Source: Planctomycetia bacterium (GTDB lineage Bacteria > Planctomycetota > Planctomycetia > Pirellulales > Thermoguttaceae). Taken from it: 64,000 nucleotides of DNA. The stretch spans positions 62,001 through 126,000 of the forward strand of contig JAUNBF010000001.1 of the NCBI GenBank assembly GCA_030527185.1, read 5' to 3'. Below, in pieces: positions 1 to 64,000 of this stretch (positions are counted from its first letter, which is position 1; each line of letters starts with the position of its first letter). Both the position numbers and the translations under genes were made by a program. Below the pieces are notes generated by a model that worked only from the letters and a program-made list of their open reading frames with translations, had not been told where the DNA came from and ran no database searches.

Positions 1-480
1 GCACAATTGATGGGGGAATTGAACGAAATGTTCTGTTTTGTCGACTTGGCTTCGGATGAGGATACGGATTTGACGTTGGAGGATTTCCCTACGCTGGGGC
101 ATATCCTCAACTACATGGCGAAAAAAAGGGTGCCCAAAACCATTTCCGAGACCGAGATGGCGATTTCTGCCGGGGGCGATTCCTGTAAGGCATCTCCAGA
201 CATGGCCTCTCCAACCCTCCCAACTCGTGAGGAATTGCGGGCGTACATTGTCAACTTTGTGATGGAGCAAACCGGGTATCCTGAAGAAATGGTGACGCTC
301 GATGCCGATTTGGAAGGGGATTTGGGAATCGACAGTATCAAAAAAGCACAATTGATGGGAGAATTGAACGAAATGTTCTGTTTTGTCGACTTGGCTTCGG
401 GCGAGGATGCCGATTTGACGTTGGAGGATTTTCCCACGTTGGGGCATATCCTGGATTATATGCTGCGGAAAAAAAAGTGA
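1..480 (+). CDS. Polyketide/PUFA-type synthase, C-terminal tandem ACP domains (5' truncated)
   Basis: This is the C-terminal end of a large synthase whose frame is open at base 1. It holds the last third of one acyl-carrier domain, a short linker, and one complete carrier domain. The complete domain carries the GIDSIKK motif, whose serine (codon 334-336) is the expected phosphopantetheine attachment site. Bases 1-117 and 346-462 are almost identical, a 345-base (115-codon) tandem duplication of the carrier module. Tandem carriers with DSIKK-type motifs are known from PfaA-like polyunsaturated fatty acid synthases and from planctomycete type I PKSs. The product cannot be inferred from this end. 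The stop is followed by a hairpin and by a convergent phosphopantetheinyl transferase, the enzyme class that would activate these carriers. Family assignment is firm; the pathway is inferred. Confidence 0.85.
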   Translation, partial: AQLMGELNEMFCFVDLASDEDTDLTLEDFPTLGHILNYMAKKRVPKTISETEMAISAGGDSCKASPDMASPTLPTREELRAYIVNFVMEQTGYPEEMVTLDADLEGDLGIDSIKKAQLMGELNEMFCFVDLASGEDADLTLEDFPTLGHILDYMLRKKK

Positions 481-484
481 ATTT

Positions 485-535
485 TTGCCAACAGGGAGAG
501 GGGGGAAGAAGGAGACTTTCAGCCCTCTCTGGCAA
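485..535. terminator. Hairpin between convergent genes
   Basis: An imperfect inverted repeat pairs TTGCC...GAGAGGG with CCCTCTCTGGCAA across a short purine-rich loop. It lies just after the synthase stop and overlaps the 3' end of the convergent gene. There is no strong T run, so the terminator role is tentative. Confidence 0.3.
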
Positions 536-1211
536 GAATCAGAAAAAACGAGGATTTTTGCCGAATTTCCAAAGAAAATGCTCGACCGGAATGATGGATT
601 GCGCTCCATTGGCAAGCGGAAAGACGAATCTGCCAGTGAAGTGGGTGAAAGGCTTCGGAATGCCGGAGCGAATAAGCTTTGTAGGCCGCTTCTTTACCTC
701 CCCAAAAAATTTCCGCAGGAATTTTCGAGGTGTGGAGAGAGAGAAGTTTTCTTTCCTCCGAATGTAGGAAGAGACGTTGCATGGTTTGGGAGAAACTTTC
801 TGGGGAACAAAGATCGCAACCTACGGGAAAATCTTCCTGAAAAGAGACGGCAGCCAGATGTCCGGCGGTGTGGGAGAGGGAAAAGTGGGTAGGATGAGGC
901 TGGTTTTCCACAAAAATACGAGGCGGAATTCCCTGGTTGCGGGAATTGCGAGTACGGACTGTCCATGCGGAAAATCTTTTCCTGACAGTCGGCAAAATCT
1001 TTTGACCAAAATCTTCCCACGAACAAGGAGCAGGGGAGTCTTCCTCAATCATTCGTTTGAGGAGGATTCTTCCGCAAATCCACTCCAACCGTCGCGCAGG
1101 ATGCCGGAGGGTCGATAAAAAGGCCTTTTCTTCTGTCGATAAGAGTCCGTATCCCTCCTTTTCCGCGTTTTTCCAAAGGGGGACGAGCCAAACTCGATCA
1201 TGGGGTGTCAT
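519..1211 (-). CDS. 4'-phosphopantetheinyl transferase (Sfp/AcpT type)
   Basis: This enzyme would transfer phosphopantetheine from CoA to the serine of carrier domains such as those encoded just upstream in the window. About 230 aa, typical of the Sfp class. Near residue 130 is the magnesium-binding motif VGCDLC (family VG-D), and near residue 168 is WGGKEAAYK, matching the family W-x-x-KEA-x-x-K signature. I chose the ATG at 1211, which overlaps the stop of the preceding acyltransferase gene by 14 bases, a coupled arrangement. A longer reading from 1259 lies deep inside that gene and adds only a basic, low-complexity N-terminus. Carrier-protein target is inferred from proximity. Confidence 0.85.
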   Translation of the reverse strand: MTPHDRVWLVPLWKNAEKEGYGLLSTEEKAFLSTLRHPARRLEWICGRILLKRMIEEDSPAPCSWEDFGQKILPTVRKRFSAWTVRTRNSRNQGIPPRIFVENQPHPTHFSLSHTAGHLAAVSFQEDFPVGCDLCSPESFSQTMQRLFLHSEERKLLSLHTSKIPAEIFWGGKEAAYKAYSLRHSEAFHPLHWQIRLSACQWSAIHHSGRAFSLEIRQKSSFFLILAREG

Positions 1212-2598
1212 TTTTTGCTTTCCGGGAAAATTGGATCGTTTTTTGGATTTCCTTTTCATAGCATTCTCGAAAAAGAGAGATTTCCAACGGCGAAAATTTC
1301 TGACGATCGACGCAGAGTGAAAAAATCAACTCTTTTTCCACGGTCAAAATTCCTACCGTGACAGGTGTCTGGGGACGCACGGGAGGAGCCCCCACAAAAG
1401 TCACCAATTCCAGCCCTCCTCCGAAAAGGTTTCCTTTTTTCTGAAAATGTTCTTCCCTTGCCAGTCGAACACACCGGCCCAGATTCGACAAAACCGTACT
1501 GCAATGGCAAAAACGTGGCGAACATAAATATCGCGTCAACTGTGGAAGTCGGCCAAAAAAACGTAAACCTTCCAGAAACATCGCGCCACTGGACCACTCC
1601 ATGGCAAATTGAATGTGCGACTGGATTTTTTTCAGCAAAAATGGCTCGCGGGAAATTTTGCCACGTGGCAAGTCGAGAAAAATATAGCCCAGAACGTTCG
1701 CCATCGGAAGATTTTGATGATGTTCGTTGCGTAAATTGCACGGAATGAGAACCCGATGCCATTTCCCCCGTGGTCGGTAGTCGGGATAGGCGGAACAGCG
1801 ATTTTCCCATTGTTGCAGTGCCAGAAATAAATCACGTAAAAAGAGGGTGTTCACACTGATATGTTGTTCTTTGGCTGCCTGAGCATAGGCTGGAAACCAT
1901 TCCCCGGAACTTTTCCACCAGATTTGAGCGGGCGGAAGTTTTTCCGATAACGAATTTTCTCGCGGAAAAAGAGAACCGATAGGAATAGGACGTCGGAAGA
2001 GCCATTTGCCCCCTTCCGTCAAATACGCGCGGAGAAGTTGGTGCCATTTCAGGGGAACCGGAAGGGTGATATGCAAATTCTCCCGGTGAGCTATTTGTGT
2101 GGCATCTGGAACGGATGGCGAAAACGAGGATTCCGACGCGACTTCTTTTTCATACCACGTCAAAAGCCGCCCCATCCATTGTAAAATACCTACCCCGTCA
2201 AAAAGTGCGTGGTGGCCGGTAATCAGAATGGCGGTGGAGTTTCGCCCTTCGGTCACTTCGACGCGAATTCCCGGCTCTTTCGTTAAATCGAAGGTGGGTA
2301 ACGGAAGTATCCCATCGGTTTGTTGGGTCAGGTCGGCGTCGCTTGCGGTGAAGTGTAAATCAGGCCTGTTTTCCGGTGAAAATTGCCAGTATTTTCCCTT
2401 TTTTCCAGAAGTCAGGCGGGTGGCAAACATCGGTTCCGCCTCCATACTTTTTTGGTATGCCTGCTGAAAAAGTGGCCGATTCAGCACCCCTCGAAAGACA
2501 AAATACGCGGCGTTGGACATCGGATATTCCGGTTTTTGATCCTCCACCATGTACCTCTCAAAGGGTGTCAATGGCAAAGATTGAGTTTCCTTTCGCAT
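1198..2598 (-). CDS. Condensation-domain-like acyltransferase (PapA5/wax-ester-synthase type)
   Basis: A 466-aa protein of the CoA- or carrier-dependent acyltransferase superfamily (NRPS condensation domains, PapA5, alcohol acetyltransferases). The HHxxxDG catalytic motif is seen as HHALFDG near residue 128, in the usual position. A second family-like segment follows in the C-terminal half, where the chain returns to the active-site tunnel. ATG 2598 has a good AGGAG five bases upstream; an in-frame ATG at 2613 is also possible. It overlaps the phosphopantetheinyl transferase gene, and with the ACP-bearing synthase it suggests a lipid or polyketide ester pathway. The substrate is not inferable. 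Confidence 0.7.
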   Translation of the reverse strand: MRKETQSLPLTPFERYMVEDQKPEYPMSNAAYFVFRGVLNRPLFQQAYQKSMEAEPMFATRLTSGKKGKYWQFSPENRPDLHFTASDADLTQQTDGILPLPTFDLTKEPGIRVEVTEGRNSTAILITGHHALFDGVGILQWMGRLLTWYEKEVASESSFSPSVPDATQIAHRENLHITLPVPLKWHQLLRAYLTEGGKWLFRRPIPIGSLFPRENSLSEKLPPAQIWWKSSGEWFPAYAQAAKEQHISVNTLFLRDLFLALQQWENRCSAYPDYRPRGKWHRVLIPCNLRNEHHQNLPMANVLGYIFLDLPRGKISREPFLLKKIQSHIQFAMEWSSGAMFLEGLRFFGRLPQLTRYLCSPRFCHCSTVLSNLGRCVRLAREEHFQKKGNLFGGGLELVTFVGAPPVRPQTPVTVGILTVEKELIFSLCVDRQKFSPLEISLFRECYEKEIQKTIQFSRKAKNDTP

Positions 2599-2746
2599 CT
2601 TTACTCCTTGCATTTAGGATCGCTCCTGAAAAGTGACGTTTCTGCCAAACGCTTTTCCAACAAAGCATATTATCCACTTTTGGGCAAAAAATGCAAGAAA
2701 TGGACAGAACTTCCGTAGTTGGAAATCCTGTCCTGGCAAAGGCGAT

Positions 2747-3682
2747 TTACAGATGGGCTAAAGCGGCCACCTCACCGCCGTTACGGGTTGCCATATCGCG
2801 ATACGGAAGTAATTCCAGAGATTCGGAGAAAAAGGAGACACTTCCATCACCACGCACAAAAACGGCTCCACCGGGATGACCACTGCCGAAAGGTTGGTAA
2901 TTCATCCGATTTTTCTGATTCATCGGCTGATTGATACGACTTTCCACCACCTTGCAGGAGTAAAAAGGTTGCGTACTGCTTTCCTGCGAGCCGCAAATCC
3001 ATGCCCTGGCATAGTAGGGATACGCGTTGAGTGAGACGCAATCCCGAATTTTCGGTGCGGGAATCTCTCCCAACATCAGTGTGTTACTCAACCCGTCGGA
3101 AACGGTTCCCATCCGAATATCGTCGATGCCCCACGCGAACATCCCGTTATACGGCACGTCCCCGACGACGCACTGCCGAACATGGGTCGTGGGCGTTCTT
3201 CCTTCGTCGGCTGTCCGAACGGCACCGGCAATACCGTTGTAGGTAGTCAGGGCACCGAATTCATGATTCGGCTTGGTGGAAAGGGGATTTTCGCCAAAAC
3301 TGGGGCAGACAAACGCCGGAATGATCGTCGCGGCAATCGGATCGGCTTGATTCAGCAGGGCTACCGCGGCCTGGCCGGTGGCGGTGAAATCGATCTGTTC
3401 GTAAAGAGCGGTCTGCTCCATTTGCGGAAGGATGTAGGCAAAAAAGCTAAATCGGCCATCCCCGTTGTTTTGAGCGTCGCTCCCAGGCGGGAGTTTTTCA
3501 TTGGAAACCGCGGCAAAATTGTGAATGGCCAATCCGATTTGGCGTAAATGGTTGGAACATTGCATACGCCGTGCCGCTTCCCGCGCCTGTTGGACGGCAG
3601 GCAGAAGGAGACCCACCAACATCCCGATAATCGCAATCACCACCAGCAATTCCACCAGGGTAAAACCTCGGTTCCGTTTCAT
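2747..3682 (-). CDS. DUF1559 pseudopilin-like protein (cassette A)
   Basis: A 311-aa planctomycete DUF1559 protein. The N-terminus MKRNRGFTLVELLVV is a type IV prepilin signal: a basic leader, the G-F cleavage site with F to be methylated, E at +5, then a membrane helix. The C-terminus has the H-x9-DG motif (HPGGAVFVRGDG). The start at 3682 has an AAAGGAGG Shine-Dalgarno; a reading from 3739 would bury the prepilin signal. It begins 13 bases after the stop of PEP-CTERM gene A, so the two are probably co-transcribed. Prepilin peptidase processing is the family expectation; the role of the extracellular domain is unknown. Confidence 0.9.
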   Translation of the reverse strand: MKRNRGFTLVELLVVIAIIGMLVGLLLPAVQQAREAARRMQCSNHLRQIGLAIHNFAAVSNEKLPPGSDAQNNGDGRFSFFAYILPQMEQTALYEQIDFTATGQAAVALLNQADPIAATIIPAFVCPSFGENPLSTKPNHEFGALTTYNGIAGAVRTADEGRTPTTHVRQCVVGDVPYNGMFAWGIDDIRMGTVSDGLSNTLMLGEIPAPKIRDCVSLNAYPYYARAWICGSQESSTQPFYSCKVVESRINQPMNQKNRMNYQPFGSGHPGGAVFVRGDGSVSFFSESLELLPYRDMATRNGGEVAALAHL

Positions 3683-3695
3683 AAAACCTCCTTTT

Positions 3696-6379
3696 TCAGC
3701 GTCCCATTTTTCGGGAGCATTTTGTCCAAAAACGTGCAAGGCACCATCCCAACAACAGCAAAAGCCCTGTGGCAGGTTCCGGCACTCCCGTCGCGGAGGT
3801 GAAAACCAACAGTTCGTTTCCCTCCACGCGGTAATTCCACGTGTAATCGGCCAGAAAATCGGCGGCCAGAAGGTTCAGCGAATCAAAAATTCCCGTTCCT
3901 GTCCAGGTCGCTACCAAATAATCTTTTCCCTCCTCCACCCAAAAATCGTCCTCAGCCGTCAGGAAAAGTTCCGACAGGGTTAAATCGCCAAAAACGTCCA
4001 TCGGGTCTCGGTCCAGATTCACCTGAACCAGACCGCCCGACTGGAGAAGATCGATCGCATTTTCCCGACTGCCGATCGTTTGAGCCTGAAACGTCCCATT
4101 TTCCACCGTCAACGTCAACGGCACGCTACTTTCCGACGAAACCGTGGCAACATTCAACATCCCGGCCAAATAGGTCTCGGAAGTATCGTCATGGTACGTA
4201 AATGTCTGGTTTTTCCAGGTGAAATCGTGCGACAAAACCAAATTTTCCACCGAAAGAACAGGACTGTTTCCGCCTGCCAGAGTTCCCGCTGCCAAAACAG
4301 CATCGACGCCCGCCACCCGAACGGTATCGAGAGTTTGCGAGGCGGTCAGGAAAGCTCGGGAATTGCCATCCGCCAAGATCAACGTCGCGCCACTCCCCAA
4401 TGCGTTTTCCGCCGTGGCAAAGAGGTTGGAGTCATACGCCACACTCCATGTCCCGGTAAAGGGGTTGTTGGCACACTGCACCGAAACGGCAGAATCACTG
4501 CGGAAATTTTCGCCCGTTCGGCAGGCAATATGAATCGTCCCTTCCCCCTCCACGGTTGCTTCCAGATTCATCTTACGCTGGTTCCCTGTCGAGGAATTTC
4601 CACGAATTACCCCTTCCGCTCCTTTTTCGACCACCAGTTTTCCCCGCAATGAAAGCGTTTCTGTTCCACCAATAACCAGGGCACCATTTCCCAAATAGAG
4701 CGTCGCGTCGCCCATATTCAAATTCCCTGTCAATCGCATCGTGGCGTAGGTGCTTCCAAAAGAACTTCCATACGTTTCGCACAACGTTCCATCCGGGTTG
4801 TAGCCAACATAAAGGGCTTTTCCACCAAAAGTTCCCGCAACATCGATGTAGGAAGTATCTCGTGTCCCATTGACTTCGGTGTAAGTGACGAAATACGACC
4901 CGTCAGCGTCATCCCATGCGGTTGTCGTGCCGCCAGTGAGCGAATGCCATGTTGGTGTTCCCGAATCGGTCAAGGTATAATATGTATGTCCCAACGTTTC
5001 TGCCGTTCCCGCGTACAGCGTATTTCCCACCACGGCCTTTTGATAATTTTCCAGCCCGGTTCCCAGCGTAACGTTGTCATAACCGGAGGCCGTTCCGGTC
5101 GCTCGAAGAATGGAATAAACTTTTCCACTGTCAGCAATCGCTTCGGCAGGGGTGACGGTCAGGGAAGTCACGGCGACATTCCCATCCACATCCAAAAACT
5201 GCCCCTGATTCCAGTCCAACGAAAGCGTCCCACCCGCGACGGCATAATTTCCCGTCATGGCAAGTTTTCCCACGGTACCGGCATAACCGCGCAGCGTGCC
5301 AACTTTTTGAACCAGGTGGATCGGTTTCCCACTTTCCCCCAGTGTCGCGAAAGCCAGATTGCCGGATTGAGTGCCTTCACCGCCAGCCGTCAGCGTTATT
5401 CCTGTGGTGGAGAGGTTTCGGATATTTCGTGCGGAAATCGTTTTGGAAGTTCCTGTTACCGTTCCATAAAAAGAATAATCCTCACACAACGACCAGGTGT
5501 CCTTAATCGTGGCGGTGTAGTTGTTCGCAATGGTAAACGTCGTCCCGGTAGCGGTGATGGCAAGGTTTTGCAACGTCTGGCTGGAGAAGAGAACCACTTT
5601 CGCTCCTGTCCCCGCCAGTTCCAGACTGGAATCTGCCCCGAGGCCATTGGTGTACTGTCCCAGGGTACTCGACGTTCCGAGATAGAGCCAGCCATTGGAA
5701 TGGACTTTCCAGGTGCCGGAAAAGGTGTTGTTCGCACGTATGATTTCCACCTGCCCCGCATTCGCTCCATCGGTTCCCGCACTGGTGATGTTCAAAACCG
5801 CGTCTTTCCCACCGGAAATGGTTGAGGCCACTCGAAAAGTCAAATGGTCATTGGTTTTGACCGAACGAAATTCTCCATTGGCACCTTCCGCGACAAGGAT
5901 GTTACCGTTCAATTGGAGTGTTGGACTGTCGGCCGTGGAGGAGGGGGCCAACGCTCCATTCCCCAGATATAACGTTTCGACCGTGGCCAGACTTTCCTGA
6001 ATCCGAAATCGGGATTTCATGCCAGCGACGGCTCCATAATCCTCCAGAAGGTTGCCCGTAAAAGGATCGTACCCGACATAAAGGGCGCTCCCCGGAAATG
6101 TGGCGTTGTTTCCAGGCGGTGTCAGAAGAGCGGTGCCTTGGGAATTGTAAACGTAGAATTTCCCTGAGGGATCGGCGGAAGCTCCTGAAATCGTTCCTCC
6201 TGCCGTTGAATGCCAGGTGCCGCCCCAGGAAATGGTACTCCAACCAGAGCTGTTGTCATAGTTCAGATAGTAACTTCCCTCAGCCCAGCCCACTTTCGGC
6301 AAAAGTAGTCCCAATCCCAACCCAAAAAAGAGTCCACATGTTAATATAGGCGGGGGGGGGGGTATAGATGACTTTTCAT
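3696..6379 (-). CDS. PEP-CTERM surface protein A, autotransporter-like repeats, frame interrupted by C11 tract
   Basis: A secreted protein of about 890 aa with many short Thr/Gly/Ser beta-strand repeats, like passenger domains of autotransporters. It ends in a PEP-CTERM sorting signal: GVPEPATG, a hydrophobic helix, then a basic tail. The likely start is ATG 6379, with AAGGAG eight bases upstream and about 39 bases after the predicted transcription start. Between that ATG and the signal-peptide core lies an 11-C tract. At 11 the ATG frame reaches a stop almost at once; 9 or 12 would join it to the long frame, giving MKSHLYPPPP plus a Leu/Gly-rich signal core. The uninterrupted frame can otherwise start only at 6422, which touches the -10 box and would not be on the transcript. 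So the gene reads as phase OFF, or the tract is miscounted. Exosortase processing is expected from the family; no exosortase is in the window. Confidence 0.8.
6352..6362 (-). repeat. C11 mononucleotide tract in PEP-CTERM gene A
   Basis: Eleven G on the plus strand (C on the coding strand), beginning in the sixth codon after ATG 6379 and just before the signal-peptide hydrophobic core. The length is out of frame by one; 9 or 12 would be in frame. Confidence 0.9.
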
Positions 6380-6424
6380 GGTTTTTCTCCTTCCAAAAAT
6401 ACCCGAAATGGCGACACTTCATTC

Positions 6425-6453
6425 ATTATAAATCTGCTATTTCCATTTGTCAA
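6425..6453 (-). promoter_or_regulatory. Sigma70-type promoter of gene A
   Basis: Read on the minus strand: TTGACA (6453-6448), a 17-base spacer, TATAAT (6430-6425), a full consensus match. The transcript should begin near 6418, so translation must start downstream, which favours ATG 6379. Confidence 0.75.
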
Positions 6454-6514
6454 TGGTTTTAGCCTGATTTTTTAAAATATTTCCAATTTTTTTTGAAATT
6501 TTTTCCAAAAAGAG

Positions 6515-6542
6515 TTGCAAAATAAATTTTTTGGGTTATAAT
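6515..6542 (+). promoter_or_regulatory. Promoter of gene B
   Basis: GTTGCAA at the -35 position (TTGCAA 6515-6520), a 16-base spacer, and TATAAT 6537-6542. The same GTTGCA...TTATAAT layout precedes PEP-CTERM genes D and E. Confidence 0.6.
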
Positions 6543-6590
6543 TAGATTTGGTCATTCATTTTCAGGAACCGTTTTTCAGAAAGGGCAGAC

Positions 6591-8778
6591 ATGAAAAAAC
6601 ATCTATTTTACCCCCCCCCCGACTTTAGCTTTTTTAGCTGTTTTCTGGGGTGGGATTCTTCTAACTGCTTCCTCAAGCTGGTCGCAAACGACGATTTCTT
6701 CGGGAACAACGGTCCATAGTTCTACGGTCTCTTTTCCTGTGACGGTGGAATCGGGTGGGACATTATCTCTGAACCAGAGCAATGTTGGAACAACTTCCGA
6801 CAGACTGACGATTTCCGGCACGGGAAATGGACAAACTTCCTCTGGCGTTCCATTCGGCGCGATTTACTCCACCTCCTATCTGGGCATGAACCAGGGAATC
6901 TTTGCGGCAACGCACATCGACGGTTCTGCCAGCGTTTTGAGTACCCAGCGTCTCCGTTTTCAGGGAGAAGTCACCGGGGGAATCCTCCATACCTACGCTT
7001 CGGCAGGTGAGAATCCTGAAGTTCACGCGGGTTATGCCAGTGCTTTTGCAATCGACCAACTGGTCGTGGAATTGGGAAATTTCACGTTCCACGGTTCGGA
7101 TGGAACGAACAACAATACCTCGCAGGATCATATCTTTTACGATGGTATTCTGGTGAAAAATGGCGGGTATCTCCGTTTGTGGCACCAGAATCAGTTGAAT
7201 CTTTATGCGGACGATGCCAAAACGACGCTGGCAACGATCACGCTCGAAAATGGAGCCAGCTTCCTTTCGCAAGGGGACATCCCAAATTCCTTTGCCGGAA
7301 ATCTGGTGGTGGCAGCGAATGCGACGGGATATATCAATTTTATTAGACAGCTCACGATGACGGCTGGAACAATTTCAGGAGCGTTCCAGAAAGAAGGTAC
7401 GGCGGAGCTGACTTTGGGAAAGGATGTTTCGTGGGTGGGAAGCCTGACGATTGTTAATGGAACGGTTCGATTTCAATCCGGTTCGACATTTTCTGGAACA
7501 ATTCAGACGAGAACCACGGAAACTACGGCGGGTGTTCTGGCACTGGAGCAGGGGAGTAGCGTCACACTGACCGAGAACAGCACGATTTATCGCATGGGAG
7601 CGTTTTCAGGAGCCATGACGGTGGCGGCTGGAAAAACAGTGACACTCTCCGGGGTGAGTACCACGAATACGGCCGATCCAGGAACCTTGACGCTTCAAAG
7701 CGGTTCGATATTGGCCATTCCAAACAGTACCGCGACAACGCTCAATGCCAATCTTGCCTTGGCGGGAAACGCGACGCTCAACGCGGGGAACGGTTCCCAA
7801 CTCACGACCGAAGATGTCTCTGGGAATTATACGCTGACGATTAGCAACAACGGACAGCCCGCGACGTCCTGGTCGGTGGGAGATGTGAATCTGGAAAAAT
7901 TGCAGATGGTGAATTCGATTGCGGTGACGGCCGATTCGGTTGCCGCGTCGGTGGTTTTCTACAATTCGCATTCGCTGACGATTCGTGAAAATGGCTCACT
8001 TTTGCTCGGAAGCGATGGAATACAAAAAGTAGGAACCAATGTTGCTGGAACCTGTAACGTGATTCTGGGGAATGGTACGACGGTCGGATTAAAATCGGGC
8101 GTTTCGACAGCCACCGTCCAAAATATGGATATTAAAGGAACGACGGATGCCATTTTTACGCAGCTTTCGGGAGCGGCGACGTTTGATTTGAACGACGGGG
8201 AAACGCTCTACTGGAAGAGCCAGATTTCCGGTGGCGGTTCGTTGACCAAAACAGGTGCGGGAACGTTGTCGTTGAGTGGCCGCCAAAATTCTCTCTCGCA
8301 GATGACGCTTTCCGAAGGGAGGACGGTTTTGGCAGGTGATTACACGTTGACCAACGGTTTGACGCTGGCGGAATCGGCTATTCTGGAAGCGGATGGCGTG
8401 GTCGACATGACAGGAAATTTTGCGGTTGATGGCCGTTTGGAAATGACGCTCAACGTCGACGGTGGAGATTTGTGGAATGTGGATGGCGACGTCTCGTTTG
8501 GGGACGACTCCAGCCTGTTCATCGATCTGACGGGCGAGGTATTCAGCGGTGGTTTCTATCCCTTTTTAGAGACGGACGGAGCGATCACCGGTTGGGAAAA
8601 TCTTTCCGTTGATTTTTCGCAACAGGCAGCTTATTATTTGCTGCCGGAGATATATGCGGTGAATGGTTCGCTGGGATTTCGGGTCGATTCGGCCGCTGTG
8701 CCGGAACCGTCCACGGGAGTGTTGTTCCTCCTGTTCGTTGCCGCAGGAGGTTGGTATTTCCGTTCCAGGCGTGGTTAA
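6591..8778 (+). CDS. PEP-CTERM surface protein B, autotransporter-like, frame interrupted by C10 tract
   Basis: A secreted protein of about 728 aa when read through. ATG 6591 lies about 42 bases after the predicted transcription start and begins MKKHLFYPPP, followed by a 10-C tract. In the assembled sequence this frame misses the signal core. One base fewer (9) or two more (12) joins it to a clear hydrophobic segment (LAFLAVFWGGILL) and the long downstream frame, which is otherwise startless until ATG 6739. The body has beta-strand repeats, including a passenger-type repeat (LTKTGAGTLSLSG). It ends AVPEPSTG, hydrophobic helix, RSRRG: a PEP-CTERM signal. Two DUF1559 genes follow. It is divergent from gene A and, like it, appears OFF as assembled. 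Confidence 0.8.
6611..6620 (+). repeat. C10 mononucleotide tract in PEP-CTERM gene B
   Basis: Ten C directly after codon 6 of the predicted start, immediately ahead of the signal-peptide core. In frame with 9 or 12, out of frame at 10. Confidence 0.9.
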
Positions 8779-8813
8779 AATATCCTCAACGATAAACAGG
8801 AACAGGCGAAATC

Positions 8814-9818
8814 ATGCGACGTGGCTTTACACTGGTGGAACTTTTGGTGGTGATTGCGATTATCGGCATGTTGGTGGGGTTGTTGTTGCCTGCCGTCCAA
8901 CAGGCACGGGAAGCGGCACGTCGAATGCAGTGCCAGAACCACATCCGCCAGATTGCCCTGGCATGTCATTCGTATGAGGCGGTTCGTAACGGTTATTTTC
9001 CCCCTGGGGTGGACGACACGATTTATTTCGGGGATGGCCGCAAGGGGGATGGAAGTTACGGACTGTTTACCTATATTTTGCCGTATGTGGAGCAAAACGC
9101 GCTCTATCAAAGGATCGACTTTGAGCAGAGTGCGTGGTACTACCAACAGACCACCCGAGACCCGACGTTCATGCAGACGTTGATTCCGGTCTATCTCTGC
9201 CCAAGCTATTCAGAATTGAAAATCGGCACGGTGGCGGGAAATTTTTATGGTGCCATTAGCACGTATGCCGGATGTGCCGGAGTGCGTCGGACTTCGGAAG
9301 ATGAGAATGGAAAAGCGTCGAATGACCCCAATACCTACGCTCCCACCACGCAGTTGACGACGCAGGGAGAAGGAAATATCGCCCAAAACGGAATGTTCGT
9401 GTGGGGCGAACCGGTGGCTTCCAGTACCGTGCGGGATGGCTTGAGCAACACGTTGTTCATTCTGGAAACGACACCTGCGAAAATCCTTGATCTGCCTGGC
9501 TATCGGTGGAATCGTACGGGAGGTTCCAATGGCCTCCTTTTGACACGGAATTGGCTTCTGGGAGCCAACCGTCATGGAGGTGCGTTTTACGATGCTCGAA
9601 TGCTCCAAGAACGGCTCAACGGAGTTCCCTCGAAGAATCTTGGCGGAGCACCTTTCAACGACCAGCCAGTCGGGAGTGAGCATCCCGGAGGTGCCAATTT
9701 CGCACGAGGGGATGGAAGTGTGTTGTTTCTTTCCGAGTCGGTGGATTTCTATCTCTATCGCAATCTGGGAACCCGCAATGGTGGCGAAGTGCTCCTGGAA
9801 ATGGATTTTTTTCATTAA
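8814..9818 (+). CDS. DUF1559 pseudopilin-like protein (cassette B, first copy)
   Basis: A 334-aa protein with a very short prepilin leader (MRR before GFTLVELLVV), the conserved planctomycete helix extension LLPAVQQAREAARRMQC, and the C-terminal H-x9-DG motif (HPGGANFARGDG). It starts 35 bases after gene B and so probably shares its transcript. The leader is minimal at three residues but keeps two arginines. The middle domain has the family's dispersed cysteines and an SDGLSNT-like segment (RDGLSNT). Function beyond the family assignment is unknown. Confidence 0.9.
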   Translation: MRRGFTLVELLVVIAIIGMLVGLLLPAVQQAREAARRMQCQNHIRQIALACHSYEAVRNGYFPPGVDDTIYFGDGRKGDGSYGLFTYILPYVEQNALYQRIDFEQSAWYYQQTTRDPTFMQTLIPVYLCPSYSELKIGTVAGNFYGAISTYAGCAGVRRTSEDENGKASNDPNTYAPTTQLTTQGEGNIAQNGMFVWGEPVASSTVRDGLSNTLFILETTPAKILDLPGYRWNRTGGSNGLLLTRNWLLGANRHGGAFYDARMLQERLNGVPSKNLGGAPFNDQPVGSEHPGGANFARGDGSVLFLSESVDFYLYRNLGTRNGGEVLLEMDFFH

Positions 9819-9856
9819 ATAATCCCTACTTTTAAGAGAGTGGGGTGGGAAAAGAC

Positions 9857-9883
9857 TTGACACGGCGGGGAAAGTCGTATAAA
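9857..9883 (+). promoter_or_regulatory. Promoter ahead of second cassette-B DUF1559 gene
   Basis: TTGACA 9857-9862 and TATAAA 9878-9883 with a short 15-base spacer; a 16-base reading to ATAAAA is also possible. It lies about 50 bases before the next start, so this gene may be expressed independently of gene B. Confidence 0.45.
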
Positions 9884-9934
9884 ATTGATTCTTATATGGT
9901 CTCAGGTCTTTCTAATCTTCTTTTGGGGATAACG

Positions 9935-10945
9935 ATGATGAAAAAACATGGTTTTACATTGGTGGAACTATTGGTGGTCATTGCCATTATCGGGATGCTG
10001 GTGGGACTGTTGCTGCCCGCGGTGCAGATGGCGCGGGAAGCGGCAAGGACCATGCAGTGCAGCAATCACCAGAAACAGTTGGGCGTGGCAGTGCATACGT
10101 ATATTTCGGCCAACAATGAAAAATTCCCGTTTGGTTCCATGCCGAATAAAAATGGAAAGAGTGCTGGAGACGATGCCTTTGGAATTTTCACGCTTCTGCT
10201 CCCCTACATTGAACAGGGGACGTTGTACGAAGAGATTTCGGAAGGTACCGACAATTTTGCGGAAGGTTCGCAATATTCTTACTGGACTTTTGCCAATAAT
10301 ACCACTGCCGGGAAGGTGGTTCGGGATACGCTGATCGATACGTATGTCTGTCCGAGTTGGCCGGATGAATTCATTGTCACCACGGAAAATGGCTATCCTG
10401 GAGCGTTGAGTCTCTATCAGGGAGTTGGCGGGGCGGTTCGTAACAACAGTGAGTACGACAAAAAAGAGGATGATTCTGGCTATTACGAAAAAACCTCCAC
10501 CTGGTGTCGGACTTCGGGGTATGGAAACCTGCCCCGGAATGGAATTTTTGAATATGGGAAAAGTGTCCGAATCGGTGCGGTATCGGATGGAATGAGTAAT
10601 ACGTTCATGTTTGCCGAATTCGTTCAGCGAGACCATACGGGAACGGAAGGGAACGCGAAGTTTCCGGGGAACGTCCGTCCCTGGATTTACGGTGGTTGGG
10701 ATGGTGCGTCGTATCCGTACAAAGTGATTACGGACTACAGTCAGCTCAATTCCAAGGTCACTCGCAATGATGGCGGAAATTACAAGTTCAACTACCTTCC
10801 TTTCGGCAGCCACCATACCGGCGGAGCCAATTTTGGTCGGGCGGATGGAAGTGTCGCTTTTGTTTCCGATCGGATTGACATGAAAGTCTATAAAAATCTC
10901 GCAACCCGTAATGGCGGAGAATCCAACGTCGAGATTGAAGATTAA
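9935..10945 (+). CDS. DUF1559 pseudopilin-like protein (cassette B, second copy)
   Basis: A 336-aa paralogue of its neighbour, with leader MMKKH before GFTLVELLVV and a C-terminal H-x9-DG motif (HTGGANFGRADG). I chose ATG 9935 (adjacent ATG 9938) because it has GGGGA upstream and leaves a proper basic prepilin leader. Reading from 9845 would add about 30 residues ahead of the leader and run through the predicted promoter. It is the only DUF1559 gene in the window that does not directly follow a PEP-CTERM gene. Confidence 0.9.
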   Translation: MMKKHGFTLVELLVVIAIIGMLVGLLLPAVQMAREAARTMQCSNHQKQLGVAVHTYISANNEKFPFGSMPNKNGKSAGDDAFGIFTLLLPYIEQGTLYEEISEGTDNFAEGSQYSYWTFANNTTAGKVVRDTLIDTYVCPSWPDEFIVTTENGYPGALSLYQGVGGAVRNNSEYDKKEDDSGYYEKTSTWCRTSGYGNLPRNGIFEYGKSVRIGAVSDGMSNTFMFAEFVQRDHTGTEGNAKFPGNVRPWIYGGWDGASYPYKVITDYSQLNSKVTRNDGGNYKFNYLPFGSHHTGGANFGRADGSVAFVSDRIDMKVYKNLATRNGGESNVEIED

Positions 10946-11142
10946 CGTTGGCCTGATTTCTTTTACCCCCCTGCTTTTTTGTGGGGGGGAACTTCTCTTC
11001 GTGCTGGAACCCATCCATTTCCCACCCTTGGGGAGAGATTGGGAAGTGGTAAGTCTGTTTTTAGTGTGGAAATACCCCCATCTGTCTGCCAGCAGCCCCC
11101 GGTGAAAGAGGGAAATTGAGAGGCACAGGAAGTGGCGTACAC

Positions 11143-11177
11143 AAAAAAACGAACGGGAGACAATTCCCCCGTCCGTT
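11143..11177 (-). terminator. Intrinsic terminator after the Fn3 protein gene
   Basis: On the minus strand a GC-rich stem (AACGGACGGGGGA paired imperfectly with TCTCCCGTTCGTT, 4-base loop) is followed by a run of seven T. It lies about 30 bases beyond the stop at 11209. Confidence 0.7.
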
Positions 11178-11208
11178 GGATAAAAGGATACCGAGAACTC
11201 AGCCAGCT

Positions 11209-14200
11209 TTAGGCAAGCAGAGCTTCCAGTTTTTCTTCCATCATTTCTTCCAAAACCGCGTCGATTGCCCGGGTACGAATCTGGGCTGTTTCGGTAGCAT
11301 TATCTTTACCATTGTCGGAAAGAGCATTTTCATCCTTTTCCACCGGCAGTTCTCCACGGATAATCTTCACGAAATTCTCGTGATATACCACCTTCTTGTC
11401 GCCGTAGAAACTCTTGCCATCGTTGACCAGTGCCATCCAGGCTCGGTCGCCCAGAGTGGCTTCACCAAGTCCATCGAAGTTGGCGTAACTGTTTGTCTTG
11501 CCGATTTCCTTATCGAACTCAGTATTGTCACCACCATCGAAATCAATGATACCATTGTCATCCAAGTCACCGGGAATGGCATAAATGTCCGTTCCGAGGT
11601 TCTCTTGGTTGAACACAAACGCATCCTCGACAAAGGTTTTGTTCCAATCGACCAAGTTCTCATTTTGCGGAGTCAAGAGCAGTCGGCCTACGAGCGTGAC
11701 ACCTTCAGGATTCTGGAAACCTTGCGTTGCGGTAAGTGTGCCAGAGCCATTTTCCAAAATTTCTGCGAAAATTCCTTCCAGGAAATAGTCGGTTTTGACG
11801 GTATAACCACCATTCACACCATCCACAGCTTCGATGAGAATCGTGAGACTGCGTCCGGGAATCAAGCCGGAAAGGTCTTCCGACCAGATTTCGAGATAGA
11901 CATCCATCCATTCATCGACCCACTCTTCCGATTCTGGAATCGAGGTTGTTCCTTCGGGAGATGGTTCACGACGAATGACACCGACCAGGTTGACATCGGT
12001 GGTAATGCTGGCTTCGGCGGACGGCAGGGAATCGGTGTAGGAAACATCATCACCCAGTGCGGTTACGCGGAAAGTGTAAACCCCTTTCAATTCCTCTTTG
12101 GAACTCCAACTGGTACCAACTTCCTCAGAAACGGTTTCCCAATCGCCATCGCCCGTTTTCCATTCCAACAGATAACCACTGGCATTCTCAATGGCGTTCC
12201 AGTTGACTACAATTCCATCAGCCACGTTATCGTAGGTAAACGTGATTTGAGGAGCCGCCAGTTGAGCTTTTTCCGTGGTTTCTGCCAGTGTGGCCGCGGT
12301 GGAATTGGTGAAAAACTCTTGTTCGGGATCGGCATTGGCGACGACCTGGAAATTAACGGTAGTACCGGGTTGCGTTTCGTAGGTGTAGGTGGTTTCTGTA
12401 CCTGTCCAGACTTCCGTTGGCTCGCCGTTTTCATTTACCACGAAAACGGTATAGCTGACCGCATTTTCAACCGATTCCCAGTTCAGTGTGATCGATTCGG
12501 AACCATTGACGGTACCGTCCAGGGTAGGTGTGGGCAGTGCGGTGGCCTCTTTTGTCGTTACCGTTTTTGTATCCGAAGCCAAAGAATCGACAAACTCGCC
12601 ATCCGCAGCCGCAAGGGCGGTGACGCGAATTTCGTAAGTTTTGCTGGACTCCAGATTTTCCAGTAAGTGAGTCACAGAATTCGACAGTGTTTGCGTTACT
12701 ACAACCTGTGACCAATTTTCGGTTTCCGCAATACGATATTCCAGCAAATAACTTTCCGCATTGTCAATCGGCATCCAGGCCACATCCACTTTGCGGATTC
12801 CAGTGAGCGTGACGAACGGTTCAGGAGTTGCCAAAACGCCTTTCGTGGCCACCGTTACGGTATTCCACGGCGAATCGACCGACGTGTCTGTAATTCCCTC
12901 CGCCATCACACGGATGTTATACTGCGTGGCGGGAGTTGCGTCGGAAATCGTGAAGATGTTTCCTGCCAGCGTGGCCGTTTCCCATGTTGTTTCGCCAACT
13001 TTTTGGTATTCCACCACGAAACTGGTCACATTTTCCATCGGCGTAATCGTACCGGAAATATCCGTATCTGTCCGTTTTACGATTTCCCATTCAGGAGCCT
13101 GAAGTTGAATCCAGGTTTTGACGGTCTTTGTCGTAGCTTTGGAAGAGACGCTGGCTCCCTCGACACCATTGGCAACGACGGTGATGGTGTAGCTTGTATC
13201 GGGTGTGAGGTTTTCAAACGTGTGAGAAAGCGTATCCGCACTCACCTCTTGCGAAATCGGTTCCGAATCTTCTCCTTGAATGATGAGTGTGTAGCCGCCC
13301 GCATTGTCAATCTTATCCCACGAAATTTCAATGGTTTGCGTTCCCGTAACCGTTGCGGCCAAGCCAACAGACAGAAGTTGTTCGAGCGTTCCACTGTCGA
13401 CGACCGTACTCCAAACAGAATTTGCCGATTCATTTGCCTGTCCCAAAGCACGTACCTTGAACCAGATGGCTTGAGTTTCGGGGATGTCCACCCCTTCCGT
13501 AAACGTGGCGGTCAGCGTTTCTGAATTATATCCCAAATCCTCCCATTCGCCATTTTCCGACAGTTTGTATTGCACTTCATAACCGCTGGAATTGGGTACT
13601 GCGTCCCAGGAAATGGAAACGGAGTTGGTCGTCCGTTCTCCCAGCGTGACGACCGGAGCGGAAAGCTGTATCCATGTTCGTTCTTCAGCCGTTCCCGCAT
13701 CGGAGGGGGTGAACTCTTCACTGCCCGTTTCGGGATTGGCAACTACGGTAAATACATAAAACGTATCCTGTGTCAAACCACTGATATTCCATTGTGTTGG
13801 GATTTCCGTATCCCGTTCAATGGTGACATTGGCAGGTGTTTCTGAACCTTTCACAAAACACTCAACGGTATAGGCGGCGGCACCATCGATCAAAGTCTCT
13901 ATTGTCAGCGTGACGGTCGTCGGACTGGTGGCGGTTGCCGAAACTACTGGGGTGGCCAGTTGTTGCATCGTCGTCAGTGTAACCGTATTCGACCAGTCAG
14001 AATCCAGAACGGAGTCTTGACCAAGAACTTTGATCTGGAAATCGTATGTCACACCTTCCGGCAATTGATTTAACGTGAATGAGGTCGTTTTCCCCAGAGA
14101 AACGGAGTCCCAGTTATCCGAGTCCGTGGCTTTGTATCGCAATGTATAACCTTTGAAGGTATCCAATGTCTGGGAATCACCGTTCCAAGTGACCGTCAAC

Positions 14201-16656
14201 GAATCATCGGTACATTTTCCTGGTTCCAGTGCAATGTCACCTAACTGGGAAGGTGTTGTGATGGTGGTTGTGGCATACCCCGATTCCTTATATTCCTCGG
14301 AACCATTGGCTTTCAGGCGAAATTCATAGGATGTGCCCAATTCCAGTACAATATCCCGATAGGAATTATAATTCGTAAGTTCGTTATAATTGCTGGAGCC
14401 GAGCGAAAGCGGTATCCAATCTGTTCCTTCCTCTTTGACGCGATATTCCAGCGTATAACCATTGGCATTGGGAACGTGGAGCCAACTGACATCTGCCGTT
14501 TGGGGAGAAATAAGAAGGTACGTGACTTCCATTTCAGGGGTAGCTAATTGAATCTGTGTTTTGGCGGTGGCGGAAGCCCAATTGGAATTGTAGTAATCGA
14601 GATTGTCGCCAAGTGCCATGACTTCAAAGGTGACGGACGTTCCTTCCGCAAGGCCATCTACCGTGAAGGTGTAACCACCTTCGCCAAGCGAGGGCATACC
14701 TTCTTCGGAAACGGTTGTCCAATTTTCGGAATCGCCGATTTTGTAGTGTAATTGATAACCGCTAGCACCTTCCACTGGTTGCCAGGTGACGACGACTTCC
14801 GAGAGCGAGTTTTCGCCATACGTCGCACTCACTTCCGGGGCGGCCAGAGCAACGGCTTGCGACTCAATGGCACCGATTTCCACCGTGCCGTGGTTGATTC
14901 GGTCGTTGCCGAGGGCATCTTTTTCAATGCCAGCTACCAGTTCATTGTTTCCAGCATTGACAATGGTCGAATCGAGATACATACGGTAATCGTAGTCCGT
15001 GAATATTCCGGTGGAAGCATCGTATGCAGGGAAAATTTCTTCCAGTTCGGCCAAATCTTTCACGAAAAGGTTGTTTCCGCAATCGACCACCACTCCACGT
15101 TCGGGAAGGATGTAACCGCCGTTGCCATCGAAACGCCCTTCTTTGCCTTCAAATTCTTTGAGATTGTTGCCGATGTAAAGAATGCTGTTGGAGACGTTGA
15201 CATTGACCAACTGCGTACTTCCACGTTCGGCATAAACTTCGTCCAGAAGCGTTCCGTTGACGATGTTGAAGGTGGAAATGCCAGTCAGGAGGCTGTAAAC
15301 GTGCGTTTCACTATCCACCAAATCGGCAAACAGTTCGTCCGCTTCCACCGTGGCCTGATTGTTGTAAATCAGAGCGTTGTAGAGCGTGATTTCGTTGGAA
15401 ACTCCACTTTCCACAAATGTATTATCCCAAATTCCCGCAAATACGGCCATCAAATCTCCACTGTCCGTTTTGGCGGTCAGATGGTTTTCCGTAATGATCA
15501 GTCCATCCGCACGAAGCGACACACCCAGACCGTTGGCAATGGCACTGAAATTGAGGAAATTGTCCTGATATTCAGACGTTGCGCTAATCTCATTTTGAGC
15601 AAATGCCACGGACTGAAGCTCCAGCGTATTGCTGTTGCGAATGAAGGAGGAACCGTTGAAGTAAAAATCAGAATCGTAGTAGGAGTCCACTTCCCAATTC
15701 ATCGTAATTTCGTGAAAATCACTGTTCGTTATCTCCAGCGTTCCCCAGTTGTCCACCAGGACGTTGACCCCTTCATAATCCCCGGTAAAGAGCGAGTCGG
15801 CAATCGTCATGGACTCGTAGTTTTCTACCGTGGTTCCGTCGAAAGTCACCTCTCTCAGCTCCACCATTCCATCATTATCCACGAACAATCCCTGCAACGT
15901 TACCCCGGAAATGGTCATTTCCGACTCCGAAGTAAGGATGAAACCATAGAAATTATCTCCATCGTCAATCGTTACTTCGCCGGAAATAGTAATGCCTTTG
16001 TCAATTGTCAACATCCCTGTCAGCGTGATCGTATCCACTTCGTCGGCAAAGAGAATCGTTTGCCCTTCTTCCGCAAGTTCAATCGCTTCCCGCAGAGAGG
16101 TCGTGTCGTCATCATTGATTGCGTCGTCTTCCGCCGTGACCCAAATCACGTTTTGGACGGTGGGAGTCTCGAATTCAGGGTTGCTTTCCTGAAGTTTACT
16201 GAAATCAATGCTGTTTTCAGAAGCCAGAATGGTGACTTCTTTCATGCTATTCGCCAATTCGGAGTTCGCAATCTCTATTTTGCCGATTCCTTCTGCCAGA
16301 AGAATCTTTTTCCCCGTTTGTTTGGCCAGAACAATCGCTTCTCGCAGAGACGTTTTGCCGTCTGCGGCATCGGTGGTATCGTCTGCGGTATCGACAATGA
16401 TGAATTGCTCTTTAAGCAACTTCCCTTTGCCGGTCGGAGTCGTCAGACTGTCGGCAATATTTTGTTTCTCCGCCGGGCTGTTGTCGAGTGTATCCGCCGA
16501 GAAGAGTGCGGGAACGGCATCCTCTTCCGTATTTTCGGTAGACCAAGTGTTTACCGAGAGCAAATTTCTCTGTTCCAGTGATTCCAGTCGCAGGTTGCGT
16601 GAGCAAGACAAACGATAGGTGTTTCGTTTCTGATTGAATGTTCCTCTGAATGACAT
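11209..16656 (-). CDS. Giant LEPR-XLL surface protein with beta-helix and ten Fn3-like repeats
   Basis: An 1815-aa protein. Residues about 23-33 (RLESLEQRNLLS) match the planctomycete LEPR-XLL N-terminal motif, found on very large exported proteins without a classical signal peptide. Residues about 60-600 contain two TSLREAI segments and a pectin-lyase-like right-handed beta-helix. From about 602 to 1555 run ten repeats of 90-100 residues in fibronectin-III style, each opening with a phrase such as QLATP and holding W-x-(P/A)-(V/I)-x-N-A-x-x-Y. A Ca-binding, dockerin-like stretch (GDLDDNGIIDFDG) lies near residue 1695. The start has GGAGG upstream. An adhesin or structural role is inferred from architecture. 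Confidence 0.85.
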   Translation of the reverse strand: MSFRGTFNQKRNTYRLSCSRNLRLESLEQRNLLSVNTWSTENTEEDAVPALFSADTLDNSPAEKQNIADSLTTPTGKGKLLKEQFIIVDTADDTTDAADGKTSLREAIVLAKQTGKKILLAEGIGKIEIANSELANSMKEVTILASENSIDFSKLQESNPEFETPTVQNVIWVTAEDDAINDDDTTSLREAIELAEEGQTILFADEVDTITLTGMLTIDKGITISGEVTIDDGDNFYGFILTSESEMTISGVTLQGLFVDNDGMVELREVTFDGTTVENYESMTIADSLFTGDYEGVNVLVDNWGTLEITNSDFHEITMNWEVDSYYDSDFYFNGSSFIRNSNTLELQSVAFAQNEISATSEYQDNFLNFSAIANGLGVSLRADGLIITENHLTAKTDSGDLMAVFAGIWDNTFVESGVSNEITLYNALIYNNQATVEADELFADLVDSETHVYSLLTGISTFNIVNGTLLDEVYAERGSTQLVNVNVSNSILYIGNNLKEFEGKEGRFDGNGGYILPERGVVVDCGNNLFVKDLAELEEIFPAYDASTGIFTDYDYRMYLDSTIVNAGNNELVAGIEKDALGNDRINHGTVEIGAIESQAVALAAPEVSATYGENSLSEVVVTWQPVEGASGYQLHYKIGDSENWTTVSEEGMPSLGEGGYTFTVDGLAEGTSVTFEVMALGDNLDYYNSNWASATAKTQIQLATPEMEVTYLLISPQTADVSWLHVPNANGYTLEYRVKEEGTDWIPLSLGSSNYNELTNYNSYRDIVLELGTSYEFRLKANGSEEYKESGYATTTITTPSQLGDIALEPGKCTDDSLTVTWNGDSQTLDTFKGYTLRYKATDSDNWDSVSLGKTTSFTLNQLPEGVTYDFQIKVLGQDSVLDSDWSNTVTLTTMQQLATPVVSATATSPTTVTLTIETLIDGAAAYTVECFVKGSETPANVTIERDTEIPTQWNISGLTQDTFYVFTVVANPETGSEEFTPSDAGTAEERTWIQLSAPVVTLGERTTNSVSISWDAVPNSSGYEVQYKLSENGEWEDLGYNSETLTATFTEGVDIPETQAIWFKVRALGQANESANSVWSTVVDSGTLEQLLSVGLAATVTGTQTIEISWDKIDNAGGYTLIIQGEDSEPISQEVSADTLSHTFENLTPDTSYTITVVANGVEGASVSSKATTKTVKTWIQLQAPEWEIVKRTDTDISGTITPMENVTSFVVEYQKVGETTWETATLAGNIFTISDATPATQYNIRVMAEGITDTSVDSPWNTVTVATKGVLATPEPFVTLTGIRKVDVAWMPIDNAESYLLEYRIAETENWSQVVVTQTLSNSVTHLLENLESSKTYEIRVTALAAADGEFVDSLASDTKTVTTKEATALPTPTLDGTVNGSESITLNWESVENAVSYTVFVVNENGEPTEVWTGTETTYTYETQPGTTVNFQVVANADPEQEFFTNSTAATLAETTEKAQLAAPQITFTYDNVADGIVVNWNAIENASGYLLEWKTGDGDWETVSEEVGTSWSSKEELKGVYTFRVTALGDDVSYTDSLPSAEASITTDVNLVGVIRREPSPEGTTSIPESEEWVDEWMDVYLEIWSEDLSGLIPGRSLTILIEAVDGVNGGYTVKTDYFLEGIFAEILENGSGTLTATQGFQNPEGVTLVGRLLLTPQNENLVDWNKTFVEDAFVFNQENLGTDIYAIPGDLDDNGIIDFDGGDNTEFDKEIGKTNSYANFDGLGEATLGDRAWMALVNDGKSFYGDKKVVYHENFVKIIRGELPVEKDENALSDNGKDNATETAQIRTRAIDAVLEEMMEEKLEALLA

Positions 16657-16679
16657 CGGTTTCCTCCATGATGATGATG

Positions 16680-16919
16680 TTAAAAAATTACTATCGTTGA
16701 GGGAGTATAGTTGACTTTTGAAAACAAGGCAACGTCAATCTTGAATCTTTTTTGAGAAAAAACAGGGATTTTTTCAAAAAAACAGATTTTGTGGTGTAAA
16801 ACGCAAAAAATGCAAAATTTAGGTTGCTTCGTTAGAGCTTTTCTAAAAACGATACTCCTTCCAAATTGGGATTCCCTTAAAACAATAGGCCTTGACATCT
16901 TTTCAGACGTAGCCTTCAT
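16680..16919 (-). CDS. Possible small protein of unknown function
   Basis: A 79-aa reading frame beginning MKATSEKMSRP, with a very strong AGGAGG five bases ahead of ATG 16919. Its Shine-Dalgarno overlaps the stop of the 26-codon frame upstream. The sequence is basic with an FCIFC motif and matches no family I know. Its 3' end runs into the leader of the giant Fn3 gene. It could equally be decayed sequence; the ribosome site is the main support. Confidence 0.3.
   Translation of the reverse strand: MKATSEKMSRPIVLRESQFGRSIVFRKALTKQPKFCIFCVLHHKICFFEKIPVFSQKRFKIDVALFSKVNYTPSTIVIF
16704..16732 (-). promoter_or_regulatory. Possible promoter of the Fn3 protein gene
   Basis: On the minus strand: TTGCCT (16732-16727), a 17-base spacer, TATACT (16709-16704), about 45 bases ahead of the start codon. 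A moderate match. Confidence 0.35.
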
Positions 16920-16928
16920 GACCACCTC

Positions 16929-17009
16929 CTACCGAGAGGGGCGAACGACACGAGGCACTGCCAGGCAGCACCAACACCCAAACAACTCCGACGGACGGAA
17001 TTTCTTCAT
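16929..17009 (-). CDS. Possible 26-aa peptide
   Basis: A short frame, MKKFRPSELFGCWCC through PSR, with GGAGA ahead of the ATG and a stop that overlaps the Shine-Dalgarno of the next small frame. It contains a CWCC cluster. No homologue comes to mind. Support is only the ribosome site and the tight coupling. Confidence 0.25.
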   Translation of the reverse strand: MKKFRPSELFGCWCCLAVPRVVRPSR

Positions 17010-17084
17010 TAGATTCTCCTTGAAACAAATCTTAACCGGATGAAATGACATGACTTGGAGCCAAAAACTCCAGAGGTCGACAAC

Positions 17085-17165
17085 AAACAAAAGAAAACCT
17101 CTCCCAATGGGATGGGCTTTATGGGGTGATTCTGAAAAACTTAAGTAGATGGAGTATATAAGAGT
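17085..17165 (-). repeat. Partial copy of a dispersed intergenic repeat
   Basis: On the minus strand this stretch (tatactccat, ctacttaagtttttc, then a GGGAGAGG palindrome and ttttcttttg) resembles 56535-56600. The match is imperfect, with an indel around the palindrome. Confidence 0.4.
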
Positions 17166-17230
17166 ATAGAAAGACAGAATTTTGGCTTGACGAAAATATT
17201 CCTGCCGAATATTGAGAAATAATAGGCTGT

Positions 17231-17290
17231 CTAATCTGCCCTCCCCCCGTATTTTAACACGGAAGGGTGAAAATAAATTGCAAAATTCAT
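17231..17290 (-). CDS. Possible 19-aa leader peptide
   Basis: Starts MNFAIYFHPS and ends after a G6 stretch. AGAGGAG precedes the ATG by six bases, and a consensus promoter lies just upstream. No intact gene follows in frame, so this may be a leader peptide or the start of a decayed gene. Confidence 0.25.
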   Translation of the reverse strand: MNFAIYFHPSVLKYGGRAD

Positions 17291-17318
17291 AACAAACTCC
17301 TCTGGATAAATCATCATT

Positions 17319-17347
17319 ATTGTACCAGGACAACAATCAATTGTCAA
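17319..17347 (-). promoter_or_regulatory. Sigma70-type promoter with no large gene behind it
   Basis: On the minus strand: TTGACA (17347-17342), 17-base spacer, TACAAT (17324-17319). The transcript would run through three very small frames, and possibly on to the Fn3 protein gene 650 bases away. Confidence 0.6.
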
Positions 17348-17401
17348 TAGGAATTTTAAAATTTTTATTTGTCATTCGTTCATCATGGGGTAATCCCAAT
17401 T

Positions 17402-18280
17402 TCATGTATCCGCTCGTTGCGTCCGCATGTACCACAGAGGAGGGACGGGAATGGAATTTTCCGCATTTTCTTGAGGATAGGACGTTTCCGCCTGAAGATC
17501 CCACGTGCGCATTTCCTCACACCGAAGGTGATTGGTGCGATCGAGATGAAGCGGCGTGACGACGATCTGGTTTTGCCGCAAAACGTTCATGTCGGTCAGG
17601 CATTCCGGGCGTCGCGGGCGTGGATTCGGCACGAACCAGTAATAACGCCTGCCAAACGTGTCCATCCGGGATTCCAACTGCGTGCCATAGGGAGTGGTGT
17701 CCATCGGTGCGATGAAAATCGGCGGATTTTCCACCTCCAACGATTCGGTCGGCATATTAATATTGTATATGTCGGCGACGGGATTGCCGCAAACATCGAA
17801 ACCGGAAGGATTTTCCGCGATTTTGGCCAAAATCTGAACGATCAGGTTTTTCGCAATCGTGGCCGCGCGGGCAAAATGGGGATTGGGCGTATCTTCCACC
17901 GAAAGTGCAAACGAAGGAATCCCGAAAACACCACCGTCGAAAGCGGCTCCCAGCGTCCCGGAGTAGAGAATGTTCGTCCCGCAGTTCTGTCCCCAGTTGA
18001 TCCCGCTGACAATCAGGTCTGGTTTTTGCGGACAAATGGCGTTGACACCGATTTTCACGCAGTCGGCTGGCGACCCTTCCACTCCCCAGCCCCAACGCTG
18101 GTCGTCGATGAAAACGTCCTTGACGATCAACGGGGTACGGAATGTCAACGATTGACTGACGCCACTTTGTTCGACCGCCGGAGCTACGACGTAAACCTCG
18201 CCCAGCGTCTCCAATTCGTGACGAATAGCCGCCAGACCGGGGGAAAAAATACCGTCGTCGTTGGTCAACAGGATTCGCAT
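17402..18280 (-). CDS. surE: 5'/3'-nucleotidase SurE
   Basis: SurE dephosphorylates nucleoside monophosphates and acts in stationary-phase survival. The 292-aa protein begins MRILLTNDDGI, whose paired aspartates bind the metal. Further family segments are visible: VAPAVEQSGVSQS, GSPADCVK, and the metal-binding asparagine region SGINWGQNCGTN. It is 30-40 aa longer than the Escherichia coli enzyme at the C-terminus. It stands alone on its strand, between the small-frame region and a decayed acyltransferase. Confidence 0.92.
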   Translation of the reverse strand: MRILLTNDDGIFSPGLAAIRHELETLGEVYVVAPAVEQSGVSQSLTFRTPLIVKDVFIDDQRWGWGVEGSPADCVKIGVNAICPQKPDLIVSGINWGQNCGTNILYSGTLGAAFDGGVFGIPSFALSVEDTPNPHFARAATIAKNLIVQILAKIAENPSGFDVCGNPVADIYNINMPTESLEVENPPIFIAPMDTTPYGTQLESRMDTFGRRYYWFVPNPRPRRPECLTDMNVLRQNQIVVTPLHLDRTNHLRCEEMRTWDLQAETSYPQENAENSIPVPPLWYMRTQRADT

Positions 18281-18406
18281 AAGTCACTCCTGAAATGAGG
18301 AACCGGATGAAATGGAGACACCATACTGAAAACATATCCCCTGATTATACCATTTCTAAAGATTTTTTCCAGTGACGGCGGCAAATTTTTCAAATTCCCC
18401 AACCTT

Positions 18407-18857
18407 TTACACGATCCATTTTCCAATCCCAGGAATTTTTCGCAGACAAAGCGTGGCGGTAAGACTACAGCCAAAAATCACCACGGCCAGGAACGGAATC
18501 CAATACCATGGGTTGGAAAGTTCTTCCGGTAATTCCCAGCAAACCAAGAAGACGAAAAAAGAATATATGCACAAGGTAAATCCCAAATACCTGCGTGGCA
18601 AGAAAAGAGAGAATCTTCTGAATGGATTCGGGAAATGGGATTGGGGAGACCCGTTTTGAGAAAAAGGTAAAAATTGCAACAGAAACCAGCACCACATTGA
18701 AAGAAGATTCCCTGTGGAACATGGCGGTTCCATGCCCTGCCGCAATCGAACTGTACCACGTCCCGCAAAAGGTTACGGCCAGTCCTGCCATTCCCATCAT
18801 ATAAAGGAGCAAATATCCACCTTCTTTACACAAAAAACTTATTCTATTACACTCCAA
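18407..18857 (-). pseudogene. Acyltransferase-3 (OafA-like) C-terminal remnant
   Basis: Only about the last 150 residues of an integral-membrane O-acyltransferase remain. They include the family-typical FGIYLVHIFF segment followed by a last transmembrane helix (IPFLAVVIFG) and a short basic tail. The two halves are in different frames; the shift lies at a run of six A around 18554-18559. The N-terminal part with the catalytic histidine is missing. A sequencing indel could explain the frameshift but not the missing N-terminus. Confidence 0.6.
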
Positions 18858-18900
18858 TTTTCAAAAAAGTCAACCCCCAGTAACAAAAAAGGCGAGAAAT

Positions 18901-18942
18901 CCCCTCCTTCGGAGGAGTATGGCTTTAGCCGGGGGAGGGGGG
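18901..18942 (+). repeat. REP-like palindromic element
   Basis: CCCCTCC, TTCGGAGGAG, GGCTTTAGCC and GGGGGAGGGG occur in sequence, giving nested palindromes. A related element with GGAGGGAGG and GCTTTAGC lies at 40905-40940. Confidence 0.5.
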
Positions 18943-18973
18943 CACATCCGTTTGCCTTGCTCGACCGGATGGT

Positions 18974-19924
18974 CTTGATTTGGAGACTGCCTCGACCGTT
19001 CTGGCGGCACCACTGTGGGAGGAAATCGATCGGATGACACCGGAGCAACAGGAGAAATTTACCGCGTTGCGGACGATTTACAGCGGAGCGTTGGTAACTG
19101 GGCCGTTTTCCATCATTCTTGGCTTCAACGGCGGCATGGTGGCGTTGAACGATCGGCTGAAACTCCGTTCGCTGGTGGCGGCAGAGCATGGAAGTCGGGT
19201 TTACGCGGCGAGTGAGGAGTCGGCCATCCGCGTCCTCTGTCCCGAACCGGGTCAGATACGTCTGGTATACGACCCGACGACGCCACACCGCGCGTGCGGT
19301 ATCCCCCATCCGCAGAGCCAACTGGTGAAAAAACTTCCTCCGCAGGTGGAGCTGAAAACGCCGATCATGTTCTCCGCCATGTCGTTTGGCTCGATTAGCC
19401 GGAATGCCCGGAAGTCGCTCGCCATGGCTGCCAGGGAAATGGGCACCAAATGGGCACCGTTTTCAATTGCGGCGAGGGGGGGCTCCTGCTGATTTGTTGC
19501 CGTACGCGGAAAACACGGTACTGGCTCTGGCAGTCATCGACCAGCGACTGCGCGACGAAGGAATCCGCCATCGCGTTTCGCTCATTGCCACAGGAAGTAT
19601 CCGTTGGGCGCGGACGCTGTTTACATCACCTCGGCAGCGTTGATTTCGCCGGGTTGCCACCTTTGCCGCAATTGCTATACGGGAAAATGCGGCTGGGGAA
19701 TCGCCACCCGACGGGAAGATTTGACCCAACGTCTGAATCCCGACCTCATGTCCGAGCGAGCCGCGAATCCGCTTCGCGCCTGGACGCACGAAATCACGGA
19801 AATCATGGGAGGGATGGGAATCAACGCCATCGACTCACTCCGTGGCAACCGCCTCATGCTCCGAGGAATCGGCCTGTCGCAGAAAGAACTCGATTTACTC
19901 GGAATACTCCATGCCGGAGAATAA
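18974..19924 (+). pseudogene. Decayed glutamate-synthase-like gene (GltB family)
   Basis: Two well-conserved islands remain. The first (18980-19450) matches the end of a class II glutamine amidotransferase domain (GFNGGMVALNDR, then VYAASEES) and the start of the FMN-binding synthase domain (MFSAMSFGSISRNARKS). The second (19604-19924) matches its end (GADAVYITSAALI and a cysteine cluster CHLCRNCYTGKCGWG, ending with the helical tail). In between, the frame is lost at a G7 run near 19485. A patch resembling RHRVSLIATGS is joined straight to the second island, so well over a hundred residues are deleted. It is not functional as glutamate synthase. Confidence 0.75.
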
Positions 19925-20074
19925 TCTTCAGGCAATGCCTCAGGAAAGAGCGAGGAGCAAGGATGTTCAGATTATTTCCTCTTGTTTCCTCTCATTTTGT
20001 AGCAGGAACGCCTGTCTTGGAGGAAAAATTCCCGTAAATTTTCCTGGGAAAGGGAAAAAAACGGGCTGCTTCAC

Positions 20075-20102
20075 TTGCGAAGTGCCCCGGATTGATTATA
20101 AT
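20075..20102 (+). promoter_or_regulatory. Possible promoter of the NCS1 permease gene
   Basis: TTGCGA 20075-20080, 16-base spacer, TATAAT 20097-20102, about 90 bases before the permease start. Confidence 0.45.
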
Positions 20103-20190
20103 GGAAGGAGATAAATCGTTTTCCATTTTTCGGAATGGGTTTCGTGTGAATGTTGTTTTTTCCCTTTTTAACTCACCTTGAGGAATTTTT

Positions 20191-21591
20191 ATGGCAAATC
20201 TCCCTGATTATGTTGCAATGGCCAAACCAAACCCGATGGCCAATCGTGTTTCGTGGTGGAAAAGTACCGCCCAGACGTATGCGGGTATCATGCTCTGGTT
20301 TGTTTTTTGGCAGGACATCCCCAACGGCGGAACGAACGCCGCGGGTGGCATGTTGGCGTGTGGGCTTCCGGTAGCCATCGCGGCCGTGGTGTTGGCGGCG
20401 TTTTTGTGCCATCTGCTGTTTTATCTCGTTCCTGGAAAACTGGGGATGAAGACCGGCTTGCCGTTGTACATTGTTGGAACCAGCACGTATGGCGTGAACG
20501 GCGGATTCCTGATGCCCGGTTTTCTCATGGGTGTCTTGCAATTCGGGTGGTTGGCGGTCAATGCCTATTTCTCCGGGGCGTTGCTCTCCGGTGCCATGGG
20601 AATGGAGTTTAATTCCCCGGTACACATGGGAATTTCGATTGTGTGGGCGCTCGTGGCAGCCTTCATCGGTTTGAAAGGGATTCAGTACGTCGCCCCAATC
20701 GCGACCTTTTTGCCTTTGATTCCGTTGGTCATTCTGGTACTGCTGGTGGTGAAAACGGCAGGAGGCCTGGGGAGTTTCGAGCCGCAGACCCTGGTTCAGG
20801 GCGTACAGTCGCAGGAAGGTGTTTTGCCCGCCCTGGGAACCTATGGCATTTTCAACCTGCTGGGAATCTACATCATCGGCTTCTTTGCCACGGCAGGGGC
20901 GGCAGGTTGCGATATGGGAGCGGGGAATCGGGATAATCGAGACGTGCAGTTGGGCGGATTGTTCGGCGTTTTTGGCTCAACAGTCTTTGCGGGAGTCTGT
21001 TCTCTGCTGGTTTACGCAGGGGCTTATGGCGCCGGAATGATTCCTTACACACAAAATGTCGGAGCAACCCCCAATCTGATGGAAGCGATCATGGGGAGCA
21101 AGGCAATTGCCGGAACACTCATGACACTTCTGGCAGTCGCGGCCTTCCCCTCCGCCTGTTTCTGTGCCATGATTGCAGCGAACAGTTTCAAAACGACGTT
21201 GCCGAAAGTCAATCCGTTCGTCACTTGCGGAATCGGCGTTTCGTGTGCCATCATCCTGATCGTCACCACGCTGGCAGGGAAAGCGGCAGGCGTCTTCTCC
21301 GTCATCGGAGCTTCGTTCGGGCCGATTTGCGGTGCCATGGTTGCCGATTATCTCCTTTCCGGTTGTCGCTGGAACGGACCACGTGCGGGCTTCAACCTGC
21401 CGGGATGGATTTCCTGGTTCTTCGGCTTCATCGTCGGCGCGTTCAACTTCCTCCCCGCAGATATGCGTGGCGGGTTCGACATGCCCTGTCCACCCCTTTT
21501 GGCCTTCTTCGTTGGCTTCCTCCTCTACGCCCTCCTGGCAAAAATGGGACTGGAAAGCCAGACGCTCGATTTGCCCCAAAACGTAGAATAA
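20191..21591 (+). CDS. NCS1-family nucleobase permease (cytosine/purine type)
   Basis: A 466-aa inner-membrane transporter with about twelve hydrophobic helices. It starts with the cytoplasmic segment typical of CodB relatives, followed by helix one with WFVFWQDIPNGG. The glycine-rich GTSTYGVNGG loop and GWLAVNAYFSG segments fit the NCS1 sodium- or proton-coupled nucleobase symporter fold. Its substrate could be cytosine, a purine or a hydantoin-like compound; no catabolic gene nearby decides this. ATG 20191 has a GAGG upstream. Confidence 0.8.
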   Translation: MANLPDYVAMAKPNPMANRVSWWKSTAQTYAGIMLWFVFWQDIPNGGTNAAGGMLACGLPVAIAAVVLAAFLCHLLFYLVPGKLGMKTGLPLYIVGTSTYGVNGGFLMPGFLMGVLQFGWLAVNAYFSGALLSGAMGMEFNSPVHMGISIVWALVAAFIGLKGIQYVAPIATFLPLIPLVILVLLVVKTAGGLGSFEPQTLVQGVQSQEGVLPALGTYGIFNLLGIYIIGFFATAGAAGCDMGAGNRDNRDVQLGGLFGVFGSTVFAGVCSLLVYAGAYGAGMIPYTQNVGATPNLMEAIMGSKAIAGTLMTLLAVAAFPSACFCAMIAANSFKTTLPKVNPFVTCGIGVSCAIILIVTTLAGKAAGVFSVIGASFGPICGAMVADYLLSGCRWNGPRAGFNLPGWISWFFGFIVGAFNFLPADMRGGFDMPCPPLLAFFVGFLLYALLAKMGLESQTLDLPQNVE

Positions 21592-21664
21592 TAAGGATTC
21601 ATGAAATAATGATTAAAGGGGGTTCGCCCCCACCCCGTTGCCAAAGAAAAACGGTGGAATTGGG

Positions 21665-21910
21665 ATGATGAACAAATATCGGGAAGAGCGACCGGAAGGG
21701 GATACGGAAGATATTCGAGCTTCGTGGGCGGTGGGATTTGCCAAGGCCTCCGAAATTTCGAGTATTGCCCTGGAAGCTATTTTGCCCGCTTTGTTGGGGG
21801 TTTGGTTGGATCAGCAATGCTCCACCATCCTCCTCTTTTTCTCGATCGGACTGATTCTGGGAATGATTGCCGCCGTGAATCACCTTCTGCGCATGGTGAA
21901 ATCGAAATAA
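21665..21910 (+). CDS. AtpZ/AtpI-like small membrane protein
   Basis: An 81-aa protein with two transmembrane helices separated by the short GVWLDQQ loop, the pattern of AtpZ/AtpI proteins. These are usually encoded first in F-type ATP synthase operons and are thought to help c-ring assembly or Mg/Ca supply. I start it at the ATG pair 21665/21668, after a weak GGTGGAATTGGG site. No ATP synthase genes are within the window, so it is an orphan here. Confidence 0.65.
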   Translation: MMNKYREERPEGDTEDIRASWAVGFAKASEISSIALEAILPALLGVWLDQQCSTILLFFSIGLILGMIAAVNHLLRMVKSK

Positions 21911-21922
21911 TCTGCCTGCCGC

Positions 21923-21951
21923 TTGACAAAAGGGGTGAAAAGCGGTATTCT
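21923..21951 (+). promoter_or_regulatory. Promoter of the GltS-like gene
   Basis: TTGACA 21923-21928, 17-base spacer, TATTCT 21946-21951, about 40 bases before the start codon. Confidence 0.6.
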
Positions 21952-21989
21952 CTATACAGAAAAATCTTCACCCAAAAAAAGGAGCGGAT

Positions 21990-23372
21990 ATGACGGCCGT
22001 GATTTCATTTTGTGGACTCTCCCTGTTGCTGCTGGTGGGGAAGATGCTGCGTGTGGCAACGCCGATGTTGCAAAAATTGTACCTCCCCGCGTCGGTGATT
22101 GGCGGAACGATCGGGTTGCTTTTGCTGACGTTTGGCGGTGGGTGGATCCCCACGGAGTGGACGGCAGGTTGGGAAAAATTGCCCGGTTTTTTGATCAACA
22201 TCGTTTTCGCGTCGCTTTTTTTAGGCTCTCCCCTCCCGAAACTCCGGGGTATGGGAGCGAAAATTGCTCCCCAGGTCTGCTTCGGCCAGATCGTCGCGTG
22301 GGGGCAGTACACCGTCGGATTGGGATTGACGGCGGTTCTGTTGCTTCCGTTTTTTGGCGTTCCGATGCTCTTTGGGAATTTGCTCGAAATTGGCTTTGAG
22401 GGGGGGCACGGAACGGTTGGTGGTCTGACGGAAACGTTTCAGAAAGTCGGCTGGCAGGAGGGAAAAGACCTGGGGTTGGCAGTGGCAACGGCCGGGATGG
22501 TTTTGGGGATTGTGGTGGGGATGGCACTGATTAATTGGGGTATCCGGCGAGGTTACGTCTCGCGAATCCGCACGTTCCACGACCAGACACCTCTGGAAAA
22601 AAGAGGTTTTTACCCCCCCGACCAGCAACCTCCTGCGGGAAAGCAGACCGTTTTTTCCGATTCGGTCGATTCGCTGGCGATTCACATTGCGTTGATTGGG
22701 CTGGCGGTGGGTGTCGGCTATCTGTTGCAACAGGGACTCCAGTGGGGGAACCATTTTCTGCCGCAATCGGCTCAGGAAATGCGTTTGCTGGAAAGTTTTC
22801 CGCTTTTCCCATTCTGCATGATTGGCGGGTTGTTGATTCAGGTTTTTTTGCAATACAGCGACATTCATATCTTCGTCGATCATGGGCAAATGCAGCGAAT
22901 TGCTGGTGCGTCGCTCGATTTTCTCGTCGTTTCCGCGATTGCCTCCATGCAGCTTGCGTTTGTGGCCGCGTACTGGCTTCCGCTGACGTTGCTCATTCTG
23001 GCAGGGACGCTCTGGAACCTTTTCTGCGTCCTTTTTCTCGGTCCGCGAATTTTCAAAGAGGCATGGTTTGAACGTTCGTTGGCAGAATTCGGCCAATCTA
23101 TGGGGGTGACCGCGACCGGACTTCTCCTGTTGCGAACCGTTGATCCCGATTCGGAAACCTGTGCCGCATCGATGTTTGGCTACAAACAACTCTTCCACGA
23201 ACCGTTCATGGGAGGAGGACTTTGGACGTCGCTGGCAGTTCCGTTGGTGGTGCTGGTGGGAGGGGGCTGGGTTTGGCTGATTGGTGCCGCCATGCTCCTT
23301 TTCTGGTTCCTGGTTTGGGGATTTTTCTTGCGTGTCAAAAAAGGAGAAAACGATGGAATCCTCGAAAGTTGA
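21990..23372 (+). CDS. Sodium/glutamate symporter-like protein (GltS family)
   Basis: A 460-aa integral membrane protein with two hydrophobic halves. The first half has LYLPASVIGGTIGL and FEGGHGTVGG, matching the glycine-rich re-entrant loop of GltS, and the second half has a related GVTATGLLLLR segment. Glutamate is the usual substrate, but the central loop is longer than in the Escherichia coli protein, so another dicarboxylate is possible. It has its own promoter, and its last 20 bases overlap the start of the downstream methyltransferase gene. Confidence 0.75.
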   Translation: MTAVISFCGLSLLLLVGKMLRVATPMLQKLYLPASVIGGTIGLLLLTFGGGWIPTEWTAGWEKLPGFLINIVFASLFLGSPLPKLRGMGAKIAPQVCFGQIVAWGQYTVGLGLTAVLLLPFFGVPMLFGNLLEIGFEGGHGTVGGLTETFQKVGWQEGKDLGLAVATAGMVLGIVVGMALINWGIRRGYVSRIRTFHDQTPLEKRGFYPPDQQPPAGKQTVFSDSVDSLAIHIALIGLAVGVGYLLQQGLQWGNHFLPQSAQEMRLLESFPLFPFCMIGGLLIQVFLQYSDIHIFVDHGQMQRIAGASLDFLVVSAIASMQLAFVAAYWLPLTLLILAGTLWNLFCVLFLGPRIFKEAWFERSLAEFGQSMGVTATGLLLLRTVDPDSETCAASMFGYKQLFHEPFMGGGLWTSLAVPLVVLVGGGWVWLIGAAMLLFWFLVWGFFLRVKKGENDGILES

Positions 23373-24114
23373 CCGTCGCGGAAGTCGCGTTCAAAAGATG
23401 TTTGCGGAAATTGCCCGACGATACGATTTCCTGAACCATTTTCTTTCCGGCGGGATGGACTGGTACTGGCGACGTTTTACCGCACGTCATCTGAAACCGC
23501 TTCCCAATTCCACCGCTCCGATTCTGGATGTCTGCACCGGAACAGCCGATTTGGCGATTGCGTTTTGGAAAAAATACCGCATTCCTGTTGTCGGCGTCGA
23601 TTTTTGTCCTCCGATGCTCGAAATCGGACGTCGAAAGGTAGAGCGACTGGGCAGTGGCGACGCGAAAATCCAGCTTCTCGAAGGGGATGCCTGCCAACTC
23701 CCTTTTGAGGACGAGGCGTTTCAGATCGTTTCCGTCGCTTTTGGGCTGCGGAATGTGGAAAATACCCAACTTGGACTATCCGAAATGGTTCGCGTTTGCC
23801 AGAAAGGTGGAAAAGTCGCCATTTTGGAATTCTCCATGCCGACGTTCCCGCCCTTTCGATGGATTTACACCTTCTATTTCCGGCACATCCTCCCCAAAAT
23901 CGGCCAGAAAATTGCCCAAAACCACTCCGAAGCGTATCATTACCTCCCGCAAAGTGTCCTCGAATTTCCTCAGGGGAAGGAAATGGTCGCACGAATGGAA
24001 GCCGCCGGACTGGTTCAGGTTGAGACTTTTTCCCTCACCTTGGGAATTGTGACGCTTTATGTTGGAACACGCGCTGAAACTTCCCCCACTTGTTTTCCTG
24101 GGGAAACCTTTTAA
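23353..24114 (+). CDS. ubiE: Demethylmenaquinone/ubiquinone methyltransferase UbiE/MenG
   Basis: A SAM-dependent C-methyltransferase for the last step of menaquinone synthesis; a planctomycete would be expected to use menaquinone. Family features in order: the N-terminal RVQKMFAEIARRYDFLNHFLS region, glycine motif I as LDVCTGTADLA, GVDFCPPML (motif II), then FGLRNVEN and the MVRVCQKGGKV segment. The start at ATG 23353 is set by AAGGAG seven bases upstream and gives the usual length (253 aa); an upstream reading lies inside the symporter gene. It overlaps that gene by 20 bases, so the two are coupled. Confidence 0.92.
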   Translation: MESSKVDRRGSRVQKMFAEIARRYDFLNHFLSGGMDWYWRRFTARHLKPLPNSTAPILDVCTGTADLAIAFWKKYRIPVVGVDFCPPMLEIGRRKVERLGSGDAKIQLLEGDACQLPFEDEAFQIVSVAFGLRNVENTQLGLSEMVRVCQKGGKVAILEFSMPTFPPFRWIYTFYFRHILPKIGQKIAQNHSEAYHYLPQSVLEFPQGKEMVARMEAAGLVQVETFSLTLGIVTLYVGTRAETSPTCFPGETF

Positions 24115-24159
24115 GATAGAGATAGCGGTCGTGGTAGTTCCAAATTCAGGGAGGTTTTT

Positions 24160-26844
24160 ATGAGATTCTTTGTGTGTTGTTGGTGTCTTTGGGTGTGTGG
24201 TGCCGTTTTGGCGGAAAACGTGCGGCTGGAAACGAAGTATTTCGCGGCGGAAGTGTCCGAGGCGGGACAAGTGGTGTCGGCTATTGACAAGCGGTCTGGT
24301 GAAAATCTGTTGAATCGGACTTACGATGCCAATTTTTGCCGTCTGACGATGAATTATGGCGAAGGATTGCAGCCAATAACGTCGGTGAAGAAGGAGGGAA
24401 ATGTCATTCGTGTGACGTTCCGCAACGGCGTGGTGTTGGGGCTGGAGTATGTGTCGGCAGACCACTGGTTTACGTTGGAAGTGGTTTCACTGGAAGGTGC
24501 GGACAAAGAGCCGTATCTCTTGGAATTTGGAAGAATCTGGACGGAGACGGACTACACCAGGCCGGATGCGCTGGGAATTTCCCCGTTGATTCTCACGATT
24601 CACACGAATGTTTTCGACATGCCGGGAAAAGCTCGCCGATTGGGAGGGATGTGCTATGGGAAAATCGGGATTCTAAAGGCGAAAACCGCGTCGCTTGCCT
24701 TGCCGGAAAAGGAAATGCGGGCAGAGATGAAGGCTTTCACCGAAAAAATTCTGGCCCAAAAGGAGGCCGACCCCGAATATCGCAAAATCGCCCCTCCCGT
24801 TAGTCGTGCTGGCGGTGGTTACGCCATGGACATTCCGAAAAATTACGGCTCCTACATCATCACCTCCATTCCCATCAAGGCGGAAGAAGTGGCTTCGTGG
24901 GCGGAACATCTGGCCCAATTCGGTGTCTCGCAGATCGATTTCCATCAGGGAGTCCCGTTCCGACAGGGGGATTTTCACTTCAACGAAACCGCCTATCCCA
25001 ACGGCATTTCCGACTTCCGCCGGATGACCGACGAATTGAAAAAACATGGCATGATCGCGGGACTGCACACGTATTCCCAATTCGTCTATCGCCAGGGAAA
25101 CAAGTACCTCACGCCTGTTCCGCACCAGGATTTGGACGTGATGGAAACGTTTACGCTGGCGGAAGATATGGACGAAAAGGCCACGGCACTGGCGGTTTTG
25201 GAGAGTACGGAAAACGTCTCGACCGTGACCGGTTTTGGTGTGCGGAACAGTCTCTATTTGTGGATTGACGACGAAATCGTGGTCTATCGGGAAGTCGGTA
25301 CGAACGGTTTTCCAAAAATCGAACGTGGCGCGATGGGAACGAAAGCGGTGGCTCATCGGAAAGGTGCGAAAGTGGCTCATCTGACGCAATATTTTCATGG
25401 ATTCGCCCCTCGACCGGGAAGTGCGTTGTTCCTGGAAATTGCCCGCAATACCGCGAAAACCTACGACGCGGGGGGATTCAGCATGATTTATCTCGACGCT
25501 CTGGATGGCACCAACTCGCTGTTGGTCGGGGAGGATAAACGGCTGGTCTGGTACTACGATGCTCTCTTTGTGCGGGAAATTCTGGACAACATCACCACCG
25601 AACCGCCACTTCTGGAGTATAGTACCATGCACGCCAGTCTCTGGGCTGCCCGTAGTCGGATGGGGGCGTGGGACAGTCCGTCGCGGGGATATGTGGCCTT
25701 TTTTGACAAGCATTTCGCGTCGAATGCCCAGACTGCCGTCGCCCGTTATTTGCCGGGACAGATGGGGTGGTTTGCCGTCTGCCCGACCAAAGGGGAAAAT
25801 GTCTCCGCCAATTTCAGCAGCCAGACGCTTTTCCGAGAAGACCTCGAATATCTCGGCGTGAAGTCGCTGGCGTGGAATCATGGGATGTCGTATCTCGATA
25901 TTTCGCTCGGCCAATTGGTGCCTGCCGCGTATCGTAACGGGTTGATTTTGAAGACGTTCGATGGACTCCGCAGTACCGCCAAAATTTCGGATGCCGACCG
26001 GGAACTCCTCAAGACGCCTGGCAAACACTTCCATCTGGCCGACGGGAAACTCCTCCCCGCACAGTACGTTTCGCTCCAGCAGGGAGGTTCGGTGTGCAAT
26101 CCTTATGCGAATCAGAAGCCGTTTATCCGTATCGAGAGTCGCCTTTCCGTCGGAGAATACGATGATTCTGGGAATATCGAACTGGCAGCGTTCGACGAAA
26201 ATGCCCCTGTCGAAAAAACGATCACGAAAACGTTTGAGGAACCGCTCAACCTTTCCCAACACCTTGCCATGGGAATGTGGGTTTACGGCGACGGCGGTGG
26301 GCAGTGGCTCAACGTGCGTGTCGAAAGTCCGTACCACCTCACCTCCGGTTTTGCCGACCATGTGGTGAAGCTGGATTTTACGGGCTGGAAGTACCTTTCG
26401 TTCCTTGAAAATACCAATGGCGAACATCCCCAACTGCGCTGGCCTGCCGGACGTAACGGACTGTACACCGAGTTTCGCCAAAAAGTTTTCTACAACCAAA
26501 TCAGCCAGGTTCACGTCATGGTGTTGGGCGAGACGAAAAATCTCCGTTTCCGCACCCTGAAAGCGATTCCCGCCATCGAAGCGGAGCGGGAAAATCCCAC
26601 GTTGACCATCAACGGGCAGAGCGTCACGTTTGCTGGCAAAATTCCCGCAGGATGTTATGCTCAGTGGAATCTTGGGGAAAAGGAGATTTCGGTACTCCAT
26701 CCCCGTGGTGAAGAAGTCGGAAAACTCACCGTTTCAGGCGACGTTCCGACCTTCCAAAACGGAGAAAACGACGTTCAGATTTCCCTCTTCACCCGATGGA
26801 CGTTCGGCGTTTTCGACGTAGAAAACCCGATTTCTTTGGATTAA
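24160..26844 (+). CDS. Large secreted TIM-barrel-like (glycoside hydrolase-like) protein
   Basis: An 894-aa protein with a cysteine-rich signal peptide ending near VLAEN. The first 200 residues look like a beta-sandwich such as precedes some alpha-glycosidase barrels. Residues about 230-560 carry barrel-style segments (ASWAEHLAQFGVSQIDFHQG, MTDELKKHGMIAGLHT, FSMIYLDALDG). The C-terminal third appears to be beta-sandwich. I do not recognise a precise family; the D in YLDALDG and the D in QIDFHQG are candidate active-site acids. A role in polysaccharide or glycoconjugate breakdown is inferred. It appears to be transcribed alone and is followed by a bidirectional terminator. Confidence 0.6.
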   Translation: MRFFVCCWCLWVCGAVLAENVRLETKYFAAEVSEAGQVVSAIDKRSGENLLNRTYDANFCRLTMNYGEGLQPITSVKKEGNVIRVTFRNGVVLGLEYVSADHWFTLEVVSLEGADKEPYLLEFGRIWTETDYTRPDALGISPLILTIHTNVFDMPGKARRLGGMCYGKIGILKAKTASLALPEKEMRAEMKAFTEKILAQKEADPEYRKIAPPVSRAGGGYAMDIPKNYGSYIITSIPIKAEEVASWAEHLAQFGVSQIDFHQGVPFRQGDFHFNETAYPNGISDFRRMTDELKKHGMIAGLHTYSQFVYRQGNKYLTPVPHQDLDVMETFTLAEDMDEKATALAVLESTENVSTVTGFGVRNSLYLWIDDEIVVYREVGTNGFPKIERGAMGTKAVAHRKGAKVAHLTQYFHGFAPRPGSALFLEIARNTAKTYDAGGFSMIYLDALDGTNSLLVGEDKRLVWYYDALFVREILDNITTEPPLLEYSTMHASLWAARSRMGAWDSPSRGYVAFFDKHFASNAQTAVARYLPGQMGWFAVCPTKGENVSANFSSQTLFREDLEYLGVKSLAWNHGMSYLDISLGQLVPAAYRNGLILKTFDGLRSTAKISDADRELLKTPGKHFHLADGKLLPAQYVSLQQGGSVCNPYANQKPFIRIESRLSVGEYDDSGNIELAAFDENAPVEKTITKTFEEPLNLSQHLAMGMWVYGDGGGQWLNVRVESPYHLTSGFADHVVKLDFTGWKYLSFLENTNGEHPQLRWPAGRNGLYTEFRQKVFYNQISQVHVMVLGETKNLRFRTLKAIPAIEAERENPTLTINGQSVTFAGKIPAGCYAQWNLGEKEISVLHPRGEEVGKLTVSGDVPTFQNGENDVQISLFTRWTFGVFDVENPISLD

Positions 26845-26853
26845 CAACAACGA

Positions 26854-26885
26854 AGCGATATGGGAAGGAGACTTTCCATATCGCT
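26854..26885. terminator. Bidirectional intrinsic terminator
   Basis: A ten-base perfect stem (AGCGATATGG with CCATATCGCT) around a 12-base centre. It lies between the convergent glycosidase-like gene and the restriction enzyme gene, and its right arm overlaps the latter's stop codon. T-rich sequence follows in both directions. Confidence 0.75.
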
Positions 26886-27597
26886 ATTTTAAGAAATATT
26901 CATGAATGATTTTCTTGATGGTTGCCTGGGCCGTTTCTTCACCAGCAAATTCAATAAGTTGATAATAATCTTCTATTTCATTACCAGTGAAGAGTACAGA
27001 AATTCTCTTCTCATACTTACCCGCAACGTGGTCATAATCTTCTGGAAACGCCCAAAAGCAACGTGAACAAAAGCGGACCTCTTTTTTCTTCCAGTTCTCA
27101 CAATGTTCGCAAATCCATGATTTTGCACGATTGGCGGAAGGGCTTAAAAGCATGAAGTGATCGACGCTCTTCTCATCATATTCACCATAGATTTCGTAAG
27201 GAATTCGGTGGTCTACCTGCAAAATGGATTCTTCCATCGTTTCAAGATAAACAAAACACTTTGCACCATACTTTTTAATCAATGCTTGCTTCACGTTTTT
27301 CGACAAAACCGTTCGCCCCGCAGATTTAGAAAGAGTTTTTTTCAGTTCCTGGTTGTCGCCAAATTTATAAGCAGCAATTTTCCGCCCATCATTTCCCATA
27401 ACCCTATACGTAACAAGCGGTATGCCATGTTCGCGAACATCTCTTATCGCACGAGGTGGATGATTGTAGCCATAGACATTTTTGATTTCTTCAGAGGTAA
27501 TATAGTCATGTTTAAGTATATGCTGAATGACCGTTCGTGGACGCTTGGCAGTTACCGATTCCAATAAATCAAGGAATTCCTGAGAATAGTTCTTCAT
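26884..27597 (-). CDS. HNH-family restriction endonuclease (putative type II)
   Basis: A 237-aa protein with an HNH nuclease core: aspartate-histidine D129-H130 (VDHRIPYE), then N156 in SANRAKSW. It is followed by paired zinc-binding cysteines C163-x2-C166 and C177-x2-C180. The N-terminal third looks like a DNA-recognition region. Its ATG overlaps the methyltransferase stop by four bases (ATGA), the arrangement of a restriction-modification pair. Both genes appear more AT-rich than their neighbours, which suggests acquisition. The recognition sequence cannot be read from the protein. Confidence 0.75.
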   Translation of the reverse strand: MKNYSQEFLDLLESVTAKRPRTVIQHILKHDYITSEEIKNVYGYNHPPRAIRDVREHGIPLVTYRVMGNDGRKIAAYKFGDNQELKKTLSKSAGRTVLSKNVKQALIKKYGAKCFVYLETMEESILQVDHRIPYEIYGEYDEKSVDHFMLLSPSANRAKSWICEHCENWKKKEVRFCSRCFWAFPEDYDHVAGKYEKRISVLFTGNEIEDYYQLIEFAGEETAQATIKKIIHEYFLK

Positions 27598-28502
27598 ACG
27601 AATTCCTCAATGAATGACATTTGTTTGGGCACTGTATATAATAAAGGCAACAATGATTTGCTAATGTAAAGTGATTCCAATGTCGTCGATTTTTTTCCCA
27701 GAAACAAGGCTTGACTGGACAGTCCCGCATCAAGCAGTATTTTTTTGCATCCCAAACTTGCAGGTAAATTTTCTCCGTATTCCTTGTCTCCACATTGGCC
27801 GTCATAGCTTATGATATAATCAACCCCTTTTTGGTTCAAAATTTCAATCGATTTTGAAAATTCCTCAAACGGAACTCCTGCAACATAACGATGATCTTTG
27901 ACGTTCGTAACTCCTTGATAGGGGGGATCCATATAAACGACGTCACCAGCCTTAACGTTTTCTAATATTTCATGATAATCCAAAGCCGAAAACTTCGTTC
28001 TCCCTTTCAGTAAATTGGAAATAGCGTACACATTTTTTTCTAATGTCCGCGGGTTTGTTCCGTGTCGCCTTTTATCGGGTGACTGATTAAATTTTCCATC
28101 TTTCCCGTAACGTACGGCTCCCTTCACACATCTTGCCAATAGGTAAAGCATATTCGCGGGAGTTTCTGCGCCATTGTTGAAACGGTCGCGAACAACATAA
28201 AAGTGCTGAATATGATTCTCATAAAACTCAAATTGCTCCTTCCAAACAACGGAATAATCTTTTATAAGTTGTCCAGGGTTTTCAATTGCTTCCCTCAACA
28301 TAGCAATCAACGGAGCGTTAATATCGTTTACATAATAAAATTCAGCACGATTGTTGTAGGCTGCCGCAACCGTTATGGCCGCCATTCCCGAAAAAGGTTC
28401 TACAAGTCTGTGAAATTGATTCGGCATATATTGTAGAATTTGGGACGCTAATTTTCGTTTTGACCCCTGATATTGAATAATGTGAGGAACATTTCTATTC
28501 AT
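27594..28502 (-). CDS. D12-class (Dam-like) N6-adenine DNA methyltransferase
   Basis: A 302-aa enzyme that would methylate adenine and protect DNA from the adjacent nuclease. Near the N-terminus is QYQGSKRKLA (family SAM-binding start) and VEPFSGMAA (motif I), and near residue 190 the catalytic DPPYQG (motif IV). ATG 28502 is chosen because it gives the family N-terminus, has GAGGG just upstream, and lies a single base after the ftsH stop. An upstream reading would run inside ftsH. The pair may thus be expressed from the ftsH transcript. Alternative: an orphan Dam-like regulator, which the coupled HNH gene makes unlikely. Confidence 0.85.
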   Translation of the reverse strand: MNRNVPHIIQYQGSKRKLASQILQYMPNQFHRLVEPFSGMAAITVAAAYNNRAEFYYVNDINAPLIAMLREAIENPGQLIKDYSVVWKEQFEFYENHIQHFYVVRDRFNNGAETPANMLYLLARCVKGAVRYGKDGKFNQSPDKRRHGTNPRTLEKNVYAISNLLKGRTKFSALDYHEILENVKAGDVVYMDPPYQGVTNVKDHRYVAGVPFEEFSKSIEILNQKGVDYIISYDGQCGDKEYGENLPASLGCKKILLDAGLSSQALFLGKKSTTLESLYISKSLLPLLYTVPKQMSFIEEFV

Positions 28503-28503
28503 A

Positions 28504-30534
28504 TCATCCCTCTTCTTTCTCCGGCTCGTTTTCGCGATAGGCGGGGGGGCCGAGAATCTGTTCGATCTGCGATTCGTCGAGTTCCTCACGAATTTCCAGT
28601 GCCTGCGCCAGCGCGTCGAGTTTGTTCCGATTTTCCCGCAACATGGCGGCAGCTTTTTCGGAAGCGTTGTTGAGGATTCGCATGATTTCCTCATCGATCA
28701 CCTGCGCGGTATGGTCGCTGAAATTTCGCGACGTGGACATTTCTTTGCCCAGGAACGGATGCTCATCCCCAAGACGGAAGGCGGCAGGACCAATTCGGGA
28801 ACTCATTCCCCACGCCGTGACCATTTTTTGTGCCAACTGCGTGACATACTGCAAATCCCCTTCGGCACCCGCGGTCAATTCATCGAAAACCAGCTTTTCC
28901 GCTTCCCGGCCACCGAGCGAAATGAGAAGTTTCACCTCGATTTCCCGTTGGCTGATACTGACGCGATCCTCTTCGGGAATCAACTGCGTGACACCCAACG
29001 CATGGCCGCGCGGAATGATCGAGACTTTGCTGATTCGGTCGCGTCCGGGGTTGAGCCATGCCATGAGCGTATGACCCGCTTCATGGTAGGCGGTCATCCG
29101 TTTTTCCTCTTCGCTGATCACTTCCTCACGTTTGGCACCCATGAGAATCTTGTCAATCGCATAGTAGAAATCGGCCATTTGGACTTTTTCCTCATTGTTC
29201 CGACACGCCCACAAAGCCGCTTCGTTGACGATGTTGCGGATATCCGCTCCTGTCAAGCCGGTCGTCATGGCAGCCAGCCGCTGGACATCGACATCTTCCG
29301 CCAGAGGGACTTTTTTCGTGTGGACTTCAAAAAGTTGCACTCGCCCTTTCTGTGCCGGTTTGGAAACGGTGACGTGGCGGTCGAAGCGCCCGGGACGCAA
29401 CAGTGCCGGGTCCAAAACGTCGGGTCGGTTGGTGGCGGCAATCACAATGACAATATCGTTGGTCGCAAAACCGTCCATTTCGCTCAATATCTGGTTCAGC
29501 GTCTGTTCCCGTTCGTCATTTCCACCGCCGATACCCGTTCCACGCAGGCGTCCCACCGCGTCGATTTCGTCGATGAACAAAATGGAGGGGGCACTGCCAC
29601 GAGCCACGTCGAACATATCCCGCACACGGCTGGCACCGACACCGACGAACATCTGGATGAACTCGGACGCGTTGATCGAGAAAAACGGCACATCCGCTTC
29701 TCCCGCAATCGCTCTGGCCAACAACGTTTTTCCGGTTCCAGGCGGGCCACACATCAGGACGCCTTTGGGAATTCGCGCTCCCAGACGTTCAAATTTGCCG
29801 GGATGTTTGAGAAAATCGACGATTTCCGCCAAATCTTCCTTGACACTTTCCAATCCGGCAACATCCTTGAATGTGACGGCATCTTCGTTCGACTGGAAGC
29901 GTTTGGCCGGACTTCGGCTGAAACCGAACATCGGACCGCCGCCAAGCTGGTCGCGGGTACGGCGAAACTGCATCCAGATACTCCCCAACAGGACGACGGT
30001 AATGATGATGGAAAGAATCATCAAATAGCCAACCGTATCGACCGGTTCGTCGATGTGGAATTTGTCGCCGACTTTTTGGGAAATTTCCCGTTCCAGCTCT
30101 CCTCCCGCCTCAATCGGGGAGGGGAGAATCGTATAAAATTTTTCCGGCAGTTTTTTAGGTGGTTCCTGGGGTTTGGCCGTTTTCGCAACGTCCGATTTTC
30201 CTTTGGTTTCCTTTTCCTGGGAAGAAGGGTCGTCTGGCGGAACTTTGAATTCTCCCGTCAGCCGTGTGCCATTTTGGATAATGACGCTGGCAACGTTATC
30301 AGCCGCCAGTTGTTGTCGGAAAAAGCCAAAATTGATTTCCGCCATGTTGGCGTTGGACAGGCCGATAAAGTACCAGAGGAGCAGACCAATCAGGAGCGTA
30401 AACATCAACACGCGAAACATCCCCGGCTGTGGATTCTCTTCCGGGGGAGTGTTTCCGCGACGTTTGGACGTACCGGTTTCTTCCTGTTTTTTTTCGTCGG
30501 ACGGAATATTATCTTTTTTTTCTGGTTCAGTCAT
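28504..30534 (-). CDS. ftsH: ATP-dependent zinc metalloprotease FtsH
   Basis: A membrane-anchored AAA+ protease for quality control of membrane and short-lived cytosolic proteins. The 676-aa protein has two transmembrane helices (about 38-60 and 165-188) flanking a periplasmic domain. Then come Walker A GPPGTGKT (about 262), Walker B ILFIDEID, the arginine-finger region RPGRFDRHV, and the zinc site HEAGH (about 483). The N-terminus is charged and Lys/Glu-rich, and the C-terminal tail is acidic. The stop codon is one base before a methyltransferase start, an unusual neighbour for this gene. Confidence 0.96.
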
Positions 30535-30999
30535 GGTGTTTGGGACTCATGGAATGGGTCAGACAAGGAGACTGAAAAGTTCCCCGCCGTATGGCAAAGA
30601 GTTTCAGGCTCAGACAACAAAACAATCAATCTCTCTATTGTACAACATCTTGCCAAGGTTGCCTAGGATGGGGGGTACGGGAAATCGAAGGAAGGTGTCT
30701 TCCACAAGTCATGAACGTCGGACGCAAGCCTGGAGTGTTCGGGAAGTAGTGCGAGTTTTCCACCCCCGTTCTCTCCTCGGAGGGGAATTGGCGGAGAATC
30801 TGGGAAGTGGAAAGATTTTTTCCAACGCGAAACGTCCTGGGGGGCGAAGGGGGTATGGAAGGGTTTCCTTTTGTATAGTTTTTTTGGCGGATGTTATATA
30901 AAAAAGCCTCTTGAAAAAAGGGGGGGGATTTGTTAGAATGGAAATAATGTGGAAGGAGTGGGGGAAGGTTAAAACGATTGGAAATAAGGAGATGAAAAC
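30535..30999. other. Intergenic region between ftsH and the xylanase gene
   Basis: No convincing gene. It holds the divergent upstream sequences of ftsH and of the xylanase, a CCTCGGAGG palindrome near 30775, and a G8 tract inside the predicted xylanase promoter. Confidence 0.5.
30911..30939 (+). promoter_or_regulatory. Xylanase promoter with G8 tract in the spacer
   Basis: TTGAAA 30911-30916 and TAGAAT 30934-30939 with a spacer of exactly 17 bases. Eight of the spacer bases are a run of G (30920-30927), so slippage would change the -35/-10 spacing. Confidence 0.5.
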
Positions 31000-32493
31000 A
31001 TGCGAAAATGGATGATGATTCTGGCATTGGCCTGCGTGGGAATGCTGACGAATGGTGTGACAGGGGCGGAAAAAGACCCGGTCATGAGCGATGCCTATTA
31101 CGCGATCTGGAACGACGACGTCCAGAAGGGAATCGACGCTCGGATTGAAAAATATCGTAAGGCGGACGCGGCCGTGACGTTGGAGAATGTGAAGGTGGGA
31201 ACGGATGTGAACGTGGAGCAGATTTCCCACGAATTCATTTTTGGTGCCCACATTTTCAATTTCGACCAACTCGGAACGGACGAACGAAACGCAAAGTACA
31301 AGGAATTGTACGGAACGTTCTTCAATTCCGCGACGATTGCGTTTTACTGGAAGAAATTTGAGCTGGAGCCGGGAAAACCACGTTTCAAGGCGGAATATCG
31401 CGATACGGCGGAGTACTGGAACCAGTGCAAAGACCCGAAAAGCGAGACTCACTGGCGTCGTCCCGCGTCGGACCCGGTGGTGGAGTTCTGCGAATCGAAG
31501 GGGATTCGTATGCACGGTCACACGATCATCTGGGGAAATACCACCTGGCAGCGACCCGACTGGCTGTGGGAACATGTTGCCGACCAGTTCCCGGAAGAGA
31601 AAAAAGTGTTGAAGGAAACGGAGGAAAAGCGTAAAAAGATGACGCCGGCGGAGATTTACAAGCTGGCTCCGAATTACTTTGACAAGATGAACCAGCTTTA
31701 CTGGAATCGGATCGAGGAACTTGCCAAACATTACGGCGGACGGTTGCACAGTTGGGATATTGTGAACGAAAGTGCCGTTGATTATCATGGAAAAGCGAAC
31801 ACGGGCGATAAAGTAACGAAAAGCCGATACGGTCATACGATGCCGGGCGATTACACGTACCGCTCGTTCCAGATTGCCCAAAAAGTCTTTCCGAAAGAGG
31901 TGTTGCTCAACATCAATGACTATGCCAACAATCAGAACTATGTGAATCAGGTGAAAGACCTGCTGGCGGAAGGGTGCAAAATCGACATTCTGGGGTCGCA
32001 GATGCACCTGTTCAATCCCAAACAGACACTGGATATTGCGGCTGGAAAACATATCCAAACGCCGGAGATCATCTGGAAGACGATGGAAATTCTCTCCCAG
32101 GCCGATCTGCCGATTCATTTGAGCGAAATCACGATTACCGCTCCCAACGACGATGCCAACGGACGGGCGATTCAGGCGATTGTGGCCAAAAATCTCTATC
32201 GGATGTGGTTCAGTATCCCGAAAATGATGGGAATCACCTGGTGGAACGTGGTGGATGACTGCGGCGCTCCGGGCGAACCGACGACATCAGGGCTTTTCAC
32301 CCGAAATATGGAGCCGAAACCGTCCTATTTCGCGTTGAATAAACTCATCCACGAGGAGTGGAAGACGAAGTTTACACAAAAAGCGGAAAACTCGCAAGTC
32401 GATCTCAAGTTCCGTGGTTTCAAGGGAAAATACCGGATTACCTGGACTGATTCGGAAGGAAAAATCCAGACGAAAGAAATTGTGGTGAAATGA
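31000..32493 (+). CDS. Secreted GH10 endo-beta-1,4-xylanase
   Basis: A 497-aa protein with a signal peptide ending near GVTGAEK and a single GH10 barrel that hydrolyses internal xylan bonds. Visible signatures are HGHTIIWG on strand 3, the acid/base glutamate in WDIVNES (about residue 257), and the nucleophile glutamate in HLSEITI (about 375), followed by the late-strand WWNVVDD. About 50 residues precede the catalytic domain, and a short C-terminal beta segment may be an accessory region. ATG 31000 has AAGGAG upstream. It has its own promoter and terminator, so it is a single-gene unit. Confidence 0.88.
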   Translation: MRKWMMILALACVGMLTNGVTGAEKDPVMSDAYYAIWNDDVQKGIDARIEKYRKADAAVTLENVKVGTDVNVEQISHEFIFGAHIFNFDQLGTDERNAKYKELYGTFFNSATIAFYWKKFELEPGKPRFKAEYRDTAEYWNQCKDPKSETHWRRPASDPVVEFCESKGIRMHGHTIIWGNTTWQRPDWLWEHVADQFPEEKKVLKETEEKRKKMTPAEIYKLAPNYFDKMNQLYWNRIEELAKHYGGRLHSWDIVNESAVDYHGKANTGDKVTKSRYGHTMPGDYTYRSFQIAQKVFPKEVLLNINDYANNQNYVNQVKDLLAEGCKIDILGSQMHLFNPKQTLDIAAGKHIQTPEIIWKTMEILSQADLPIHLSEITITAPNDDANGRAIQAIVAKNLYRMWFSIPKMMGITWWNVVDDCGAPGEPTTSGLFTRNMEPKPSYFALNKLIHEEWKTKFTQKAENSQVDLKFRGFKGKYRITWTDSEGKIQTKEIVVK

Positions 32494-32525
32494 TGGTGAA
32501 GAGTGAATGATTAATGATTAGTGGG

Positions 32526-32557
32526 ATTCCCCTCTGAGAGTAGAGGGGAATTTTTTT
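32526..32557 (+). terminator. Intrinsic terminator of the xylanase gene
   Basis: A perfect ten-base stem (ATTCCCCTCT with AGAGGGGAAT), a six-base loop, then seven T. Confidence 0.88.
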
Positions 32558-32570
32558 AGGGGAAGGGTTT

Positions 32571-33686
32571 TCAGGTGGAATTGGGAAGGCTTCGGTAGAG
32601 CATCCACACCAAAACGAGGATACCGAGGGTGAGTGTTCCTAAAAAGAGGAGTAACGGGGATATTTCTGTCTGAACCGACATGGCGGAAAGGGGATAGAAG
32701 GAGCCGAGTTCCCAACTTTGGAGTGCCTGGCGGGAAATGGCATTGGTGGACAGGGAAAAAAGTTGGAGGCCGATGGGGAGGAGAGTCTGGAATGGGGTGG
32801 GGGCGGAGTTCCGGCGAACGACGTATAAAACGGCTCCTGCGCAAAGTGGAGGGCCAATGGCTGCGGCCAGTGTGAAGGGGAGAAGCGGCCACCGGAGCAT
32901 GGCGGAACAGGTTTCGTCGGGGAGTGCCATGAAAAGGTAGTGACTTCCCGCCAGCAGGAAAAGGAAGGAACCAAAGACGGCGGCCCATGAAATAAAGCGG
33001 TTGCTCCAGCGGACGTATTCTTCCGGCGGATTTTTCCAGAGCCAAACCCGATCCCAGAGTGTCCAGACGGCGGTCGTTCCCAGCCCTAATGCCAACATCA
33101 ACATCCATCGTGGGAAAAGCGTCGCTTCCCGAATGGCAGAGCCAAAGCCTGTGGCAGCCGCAGCAATTTCTTTGTCCAGCCAGATTTCTTCCCACACTTC
33201 CGGGCGGGCGGTGAGTATCAGCCCATTCACAAACAGGAATCCAATCAGGAGGAAAAACAGGGCACTTCCCCAGCCCCATGCCCGTGTTCCGGGAGGAATG
33301 GGCGTTTCTTTGGGCAGTGCAAAAGCATACCGATACACACCAAAATACGCGGGAATCAGCAGTGGAATGATCAAAAGCCAGTGCCAGGCCATGAGGATGG
33401 TGGCGGGGTAAAACGCCCGTGGGTAAAGGAGTTGGATGAAAAGGAGCGGCACGATTCCCAGATTGACCCCCAACGCAATGTAAATCGGCATGGGACGAAT
33501 CAGGCGGCCAGCCCACTGTTGCCCCTGCGAACACCCTTTCCAGTGCAGGATCATGGCGATGGGAAACGCGACCAGCCACAAGTGCATGAAAACCGTATGC
33601 AAAACAAATCCCGCCACCTTCCAGAAAAGGATGAACCAAACCGGAGCGGGGAGGGGAGGAAGGGTGGTTGTGTCAATCCACGGCAT
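32571..33686 (-). CDS. Multi-pass membrane protein, partner of the bd-like oxidase subunit
   Basis: A 371-aa protein with about nine hydrophobic helices, no soluble domain, and several histidines at helix ends (GFVLHTVFMHLW, AWHWLL). Its start overlaps the stop of the CydA-like gene by 14 bases, so the two are coupled and probably form one complex. I see no clear CydB sequence signature, so I call it a second subunit by position only. Confidence 0.55.
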   Translation of the reverse strand: MPWIDTTTLPPLPAPVWFILFWKVAGFVLHTVFMHLWLVAFPIAMILHWKGCSQGQQWAGRLIRPMPIYIALGVNLGIVPLLFIQLLYPRAFYPATILMAWHWLLIIPLLIPAYFGVYRYAFALPKETPIPPGTRAWGWGSALFFLLIGFLFVNGLILTARPEVWEEIWLDKEIAAAATGFGSAIREATLFPRWMLMLALGLGTTAVWTLWDRVWLWKNPPEEYVRWSNRFISWAAVFGSFLFLLAGSHYLFMALPDETCSAMLRWPLLPFTLAAAIGPPLCAGAVLYVVRRNSAPTPFQTLLPIGLQLFSLSTNAISRQALQSWELGSFYPLSAMSVQTEISPLLLFLGTLTLGILVLVWMLYRSLPNST

Positions 33687-35067
33687 GGGGGAACTCCTTT
33701 CTCGGATAATCGTACGCGGTGTTTCGTAAATAATCGGCTAATAACTCGGCCTCGGCATCATTGCCACACCAGGGCGGCATGTAGTAAATCATCCCGTCCA
33801 GATTTTGGAGAAATGCCAGCAATTCCTCCCGCGAACGGGTTGTCGCCAACGCCCCCAGCCCGGAATAACCGAACGTTCGGGCATGGCAGTCGTTGCAGTG
33901 GTGCATGAAAACCATCTCCCCCAACGCATAACGGTCTTCCGCTTTGGCTCCGCGCAAGTCGAGATTCCCTTCCGGTGTGACGAGATAGGGAAAGTGCTTT
34001 TCCACATAACGTCGTGTCCAGATGCCGCTTTGCAGAAGTCCGTTTTTTCGCAATTCCGAGATTTTAGAGACGTGAATCTGATTGCCAAGAAGGACCTGGT
34101 GGATGATGTAAGGTTTGCGAACCGCTTCCCGGACGAATTCTCCCGTAGCCAGCGTCCCCAGAGCCAACACAAAAATCGCCAGTCCTCCCAACGGCGTGAG
34201 CCATTGCGGACGGTACCAGGCCAGAAGGAGAAAAAGCGTCAAAAGCCCTGCGGCAATCGTTCCGACACCGATCAGCAGATTTAGCGCCGCGGCTCGTTGG
34301 AGCGTTGCCTGAGCCATTGGCGGCAAATTCCATCCACTCCAGAAAACGCCCACCGCGGTCAGCAAAAGTCCTGCCAGCGTAAAGCCACTGGTGCGTCGAA
34401 TCACCAATTTTCGCAGTTCTGTCTGATTTTCCCGGAGAAAAAACGCGGCATGGAGCAAAACGTACGTCACCGCCAGTACCAGCGACGCCCCTGTCCGCGC
34501 CACGGTTTGCGGCAAAAATTGCGGATTGAAAAAGCCGAGCCAGAAATGGGGTTCCCCGGTTCCTGCGTGCGTGGCAGCCACCCAATCGCCCGAATGGAGC
34601 ATGAACGCGGTGATTCCGGTAATCAGCACCAGACTTCCCCATGCCGCCAGAGCGTAAATCCAGCCGATCGCCAGGTGCGTTTTTTTCGGGATTTGACCCC
34701 AGCGATAGAGGAACAGAAACGCGGCGACAATCTCAACCAGGAAGAGAACCCACTCCGTAGCCCAGCCGAAAACGAACGTCCGAATCAGGATTTCCGTCGC
34801 GTGCGGGGAGGCCAGCCCAATCGTCCACCAGATTCCCACTCCCGTAATCGCCCCGAAAACAACCGTCAGCGGAACGAAAAATTTCGTGTGATGTCGCAAG
34901 TAGGTTTCGTAATCTACGTTGCCGGTTTTGTAGGCGTAACCGGTTTCCCAGGCCAGAAAAAGTCCTCCCCCAACGGCGTAATGCGACACGAAAACATGCA
35001 CCGTGGCAATCAGCGCAATCAGCATCGGAGAGGTGATCCAGGGAACGTACCACCATAAATAATCCAT
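33673..35067 (-). CDS. Cytochrome bd-like oxidase subunit I fused to a c-type haem domain
   Basis: A 464-aa protein. The first 310 residues are membrane helices in CydA style: conserved histidine regions (VHVFVSHYAVGGG near the N-terminus and RHHTKF), then WATEWVLFLVEI and TGITAFMLHSGDW. The C-terminal 110 residues form a cytochrome c domain with one haem-binding CxxCH (CNDCH near 391) and a later methionine candidate (YYMPPW). Such a fusion could take electrons from a soluble c-type donor rather than only from quinol. ATG 35067 has AGGAGG upstream; a start at 35145 adds no family sequence. Confidence 0.7.
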   Translation of the reverse strand: MDYLWWYVPWITSPMLIALIATVHVFVSHYAVGGGLFLAWETGYAYKTGNVDYETYLRHHTKFFVPLTVVFGAITGVGIWWTIGLASPHATEILIRTFVFGWATEWVLFLVEIVAAFLFLYRWGQIPKKTHLAIGWIYALAAWGSLVLITGITAFMLHSGDWVAATHAGTGEPHFWLGFFNPQFLPQTVARTGASLVLAVTYVLLHAAFFLRENQTELRKLVIRRTSGFTLAGLLLTAVGVFWSGWNLPPMAQATLQRAAALNLLIGVGTIAAGLLTLFLLLAWYRPQWLTPLGGLAIFVLALGTLATGEFVREAVRKPYIIHQVLLGNQIHVSKISELRKNGLLQSGIWTRRYVEKHFPYLVTPEGNLDLRGAKAEDRYALGEMVFMHHCNDCHARTFGYSGLGALATTRSREELLAFLQNLDGMIYYMPPWCGNDAEAELLADYLRNTAYDYPRKEFPHAVD

Positions 35068-35214
35068 TGCGACCTCCTTCTGTCGATACGAAAATTTTGC
35101 AGAATCGTCCCGGAAGTCGAACAGACCACTTCCAGGCCAAACCATCGTTATGCTCTATTGTATCCCGATAGTAAAATAGAAAAGATCGGGAGTGTGTACA
35201 AAAAGGAGAGAAAT

Positions 35215-36726
35215 TTACCGGCAAAGCCATATCCAAAGCAGAATGCCTAATCCCGCGAGCAGACCTCCCGCCCAACACCGCTTGCTCCGCCAGCAGAGGG
35301 CAGGAAGTGTCCGCCACGAAAAGGCCGACTCCAAATCCCCGGCCTCTTCGCCGGAATCGGGGATATGGGGCGGTTCCGTCGTGTGGCTGTTCCACTTGGT
35401 CACCGATTTTCCCGGAATTTCCGCAGGCGGTGGGGGGGGCGTTACCGATCTTTTCAAAACCACCGCTTCCGATTTTATCGGTTCCGTGTCCGGTAAAGCA
35501 ATGGCACGTTTCAACTGCCCCTGAAATTTGAGTTTTTCCGGGTGCTTTTCCAGATGAAGCGTGGGAGGGAGGGCCGGTTCCAGGATAGGGGGAAGTGCCG
35601 GTTCCGGTTTTGGAGGAGAACTCATGACCGGGATAAAATTCTCGACCGGCTCCATCTTCTGAAAGGAGAGGGAAAGACTGCTGTCCGTATCCACAATTTC
35701 AATGGCACGTGGCGTTCCGTCCGACCAGGGACTCAACTGTTCCATAACCTCCAGACAGTTGGGAATCCGCTCTTCGGGATTTTTTGCCATCATGTCGCCG
35801 ATAACATCGACAAAATCGCGGCTCAAAAGAGGATTGAGACGGCACGGATCCAACGGCTGGATATTTTCGTCCAGGTGAGCCTTCACTTTTTCCGACGGAG
35901 TGCCGCCGGGGTAAGGGACTTTTCCCGTGACAATGTAATAAAGCGTGCAGCCAAGCGAATAAATATCCCAGACAGGTTTGGGGGAACCGGGAGATTTTAC
36001 CTGGTCGGGCGAAAGATAGTCGGCCGTTCCAACTACTTTACTCTGCCTGTTTCCGTGACCATTTTCCATGGAACTGGCCAGTCCCAAGTCGGAAAGTTTG
36101 GCAATGCCATTCATCATCACCAGAATGTTGCCAGGTTTGACATCCCGGTGAACCAGACCCGCTTCATGAGCATGGTGCAAGCCCGCCGCCGCCTGGACGA
36201 TGATACTGGCCGCCGATTCCTGCGTCAGAGGACCACGATTACGCACCAGTTTCCGCAAATCCGGCCCGGCAATATATTCCGTCACCAGATAATAGACATT
36301 CCCATCCATCCCCGCGTCGATGGCCTGCACCAGATTGGGGTGATTCAGACTGGCGAGAGATTGAATTTCGTTCTGGAAATTCTCGATTGCCTGGGGGGTC
36401 GATTTTTCCAACGGCAAAACCTTGACCGCCACAATCCGATCCAGAACGATGTGCCGAGCCTTGAAAACCTGTCCCATTCCACCATGGCCGAGGGAGTCGT
36501 AAATCTTGTAACTTCCCAGCGTAAAACGGGTTCTGCCTGCCAGCAATTGTTGCGACTGCCAACGATTGAGGATGCTCCGATTGACAAATATCTCGGCCAG
36601 CCGCCCTGGAATTTCTTCTTTTTGCGGAATTCCCACTCCACGGAGTTCTTTCCAGGCAGACTCCAATTGCGCTTCCGTAATCAGTCCGCTAATCAAAGCA
36701 CATTGTTCAAAGTTGGAATCCAACAT
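35215..36726 (-). CDS. Hanks-type Ser/Thr protein kinase with C-terminal membrane anchor
   Basis: A 503-aa protein. Residues about 70-335 are the kinase domain: glycine loop GHGGMGQVF, catalytic lysine in VAVKVLP (about 101), catalytic loop HRDVKPGN (about 192), and metal-binding DLG (about 215) in place of DFG, a common bacterial variant. A proline-rich linker follows and the chain ends in a single hydrophobic helix with almost no tail, so the kinase faces the cytoplasm. The N-terminal 65 residues have the small helical segment seen in other planctomycete kinases. A G8 tract lies in the linker. Targets are unknown. Confidence 0.92.
   Translation of the reverse strand: MLDSNFEQCALISGLITEAQLESAWKELRGVGIPQKEEIPGRLAEIFVNRSILNRWQSQQLLAGRTRFTLGSYKIYDSLGHGGMGQVFKARHIVLDRIVAVKVLPLEKSTPQAIENFQNEIQSLASLNHPNLVQAIDAGMDGNVYYLVTEYIAGPDLRKLVRNRGPLTQESAASIIVQAAAGLHHAHEAGLVHRDVKPGNILVMMNGIAKLSDLGLASSMENGHGNRQSKVVGTADYLSPDQVKSPGSPKPVWDIYSLGCTLYYIVTGKVPYPGGTPSEKVKAHLDENIQPLDPCRLNPLLSRDFVDVIGDMMAKNPEERIPNCLEVMEQLSPWSDGTPRAIEIVDTDSSLSLSFQKMEPVENFIPVMSSPPKPEPALPPILEPALPPTLHLEKHPEKLKFQGQLKRAIALPDTEPIKSEAVVLKRSVTPPPPPAEIPGKSVTKWNSHTTEPPHIPDSGEEAGDLESAFSWRTLPALCWRSKRCWAGGLLAGLGILLWIWLCR
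35432..35439 (-). repeat. G8 tract in the kinase linker
   Basis: Eight G on the plus strand encode a run of prolines between kinase domain and membrane helix. It is in frame as assembled; slippage would remove the anchor. Confidence 0.7.
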
Positions 36727-37210
36727 CCATTTTCCCCCAAGGATTCGTTTCTCTGTTTCATCAGATCGACCAAAGCTTCTTTTTCCTTCTTTTCGGGTAT
36801 CGGGAAGTTGATTCTTAAAAACGGCCTTTGGGCTTTCCCGAGCAGGAATAGAAAAAGAAATGTTACAATACCATAACTATCATTATAAAATATTTCACGA
36901 TTTACGTCTAGGGCGGGGAAAAGAAAATCCGACCACTTTTTTTGGAATCCTAAAAAAGCAGCGGATATCTTCCCAAATAGAAATTTTTTAATTTTTTTCA
37001 TAAATTCTTTGAACTATTGAAAGAGAACTTGCGTACAATACAAAGTATAAATGTATATTTCAGAATCATAAAGTCGACATTGGTGATTTATGCCAAAATG
37101 CCCACTGTTTTTTTAACAGATAAAAAATCTTTAAAATAAGTATTTTTTAAGTATCAGGCAAGTACTTTTTTCTGACAATGAAATTTTTTTATACTTTTTA
37201 TCAGAATCCC
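36727..37210. other. AT-rich intergenic region
   Basis: Markedly AT-rich sequence between the kinase gene and the promoter of gene C. I see no gene or RNA. A TATAAT-like box on the minus strand near 36884 could serve the kinase gene but lacks a good -35. Confidence 0.5.
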
Positions 37211-37239
37211 TTGACAAATAAAAAAAGTTTTAGTATAAT
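37211..37239 (+). promoter_or_regulatory. Consensus promoter of gene C
   Basis: TTGACA 37211-37216, 17-base spacer, TATAAT 37234-37239: a full sigma70 consensus. Transcription should start near 37246, ahead of the leader frame with the C tract. Confidence 0.85.
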
Positions 37240-37306
37240 GTCTAAATTCTATGGTTGGATTTGGTCGAATAATGGAAGTGTTTGTGTAAGGCTGGAGGTT
37301 GCTTTA

Positions 37307-37378
37307 ATGAAAAATTTCCCTATATTACCCCCCCCCCCCCGGCTTGTTCAGGATTACCCAGAATGGGCATTTTGGTAG
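37307..37378 (+). CDS. Leader frame with C13 tract upstream of gene C
   Basis: A 23-codon frame beginning MKNFPILPPPP behind a strong GGAGGT site, ending just before the start of PEP-CTERM gene C. Its N-terminus resembles those of genes A and B (Met-Lys, a few residues, polyproline from a C tract). At 13 C it terminates; at 11 or 14 C it would run in frame into gene C without a stop, adding about 35 residues ahead of the signal peptide. It may be a leader that controls gene C, or an alternative start. Confidence 0.4.
   Translation: MKNFPILPPPPRLVQDYPEWAFW
37328..37340 (+). repeat. C13 mononucleotide tract in the gene C leader
   Basis: The longest homopolymer in the window, inside the leader frame, about 80 bases after the predicted transcription start. 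Confidence 0.9.
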
Positions 37379-37410
37379 GTGTGAGCTATCCATTTCTTAA
37401 AGAGGTTTTT

Positions 37411-39930
37411 ATGAAAATTGGAAAAATCTTTGTAGTTCTCTGGCTCCTGGCAGGTTGGGAAGCCTCGGCTGTTGACATTGCGTGGAACGACGTATCTGGA
37501 GAATGGAGTAGCACGACGAGTGCCTGGCAAGCCTATGACGATTCTACTAAAACCTGGGGTGTTTGGGATGGAATTTGGGGTAATACTAGCAATAGAGCTT
37601 TCATCGGCAACGGCGCGACCGTTACGCATAACGGAAATCTGACCGTTAGCCAAGCTCTTTTTGTCGGGTATCACGAAGACGCTTATAACGGACACTCTAC
37701 GATCAATCCGAGTACAGGGAAATTAGTCGTTTATGGAAATTTGGATGTTCGTTTTTTACATGTCGGTGTCCATATGGGGAATGAGCCTACTTTTACAGAG
37801 ACTTCAGTACAGGCCAAATCTCTCTACAAAGGGGAGATAACGGTTGTGGGTAATCTGACAGCGACCGGGGAAGTTCGTGTAGGGGTGGATGGTTCTGCCA
37901 AATTAACGGTGCTGAAACCTGCCGATAATAGTGATGTTATGGTTAATATTAGTCCAACAATAGGTACATCAAAAGATTTTATCGTTGGGAAACAGGTGAT
38001 AACATCTGACAAATCTGATTATTTTACGAATGCTCCTGGTGATCCGATTCAGGTTGATTTTTCCGAGGCCAAAGATGTAACCATTAATGTGAATCGTTTT
38101 CTGATTGGAGCTGAGGTCGCATCGAATCTGGGTTTTGATAAAATAAATGCAGTACCCGCCATAACAACCGGATGTTTTCGTCCCATGACGGAAGTTAAGA
38201 TGGGAATCAATAATTACATTACCGCTTCACAATTGGTGGTGAGTAGTTCGTATCAGACCGTCCAGAGTTCCTCGAACCTGCTGGAATTGGGGGGAGGAGA
38301 GAATGTTCTGAAAGTGGATAATGTGGTTATCGGCTATTGGAAAGCGGAATCCTATACCACAGATGGTGAAGGGAACAGAGTTCCTGGCAATATTGTTTCG
38401 ATTCGTGACAATGGAACGTTTGAATTGCAAGGGAATAATACTTCTACTGCCAATTTAATGGTAGGATATTCGACCTGTTCCACGAACAACGTTTCGTATG
38501 GAATGTTGGATTTGGCCAATGCCAGTAGTGTTAAGATGACATTGGAGAAGTTCCTCATTGGGATGAAGTTGGAACAGCCAGAAGGTACGGGAATTGAGGG
38601 TTCTAACCTCAAACGACAAGGGGGGAGTGTCGGGGTTGTAAAGCTGGGGAATAACGCGAATGTGACGGCAAATGTGCTTCAAATGGGATATAAGGAAGCC
38701 TCTAATATATCGAGTGACAGCACAAAATGGACGCGGGGAACGTTGGAATTTGGCGGTAGCTCGGAGGTTACTGTTGATAGTCTCTATACGGGCAATTCGG
38801 AAAATTTGAACTTGATAGGCTATTCCACGATCAATATGAACGGTGGATCGCTGACGGTCAAGAATGGTGTTCGGTTTTATGATAACGTGGATTTCACCGT
38901 GGATGGTGGTACGGTAAAGATTGAAAAAGGTGAAACCGCTCAAACTCCCGCCCCCGGACATACGGGAGGAAGTCTCGGTGCGGCCTCGCAGACCGATACA
39001 ATTCAAATGTATGCCCGTATGAATCTGACGGTCAAGAATGGCGGAACGTTTACGGTCACTGGAAATGTGAATCGTGATGAACATCTGGAATTAGGTGGAT
39101 ATTACGATTTTAAGGTGACGGATGGTGGAACGTTAAAATTTGACGGAAACGTTACACTGGCGAATCGACTGGAGATGGTTGTCGGTGGTGGAACAGGGAC
39201 TTCTACCGTGGAAGTGACAGGAAGCCAGATTTTGCAGGCCGGGGATACAAGAATCACGGGTTCTTCCGAGGGAGGAAGTACGATTAACCGGATTGAAGTT
39301 GGAACCGCATATCTGAAAGTACAGGAAGGGGGACATGTCATTTTCGGAGACAACAATGTGCCGAACTCCGATCCTGTCCTGGAAACCCGAGGAAACGCAT
39401 TGGTGGAAATTACGGGCGGAACGTTGGATGTCAATGGAACCGCGGTGATGAATGCCGATCTCCAGAATTATATGGACATTGTGATGGCGGATGGTGTTTC
39501 AACATCGACGATTCGGTGGAACTATAACCGAGATGGAGAAGGCAAAGGAGGATGGCAAAAATTAAACAGTAGCACCAATACGTGGGATAACTATGAAGGG
39601 GACTATCCAACCACGGAAAGCTGGTATGGAAATAGTGACGGTACTAATGATTTGGTGATTAATCAAGGAACGGAAGAAGGAGGGGAAATCACGGTCAAGC
39701 CGGGTGCCTCTGCTCCAGAAGGGTTGACTGTTGCTCGAAAGACTGTATTTTCTGTGTCCGGGAACGGCGTTTGTAACTTTGACGCGAAGTTAACGGCAAT
39801 TAAACCTCATGCAACGGTGTTATCAATGGGACGTATCTTGATTTACAGGGAACAACGAATTCTGTTATTGCTGGGAAATTGTTCCAATTTACGGAAGTCA
39901 GTCGAACGGGAACCAATACGTTTTCATTAG
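37411..39930 (+). CDS. PEP-CTERM surface protein C, N-terminal part (frameshifted gene)
   Basis: This reading begins at ATG 37411 (AAAGAGG upstream) with a signal peptide (MKIGKIFVVLWLLAGWEASA). It continues for about 800 residues of beta-strand repeats of the same style as genes D and E (GGxLTVKNG, VDGGTVKI, GGTLDVNG). After about 39800 the sequence turns into a non-repetitive nonsense tail ending at 39930, while the proper repeat pattern continues in another frame. The gene is therefore one protein of about 1080 residues broken by a single indel near 39800-39815, either a real mutation or an assembly error. Unlike the other five PEP-CTERM genes it has no DUF1559 gene behind it. Confidence 0.7.
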   Translation: MKIGKIFVVLWLLAGWEASAVDIAWNDVSGEWSSTTSAWQAYDDSTKTWGVWDGIWGNTSNRAFIGNGATVTHNGNLTVSQALFVGYHEDAYNGHSTINPSTGKLVVYGNLDVRFLHVGVHMGNEPTFTETSVQAKSLYKGEITVVGNLTATGEVRVGVDGSAKLTVLKPADNSDVMVNISPTIGTSKDFIVGKQVITSDKSDYFTNAPGDPIQVDFSEAKDVTINVNRFLIGAEVASNLGFDKINAVPAITTGCFRPMTEVKMGINNYITASQLVVSSSYQTVQSSSNLLELGGGENVLKVDNVVIGYWKAESYTTDGEGNRVPGNIVSIRDNGTFELQGNNTSTANLMVGYSTCSTNNVSYGMLDLANASSVKMTLEKFLIGMKLEQPEGTGIEGSNLKRQGGSVGVVKLGNNANVTANVLQMGYKEASNISSDSTKWTRGTLEFGGSSEVTVDSLYTGNSENLNLIGYSTINMNGGSLTVKNGVRFYDNVDFTVDGGTVKIEKGETAQTPAPGHTGGSLGAASQTDTIQMYARMNLTVKNGGTFTVTGNVNRDEHLELGGYYDFKVTDGGTLKFDGNVTLANRLEMVVGGGTGTSTVEVTGSQILQAGDTRITGSSEGGSTINRIEVGTAYLKVQEGGHVIFGDNNVPNSDPVLETRGNALVEITGGTLDVNGTAVMNADLQNYMDIVMADGVSTSTIRWNYNRDGEGKGGWQKLNSSTNTWDNYEGDYPTTESWYGNSDGTNDLVINQGTEEGGEITVKPGASAPEGLTVARKTVFSVSGNGVCNFDAKLTAIKPHATVLSMGRILIYREQRILLLLGNCSNLRKSVEREPIRFH

Positions 39931-40652
39931 AAATTAAGGACGGTGTAACGTCTATCGGACGCATTTTCAATACTTATGATTCAGAGACTTCCACGCTCCA
40001 ATCGGGTACCATTCAGTTCAGTGGCGGAACGTTAAGTGTCGGCCAGATGGGAACTCAGGAGGCAAAGTTGAATTTGAATCAGACGACAGCTAATTCGATA
40101 TTAGACCCGGTGTTAATGGAAAGAAAGGGTTATTATCTGGATGGCAATGGAAATGCCGTTGCTTATGACGAGTATGGAAGTACCCAGATTTACGGTAATT
40201 ACAGTATCACGGAAGGAACCATTCTTCTAGATTTGAATGCTGACAGAAGAGATGATATTTTGGTTTTGGGCAATATGACGATGAGCAACGCGAAAATGAC
40301 GATTCGTGTTGAGGGAAGCGTGCCAGTAACCATTGAGTCGATTGAAGATGGTATTGTTACGGAATACGTTGTTTTGCTGACAGCAGAAAAGTTTGTGACC
40401 GAAGGATGGCAGTCTGTTGATGCTGGAGGTTCGACAACGTATACTTGGGAAGGGGATGATTCCGATTGGTATTATCAGACGAAATCAGTGACGTTGGGGG
40501 GCACTCATGGCGGAATAGGTGCTTACGAATTGCGAGCCTATCGCAAACGGACTGCCAATGAGGTTCCCGAACCCGCGACGTGGGGAATGTTGTTGACGGG
40601 TGTGGTGAGTTTGTACTGCCTGCAATGTTACCAGAAGAGACGTCGAGGGTAA
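39879..40652 (+). CDS. PEP-CTERM surface protein C, C-terminal part (after frameshift)
   Basis: This is the continuation of the preceding reading. Coherent sequence in this frame can be followed back to about 39807 (NGVINGTYLDLQG). The first ATG in frame is not at its true beginning and has no proper ribosome site. It holds further beta-strand repeats, a compact terminal domain, and the sorting signal EVPEPATWG, hydrophobic helix, KRRRG. On its own it would lack a signal peptide and could not be exported. Confidence 0.7.
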   Translation: MFQFTEVSRTGTNTFSLEIKDGVTSIGRIFNTYDSETSTLQSGTIQFSGGTLSVGQMGTQEAKLNLNQTTANSILDPVLMERKGYYLDGNGNAVAYDEYGSTQIYGNYSITEGTILLDLNADRRDDILVLGNMTMSNAKMTIRVEGSVPVTIESIEDGIVTEYVVLLTAEKFVTEGWQSVDAGGSTTYTWEGDDSDWYYQTKSVTLGGTHGGIGAYELRAYRKRTANEVPEPATWGMLLTGVVSLYCLQCYQKRRRG

Positions 40653-40678
40653 ATTCAAAATATAACGATTTTTCATTC

Positions 40679-40704
40679 AGGGGAAGGCAACTTCCCCTTT
40701 TTTT
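40679..40704 (+). terminator. Intrinsic terminator of gene C
   Basis: A perfect eight-base stem (AGGGGAAG with CTTCCCCT) closed by a GCAA tetraloop, followed by seven T. Confidence 0.9.
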
Positions 40705-40750
40705 ATGGAATTTCAGGAAAACCAGAAATTTCAAGGAACACTGGTATATT

Positions 40751-40870
40751 TATCTCGGCGACAATCCCGATTTTTAGTATCCGCCGAGGAAAAAGTGGGA
40801 ATGGAAATATCTGCGTCTTCTGCGGAAAGTCTCCTACAGTGCCAACTACTCAACCGATTTATACTTTTTC
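40751..40870 (+). repeat. Dispersed intergenic repeat, copy 1
   Basis: Contains a seven-base inverted repeat (CTCGGCG with CGCCGAG) around a 21-base centre, then conserved flank. Bases 40751-40824 match 56271-56344 with only a few differences, and 40823-40865 match 56497-56542. No coding potential is seen. The rest of 40653-41206 also holds no gene. Confidence 0.75.
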
Positions 40871-40904
40871 CATTTCGTTTTCTTGAAATTCGAGGAGTAT
40901 CATT

Positions 40905-40940
40905 CCCCTCCCCGGAGGGAGGCAGCTTTAGCGGTGGGGT
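40905..40940 (+). repeat. REP-like palindromic element
   Basis: CTCCCCGGAGGGAG followed by GCTTTAGC and a G-rich end; related to 18901-18942. Confidence 0.45.
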
Positions 40941-41206
40941 GGTTTGCGGTGGAATGTGTTTTCCAGTTCCGAAACATCTGTCGGCTGCGTCGTCATCCCT
41001 CTGGAAAAGGGAATATACCTATTTATAAGTTTCAGAAAGCAAGAGTTGTCAATTTTATACTACCTGTTTCAAAAATTCTATCTTGAAAAGGGTTATCAGG
41101 GGAATTATACTGGATTTTGAGGGTCGAAACCGTTTCGGAGGGAGGAAAACAAGAGAGTTTAACCTTTTTTATATAAAAAGTGTCATTTTTTATATATTTT
41201 TGATGG

Positions 41207-41235
41207 TTGCAAAAGGAAATCTTTTGAGTTATAAT
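41207..41235 (+). promoter_or_regulatory. Promoter of gene D
   Basis: TTGCAA 41207-41212 (preceded by G), 17-base spacer, TATAAT 41230-41235; the same motif layout as the promoter of gene B. Confidence 0.65.
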
Positions 41236-41291
41236 AAGAAGGTGAGTGGGAACTGACCTTCTGGAAAAATTTTTTAGCAAAGGTGAATGTC

Positions 41292-44195
41292 ATGCGAAGA
41301 AGTCGTCAAACTGTACTCCTCCTGCTGTTTTGCGGATGGATGGTAAGTGTGGGGAATTCGGAAATTGTAACGTGGAACAATACTTCCACGACAAGTGGAC
41401 AACTTTGGACAACCACGTCTAACTGGTCGCCAGCGCAGGTGCCTGCTGCGGGTGATGCCGTGACGATTGCCAATGGCGGAAAGGTCGATTTGGGAACGGG
41501 GGGAACGTATAACGGAAATGTTGCTCTTTCGAGTGGCTCGATTGTGGCCGATAACCCCGGAGGTGATGTTTTCTATGTTATGCCAGAGAGTCTCACCATG
41601 ACGGGTGGAACGGTCGATCTGAACGTAAAACGTTTTCTGCTGGGGACTTCCGGCACAACGACCAGTACGATCAGCGGCGGAACGTTTACCTACCAACATA
41701 GTGGCGGAACGGCAAACGGTTCCATGCGTGTGGGGGTGATCTGGGATGGAGCAACGCAAACGACCAATGATGTAAACGCTACATTGAATGTCGTGGGGAA
41801 CGGTACTGCTTTCAACGTCGATCGACTGGTCGTGGGAAATAAGAATGGCGGGACTGGGAGCGTGACGGCAGCGGTGGTGATTGGAGATTCCGCAAAGGCC
41901 ACTCTGAAAAACAATGCGGGGGATCAATACGCTCTCCTTATCGGCCATAACGCCACAGGAAGTGTGACAGTGAAGGATTCCGCAAGTCTGACCGTCGGCG
42001 GAACCATTATGTTAGGAATGTCTTCAGGAAGTGGTACTTTTACGCTTCAGGACAGTGGAACGCTCAACGCCAATAACCTTACGATAAGCAGTATCGGCAC
42101 TTACAACCAGACCGGAGGAACGGCAACTATTCAAAACTGGTCGTTTAGCGGGGGGGGGGTATTTAGTCAAACTGGAGGAACTGTGACGCTTGGTACAACT
42201 GGAACCTCAGCCAGTTCGATTTCCGTTTTGGGAGAAAATACGCTTTTTCATGTGAATGCAAGTGGAATTTTTAACATTGGCGGAGACAAGCCGACTGATA
42301 AAACGGATATTTCTTCGTATGCGAATTTTACACTTAACAGCGGTGAAGCTCGTTTCAAAGACCAAGTTTATGTGGCCTATAACCGTGCCTATGGCAAGTT
42401 GACGGTGAACGGAGGAAAATTGTCGGCGGTTTACCTGCAATTGTCTTCTGGGGCGGATTATCTGGGAGAAATGGAAGTCCATGGTGGAGAAGTGACCATT
42501 AGTGACTCCATCCGTTTGGGGCGAAACGGCTCGGCTCATTTGGTCATGGATGGTGGAAAAATCACCACTCCGAATTTTTATATCGGTGGATATGAAGTAT
42601 CGACGAGTGAAACGAATGATGGAACAAAATCCGATTCTTCCATGACGCTTTCCGGTGGTGAAGTTTCTGTTGGCTCGATGCTCTATGTGGGTGGTGCGGG
42701 AAAAGGGACGTTGAACATGTCGGCTGGGACTTTGGGTGCCACGAACCTTTATATCGGGCGGTATGCGAATTCCCAAGGGAGTTTGGTGGAGCTTTCCGGC
42801 GGCACTGCGGCCTTTTCCGCTCTTCAGGATGGTACGGGTGGGAGCATTGTTGTGGGTTATGCTGGAGAAGGAACGCTGAAAGTGTCCGGCGGGACGCTGA
42901 ACGCCAATGGTATTTCTATTGGAGAAAGTGCGAATTCCCAGGGAGTTGTCGAACTTTCCGGCGGCAGTACGACCATTTCCACAGTGACGACCACAAATGC
43001 AGATGGCGCAACTCTCACATCACGAGGGATTGTCATCGTAGGACAGGCTGGAAAAGGGACGTTGAAAATCAGCGGAGCGTCGGAAGGAAATGACCGAACG
43101 TATCTCAAAGCCCAGGAAATTCGAGTCGGAGGAAATTCGACAGGGTTAATGGAAATGTCGGGCGGATATGGAAATGCGACTCATCTTTATCTGGGGTATG
43201 CGGCAGGTTCTACAGGATCGTTTAACATGTCGAATGGGGAACTGGAATTGTATAATCTCTACGTGGGACACACTGGGGCAGGAACGTGGAATATGACAGG
43301 GGGAACTCTTTCAACAGACTATCTTTGCGTGGGATTTGCGTCAGGGAGTTCTGGTGTTTTTGATATTTCTGATGGAGATATAACCGTGGGAGCGAATTTC
43401 CGCGTTGGTTTGAATAGTACCGGTAGCGGAACCGTTTCGGGAGGAAGTTTCGATATTAACAACCTGTACATTCAGGGAGCAGCGGGGAAGAATTCGTCGT
43501 TGACCATTGTGGGGGATCAATCCACCTGGAAGACGAACACTTTCAGTATGGTCTACCGGTCTGATCTGAATTTCATTTTCGGCAACGGTGGTTTTTCCAC
43601 GATCGCTTCCAGGGACGTAACGCTTTCTGAAAATGCCACCATTTCGACAGCTATGGAAGTGGAGGGAATTCAGGCACTGAAATCGAAGACGTTTGAATTG
43701 GTGACTGCCAGTGGAACATGGACCAATAACGGAGTGAATTTGGTTGATTCCCGTTATTGGGATGTTTCTCTGGATGGCACCAAAGTGGTGGCAACCTTGC
43801 AGAATTATTTCACCGACTTGCCGGAAACGTCGGTAACAGAAGGGGTGCTTCAGTTGACGGAAGCGAGCGATTCCTTGTTGTTCTACTCCGATATTTTCGA
43901 TCCCACAACGATGGATGCGTTTACCGACTGGTTGGTGGAGAGTTCCGATGATGTGACGTCGGCCACGAGCGGAGAATTGGGAAGCGTGTTGCTGCAATTT
44001 GCGGAGGCGATAGATTTGTTTGCCTTCAATTTTGGAGCGTTTAATCTGCTTCATCCCGACAATCCGGCAGGTTTTGCAGGTCAGCCCAGCGTTCCAGAAC
44101 CGACGACGTGGGGAATGTTATTACTGGGAATATTGGGATTGTGGAAGTGGGGACTACGGAAATCGACACTCCGTTCTGCCAACATTGGTAAATAG
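41292..44195 (+). CDS. PEP-CTERM surface protein D, autotransporter-like repeats
   Basis: A 967-aa secreted protein. The signal peptide is MRRSRQTVLLLLFCGWMVSVG, and ATG 41292 has AAGGTG upstream (a GTG nine bases earlier is also in frame). The body is repeats of about 40 residues such as GKGTLNMSAGTLG, IGRYANSQG and VELSGG; two copies near 42735 and 42915 are also near-identical in DNA. It ends SVPEPTTWG, hydrophobic helix, basic tail. Alone among the six, its homopolymer tract (G10, codons from residue 287) lies mid-gene and is in frame. Slippage there would give a secreted fragment of about 290 residues without the sorting signal. Confidence 0.85.
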   Translation: MRRSRQTVLLLLFCGWMVSVGNSEIVTWNNTSTTSGQLWTTTSNWSPAQVPAAGDAVTIANGGKVDLGTGGTYNGNVALSSGSIVADNPGGDVFYVMPESLTMTGGTVDLNVKRFLLGTSGTTTSTISGGTFTYQHSGGTANGSMRVGVIWDGATQTTNDVNATLNVVGNGTAFNVDRLVVGNKNGGTGSVTAAVVIGDSAKATLKNNAGDQYALLIGHNATGSVTVKDSASLTVGGTIMLGMSSGSGTFTLQDSGTLNANNLTISSIGTYNQTGGTATIQNWSFSGGGVFSQTGGTVTLGTTGTSASSISVLGENTLFHVNASGIFNIGGDKPTDKTDISSYANFTLNSGEARFKDQVYVAYNRAYGKLTVNGGKLSAVYLQLSSGADYLGEMEVHGGEVTISDSIRLGRNGSAHLVMDGGKITTPNFYIGGYEVSTSETNDGTKSDSSMTLSGGEVSVGSMLYVGGAGKGTLNMSAGTLGATNLYIGRYANSQGSLVELSGGTAAFSALQDGTGGSIVVGYAGEGTLKVSGGTLNANGISIGESANSQGVVELSGGSTTISTVTTTNADGATLTSRGIVIVGQAGKGTLKISGASEGNDRTYLKAQEIRVGGNSTGLMEMSGGYGNATHLYLGYAAGSTGSFNMSNGELELYNLYVGHTGAGTWNMTGGTLSTDYLCVGFASGSSGVFDISDGDITVGANFRVGLNSTGSGTVSGGSFDINNLYIQGAAGKNSSLTIVGDQSTWKTNTFSMVYRSDLNFIFGNGGFSTIASRDVTLSENATISTAMEVEGIQALKSKTFELVTASGTWTNNGVNLVDSRYWDVSLDGTKVVATLQNYFTDLPETSVTEGVLQLTEASDSLLFYSDIFDPTTMDAFTDWLVESSDDVTSATSGELGSVLLQFAEAIDLFAFNFGAFNLLHPDNPAGFAGQPSVPEPTTWGMLLLGILGLWKWGLRKSTLRSANIGK
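42150..42159 (+). repeat. G10 mononucleotide tract inside gene D
   Basis: Encodes three glycines plus the first base of a valine codon; in frame as assembled. Confidence 0.9.
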
Positions 44196-44229
44196 TACCT
44201 GTATTTTTTAAAAATTGTGGGGAAATAAA

Positions 44230-45222
44230 ATGAAATGGAAAAAAGGTTTTACGCTGGTCGAATTGCTGGTCGTCATTGCGATCATCGGAATGTTGGTAGG
44301 GCTTCTTTTGCCTGCGGTTCAGATGGCACGAGAGGCTGCCCGACGGTCGCAATGTTCCAACAACATGCGGCAAATTGCGCTGGCATGTCATAATTACATG
44401 TCGTCCAACAACGATTCCCTGCCGCCGGGTGTGGAGAAGAAAACGTACCAGGCAGGCATGCCGGGGTCTGGCGGATACGGGATTTTCACCTTCATCCTCC
44501 CGTACATTGAGCAGGCATCGCTATACGACGAGATCGATTTCGATATTTCGGCAACGGAACATCAAAAGATGATGGACGACAACCCGATTTGTGAGACGGT
44601 CATTTCGACGTACATCTGTCCCAGTTTTACAGGCGACCCGATCAGTACGGAGGCTGATCCCAACAACCCTTATTTATACGGTGCCTTGACGCTCTACAAC
44701 GGCGTGGCGGGGGCGTTGCGGACAGATAGTGACAACAATTCCAGACCGGATAAGGATAAAAACACATACAAACCGACACCGAGTAACCAGAAATTTGTCT
44801 GCCAGGAAGGGGATATTCCCGATAACGGCTGTTTTTATTGGGGAAAAAGCGTTAAATTGCGATCCATTTCGGACGGGACGACGAATACGCTGATGATTGG
44901 TGAAATTCCCGCTCCTGATATTGAAAAAGTGAACAATGCGTGGAGTTCCTATCCCTACTATGCAAGAGCGTGGTTGGTAGGGGCGAATGCGGGCGCGAAC
45001 AAAGGGTTCTATTCTTCCAAAGTCTGCGAACGGAAGCTGAACGAATCGACTTCCAACAGCCAGTTCAACTATCAGGCTTTCGGCAGCCATCATAGCGGAG
45101 GTGCGCAGTTCTCGCGGGCAGATGCCAGCGTGGCGTTCATGTCGCAGCGGATCGATTATCACCTTTATCGTAATCTGGCGACTCGAAACGGCGGGGAAAT
45201 GATGTGGGAGGACGAGGAGTAA
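44230..45222 (+). CDS. DUF1559 pseudopilin-like protein (cassette D)
   Basis: A 330-aa protein with prepilin leader MKWKK before GFTLVELLVV, the LLPAVQMAREAARRSQC extension, and the C-terminal H-x9-DG variant HSGGAQFSRADA, where the final glycine of the motif is alanine. ATG 44230 has GGGGA upstream; a start at 44215 would add five residues before the leader. It lies 34 bases after gene D and shares its transcript. Confidence 0.9.
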   Translation: MKWKKGFTLVELLVVIAIIGMLVGLLLPAVQMAREAARRSQCSNNMRQIALACHNYMSSNNDSLPPGVEKKTYQAGMPGSGGYGIFTFILPYIEQASLYDEIDFDISATEHQKMMDDNPICETVISTYICPSFTGDPISTEADPNNPYLYGALTLYNGVAGALRTDSDNNSRPDKDKNTYKPTPSNQKFVCQEGDIPDNGCFYWGKSVKLRSISDGTTNTLMIGEIPAPDIEKVNNAWSSYPYYARAWLVGANAGANKGFYSSKVCERKLNESTSNSQFNYQAFGSHHSGGAQFSRADASVAFMSQRIDYHLYRNLATRNGGEMMWEDEE

Positions 45223-45233
45223 AGCTCTTTCGG

Positions 45234-47225
45234 TCAGAGATTTTCGCACCAGGAACGGACGATTTGGCAGAGGTCCCGTAACTCCGATTCCTGGATGACG
45301 TAGGGAGGCATGAGGTAAATCAGCTTCCCGAAAGGACGAATCCAGCCGCCGCAACGGACGCAGAATTGCTGGAACGCGGCGACAGGAACGTCGTCGGCAC
45401 ATTCCACCACGCCGATGGCTCCCAGGACGCGAACCTCGCGAACGCCGGAGAGTTGTGCGAGGGGAGTCCATTCTTCTTGGAGAATCGTCTCGATTTTTTG
45501 AACCTGAGCCTGCCAGGGAGTGGTTTGGAGGAGTTCCAGACTGGCACACGCCACCGCGCAGGCAAGCGGATTGGCCATGAAGGTGGGGCCGTGCATGAGG
45601 GTTCCGACGTTTTCGGTCACTTTCGGCTGAGCCAGGACAGCGGCCAGCGAAAGCATTCCTCCCGTGAGCGCTTTTCCCAGGCAGAGAATATCCGGTATAA
45701 CTTCGGCATGTTGCATGGCAAACATCTTTCCCGTGCGTCCAAAACCGGTGGCAATTTCGTCGAAAATCAGGAGAATCCCGTACTGGTTGCAGAGGGTACG
45801 GACTTCCCGGAGGTACTGCGGATGGTAGAACCACATTCCGCCCGCCCCCTGAACAATCGGCTCTAAAATGACGGCGGCGATTTCGGCGTGGTACTCTTCC
45901 ACAAGTTGGCGAAAGGGGTGAAAATCGGCTTCCTGCCAGGGGTCGTGAAAACGGCACTGCGGACGAGGGGCGAAATAATGCCGCGGCAGGATTCCCTGAA
46001 ACAGAGAGTGCATTCCTGTCACCGGGTCGCAAACCGACATGGCACCGAACGTGTCGCCATGGTAGCCACCACGCAACGTGAGCAGTTTTGTCCGATTTTC
46101 CACACCCTGTTTTCTCCAGTATTGAAACGCCATTTTCAGGGCAACTTCCACCGCAATCGAACCGCTGTCCGCGAAGAAAATATGCTCAAACGGCGAACGC
46201 TCCAAGTGCTGTTCGAGCATTTCCAGCAGCTTTTGCCCCAACGCCACGGCAGGTGGATGGGTGATTCCGCCGAACATGACGTGAGCCATTTTCGCCGCCT
46301 GTTGTTGGATGGCAGAAACGAGGTGGGGATGGGAATAACCATGGATGGCACACCACCAGGAGGCCATGCCGTCGGTCAGCGCTTGCCCATCAACCGTTTG
46401 CAACGTTGTTTTTCGGGCAGACGAAACGGCATACACCGGAAGCGGAGCGGTGATGGAGGTATAGGGATGGAAGAGGTGCTGGCGGTCAAACGGCAGGAGG
46501 TCTTCTGGCGGAGTAGGTGGAATTGGTGTCAACATTTCCAGAAGTGTTTCGGGAACATCCTCCCAGAGTGGCAACGTTTCGGACACGTTTTGCCAGGGAA
46601 TTTCCGCCAGGCAGGGGAGCGTGGTGCGTGCCGAGAGCGAAGGGCGTGTGTCGCGGCGAATCGTCTCCTCAAGTCCATCTTGCGGAGGTGTCGTTTCGCA
46701 AAGAATCCAGCCGAGACAGGAAATTCCGGCACGTTGAATTGCCTCCAGCGAAAGCAGTGCGTGATTCAGGCAGCCCAACGTGTTCCGCACGACGAGAATC
46801 GTGGGAAAATCGAGCGCAGCCGCCAAATCGAGCATCGTTTCGGTGTCGTTGAGCGGAACGTACAACCCGCCAGCCCCTTCCACAACGAGAAAGTCGTACC
46901 AGGTTTCCGCCTGCCGGAGGTTTTCCACGATGGCATGGACGGTGGGTGCCGGACGCTGTGGTTCCAGACGGCTTGCCAGATGAGGAGACGTCGCGGCCTC
47001 AAAGCAGAACGGCAACAACGCCGACCGATGTTCTGCCGGGAGGGAAATCGAGAGATTTTGCAACACCGTATCGAAATCGGGAGCGACCCCTTGCCGCACC
47101 CCGGTTTGAACTGGTTTGGACAACATGGCGTTCCCACCCCGCCGTCGCAGCGCGTGAAGAATCCCCTGCGTGACGACCGTTTTCCCCGCGTCGGTATCCG
47201 TTCCGGTAATAAAAATGCCTTTCAT
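45234..47225 (-). CDS. bioDA: Fused dethiobiotin synthetase / DAPA aminotransferase
   Basis: One 663-aa chain carries two consecutive biotin-pathway enzymes. Residues 1 to about 215 are BioD: P-loop GTDTDAGKT at 6-14 and the VEGAGGLYVP segment, for ATP-dependent closure of the ureido ring. Residues about 230-663 are BioA, the PLP-dependent aminotransferase: HPYTS, DGMASWWCAIHG, GGYHGDT, the FDEIATGFGRTGK segment, and the PLP lysine in LGKALTGG (about 516). The start at 47225 has AGGGG eight bases upstream. Plants have a BIO3-BIO1 fusion of this order; in bacteria separate genes are the rule. It lies 17 bases after bioB and is co-transcribed with it. Confidence 0.9.
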   Translation of the reverse strand: MKGIFITGTDTDAGKTVVTQGILHALRRRGGNAMLSKPVQTGVRQGVAPDFDTVLQNLSISLPAEHRSALLPFCFEAATSPHLASRLEPQRPAPTVHAIVENLRQAETWYDFLVVEGAGGLYVPLNDTETMLDLAAALDFPTILVVRNTLGCLNHALLSLEAIQRAGISCLGWILCETTPPQDGLEETIRRDTRPSLSARTTLPCLAEIPWQNVSETLPLWEDVPETLLEMLTPIPPTPPEDLLPFDRQHLFHPYTSITAPLPVYAVSSARKTTLQTVDGQALTDGMASWWCAIHGYSHPHLVSAIQQQAAKMAHVMFGGITHPPAVALGQKLLEMLEQHLERSPFEHIFFADSGSIAVEVALKMAFQYWRKQGVENRTKLLTLRGGYHGDTFGAMSVCDPVTGMHSLFQGILPRHYFAPRPQCRFHDPWQEADFHPFRQLVEEYHAEIAAVILEPIVQGAGGMWFYHPQYLREVRTLCNQYGILLIFDEIATGFGRTGKMFAMQHAEVIPDILCLGKALTGGMLSLAAVLAQPKVTENVGTLMHGPTFMANPLACAVACASLELLQTTPWQAQVQKIETILQEEWTPLAQLSGVREVRVLGAIGVVECADDVPVAAFQQFCVRCGGWIRPFGKLIYLMPPYVIQESELRDLCQIVRSWCENL

Positions 47226-47242
47226 CGTTTGCATCCCCTAAC

Positions 47243-48184
47243 TTACGAATTATCAATTAACTCAAAGTCCAGTTCCAGGTCGTGTAGTAGTGCCAGGTCG
47301 GAGGAGGGGATTCCGCCGGGGGTGGTGAGGAGGTTGCCAACCATGAGGCCATTGGCACCTGCGTAAAAAAGGAGGGATTGCAAAGGTCCCATGGCGGAGC
47401 GTCCGGCACAAATGCGGATTCCTGAATCGGGGCAGGCAATCCGAAAAAGGGCGACCGTCCGCAGAATGTCCAACGGCGGGACGGGAGGACGGTTTTCCAA
47501 CGGTGTGCCGGGAATGGGAACGAGAAAATTGAGCGGAATCTCCTCCACCCGCAATTCCGCCAGCGTCTGAGCCAGTTCCACCCGTTGTTCCAGCGTTTCG
47601 CCCAGCCCGAAAATCCCGCCACAGCAGATTTCCAGCCCGACCGATCGGGCGTTTCGGACGGTTTGGATTCTGTCGTCGTAAGTGTGCGTGGTGCAAATGT
47701 TTGGGAAAAAACTGCGAGCCGTTTCGAGGTTGTGGTGAAAGCGTCGCAGCCCGGCATTTTGGAGCCGCAGCAAATCTTCGCGGGGAAGGCAGCCCAACGA
47801 CGCACACCAGAATGGCCTTTCCCCCACTTGGGGTCGCAGAGCCTGCAATTCTTCGGCCAGAATCGCCACTTCGCGGGAACTCAGCCGGCAACCACTGGTG
47901 ACCCAGCCGAAATTTTGGAGCGGTAGCGGGCTGGCGGTGGGGAACTGTCGGATTTTTTCACGGCAAAGTGGATAGACCGACGTTTGCGGCACGGCATGGT
48001 GAGCGGACTGGGCACAAAAGGCACAATTTTCGCCGCACGCCCCACTTTTCACGTTGGCAATGGCACAAAGAGCAATGCGGTTGCCGAATTTTTCCAGCCG
48101 CAGAGCTTGGGTTTGAGCGAGTAATTCGGGTATTTTCTCCGGTGGCGTCTGGAGGATGGCCAGTCCCTGAGCAAGCGTTATCAT
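47243..48184 (-). CDS. bioB: Biotin synthase
   Basis: A radical-SAM enzyme that inserts sulfur into dethiobiotin. The 313-aa protein has the 4Fe-4S motif CxxxCxxC (CGENCAFC, about residues 48-55), the HHNLETARSFFPNICTTHTY region with cluster-binding cysteine, and the terminal SAMGPLQ and GANGLMVGNLLTTPG segments typical of BioB. I chose ATG 48184, which gives the family length; an upstream reading to 48349 adds an unrelated Pro/Phe-rich stretch that crosses the divergent promoter. It is first in the bioB-bioDA pair; no regulator site was recognised. Confidence 0.92.
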   Translation of the reverse strand: MITLAQGLAILQTPPEKIPELLAQTQALRLEKFGNRIALCAIANVKSGACGENCAFCAQSAHHAVPQTSVYPLCREKIRQFPTASPLPLQNFGWVTSGCRLSSREVAILAEELQALRPQVGERPFWCASLGCLPREDLLRLQNAGLRRFHHNLETARSFFPNICTTHTYDDRIQTVRNARSVGLEICCGGIFGLGETLEQRVELAQTLAELRVEEIPLNFLVPIPGTPLENRPPVPPLDILRTVALFRIACPDSGIRICAGRSAMGPLQSLLFYAGANGLMVGNLLTTPGGIPSSDLALLHDLELDFELIDNS

Positions 48185-48312
48185 CGGTTTATTTCGGGGG
48201 ATGAGAGGAATTTGGAAAGCCTTTATTATAGTTGGAGAAGTCTTTTCCGCAAGGGGAGGAAAGGGTGTCGCAAAAAGGTAGGGTGAAAGTCGCGAAAAGG
48301 TAGGTTTTTTAG

Positions 48313-48340
48313 TTGCATTCGTAAAAAACTGTGTTATAAT
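48313..48340 (+). promoter_or_regulatory. Promoter of gene E
   Basis: GTTGCA at -35 (TTGCAT 48313-48318), 16-base spacer, TATAAT 48335-48340; the same motif as genes B and D. The leader to the start codon is about 137 bases. Confidence 0.6.
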
Positions 48341-48483
48341 GAAAACCATGGAGAAAATTTTTACTATTTTTTGAGGATTTTTGCCCCCGCCATCATCGGT
48401 ACGGTTGGGGCCAAACGGCGGAAAGAAATTTGAGGATAGAACAGGTATTCCCTAACACTTTGAAAAACGAGAGGATGAGTACG

Positions 48484-50492
48484 ATGAACAGAAAAAATTT
48501 GGTATTGGAAATGGCTCTGGCAATGTTAATTTGCGGGGGGGGGGTAATTTACGAGGAGTCTTTGGCACGGACTACTATTGGCAGGGTAGCGCAACCGATG
48601 CGTGGAATACTCCCACGCTGTGGAGTCCGCAAGGTACTCCGGGCACAAGTGATACGATCTTTATCTTCGATAACAAAACTCTCACACTAAAAGGCTCTGA
48701 CAATGTGAACGTGGGTCTTTTTCTGACAGGCCAGACGGGTAGTGCGAGTGCAACAGGATCGGGGACGATCTATGTAACAGAGAACGCAAGTATCAAGACG
48801 AGCAATAATATGGTCGTAGGCCGGAATGCGGCCAAAGGATATTTCTATCTTCAAGGCGGAAGTGTGAATTCAGGTGGCAATTTCTATGTTGGGTTCGCCA
48901 ATGATTTCCGAGAGACAAACTACGGGTATGTCGAACAGACGGGCGGTGATTGGAGCGTGGTTGGCTCGTTGGAAGTGGGTGGGGCCGCACTCGTGAATAA
49001 TTCCTATGGAACCGGAGAGTATCTATTGAAGAATGGGACGGTCTCTACAAAAGATTTCATTGTTGGCTGTCGTGGTGGAGTAGGGACTTTCACTCTGGAA
49101 GGTGGCGAGGTAACGGTTACTAGTGGTAATATGGTGATTGGGCTGTATGAGAATGGTCAAACGGCCACGATGGGTTCGGGAACAGTGAAACAATCTGGCG
49201 GAACTTTAACACTTGGAACGGGTTCGGGAATACTCTATATTGGAGGATATACGCCTTTGAACAACTCCCGGGGAAAAGGGACGTATGAATATAGTGGCGG
49301 GACTCTGAATGTGGGAGAGGTCATTCTGGGAGCATGGTTGGGAGACGGTACGCTGAACGTTACAAACGGTTCTCTGACACTTCCTAAACTCACGGTAGGA
49401 GGGAGTCTTGATTCCGCTTCGGAGTTGAATGTTTCGGGCGGAGAATTGACGGTTCAATCCCTCAATCGTGGAGTGAATCAGTTGACGGTTTCGGGGGATG
49501 GAGTTTTGAATATCGTGGGGAACTATGCCCATCGAGATAATGGTAGCCGGAATGTGGATGTCTCTGGTGGAAAGTTGAACGTGACCGGGCAATTCGATAT
49601 AGCGGGCACAACGGTGCAATTTTCCGGGGGAGAGCATTCGGTTGGACAGTTGAGATCGGTGAGTAGTGGGCTTGCGACGACCTTGAATTTGGTGGGGGAT
49701 GTGAAGCTTCATGTAGGCCGTGTGGCATTTGTTCAGGCCAATGCCGAAACGACGAAAATCAACTGGTACGCAACCTCGGCAGGCTTTCCGACGATTGTCA
49801 GTGCGACGAATGATCCCACGACTTCAGGTTTATCGGATGCGTTTGCGGGTACCCATACGGCCAAAGTGGGGGGCGGCGTAGCTTTGATGAAGGAGAGTGG
49901 CTGGACGTTGTTTTCGGCGATCAAGGAACAGGATAATACCGGGGCATCGGCAAGTAATGTCATCGTGACGGACTCTCATGTCTGGAAAATGGATAAAACC
50001 TGGGACTCTGTGGAAGATAACGGTGATTTGACCAATTTCAAAATCAGCGCATGGCTGGACCCAGCCGCGAAAAGTGGGGAGTTGGAAATCGCGGCCAATA
50101 CTTACGAGACGCTTCGGTTGGAGGAGAGTCGGGAATATGGCTGGATTGAGTTTACGAACAATACCGATTCGCTGCAAAATTATATGATTTCGTTGGAACT
50201 GGTCGGTTTGGATGAGACTTCGACGTTGGAAGCGGTGTTGGCGTGGATGGAGGAAAATGGAGAGGGAAATGTGGAATCGGACGGCGTCAATCATCTGTTG
50301 TTGTCCGGGTTGTCGTTGATGTCGGGGGAGACGAATTTTCTGGCATGGGATTTTGCGGATTTCAACGCTCTGATGGGCGGAGAGGTGGCGGTGGGATCGG
50401 TCACGGCAATGGCGGTTCCTGAGCCTGCGACGTGGTTTCTGTTGGGATTGGGGTTGATGGGACTTTTCTGGAGCCGAAAACGAAAATCATAA
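48484..50492 (+). CDS. PEP-CTERM surface protein E, frame interrupted by G10 tract
   Basis: About 669 aa when read through. ATG 48484 has GAGAGG upstream and starts a signal peptide (MNRKNLVLEMALAMLIC) that runs into a G10 tract. At 10 the frame then leaves the protein and stops after about 50 codons. At 8 or 11 it continues in frame into GGGNLRGVFG and a TDYYWQGS mature start, with a plausible cleavage site. The body has repeats of the gene D type (GTFTLEGGEVTV, YSGGTLNVGEV). It ends AVPEPATWF, hydrophobic helix, SRKRKS. As assembled it reads OFF. A DUF1559 gene, an HzsA-related gene and glutamate decarboxylase follow on the same strand. Confidence 0.8.
48535..48544 (+). repeat. G10 mononucleotide tract in gene E
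   Basis: At the end of the signal-peptide core. In frame at 8 or 11, out of frame at 10. Confidence 0.9.
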
Positions 50493-50507
50493 AGAGGGGT
50501 GAATTTC

Positions 50508-51527
50508 ATGAAGAAAAAGGGTTTTACGTTGGTGGAGCTTCTGGTGGTCATTGCGATTATCGGAATGCTCGTCGGGTTGCTTCTGCCCGCCATCCAGCAG
50601 GCTCGGGAAGCAGCCCGGATGTCGCAGTGTTCCAATCAATTACGTCAAATTGGCCTGGCTTGCCATAACTATATGTCTTCCAACAGTGAGAAGTTTCCCG
50701 AAGGAGTCATCAAGCAACAGGGAACCGATGGCAGTTACGAAGGACGGGGGATGGCAGGTGTTTTTACGCTGATTTTGCCTTATATCGAGCAGGCAACGAT
50801 TTATGAGCAGATCGATTTGGAGCGGAAAATTACGTCGTTGTACCATAACAACACGTCGTACCAAACGCCGGGCGGAACGACGATCGATGGTCGGAGTTTG
50901 CTGATGACGGTGATTTCGTCGTACCTTTGCCCGAGTTGGAGCGAAGATTCCACGGTGGAGAAAACGGCGTACCATATTTACGGTTCGCTGCGGACGTACA
51001 TGGGAGTGGGAGGGGTGATTCGGAATTCGGACGAACGTGATCCCCAGGGAAATGCCTACCCCATTGCCACGGTGGAGAGTTCCGGGAATGGGAATATGCC
51101 TCGGAATGGGATGTTTGAGTGGTGCAAGGTGGTTCGGGTGGGAAGTGTGTCGGACGGGTTGAGCAATACGCTGATGGTGGGCGAATATGTCCATCGGGAC
51201 GAGGATGCCAATTCGTCGTTTTATACCCATCCGGGAAATGTTCGTCCGGCACTTTACGGTGCGAACGATGAGCCTTCTGGTCATCATTCGCCGTTTAGTT
51301 TCAAAGTGGTGACGCGCGACTACGGACGAATCAATCAACGGGTCGATCGTGCGGATGGCGTTCCGTTTGCGTGGCTGCCGATGGGGAGTTCGCATACGGG
51401 CGGCGCGAATTTTGCCCGCGCGGATGGGAGCGTTTCGTTTGTCGCGGACCGGGTTTCGTACATGGTCTATTCTGCGTTGTGTACCCGGAATGGCAAAGAA
51501 TCGACGCTGAATGTGGAGGAAGATTGA
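50508..51527 (+). CDS. DUF1559 pseudopilin-like protein (cassette E)
   Basis: A 339-aa protein with prepilin leader MKKK before GFTLVELLVV, the LLPAIQQAREAARMSQC extension, and the H-x9-DG motif HTGGANFARADG. ATG 50508 has GAGGGG seven bases upstream; a GTG at 50499 is a weaker choice. It starts 15 bases after gene E. The central region has the SDGLSNT segment shared by the family. Confidence 0.9.
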   Translation: MKKKGFTLVELLVVIAIIGMLVGLLLPAIQQAREAARMSQCSNQLRQIGLACHNYMSSNSEKFPEGVIKQQGTDGSYEGRGMAGVFTLILPYIEQATIYEQIDLERKITSLYHNNTSYQTPGGTTIDGRSLLMTVISSYLCPSWSEDSTVEKTAYHIYGSLRTYMGVGGVIRNSDERDPQGNAYPIATVESSGNGNMPRNGMFEWCKVVRVGSVSDGLSNTLMVGEYVHRDEDANSSFYTHPGNVRPALYGANDEPSGHHSPFSFKVVTRDYGRINQRVDRADGVPFAWLPMGSSHTGGANFARADGSVSFVADRVSYMVYSALCTRNGKESTLNVEED

Positions 51528-51555
51528 TCGAAATTGAAGTAGAGGGAAATCAGCA

Positions 51556-54500
51556 ATGAAATGGATATTTTTTATTGGTGGGTTATGGTTTTCAGGAATG
51601 TTGGTGGGAGCGGAAATTCGCCCGGTGGCAGTTTGGACTTCGGCAGATGTCTTGGGACCGGAATTTTCGGCAAAAAACATGATCGACGGGGATTTGGCGA
51701 CTTACGCCGCACTTCTGGATGAGAGCCGGACGGGAAAAAGTGAGAAAACGATTCCACCCTATGGAGCGAATCCAACAACGTGTCTGTTTGTGCTGGATTT
51801 GGGGAGTATGCAGAAATTCAAGGGAATGAAATTTGTGGCTCCTGGCTACAACGCACCATTGATGGCATCCCGTGTGACGATTTTTCTCTGCGAGGACGCG
51901 GAGGGAAAAAGAGGTATGCGGACACTTGTTGAAAATGCAGGTCTGATTTCCACCAGGAACAATTACGCTGCGTTTCTCGATTTTGGGAAAGTGGTGGAAG
52001 GGCGTTATGTTGGTGTGCGGGTGAATGCTTCCTGGGAAGAGAAGCTGCCGCTCAATTCGGAAGATGGCTGGATCAATATTCGGGCTGTCTATCGTCAAAA
52101 AGGAATGCCGGTGAGTGGTTTGGGAGATCGTTTTCTGGCTCAGTTTGCGGAAGTGAGTTGTTATCTGGAAGAACCGGCTGACCGGCGGGCACCGAATCCG
52201 CCGGATGTGGCGATTGCTCCCGAACGGTTGTTTCGCGACTGGCTTTATCAGGACTATGGTCTGGATGTGAGCCTCTGCTTCCATTCTTCGCAAAATGCGG
52301 CGTTGGAAAAAGGACTGGTGGAAAAAGTTCTGGCGGAATTGCATGAAAAAAATGTCGATTGTACAAAACTCATTTCGGAAAAGGAGTGGCTTGTGCAGGA
52401 ACGCATTCCTGGAAAGGATTCCCGGTGGAAGGAACTCTATCGAAAGGCGTGCGAACAACGACGGATTACGCGATTGCAATACCTGTTGGGAAAAACGAAG
52501 CAGTTTTTGTATGTCAAGCATTTTGTCTTTGGTGGTGGAGTGATTATCGAATATACGGAGTACCAGATAGATCGCCAAATGCCACCGTATGGAGATAAGA
52601 CGAAAGAATTTCGTCCCGGTTCGCAGCTCTGCCTGGCGACGATTTTGCCGGATGGGTCGATTCAGCACGAAGTCCTGATTCACAAACCCAACGGCCTGAT
52701 TCGTGATCCGGCGTTGAGTTACGATGCGAAAACGCTGATTTTTTCCATGCGGGATAATTTCCAGACGGAAAATTTCCATCTCTACAAGATGGATATGGTA
52801 TCCCGGAAAGTGGAGCAGATTACATTCGATTCTGAAAAGGAAGGAAAACCGGTCTATTGCAGTGACACGGAGCCGTGCATTACGCCGGAGGGGAAGATTC
52901 TCTTCCAGTCCACGCGGGGCGGGTTGATGGATATTTGCTGGCCGATGCGTTGTTCTAATTTGTATACCTGTGACATGGATGGAAAAAACATCGTCCGTCT
53001 GGGCTTTGATCAGTTGCACACGCTTTATCCGCAAGTTCAGGAAGATGGCCGAATTACATTCACGCGGTGGGAGTACAACGACCGAAACGCGACGTTTGTA
53101 CAGCCGTTGATGGTGATGAATCCCGACGGTACCGCCCAGACGGAGTATTACGGAAACAATTCGTGGTATCCGACCTCCATTATCCATGCCCGTGGGGTGC
53201 CGGGAAGTCACAAGGCGATTGCGCTGGTTTCGGGGCACCATGTTTTACACAAAGGAAAACTGGTTCTGATTGACCGAAACAAAGGAACGCAGGAGAATGA
53301 CGGGATTGAGTTTGTGGCAGGTTCTTCCCCGGACAACCAGCCAGGCCGTCAACCTTCCCAAGCCCCGAAAATTGACCGGGAAGTGTTTGAAATTGACGTT
53401 TACGGCCACGATGGTCCGCAGTTTCAGTACCCCTATGCGTTTGACGAAGAGCATTACCTGGTCGGTTTCAACCCGGAAGGTTATTTTTGCCAATATCCGT
53501 GGTGTTACCCACCGTTTGGCGTTTATTTCATGGATGCGGAAGGCCGTCGGGAATTACTGGCGTTCGACTGGTCGATTTCGTGTTGTCAGGCAATTCCTGT
53601 GATGGAACGTTCGGTGCCGGTTCAGAGAATTTCGTCGAAAGATAGGACTTCCAATACCGGTTGCTTCTATGTTCAGAACGTCTATTTGGGGCCGGGTTTG
53701 AAGGGAATTCCTGAAGGGACGATCCGTCGTCTGCGTGTGGTGGGACTGGAATACCGTGCCGCTATGGTGGGGATGGGAAGTAATCGTGGCGTTGGTGGTT
53801 GGGGAAATGTCTTTACGCCGATCTCATTTAACAGTGGCAGTTGGGACGTGAAGCATGTTTTGGGAGAAGTCGATGTGGAAGCGGACGGAAGTGCATTTTT
53901 TGAAGTTCCAGCCCGGACCCCCGTTTATTTCCAGTTGCTGGATGAGAAGGGACGCTGTGTGCAGACGATGCGCAGTTGGGCAACATTACAGCCGGGAGAA
54001 CAGTTTGCTTGCCTGGGTTGTCATGAAAACAAGAACGACGTTGGACTGGTTTCGCAGAGGAAACCCACGATAGCCATGAGTAAACCGATTCAGAAATTGC
54101 GTCCGTTGGGGGAGAAGCATCCTTGGATGAAACGGCTGGAGACGGAAAATTATCTTGATTCGCTCGAAATGTTTCTGGGAATCCAGCAGCCGTGTGATTT
54201 GGACCCGGATGCTCCGGTGGATGGTTTCAGTTACATGCAGGAAATTCAACCGATTTGGGAAAAACATTGTGTCGAGTGCCATCGGGGAAATATTCATCAT
54301 CCCGATCCCCAAAAAGCCTCTTCACTTGCCTTGACGGGAGAGTTTATCGAGACGAAAGAACGTGTTTTGCGGAAGAATGTGGATGAGCATAAACGGAATT
54401 ATGCCCGCTCATATCTGGAATTGACCGACAACGGTAACCACAATGGAAGTCGATGGGTTTCTTGGATTCCGTCCCGAAGCCAGTCGGACATGATTCCCCC

Positions 54501-54747
54501 TTATTTTCGCGGTTCGGTAAAGAGTTCGCTGATGGATTACCTGGAACCCTCCCACTATGGCGTTGCGGTATCGGATGTTGAAAAGCGGAAAGTGGCGTGT
54601 TGGATTGATTTATGTGTTCCTTTTGCCGGTTCCTATGCCCAGCACAACACCTGGACGGATGCGGAAAAGGCTCAGTACGATTACTTCCAGCAAAAACGAG
54701 TTCATTTTGCTCGGGAGGAGATGGAAATAATCCGCCAGTTGGAGTAG
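51556..54747 (+). CDS. Secreted HzsA-related protein with two CxxCH motifs
   Basis: A 1063-aa protein with a signal peptide (MKWIFFIGGLWFSGMLVGAE). Residues about 30-190 resemble a discoidin-type beta-sandwich; the middle has TolB-like propeller segments (DPALSYDAKTLIFSMRD, ITPEGKILFQSTRGG). The C-terminal third has CLGCHE (about 818) and CVECHR (about 905), two c-type haem sites. This order is that of planctomycete proteins annotated as hydrazine-synthase-alpha-related, which occur widely outside anammox species, so hydrazine chemistry should not be assumed. It starts 28 bases after the cassette-E DUF1559 gene, suggesting co-transcription. Confidence 0.75.
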   Translation: MKWIFFIGGLWFSGMLVGAEIRPVAVWTSADVLGPEFSAKNMIDGDLATYAALLDESRTGKSEKTIPPYGANPTTCLFVLDLGSMQKFKGMKFVAPGYNAPLMASRVTIFLCEDAEGKRGMRTLVENAGLISTRNNYAAFLDFGKVVEGRYVGVRVNASWEEKLPLNSEDGWINIRAVYRQKGMPVSGLGDRFLAQFAEVSCYLEEPADRRAPNPPDVAIAPERLFRDWLYQDYGLDVSLCFHSSQNAALEKGLVEKVLAELHEKNVDCTKLISEKEWLVQERIPGKDSRWKELYRKACEQRRITRLQYLLGKTKQFLYVKHFVFGGGVIIEYTEYQIDRQMPPYGDKTKEFRPGSQLCLATILPDGSIQHEVLIHKPNGLIRDPALSYDAKTLIFSMRDNFQTENFHLYKMDMVSRKVEQITFDSEKEGKPVYCSDTEPCITPEGKILFQSTRGGLMDICWPMRCSNLYTCDMDGKNIVRLGFDQLHTLYPQVQEDGRITFTRWEYNDRNATFVQPLMVMNPDGTAQTEYYGNNSWYPTSIIHARGVPGSHKAIALVSGHHVLHKGKLVLIDRNKGTQENDGIEFVAGSSPDNQPGRQPSQAPKIDREVFEIDVYGHDGPQFQYPYAFDEEHYLVGFNPEGYFCQYPWCYPPFGVYFMDAEGRRELLAFDWSISCCQAIPVMERSVPVQRISSKDRTSNTGCFYVQNVYLGPGLKGIPEGTIRRLRVVGLEYRAAMVGMGSNRGVGGWGNVFTPISFNSGSWDVKHVLGEVDVEADGSAFFEVPARTPVYFQLLDEKGRCVQTMRSWATLQPGEQFACLGCHENKNDVGLVSQRKPTIAMSKPIQKLRPLGEKHPWMKRLETENYLDSLEMFLGIQQPCDLDPDAPVDGFSYMQEIQPIWEKHCVECHRGNIHHPDPQKASSLALTGEFIETKERVLRKNVDEHKRNYARSYLELTDNGNHNGSRWVSWIPSRSQSDMIPPYFRGSVKSSLMDYLEPSHYGVAVSDVEKRKVACWIDLCVPFAGSYAQHNTWTDAEKAQYDYFQQKRVHFAREEMEIIRQLE

Positions 54748-54841
54748 GAAAGTGGCATGGTTTTTCCTTGAACGCGGAAGTACAATGAAACAGAAGTCGT
54801 TTTGTTGAGAAAAATTCCATGAAAAGAGGGAGTAGGGAACC

Positions 54842-56218
54842 ATGTTGCATACCAACAGGGAGCGGAAAACGCCGTTTGTGGACACGTTTCTGGAGGTGGA
54901 AAACGCGATTGCCCAAATTCCACGGTACCAGATGTCGCCCGAATCCCTCTCACCACGGCAGGCGTATCACCTGGTGCGGGATGAGTTGATCGACGAAGGG
55001 AACGCACGTCAGAATTTGGCGACGTTTTGCCAGACGTTCATGGAAGAGGAAGCCGTTCGGCTCATTTCCGAAACGCTGAAAAAGAACAGTATCGATAAAT
55101 CGGAGTATCCCCGGACGGCCGAATTGGAAAATCGGTGTGTGCAGATTCTGGCCGATTTGTGGAACGTTCCTGCCGGTGCGGAGTTTATCGGAACATCGAC
55201 GGTCGGTTCCAGTGAAGCGTGCATGCTCAGTGCCCTTGCCATGAAATTTCGCTGGCGCAAGCGGATGAAAACGTCGCAAAAGCCGAACCTGGTGATTTCG
55301 AGTGGTTTTCAGGTCTGTTGGGAGAAATTCTGCCGTTATTGGGATGTGGAACTGCGGGCGATTCCGATGGACGCATCCCATTTCTGCCTCGACGCGGAAA
55401 AGGCCATTCTGGCGTGTGACGAAGGGACGATCGGTGTGGTGGGAATTTTGGGAATCACCTACACCGGAATGTACGACGATATTCGAGCTTTGGATAAAGT
55501 TGTCGAAACGTACAATCAACACGCCACCAACCCGATTTCCATCCATATCGATGCCGCTTCTGGGGGATTGTACGCACCGTTTGTCCAACCGGAACTGGTT
55601 TGGGATTTCCGCCTGAAAAACGTCGTTTCCATCAATACCTCCGGGCACAAATATGGCCTCGTCTATCCGGGAATTGGCTGGGTACTCTGGAAAGAGAAGG
55701 AATTTCTGCCGGAAGAGTTGATTTTTCAGGTGAGTTATCTTGGCGGCACCGTTCCCACCATGGCCATCAACTTTTCCCGTTCTGCCGGACAAATTATCGG
55801 GCAATACTACAATTTTGTTCGATTCGGAAGAAGTGGTTACGAGAGAATCCATCGAAATACGCAGCGAATTGCCCAGTACCTGGCGAGTGAAGTCGAAAAA
55901 ATGGGCTATTTCCAACTCTACCACCATGCCGACCATTTGCCGTTGGTCTGTTATGGCTTTCGTGAGGACGTGGACGTTTCGTGGAATCTGTACGATCTTT
56001 CCGACCACTTGCGTATGCGTGGGTGGCAGGTTCCGACGTACCCTTTGCCGGAGAATTTGCAGGAGATTCTCATTCACCGCTACGTTTGCCGTGCCGATTT
56101 GACACTTCCCATGGCCGAGCATTTGCTCGACGATTTACAGGCCTCCATCCGCGAATTGAACGACCGTCCCAATCTCACCCGCAATGAATACCGCGTGCCG
56201 CAAGGATTTACCCATTAG
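54842..56218 (+). CDS. gadB: Glutamate decarboxylase
   Basis: A PLP enzyme converting glutamate to GABA with consumption of a proton, usually for acid resistance. The 458-aa length and order of motifs match bacterial GadB: the N-terminal RYQMSPESLSPRQAY, the GTSTVGSSEACML segment, HIDAASGG, and the PLP lysine in SGHKYG (about 268). The C-terminal end QGFTH resembles the histidine-ending tail of the acid-sensing forms. It follows the HzsA-related gene by about 95 bases. A GltS-like transporter is elsewhere in the window, but no GABA antiporter is. Confidence 0.92.
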   Translation: MLHTNRERKTPFVDTFLEVENAIAQIPRYQMSPESLSPRQAYHLVRDELIDEGNARQNLATFCQTFMEEEAVRLISETLKKNSIDKSEYPRTAELENRCVQILADLWNVPAGAEFIGTSTVGSSEACMLSALAMKFRWRKRMKTSQKPNLVISSGFQVCWEKFCRYWDVELRAIPMDASHFCLDAEKAILACDEGTIGVVGILGITYTGMYDDIRALDKVVETYNQHATNPISIHIDAASGGLYAPFVQPELVWDFRLKNVVSINTSGHKYGLVYPGIGWVLWKEKEFLPEELIFQVSYLGGTVPTMAINFSRSAGQIIGQYYNFVRFGRSGYERIHRNTQRIAQYLASEVEKMGYFQLYHHADHLPLVCYGFREDVDVSWNLYDLSDHLRMRGWQVPTYPLPENLQEILIHRYVCRADLTLPMAEHLLDDLQASIRELNDRPNLTRNEYRVPQGFTH

Positions 56219-56270
56219 AGTACGTCTAAAAACATTTTTTCATTTTTATTTTTCCCTGAATTCATCTTGT

Positions 56271-56344
56271 TATCTCGGCGACAATCCCGATTTCAAGTAT
56301 CCGCCGAGAGAATCGTGGGAATGGAAATATCTGCGTCTTCTGCG
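56271..56344 (+). repeat. Dispersed intergenic repeat, copy 2
   Basis: Near-identical to 40751-40824, including the CTCGGCG/CGCCGAG inverted repeat. The downstream part of copy 1 reappears at about 56497-56542, so copy 2 is split by about 150 bases. The whole intergenic stretch 56219-56675 holds no gene. Confidence 0.75.
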
Positions 56345-56470
56345 TAATCTGCGGATAATTCTTAACGTTGGAAGTAGTTGAAATTGCTGGATTTATCCAA
56401 AAATCTCTCTAAAAAATAAGTTTTTCCGCATTTCCTTTTTTTGTCCGCAGATGACGCAGAAGACGCAGAT
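56329..56470. repeat. 27-base inverted repeat inside repeat copy 2
   Basis: Arms 56329-56355 and 56444-56470 are reverse complements with one mismatch, built of CTGCGT/ACGCAG units, flanking an 88-base AT-rich centre. It could be a small mobile element inserted in the dispersed repeat, or a strong RNA hairpin. Confidence 0.7.
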
Positions 56471-56675
56471 GATTTTACTTCCATCTCCATCCTCTGTGGA
56501 AAGTCTCCTATACTGCCAACGGCTCAACCGATTTATTTATACTCCATCCACTTGAGTTTTTCGGATTCACTCCCCAAAGGTAGGGGCTTTCTTTTTGTTT
56601 TCCTGAAATTCAAAATGGAAGGAGTATAGATGGAGTATAAATGTGGAAAATGAGTTCCAGAAATGCTCCTGAATC

Positions 56676-58235
56676 CTATTTATTATTTTGCTCCGAATTT
56701 TCCGGTGCGGCAGCCACGGCAACGACGACGGAGGTGTCGGACCCCTGGCCGGAATAATAAGCGAGGAAATGGGTTTTCTGGATAAAGGTGGCGTTGACGT
56801 TGCCTGCGTCGAACGTAACCGCACTCCCCAAAGCGACCGCTTCGGATGCCGGCCAGTGGAGAGGTTGGTCGAAAATACTGTCGGGAGAGACGACACTGCG
56901 GCGGAGAACGCCTCGGCCACGGTGGTAGTAATAGTTGCTCAGGAGGCCACTGTCAGGATCGAAAATCAGACTTGGTGTGGAGGCGAGAACGTCGCCGATG
57001 TTGGTACGCGAACGTTTCCACGTCTTACCGCCATCGAGCGAAGTCATCTGGAATTGCGAGCGTACCGTGGTATTTCCGCCCATTTCCGAGCGTGCCACAG
57101 CCAGAATTCTTCCGTTGCCGAGATAGACTGCGGACGGCTCGGTCGGCCATTCCGATTTGGGCAGTTCCGATTCCACGACGTGCTGCGTCCAGGTTTTCCC
57201 ATCGTCGCCGCTGGTCAACGTTCCCCACGAGTGGCACGGGCCTTCGTCGCCATAATTTCCCGCAAACCAGAGTGCCATCAGGCCGACTTCGGGGACGGCG
57301 AAAACGTCGGTGATCTGAATCGGAATCACGTCGAACTTGGGCGTGGCGAGATGGGTGAACGTGATACCGTCGGTTGTGCGGTAGAGGTCGTGATTCCACT
57401 CTTTTCCAATTCGCCGCACCCAGAGGAGCATGGCACCGGTGGAATCGAGCCCTTTGCCGATCGTCACTTCCCCGTCGCCGGGCGTGTTGGCAACGACCGT
57501 TTCCGGCGACCACGTTTTCCCTCCATCCGTCGATGTGCGGGCATAAACCGCTCGGGCATCTTCCCCGATGGTATGAGCCGTGCCACGACTGTACACGCAG
57601 ACCAACTTGTCTCCGAGAGCCTGAATCACCGGCCAGGAGTTGTATCCGCTCACATCCTGCACGACATGTGCCGGGGCGGGAGCTTTCTGAGGTGTCACCT
57701 TGACCATGACCAGCCCGACAGGACGGGTAAACGTGTCGGCAGGGTCTCCCGGCTCACGCTGAATCCGCACCGTCAGTGGCACGTTTGGCTCGATCGCGTA
57801 GAACGATTCCAGCACAATCGTCCGTGTCTGGAAAGGTTTTTCGCAAAGAGCCGTCCGCACGGGCGTTCCGAGAACCGAACGGGAGGTGAAAACGTCGTTT
57901 TCCGGCATCTGGGAAAGGTGAACCCGATAGACATCTTCCAGCGAAGGGTTGGTTTCCGATTCGTTTGTCGTCACGACGATTTCGACCTTCACACCGCCGT
58001 ATTCCTCCGAAAAACCAGGCACGACGCCTGCCACCGACTGTCCGACCGTACCGCCCGAAAGCGACCAGACAGGAACGTGCGTCGAGCCGCTGGACATCAT
58101 CACCAGCGATGGTTGCCCGGTCGCAATCGACAGGTCGTTCGCGGTCAAACAGTGGGGAGCATCCTGAGCCATCACGGCCAACGTCCAGCCAAACATCATC
58201 GGCAGACAAACCCAAACCAATCGTCTGGAAAGCAT
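56676..58235 (-). CDS. Secreted sialidase-fold (BNR repeat) protein
   Basis: A 519-aa protein with signal peptide MLSRRLVWVCLPMMFGW through VMAQD. The first 180 residues are a beta domain. The rest is a six-bladed propeller of the sialidase superfamily, with three clear Asp-box repeats (STDGGKTW, SGDDGKTW, SLDGGKTW). I cannot confirm the arginine triad of true sialidases, so the glycan substrate is open. ATG 58235 has AAGGAG upstream. It lies 40 bases after the cassette-F DUF1559 gene and is probably the third gene of that unit. Confidence 0.75.
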   Translation of the reverse strand: MLSRRLVWVCLPMMFGWTLAVMAQDAPHCLTANDLSIATGQPSLVMMSSGSTHVPVWSLSGGTVGQSVAGVVPGFSEEYGGVKVEIVVTTNESETNPSLEDVYRVHLSQMPENDVFTSRSVLGTPVRTALCEKPFQTRTIVLESFYAIEPNVPLTVRIQREPGDPADTFTRPVGLVMVKVTPQKAPAPAHVVQDVSGYNSWPVIQALGDKLVCVYSRGTAHTIGEDARAVYARTSTDGGKTWSPETVVANTPGDGEVTIGKGLDSTGAMLLWVRRIGKEWNHDLYRTTDGITFTHLATPKFDVIPIQITDVFAVPEVGLMALWFAGNYGDEGPCHSWGTLTSGDDGKTWTQHVVESELPKSEWPTEPSAVYLGNGRILAVARSEMGGNTTVRSQFQMTSLDGGKTWKRSRTNIGDVLASTPSLIFDPDSGLLSNYYYHRGRGVLRRSVVSPDSIFDQPLHWPASEAVALGSAVTFDAGNVNATFIQKTHFLAYYSGQGSDTSVVVAVAAAPENSEQNNK

Positions 58236-58275
58236 AAAAATTCTCCTTAAAAATGGAAGTAAAATGGCGAAACGA

Positions 58276-59298
58276 TCAAGGGGTCCAGGTAGCCACCTGA
58301 CCATCGTTGCGAATCCCTAAATTCTCGTGTGTTTCCGGCTCTATGCTGTACGAAATCCGTTGGACGGAGCCGTCGCACATGGCCATCCCGAAAGACCCGG
58401 CGTGAGCGGAGCCAAATCGGCTGGGAGCGGTGTCGTACTGCGGACGATCCTGGACGGGATAATGACTTTGCGAGGTGGATCGCAGGGTGTCACCGTCGCC
58501 GCCGGAATAACCTGTCGCGTCGTCTCCACCGCAGAGTAATGCCGCCGTGCCGATGTAGCGATCCGACGCCATGTATTTCTCCCCGCAAAGGTAGGTGTTG
58601 CTCGTTCCGTCACGAATTTCCGACAGTGTGATCTGGCTTCCATGGTAAATCACGCCCGTTCCGACTGGTTTCCACTGATTCTTGCGCAGAATCTCCATCG
58701 CGTCGTTCATATCCTTCACTTCGGTGATATGGCCGGGATGGGTGGAGCCGCAATTTCCTGCGTAGTCCGTTTTCATGACATTCTGTTCGCCCGACGGAAG
58801 TTGCACATTTTGGAACGTCGCACTCGAAAATTTCGTGTACGAAGCCTGGCACGTCCGACGCGAAGGGCAGAAAAAAACGGGAATCGGCGTGGTGATGACC
58901 GTTTCGCTCCCTTTTTTCTGTTCCGAAGTAATCGTGTCGGGCTGCCCGTCCGAACCCATCTGAAAAAGGGCGTTCTGTTCCAAAAACGGCAAAATGGAAA
59001 ACGTCCACGCTCCCGGCTGCGCATACGAAAAGCCGCGATCGGGGTCGCCGCACCACGAATAGTACCAACCTCCCGACGGGAGATTTTTTTGCGCAGTCTC
59101 CAAATTCAGACATGCCAACGCCATTTGCCGCAGGTGATTGTTACACTGCATCTGGCGAGCCGCTTCCCGTGCCTGCTGGACGGCTGGCAGGAGTAACCCC
59201 ACCAACATCCCGATAATCGCAATCACCACCAGCAACTCGACTAATGTAAAACCGGCACGTTGCCTGAATTCAGGAAAAAAGGCGTATCTCGACAACAT
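58276..59298 (-). CDS. DUF1559 pseudopilin-like protein (cassette F)
   Basis: A 340-aa protein. The prepilin signal is here preceded by a longer leader (MLSRYAFFPEFRQRA before GFTLVELLVV), then LLPAVQQAREAARQMQC. The C-terminal motif reads HAGSFGMAMCDG, an H-x9-DG match with an unusual cysteine. The start at 59298 has AGGGGG upstream; a reading from 59535 would lie inside PEP-CTERM gene F. It starts 19 bases after gene F. Confidence 0.9.
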   Translation of the reverse strand: MLSRYAFFPEFRQRAGFTLVELLVVIAIIGMLVGLLLPAVQQAREAARQMQCNNHLRQMALACLNLETAQKNLPSGGWYYSWCGDPDRGFSYAQPGAWTFSILPFLEQNALFQMGSDGQPDTITSEQKKGSETVITTPIPVFFCPSRRTCQASYTKFSSATFQNVQLPSGEQNVMKTDYAGNCGSTHPGHITEVKDMNDAMEILRKNQWKPVGTGVIYHGSQITLSEIRDGTSNTYLCGEKYMASDRYIGTAALLCGGDDATGYSGGDGDTLRSTSQSHYPVQDRPQYDTAPSRFGSAHAGSFGMAMCDGSVQRISYSIEPETHENLGIRNDGQVATWTP

Positions 59299-59317
59299 GG
59301 AATACCCCCTTTCTTCC

Positions 59318-61668
59318 TTAAAAAGCCTGTTTTCCACGTCGCCAACAGCCCAAAGCCACCAATCCCAACGCCAGCAACAACCAACTCCCAGGTTCCGGCA
59401 CGGCGGCACGATCCACGCCCAAATAAAGTTGCGTTCCCTCACCCCAGAGGTTGAAATAATGCTCCTGCCAGCCCGAAAGCCAGGTCGAAACATCCAGACT
59501 GGCCAGGTTGCCAATCGTTCCCACCGCCAATCCATCCAGGGAACTCCAATCCGCGTCCGAATCGATGTTCAGCAACAATCCCCCCGCCGCCATTTCCAAC
59601 GTCTCAACCGCAAGCGTATCGTATGTATTCGCGTCCAAAATATCGAGTTGCAACTGTCCGCCATCCTGGACAGTCAACTTCTTTCCAGCCGCAAACAGTG
59701 TGTTTCCATAGGGATTCGACTGGTCGCCCGGTGAAAAAATGCCGCCGGTCTCCACTTGCAGAGAGAACGGAACATCCTCATCCAGCGACGAGACCCGCGA
59801 ATCATCCGAACCTGCCACGACGCGAACCGTATCGGTCGTGGTGTAGTTGCCGTTGGTGCCGAGCGAAAATTTTCCGCCAGCCAGGACGACTTCGGAACTT
59901 GCCAGGGTGGTCTCCAAAACCAGCGTCCCACTTTCCACCAACGTCTCTCCGGTGTACGAGAGCGTTCCGGTGAGCGTTTGCGTTCCCGCACCGGTTTTCG
60001 TCAGACCGATCGCATTTTTTACCGTTCCGTTCCACGAATGACTTTCCCCCGCGCGGGTGGCAATCGTCAGCGTCGAGGCCGCACTTCCCGAATTGAGAAT
60101 CGATCCAAAATTTCCGGTAAGTCCCGCGACCGTGGCGGAATGACCGTACAAATCGAGCAGCGACTCCACATGACCATTGTCTTTCACAAACTGAATCACG
60201 CTGTGGGGGGAAAGTGCGTTATCGGCCATCAGTGCCAACCGTGCCGTGGCCGCGTAAGTCGCATTTCCCGCCGCGCCCAGGATGGTGGTGCCGGAATAGT
60301 CGTTTTCAGGATTCGTCAAAACTGCCCAACCGCCATTCCAACAAATCGTCAAATTTCCCGGATTGGCAGAATTGACATCGGAAATTTTTCCATCCAGCAC
60401 CAAATACCCAATATCAGCGCGTTCGCCAGCATGGTCCATCGCATACTGAACCGCATTGGCGAAGGTATTTTCATTGTGTCCCCAGCCAACTTCAATTTTT
60501 CCTCCACCACTGGCAAGCCGGATGTCGTTGTACAGGTGCAGCACCGCGTCCACTCCACCGATACGAGTTCCACCGTTGTTGGAAATGCCGCCATTATTCA
60601 GCGTAATCGTGCCGGTTCCGAAGCAGCCCGAAACGATATTTCCGTCCGCGTCCAGCATCCCACTACTGTTAAACCTGGCCCAGCTCCCCTGAATCACCGT
60701 CCCGGCCGTGTAGGTATTCTCGCCGTTGAGAAGCAAGTGGGCACCTTCCATGCTATGCCCGCCGTTGAGAACCAATTCCAGATTCCCGGTAATTTTGCCA
60801 AAATACGGATTCGTCTGCCCGGTACTCCCTCCGAGCGATAATTGCGATTTCGTCGTCTGGCTATTCGTAATGACCGCATTCTTATTTTGGGTTGTTTGCT
60901 GAAGTTGACCGATCCCCTCATTTTTTCCATTCAGGTCGAAAATGCCACCGTTGATGGTCTGAACACGGCTACTGCTGAGTTGGTTTCCCCCCGTCCCGGT
61001 CAGACGCACCGTCCCCCCTTCCAATATCAGAAAGTGGGCGGAATTCAAGCCGGTCGATTTGTTCAGGTTCAACGTTCCGCTTTTCATCCGAATCGTCGTC
61101 GCTTCGTTGTTGGCAGTTCCTCCCAAAGTCAACGACCCTTCGCCATAATCGACCACGAGCGTCGTGTACTGAATCCCGCCGTTGAAGGTGTTATTCGCCA
61201 TCCCCGTCGGCTTCAGTGTGAGCGTTGCCTTGCTGCTGTCTTTTGTCGAATTCGTAATGTATACCCCCTCACCACTGGCTGTCGATTGTTCGATGGTTCC
61301 CAACGATTCGTTGTGACCGTTCAAGTCGAATTGTCCACCGGTGACGACCAGACTCTCGCCAACCTGGTTTCCGCCGGTGCCCGTAATTTTCACGTTGGCT
61401 CCTGAAATCGTCAGATGGTTGACGACATACTGGCTATCCGTGCGGGCAAATTCGTAGTCGCCAGTGGAGAGCGTCAGATTTTCGACCGGATCGGTACTGT
61501 TATCATAAACCGTCGCTGCCGAAAGAGTCGAAGTGAGAATTACCAAAAGGAGAAAAAAGGAAATCTGAGAAAAGAACCGTTGCCATCTCTCAAAAATGCC
61601 TATTCTGCCCCCCCCCCCGACTTTAACATGCAGGTGACCAACCCATTGCTCTGAATGAACTTGCGCAT
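59318..61668 (-). CDS. PEP-CTERM surface protein F, frame interrupted by G11 tract
   Basis: About 783 aa when read through. ATG 61668 has a strong CGGAGG site and begins MRKFIQSNGLVTCMLKS, followed by the tract. At 11 the frame ends at a stop after a few codons. At 9 or 12 it joins GRIGIFERWQRFF and a strong signal core (ISFFLLLVILTSTLSA). The uninterrupted frame could only begin at a TTG at 61738 with no ribosome site. The body has passenger-type repeats (LTKTGAGTQTLTGTLSYTG) and GGxFDLNGxNE units. It ends AVPEPGSWL, hydrophobic helix, RRGKQAF. As assembled it reads OFF. Confidence 0.8.
61608..61618 (-). repeat. G11 mononucleotide tract in gene F
   Basis: Eleven C on the plus strand (G on the coding strand) between start codon and signal core. 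In frame at 9 or 12. Confidence 0.9.
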
Positions 61669-61769
61669 CCAAGACCTCCGTTTTCTGTAAATGTAACTGG
61701 AAGCCTTCCTCCCTTTTCGCCAGGCGATTCGGGAACAAGGCATGAATTTCTCATCAAAACGATAAAAAT

Positions 61770-61797
61770 ATTATACCAGAAAAAAATGCGGTGTCAA
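61770..61797 (-). promoter_or_regulatory. Sigma70-type promoter of gene F
   Basis: On the minus strand: TTGACA (61797-61792), 16-base spacer, TATAAT (61775-61770). Transcription would begin near 61763, leaving about 95 bases before ATG 61668. Confidence 0.7.
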
Positions 61798-61825
61798 CTA
61801 AAATTTGAGAAAACAAGCCATTTTT

Positions 61826-64000
61826 TCAAAATTTTTTCTCTTTTCTCCATTCCGTGGCACCCAACATTCCCCAATAACGTCCCACGGCCATCAAAATCAG
61901 GAGAGCATTTCCCCCCGCCACGAGGAAAAATATCTTCAGCGACCCGACCCCCGCGCCATAGCCATGCAGGGCACTTCCGAGGATGTAGTTCACACCGTAC
62001 CAGGCCATGATAATTGCCATGGCACCCAAAACGGAGCCGATCGGGAGCGTCATTTCCCCCAGCAGTCGGACATACCGTCCATGGAGAATCAGAAGATAGA
62101 CGAGCAGGGAAATCAACGCCCAGACTTCCTTCCGATCCCAACTCCAGAACCGTCCCCACGAAACGTCCGCCCAGAGGCCGCCCAAAATCGTGCCGATGAC
62201 CAACAGCAAAACAGCCGCCTGCATACAGCGGTAAATCAGTTCCGAAAGCGTCTGGCAAATGGCCGGTTCCGTCCGCTTCCCATCCATTTCGGGATATTTT
62301 CCCAAGGCGTAAATCAGGAGCGATAAATTCCCCAAAGCCCACGCCAGCATCCCGGCACCGTAGCTGGCCACAATCGTGATAACGTGTACGGAAAGCCAGT
62401 AGTTGTCCCGCAAAATCGGCATCAGATTCCGCAAATTGGCGTTGAAAAGCGACGTGCAGGAATACGCGATGTACGAAATCAGGAAGACAATCAGCGAAGT
62501 TGCCAACGCAAACCAGATTTTCTGGTCTCCCGCCACGTTCCACGAACCGCGTTCTTTCCAGAGCCAATAAGCGGCCCCCACCGGTGTCAATACCATCCGG
62601 GGAATCCACCAGACCAACACACCGAGCGTCAAAATCCCCGTCAGCCAGACCACCTGATCCGAAAGGGAGGGGAACGTCGCTCCGATGGCAAGCCGGGGGG
62701 TGAGGCTGATGACGTTGTATCCATCCCCCAATCCGAAACCGGCACAGGTCAGCAGCCAGACAATCCCCCCCATCAGAAACAGACGAACGGGGAACAAGCC
62801 CCAGGCGATTTTTCGAGCGACCGTCTCTTTTTCCCCTCCCGGCGAGGTCGCCTGCCAACCGAATGAAAACGCGGGTTCCAGAATTTGCCGCAGCGAAAGC
62901 CAGATTCCCATCACGCCTGCCGTCCACGACACAAACACGATCGTTTCAAACATATTCGTGACCGGTGCCCGTCCCATAATCCACGAACGCAGTGCCAGTC
63001 CCCAAGTCGTGAATCCAACCCCCACCACCAGGAAAACGAGTCCCAGAATCCACAAAATGGAGCGAATTTTCGGGAAAATTCCCCCCGAATCTTTCGATTG
63101 CGCCAAAACCAGCGAAAAAATCCCCGCCAGTCCCAACAGCAAAAACGCCACAAAGGGAAATACCCAGCCCCAGAGGAACGGGGTGAGGTGGTAGTAGAAA
63201 ACTTCCCGCCGCAGGTTGGTCGGATCGGTTGGATACACGGTAGCGTGCAGAATTTCGTCGTCCCGCCGCTCTTTCGGAAGGAGATTTTCCCGAATCGAGG
63301 CCGTTTCTTGTGCCAACTCTTGAATTTGTTCGGCAAATTGTTCCGACGCTTGCGTAAAATCCGCTCCCCGCTTGGCTTTCCACGCCTGAACCATCCCGGA
63401 AAAAGCCTGTCGAATGGCATCGATGGTGGGGTGCGCTTTTTCGGGAAATTGCCGCAAAATTCCCTCCCGGCTTCCATACAAAAGAGCATGAAGACTCAAC
63501 CAGGGGTGCATCTGAACCGACTCATCCCGCCACGCATCCAGCGGTGCCGCGTCGAGCGAAGGCAAAATGTTCAACGGCATTCCATCGTCATACAGAGCGT
63601 ACTGCAACTCATTGTACTGAATTGCCAGTCGTTTCATCTGCACCCAGTGCGTTCGGGACTGCGACTGGACGTACTGCCACTGCGGCGGCGAAATCCCCTC
63701 CGGGGCGGGCGTTTGCAACAATTGAAGAATGTACGTCTCCACCTCTTTCGCGAGCGTTTCCGAGTCCCGAACGAGTGCTCCGGTGGGAACCGCCAGTGCC
63801 TCCAGCGAAACGGATTGCGTATTCTGCTCTTTGCCATCCTTCCAGAAAAGCTGTCCCAGCGTCTGCAAATGCGCGGAAATCTTCTCCGCCAGACCTTTGT
63901 TGGCGAGTGGCATTTTGGAAATTCCCGGCTGCAATCCCATGCTCCAGGTCTGCATAACGGAAACGAGCCGTTCCATAAACTCCGTCCGAAGCGTTCCTGC
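61826..64000 (-). CDS. Cytochrome c assembly protein, CcsA/CcmF type (5' end beyond window)
   Basis: The frame is open at the window edge, so the start is not seen; 724 residues are present. The N-terminal half is largely soluble and helical. The second half has about ten hydrophobic helices, with the haem-handling WWD-type segment SWGRFWSWDRKEVWAL near residue 610 and flanking histidines (NYWLSVHVITI, LHGRYVR), typical of CcsA/CcmF proteins that deliver haem to apocytochrome c. The fusion of a long soluble region to CcsA is larger than the usual 300-aa CcsA. The c-type haem motifs in the bd-like oxidase and the HzsA-related protein would be clients of such a system. Confidence 0.8.
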   Translation of the reverse strand, partial: AGTLRTEFMERLVSVMQTWSMGLQPGISKMPLANKGLAEKISAHLQTLGQLFWKDGKEQNTQSVSLEALAVPTGALVRDSETLAKEVETYILQLLQTPAPEGISPPQWQYVQSQSRTHWVQMKRLAIQYNELQYALYDDGMPLNILPSLDAAPLDAWRDESVQMHPWLSLHALLYGSREGILRQFPEKAHPTIDAIRQAFSGMVQAWKAKRGADFTQASEQFAEQIQELAQETASIRENLLPKERRDDEILHATVYPTDPTNLRREVFYYHLTPFLWGWVFPFVAFLLLGLAGIFSLVLAQSKDSGGIFPKIRSILWILGLVFLVVGVGFTTWGLALRSWIMGRAPVTNMFETIVFVSWTAGVMGIWLSLRQILEPAFSFGWQATSPGGEKETVARKIAWGLFPVRLFLMGGIVWLLTCAGFGLGDGYNVISLTPRLAIGATFPSLSDQVVWLTGILTLGVLVWWIPRMVLTPVGAAYWLWKERGSWNVAGDQKIWFALATSLIVFLISYIAYSCTSLFNANLRNLMPILRDNYWLSVHVITIVASYGAGMLAWALGNLSLLIYALGKYPEMDGKRTEPAICQTLSELIYRCMQAAVLLLVIGTILGGLWADVSWGRFWSWDRKEVWALISLLVYLLILHGRYVRLLGEMTLPIGSVLGAMAIIMAWYGVNYILGSALHGYGAGVGSLKIFFLVAGGNALLILMAVGRYWGMLGATEWRKEKKF

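Follow-up and report, generated by a model that had tools for sequence, protein, structure and literature searches.

Gene A, on the minus strand of the window (the whole stretch of DNA that was analysed, 64,000 nucleotides), is best read as a contingency locus subject to slipped-strand phase variation, with a probability that we place at about 0.83; within-strain switching and expression are inferred. A promoter-like site, a Shine-Dalgarno sequence with its ATG, a C11 tract and a signal-peptide frame followed each other in this order, and the layout recurred in about 90 genes and in sister species. The first-pass annotation had treated this one locus, whereas the genome holds about one hundred of the kind. 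Judged from sequence, slipped-strand errors most likely make surface proteins phase variable here, and do so very widely, in about 100 genes. The features of the gene A region were the following:

6425–6453, minus strand: sigma70-type promoter of gene A (TTGACA-N17-TATAAT), an arrangement shared by two thirds of the sister loci
6420–6422, minus strand: rival ATG of the uninterrupted frame, without a Shine-Dalgarno sequence and predicted to be unused
6387–6394, minus strand: Shine-Dalgarno sequence of gene A (GGAAGGAG), read from the sequence
6377–6379, minus strand: start codon predicted for gene A, 17 nt 5′ of the tract
6352–6362, minus strand: C11 run of gene A, the putative contingency tract, which a length of C9 or C12 would bring into frame
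6338–6344, plus strand: TGTTAA motif at gene A (ATGTTAA on the plus strand; the minus strand reads TTAACAT, 7 nt 3′ of the C tract)
3696–6379, minus strand: gene A, with a signal peptide broken by the tract, a long all-beta region and a C-terminal VPEP followed by a hydrophobic segment and a basic tail
2747–3682, minus strand: gene of a DUF1559/N_methyl protein, immediately downstream of gene A

On the minus strand, the TTGACA box occupied positions 6453–6448 and the TATAAT box positions 6430–6425, with a spacer of exactly 17 bases. Direct reading confirmed the consensus promoter that the first-pass annotation had placed there, with 12 matches out of 12. Five promoter matches with at most one mismatch were present in the whole window, compared to 0.21 expected from shuffled sequences, and two were perfect, including this one. 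The −10 box ended 45 nt 5′ of the ATG at 6379, and GGAAGGAG was found seven bases 5′ of this ATG, which is preceded by the sequence TTGGAAGGAGAAAAACC. Fourteen bases separated the ATG from the C11 tract. With the tract as assembled, translation from 6379 would yield MKSHLYPPPRLY and then stop, after 12 codons; the TAA of the TGTTAA motif (TTAACAT on the minus strand) is the stop codon of this OFF-frame peptide. With C12, the product becomes MKSHLYPPPPPILTCGLFFGLGLGLLLPKVGWA, and with C9 the same minus one proline; either length joins the signal peptide from ATG 6379 to the long ORF. The earlier claim of an ATG with a good Shine-Dalgarno sequence, whose signal peptide needs C9 or C12, was thus borne out by the sequence and its translation.

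The 880 codons located 3′ of the tract were intact. The C-terminus (VPEPATGLLLLLGWCLARFWTKCSRKMGR), where a helix was modelled, may correspond to the tail of PEP-CTERM exosortase substrates (a PEP motif, a transmembrane segment and a basic tail), but without a Pfam match, and no Pfam or NCBIfam match was obtained for gene A. The fold model was all-beta with a C-terminal helix and had poor confidence (mean pLDDT of 57.5). The product looks like a bacterial surface protein. The DUF1559/N_methyl gene that follows probably shares one transcript with gene A.

The genome (4.285 Mb in 174 contigs) has Thermoguttaceae and Planctomycetia MAGs, several from the ruminant gut, as its nearest named relatives. 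It contained 149 C/G runs of at least 9 bases. The run lengths were bimodal, with a gap at 8 (11 runs) and a second peak at 11 (20, 38, 67, 19 and 5 runs of 9, 10, 11, 12 and 13 bases, respectively). A first-order Markov model predicted approximately 5.5 C/G runs of at least 11 bases in the whole genome, as compared to 91 observed in the 1.09 Mb around the tracts, indicating that the tract of gene A is not a chance run. With a homopolymer beyond chance and a tract lying between the start codon and the body of the gene, where one-base changes would switch the frame, gene A has two of the features of a translational simple sequence repeat (SSR) switch; its promoter and Shine-Dalgarno sequence place the start upstream of the tract. 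A/T runs of at least 9 bases were nearly absent (3 in 1.09 Mb, for approximately 68 expected under the Markov model).

Among the 149 tracts, 107 were located at the head of a long ORF (a run no more than 75 nt after a possible start codon, and an ORF of at least 180 codons), the coding strand reading C in 41 and G in 66. A strict set of 88 genes was defined by an ATG start and a Shine-Dalgarno match of at least 4, promoter-spacer tracts being excluded. Restoring the frame in these genes produced hydrophobic export signals: the mean best hydropathy over 12 residues was 2.5, versus 0.8 for the short peptides of the assembled frames. The products of the ON frame carried a PEP motif at their end in 58 of the 88 genes and a DUF1559/N_methyl signature at their start in 19. 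Tract-free DUF1559 paralogues, up to 85% identical, directly follow other genes. The leader of the tract genes is longer by comparison (20–28 residues), and a clean insertion boundary could not be shown. Five tract genes lie inside the window, all of them out of frame as assembled. Apart from gene A, they were as follows:

6591–8778, plus strand: gene B, a divergent PEP-CTERM gene with ATG at 6591 and C10 at 6611–6620, which needs two more bases or one less
6515–6542, plus strand: promoter-like site of gene B (TTGCAA-N16-TATAAT)
37,328–37,340, plus strand: C13 tract of another surface-protein gene (ATG at 37,307), one base short
48,535–48,544, plus strand: G10 tract of a PEP-CTERM gene, after the ATG at 48,484, one base short
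61,608–61,618, minus strand: G11 tract (coding strand) of a PATR/PEP-CTERM gene, after the ATG at 61,668, one base short

Gene B passed the PF07589 profile. A perfect TTGACA-N17-TATAAT was present at 37,211–37,239, before the C13 surface-protein gene.

Ten further tracts in the genome had a different position. They formed promoter spacers, 14 or 15 bases long as assembled, that separate a TTGACA (or TTGACT) box from a TANAAT-like −10 box. These tracts were poly-G, and for most of them an ORF started within approximately 80 nt downstream. They would act as porA-type promoter switches, a second, independent switching geometry. The tract of gene A does not fall into this category, as it is not inside the −35/−10 spacer but 62 nt downstream of the −10 box. 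The ten poly-G spacers (contigs C14, C16, C25, C56, C60, C78, C92, C119, C129 and C138) were mostly located 5′ of surface-protein genes.

In the strict set, 10 genes were in frame as assembled, 61 were one base short and 17 were two bases short. The excess of the one-base-short class (p of approximately 5e-12 against equal thirds) was seen for almost all tract lengths between 9 and 13. It has to be counted against slippage, as random slippage does not predict it, and it was not shared by the sister genome G001, where the strict tally was 5 genes ON, 9 one short and 12 two short. The excess could come from a contraction-biased slippage starting from ON ancestors, from an under-call of homopolymers or from recoding. 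The under-call would make the OFF state an artefact: if the assembly misses one base in long homopolymers, most genes are really ON, and a systematic error of this kind would yield exactly such an excess (the sequencing platform is not known). We consider this unlikely without being able to set it aside. Seven tracts of 9–12 bases deep inside long ORFs were in frame as assembled, which argues against a general under-call. Moreover, the tract lengths span 9–13, with 27 of the 88 genes not one base short, and an under-call would alter the tally of ON and OFF genes but not the switch architecture that recurs in the sister genomes. A G10 run at 42,150–42,159 was found deep within the uninterrupted PEP-CTERM-like ORF 41,283–44,195, in frame as assembled.

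Recoding would have a ribosome slip by −1 on the C/G run, or the RNA polymerase add a base, leading to a constant low level of in-frame product. A −1 slip would restore exactly the frame of the 61 genes, yet we hold this reading to be quite improbable. The frame offset is not kept in the sister genome, as would be expected of a frameshift gene, some tract genes are ON as assembled, and recoding cannot act on the ten tracts that are promoter spacers.

It has also to be considered that gene A is ON as assembled. As the first-pass annotation had stated, the ATG at 6422 opens an uninterrupted frame right behind the −10 box; this frame has 908 codons. Translation from this ATG would produce MKCRHFGYFWKEK peptides and an N-terminal signal region of 47 residues. 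However, the ATG begins at the third base past the perfect −10 box, with only GA in between, and the 20 bases located 5′ of it (AAATAGCAGATTTATAATGA) do not include a Shine-Dalgarno sequence. There is also a third ATG, at 6426, which shares bases with the −10 box and starts a frame of merely 16 codons. The other tract genes gave no support to a start of the 6422 type: not one of the 78 genes that are OFF in the strict set had, upstream of the tract, an in-frame rival ATG with a Shine-Dalgarno sequence of at least 4 matching bases, so that such a start cannot be the general reading. In 86 comparable genes, we searched for promoters in the 160 nt located 5′ of the pre-tract ATG. A sigma70-like promoter (up to 2 mismatches) preceded the pre-tract Shine-Dalgarno sequence and ATG in 66% of them, compared to 2.2% for the shuffled sequences, and a perfect TTGACA-N17-TATAAT was present in 15 of the 86 genes, compared to 0 of 1720 shuffles. 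The −10 box mostly ended 40–84 nt 5′ of the pre-tract ATG. In addition, a tract-free homologue of gene A in G001, 41–42% identical, begins with MKKIALIAVLGIWGVLCGTSQTWA, a plain signal peptide of 24 residues. This is the length of leader expected from a 6379-like start, and it is at odds with the long N-terminal region from 6422. We therefore regard translation from 6422 as very improbable. Altogether, the placement of the promoter, the lack of a rival ATG with a Shine-Dalgarno sequence and the tract-free homologue indicate that, as far as can be predicted from the DNA, translation very probably begins at ATG 6379 and gene A is OFF as assembled. The first-pass annotation had reached the same conclusion, which is supported, but in stating that the promoter forces the start upstream of the tract it went too far, as no transcript start has been mapped, and OFF describes the state of one metagenome consensus. 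Although the assembled start of gene A is out of frame, a pseudogene disabled for good by its tract is scarcely tenable, with the codons after the tract intact, the promoter and Shine-Dalgarno sequence preserved in tract genes, and 90 of the 107 tract genes implied to be dead yet keeping a long open frame.

We propose that gene A works as follows. Transcription would start near position 6418 and translation at 6379. Slipped-strand errors during replication would alter the length of the tract: 9 or 12 C would lead to the export of a surface protein that carries a signal peptide and a PEP-CTERM-like tail, and 10 or 11 C to no export. Given about 100 such switches, independent of one another, many combinations of exposed surface proteins and pilin-like (DUF1559) proteins would be present in a population.

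The abundance of tracts varied widely among relatives. There were 129 runs of at least 10 bases here. Seven congeneric species had 48, 5, 1, 30, 20, 8 and 25 of them, and most of the order had fewer than 10. The layout of the tracts was the same in G001. Orthologue pairs with the sister species were retained when they were at least 65% identical and aligned from the N-terminus (n = 11), and the tract length differed in 8 of them. Gene B belongs to this set, with C10 here versus C12 in its orthologue; the homologue of gene A being tract-free, no such difference is demonstrated for gene A. Tracts were also seen at the heads of DUF1559 genes in two other genera, and one sister genome encodes an exosortase.

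MutS_I and MutS_V were absent from the assembly, MutS_I being present in 17 of the 17 relatives tested. The tsaE gene is generally essential. This neighbour of mutS was missing as well and MutL was present, so MutS is probably missing because of a gap in the assembly, which allows no conclusion about a loss of mismatch repair as a cause. In the sister genomes mutS adjoins tsaE, and an exosortase gene is often close (L377–L384).

The oriented TGTTAA beside the tracts is a new feature. Of 147 tracts, 50 had it no more than 20 nt upstream of their G strand, for 0.2 expected. Its reverse complement was never seen on the same side (0 of 147), and TGTTAA itself was seen once on the other side (1 of 147). 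Typically, the motif lay 3–8 nt before the G strand, often with a TARAAT right behind it, and the orientation-specific presence of TGTTAA extended to at least two genera (17 of 48 tracts in G001, 6 of 8 in G007 and 5 of 5 in G016). It accompanied 17 of 40 tracts with C on the coding strand and 29 of 63 with G; as it is present whichever strand codes, coding cannot explain it. One tentative possibility, on the doubtful side, is that the tract and TGTTAA make up one short DNA module, of which copies are placed at gene 5′ ends in one orientation or the other, or which is the target of a dedicated factor. This hypothesis implies that a planctomycete family spreads and maintains ready-made on/off switches rather than evolving tracts singly. 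No shorter run with the flanks of a tract was found in the 1.09 Mb, a sample chosen around tracts, and when named genomes were searched for the exact pattern of the module, there was no match, the source genome being possibly outside that search.

Most work on SSR phase variation concerns host-adapted pathogens, which have tens of switches. No on-point report of phase variation in Planctomycetes, or in connection with PEP-CTERM, was found in open-licence full texts. If our interpretation is true, gut-type planctomycetes carry about twice the number of switches of pathogenic Neisseria, in which about 40–60 genes are phase variable (PMC7371114), and combine translational with promoter switches for surface proteins of the PEP-CTERM and pilin-like kinds. 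Genome annotations would omit or truncate the tract genes, and the surfaces would be far more variable than thought. Isolates exist for the family (PMC11929135).

As in the opa, hmbR, hpuA and mspA genes of Neisseria and the poly-G loci of Campylobacter, a C/G run (or a short repeat in those systems) is found near the 5′ end of a surface-protein gene, gaining or losing one unit shifts the frame, and the lengths differ between orthologues. Unlike in these bacteria, the run lies mostly between the start codon and the core of the signal peptide, often flanked by the oriented TGTTAA, and the about 100 loci, unlike those of Neisseria, belong to a Planctomycetota genome. The porA and fetA genes of Neisseria vary in phase through a tract in the promoter spacer. 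The ten other tracts described here, not that of gene A, resemble them, and both kinds of tract coexist in one genome. Finally, the tracts are comparable to the homopolymeric regulators described by Orsi et al. 2010 (PMC2831843), in which tracts at gene 5′ ends permit reversible inactivation. In their survey of 99 genomes, a 5′ bias was observed for poly-A/T of 5–8 bases and not for poly-C/G or for runs longer than 8 (PMC2831843), whereas here the C/G runs carry the signal and long A/T runs are the rare ones.
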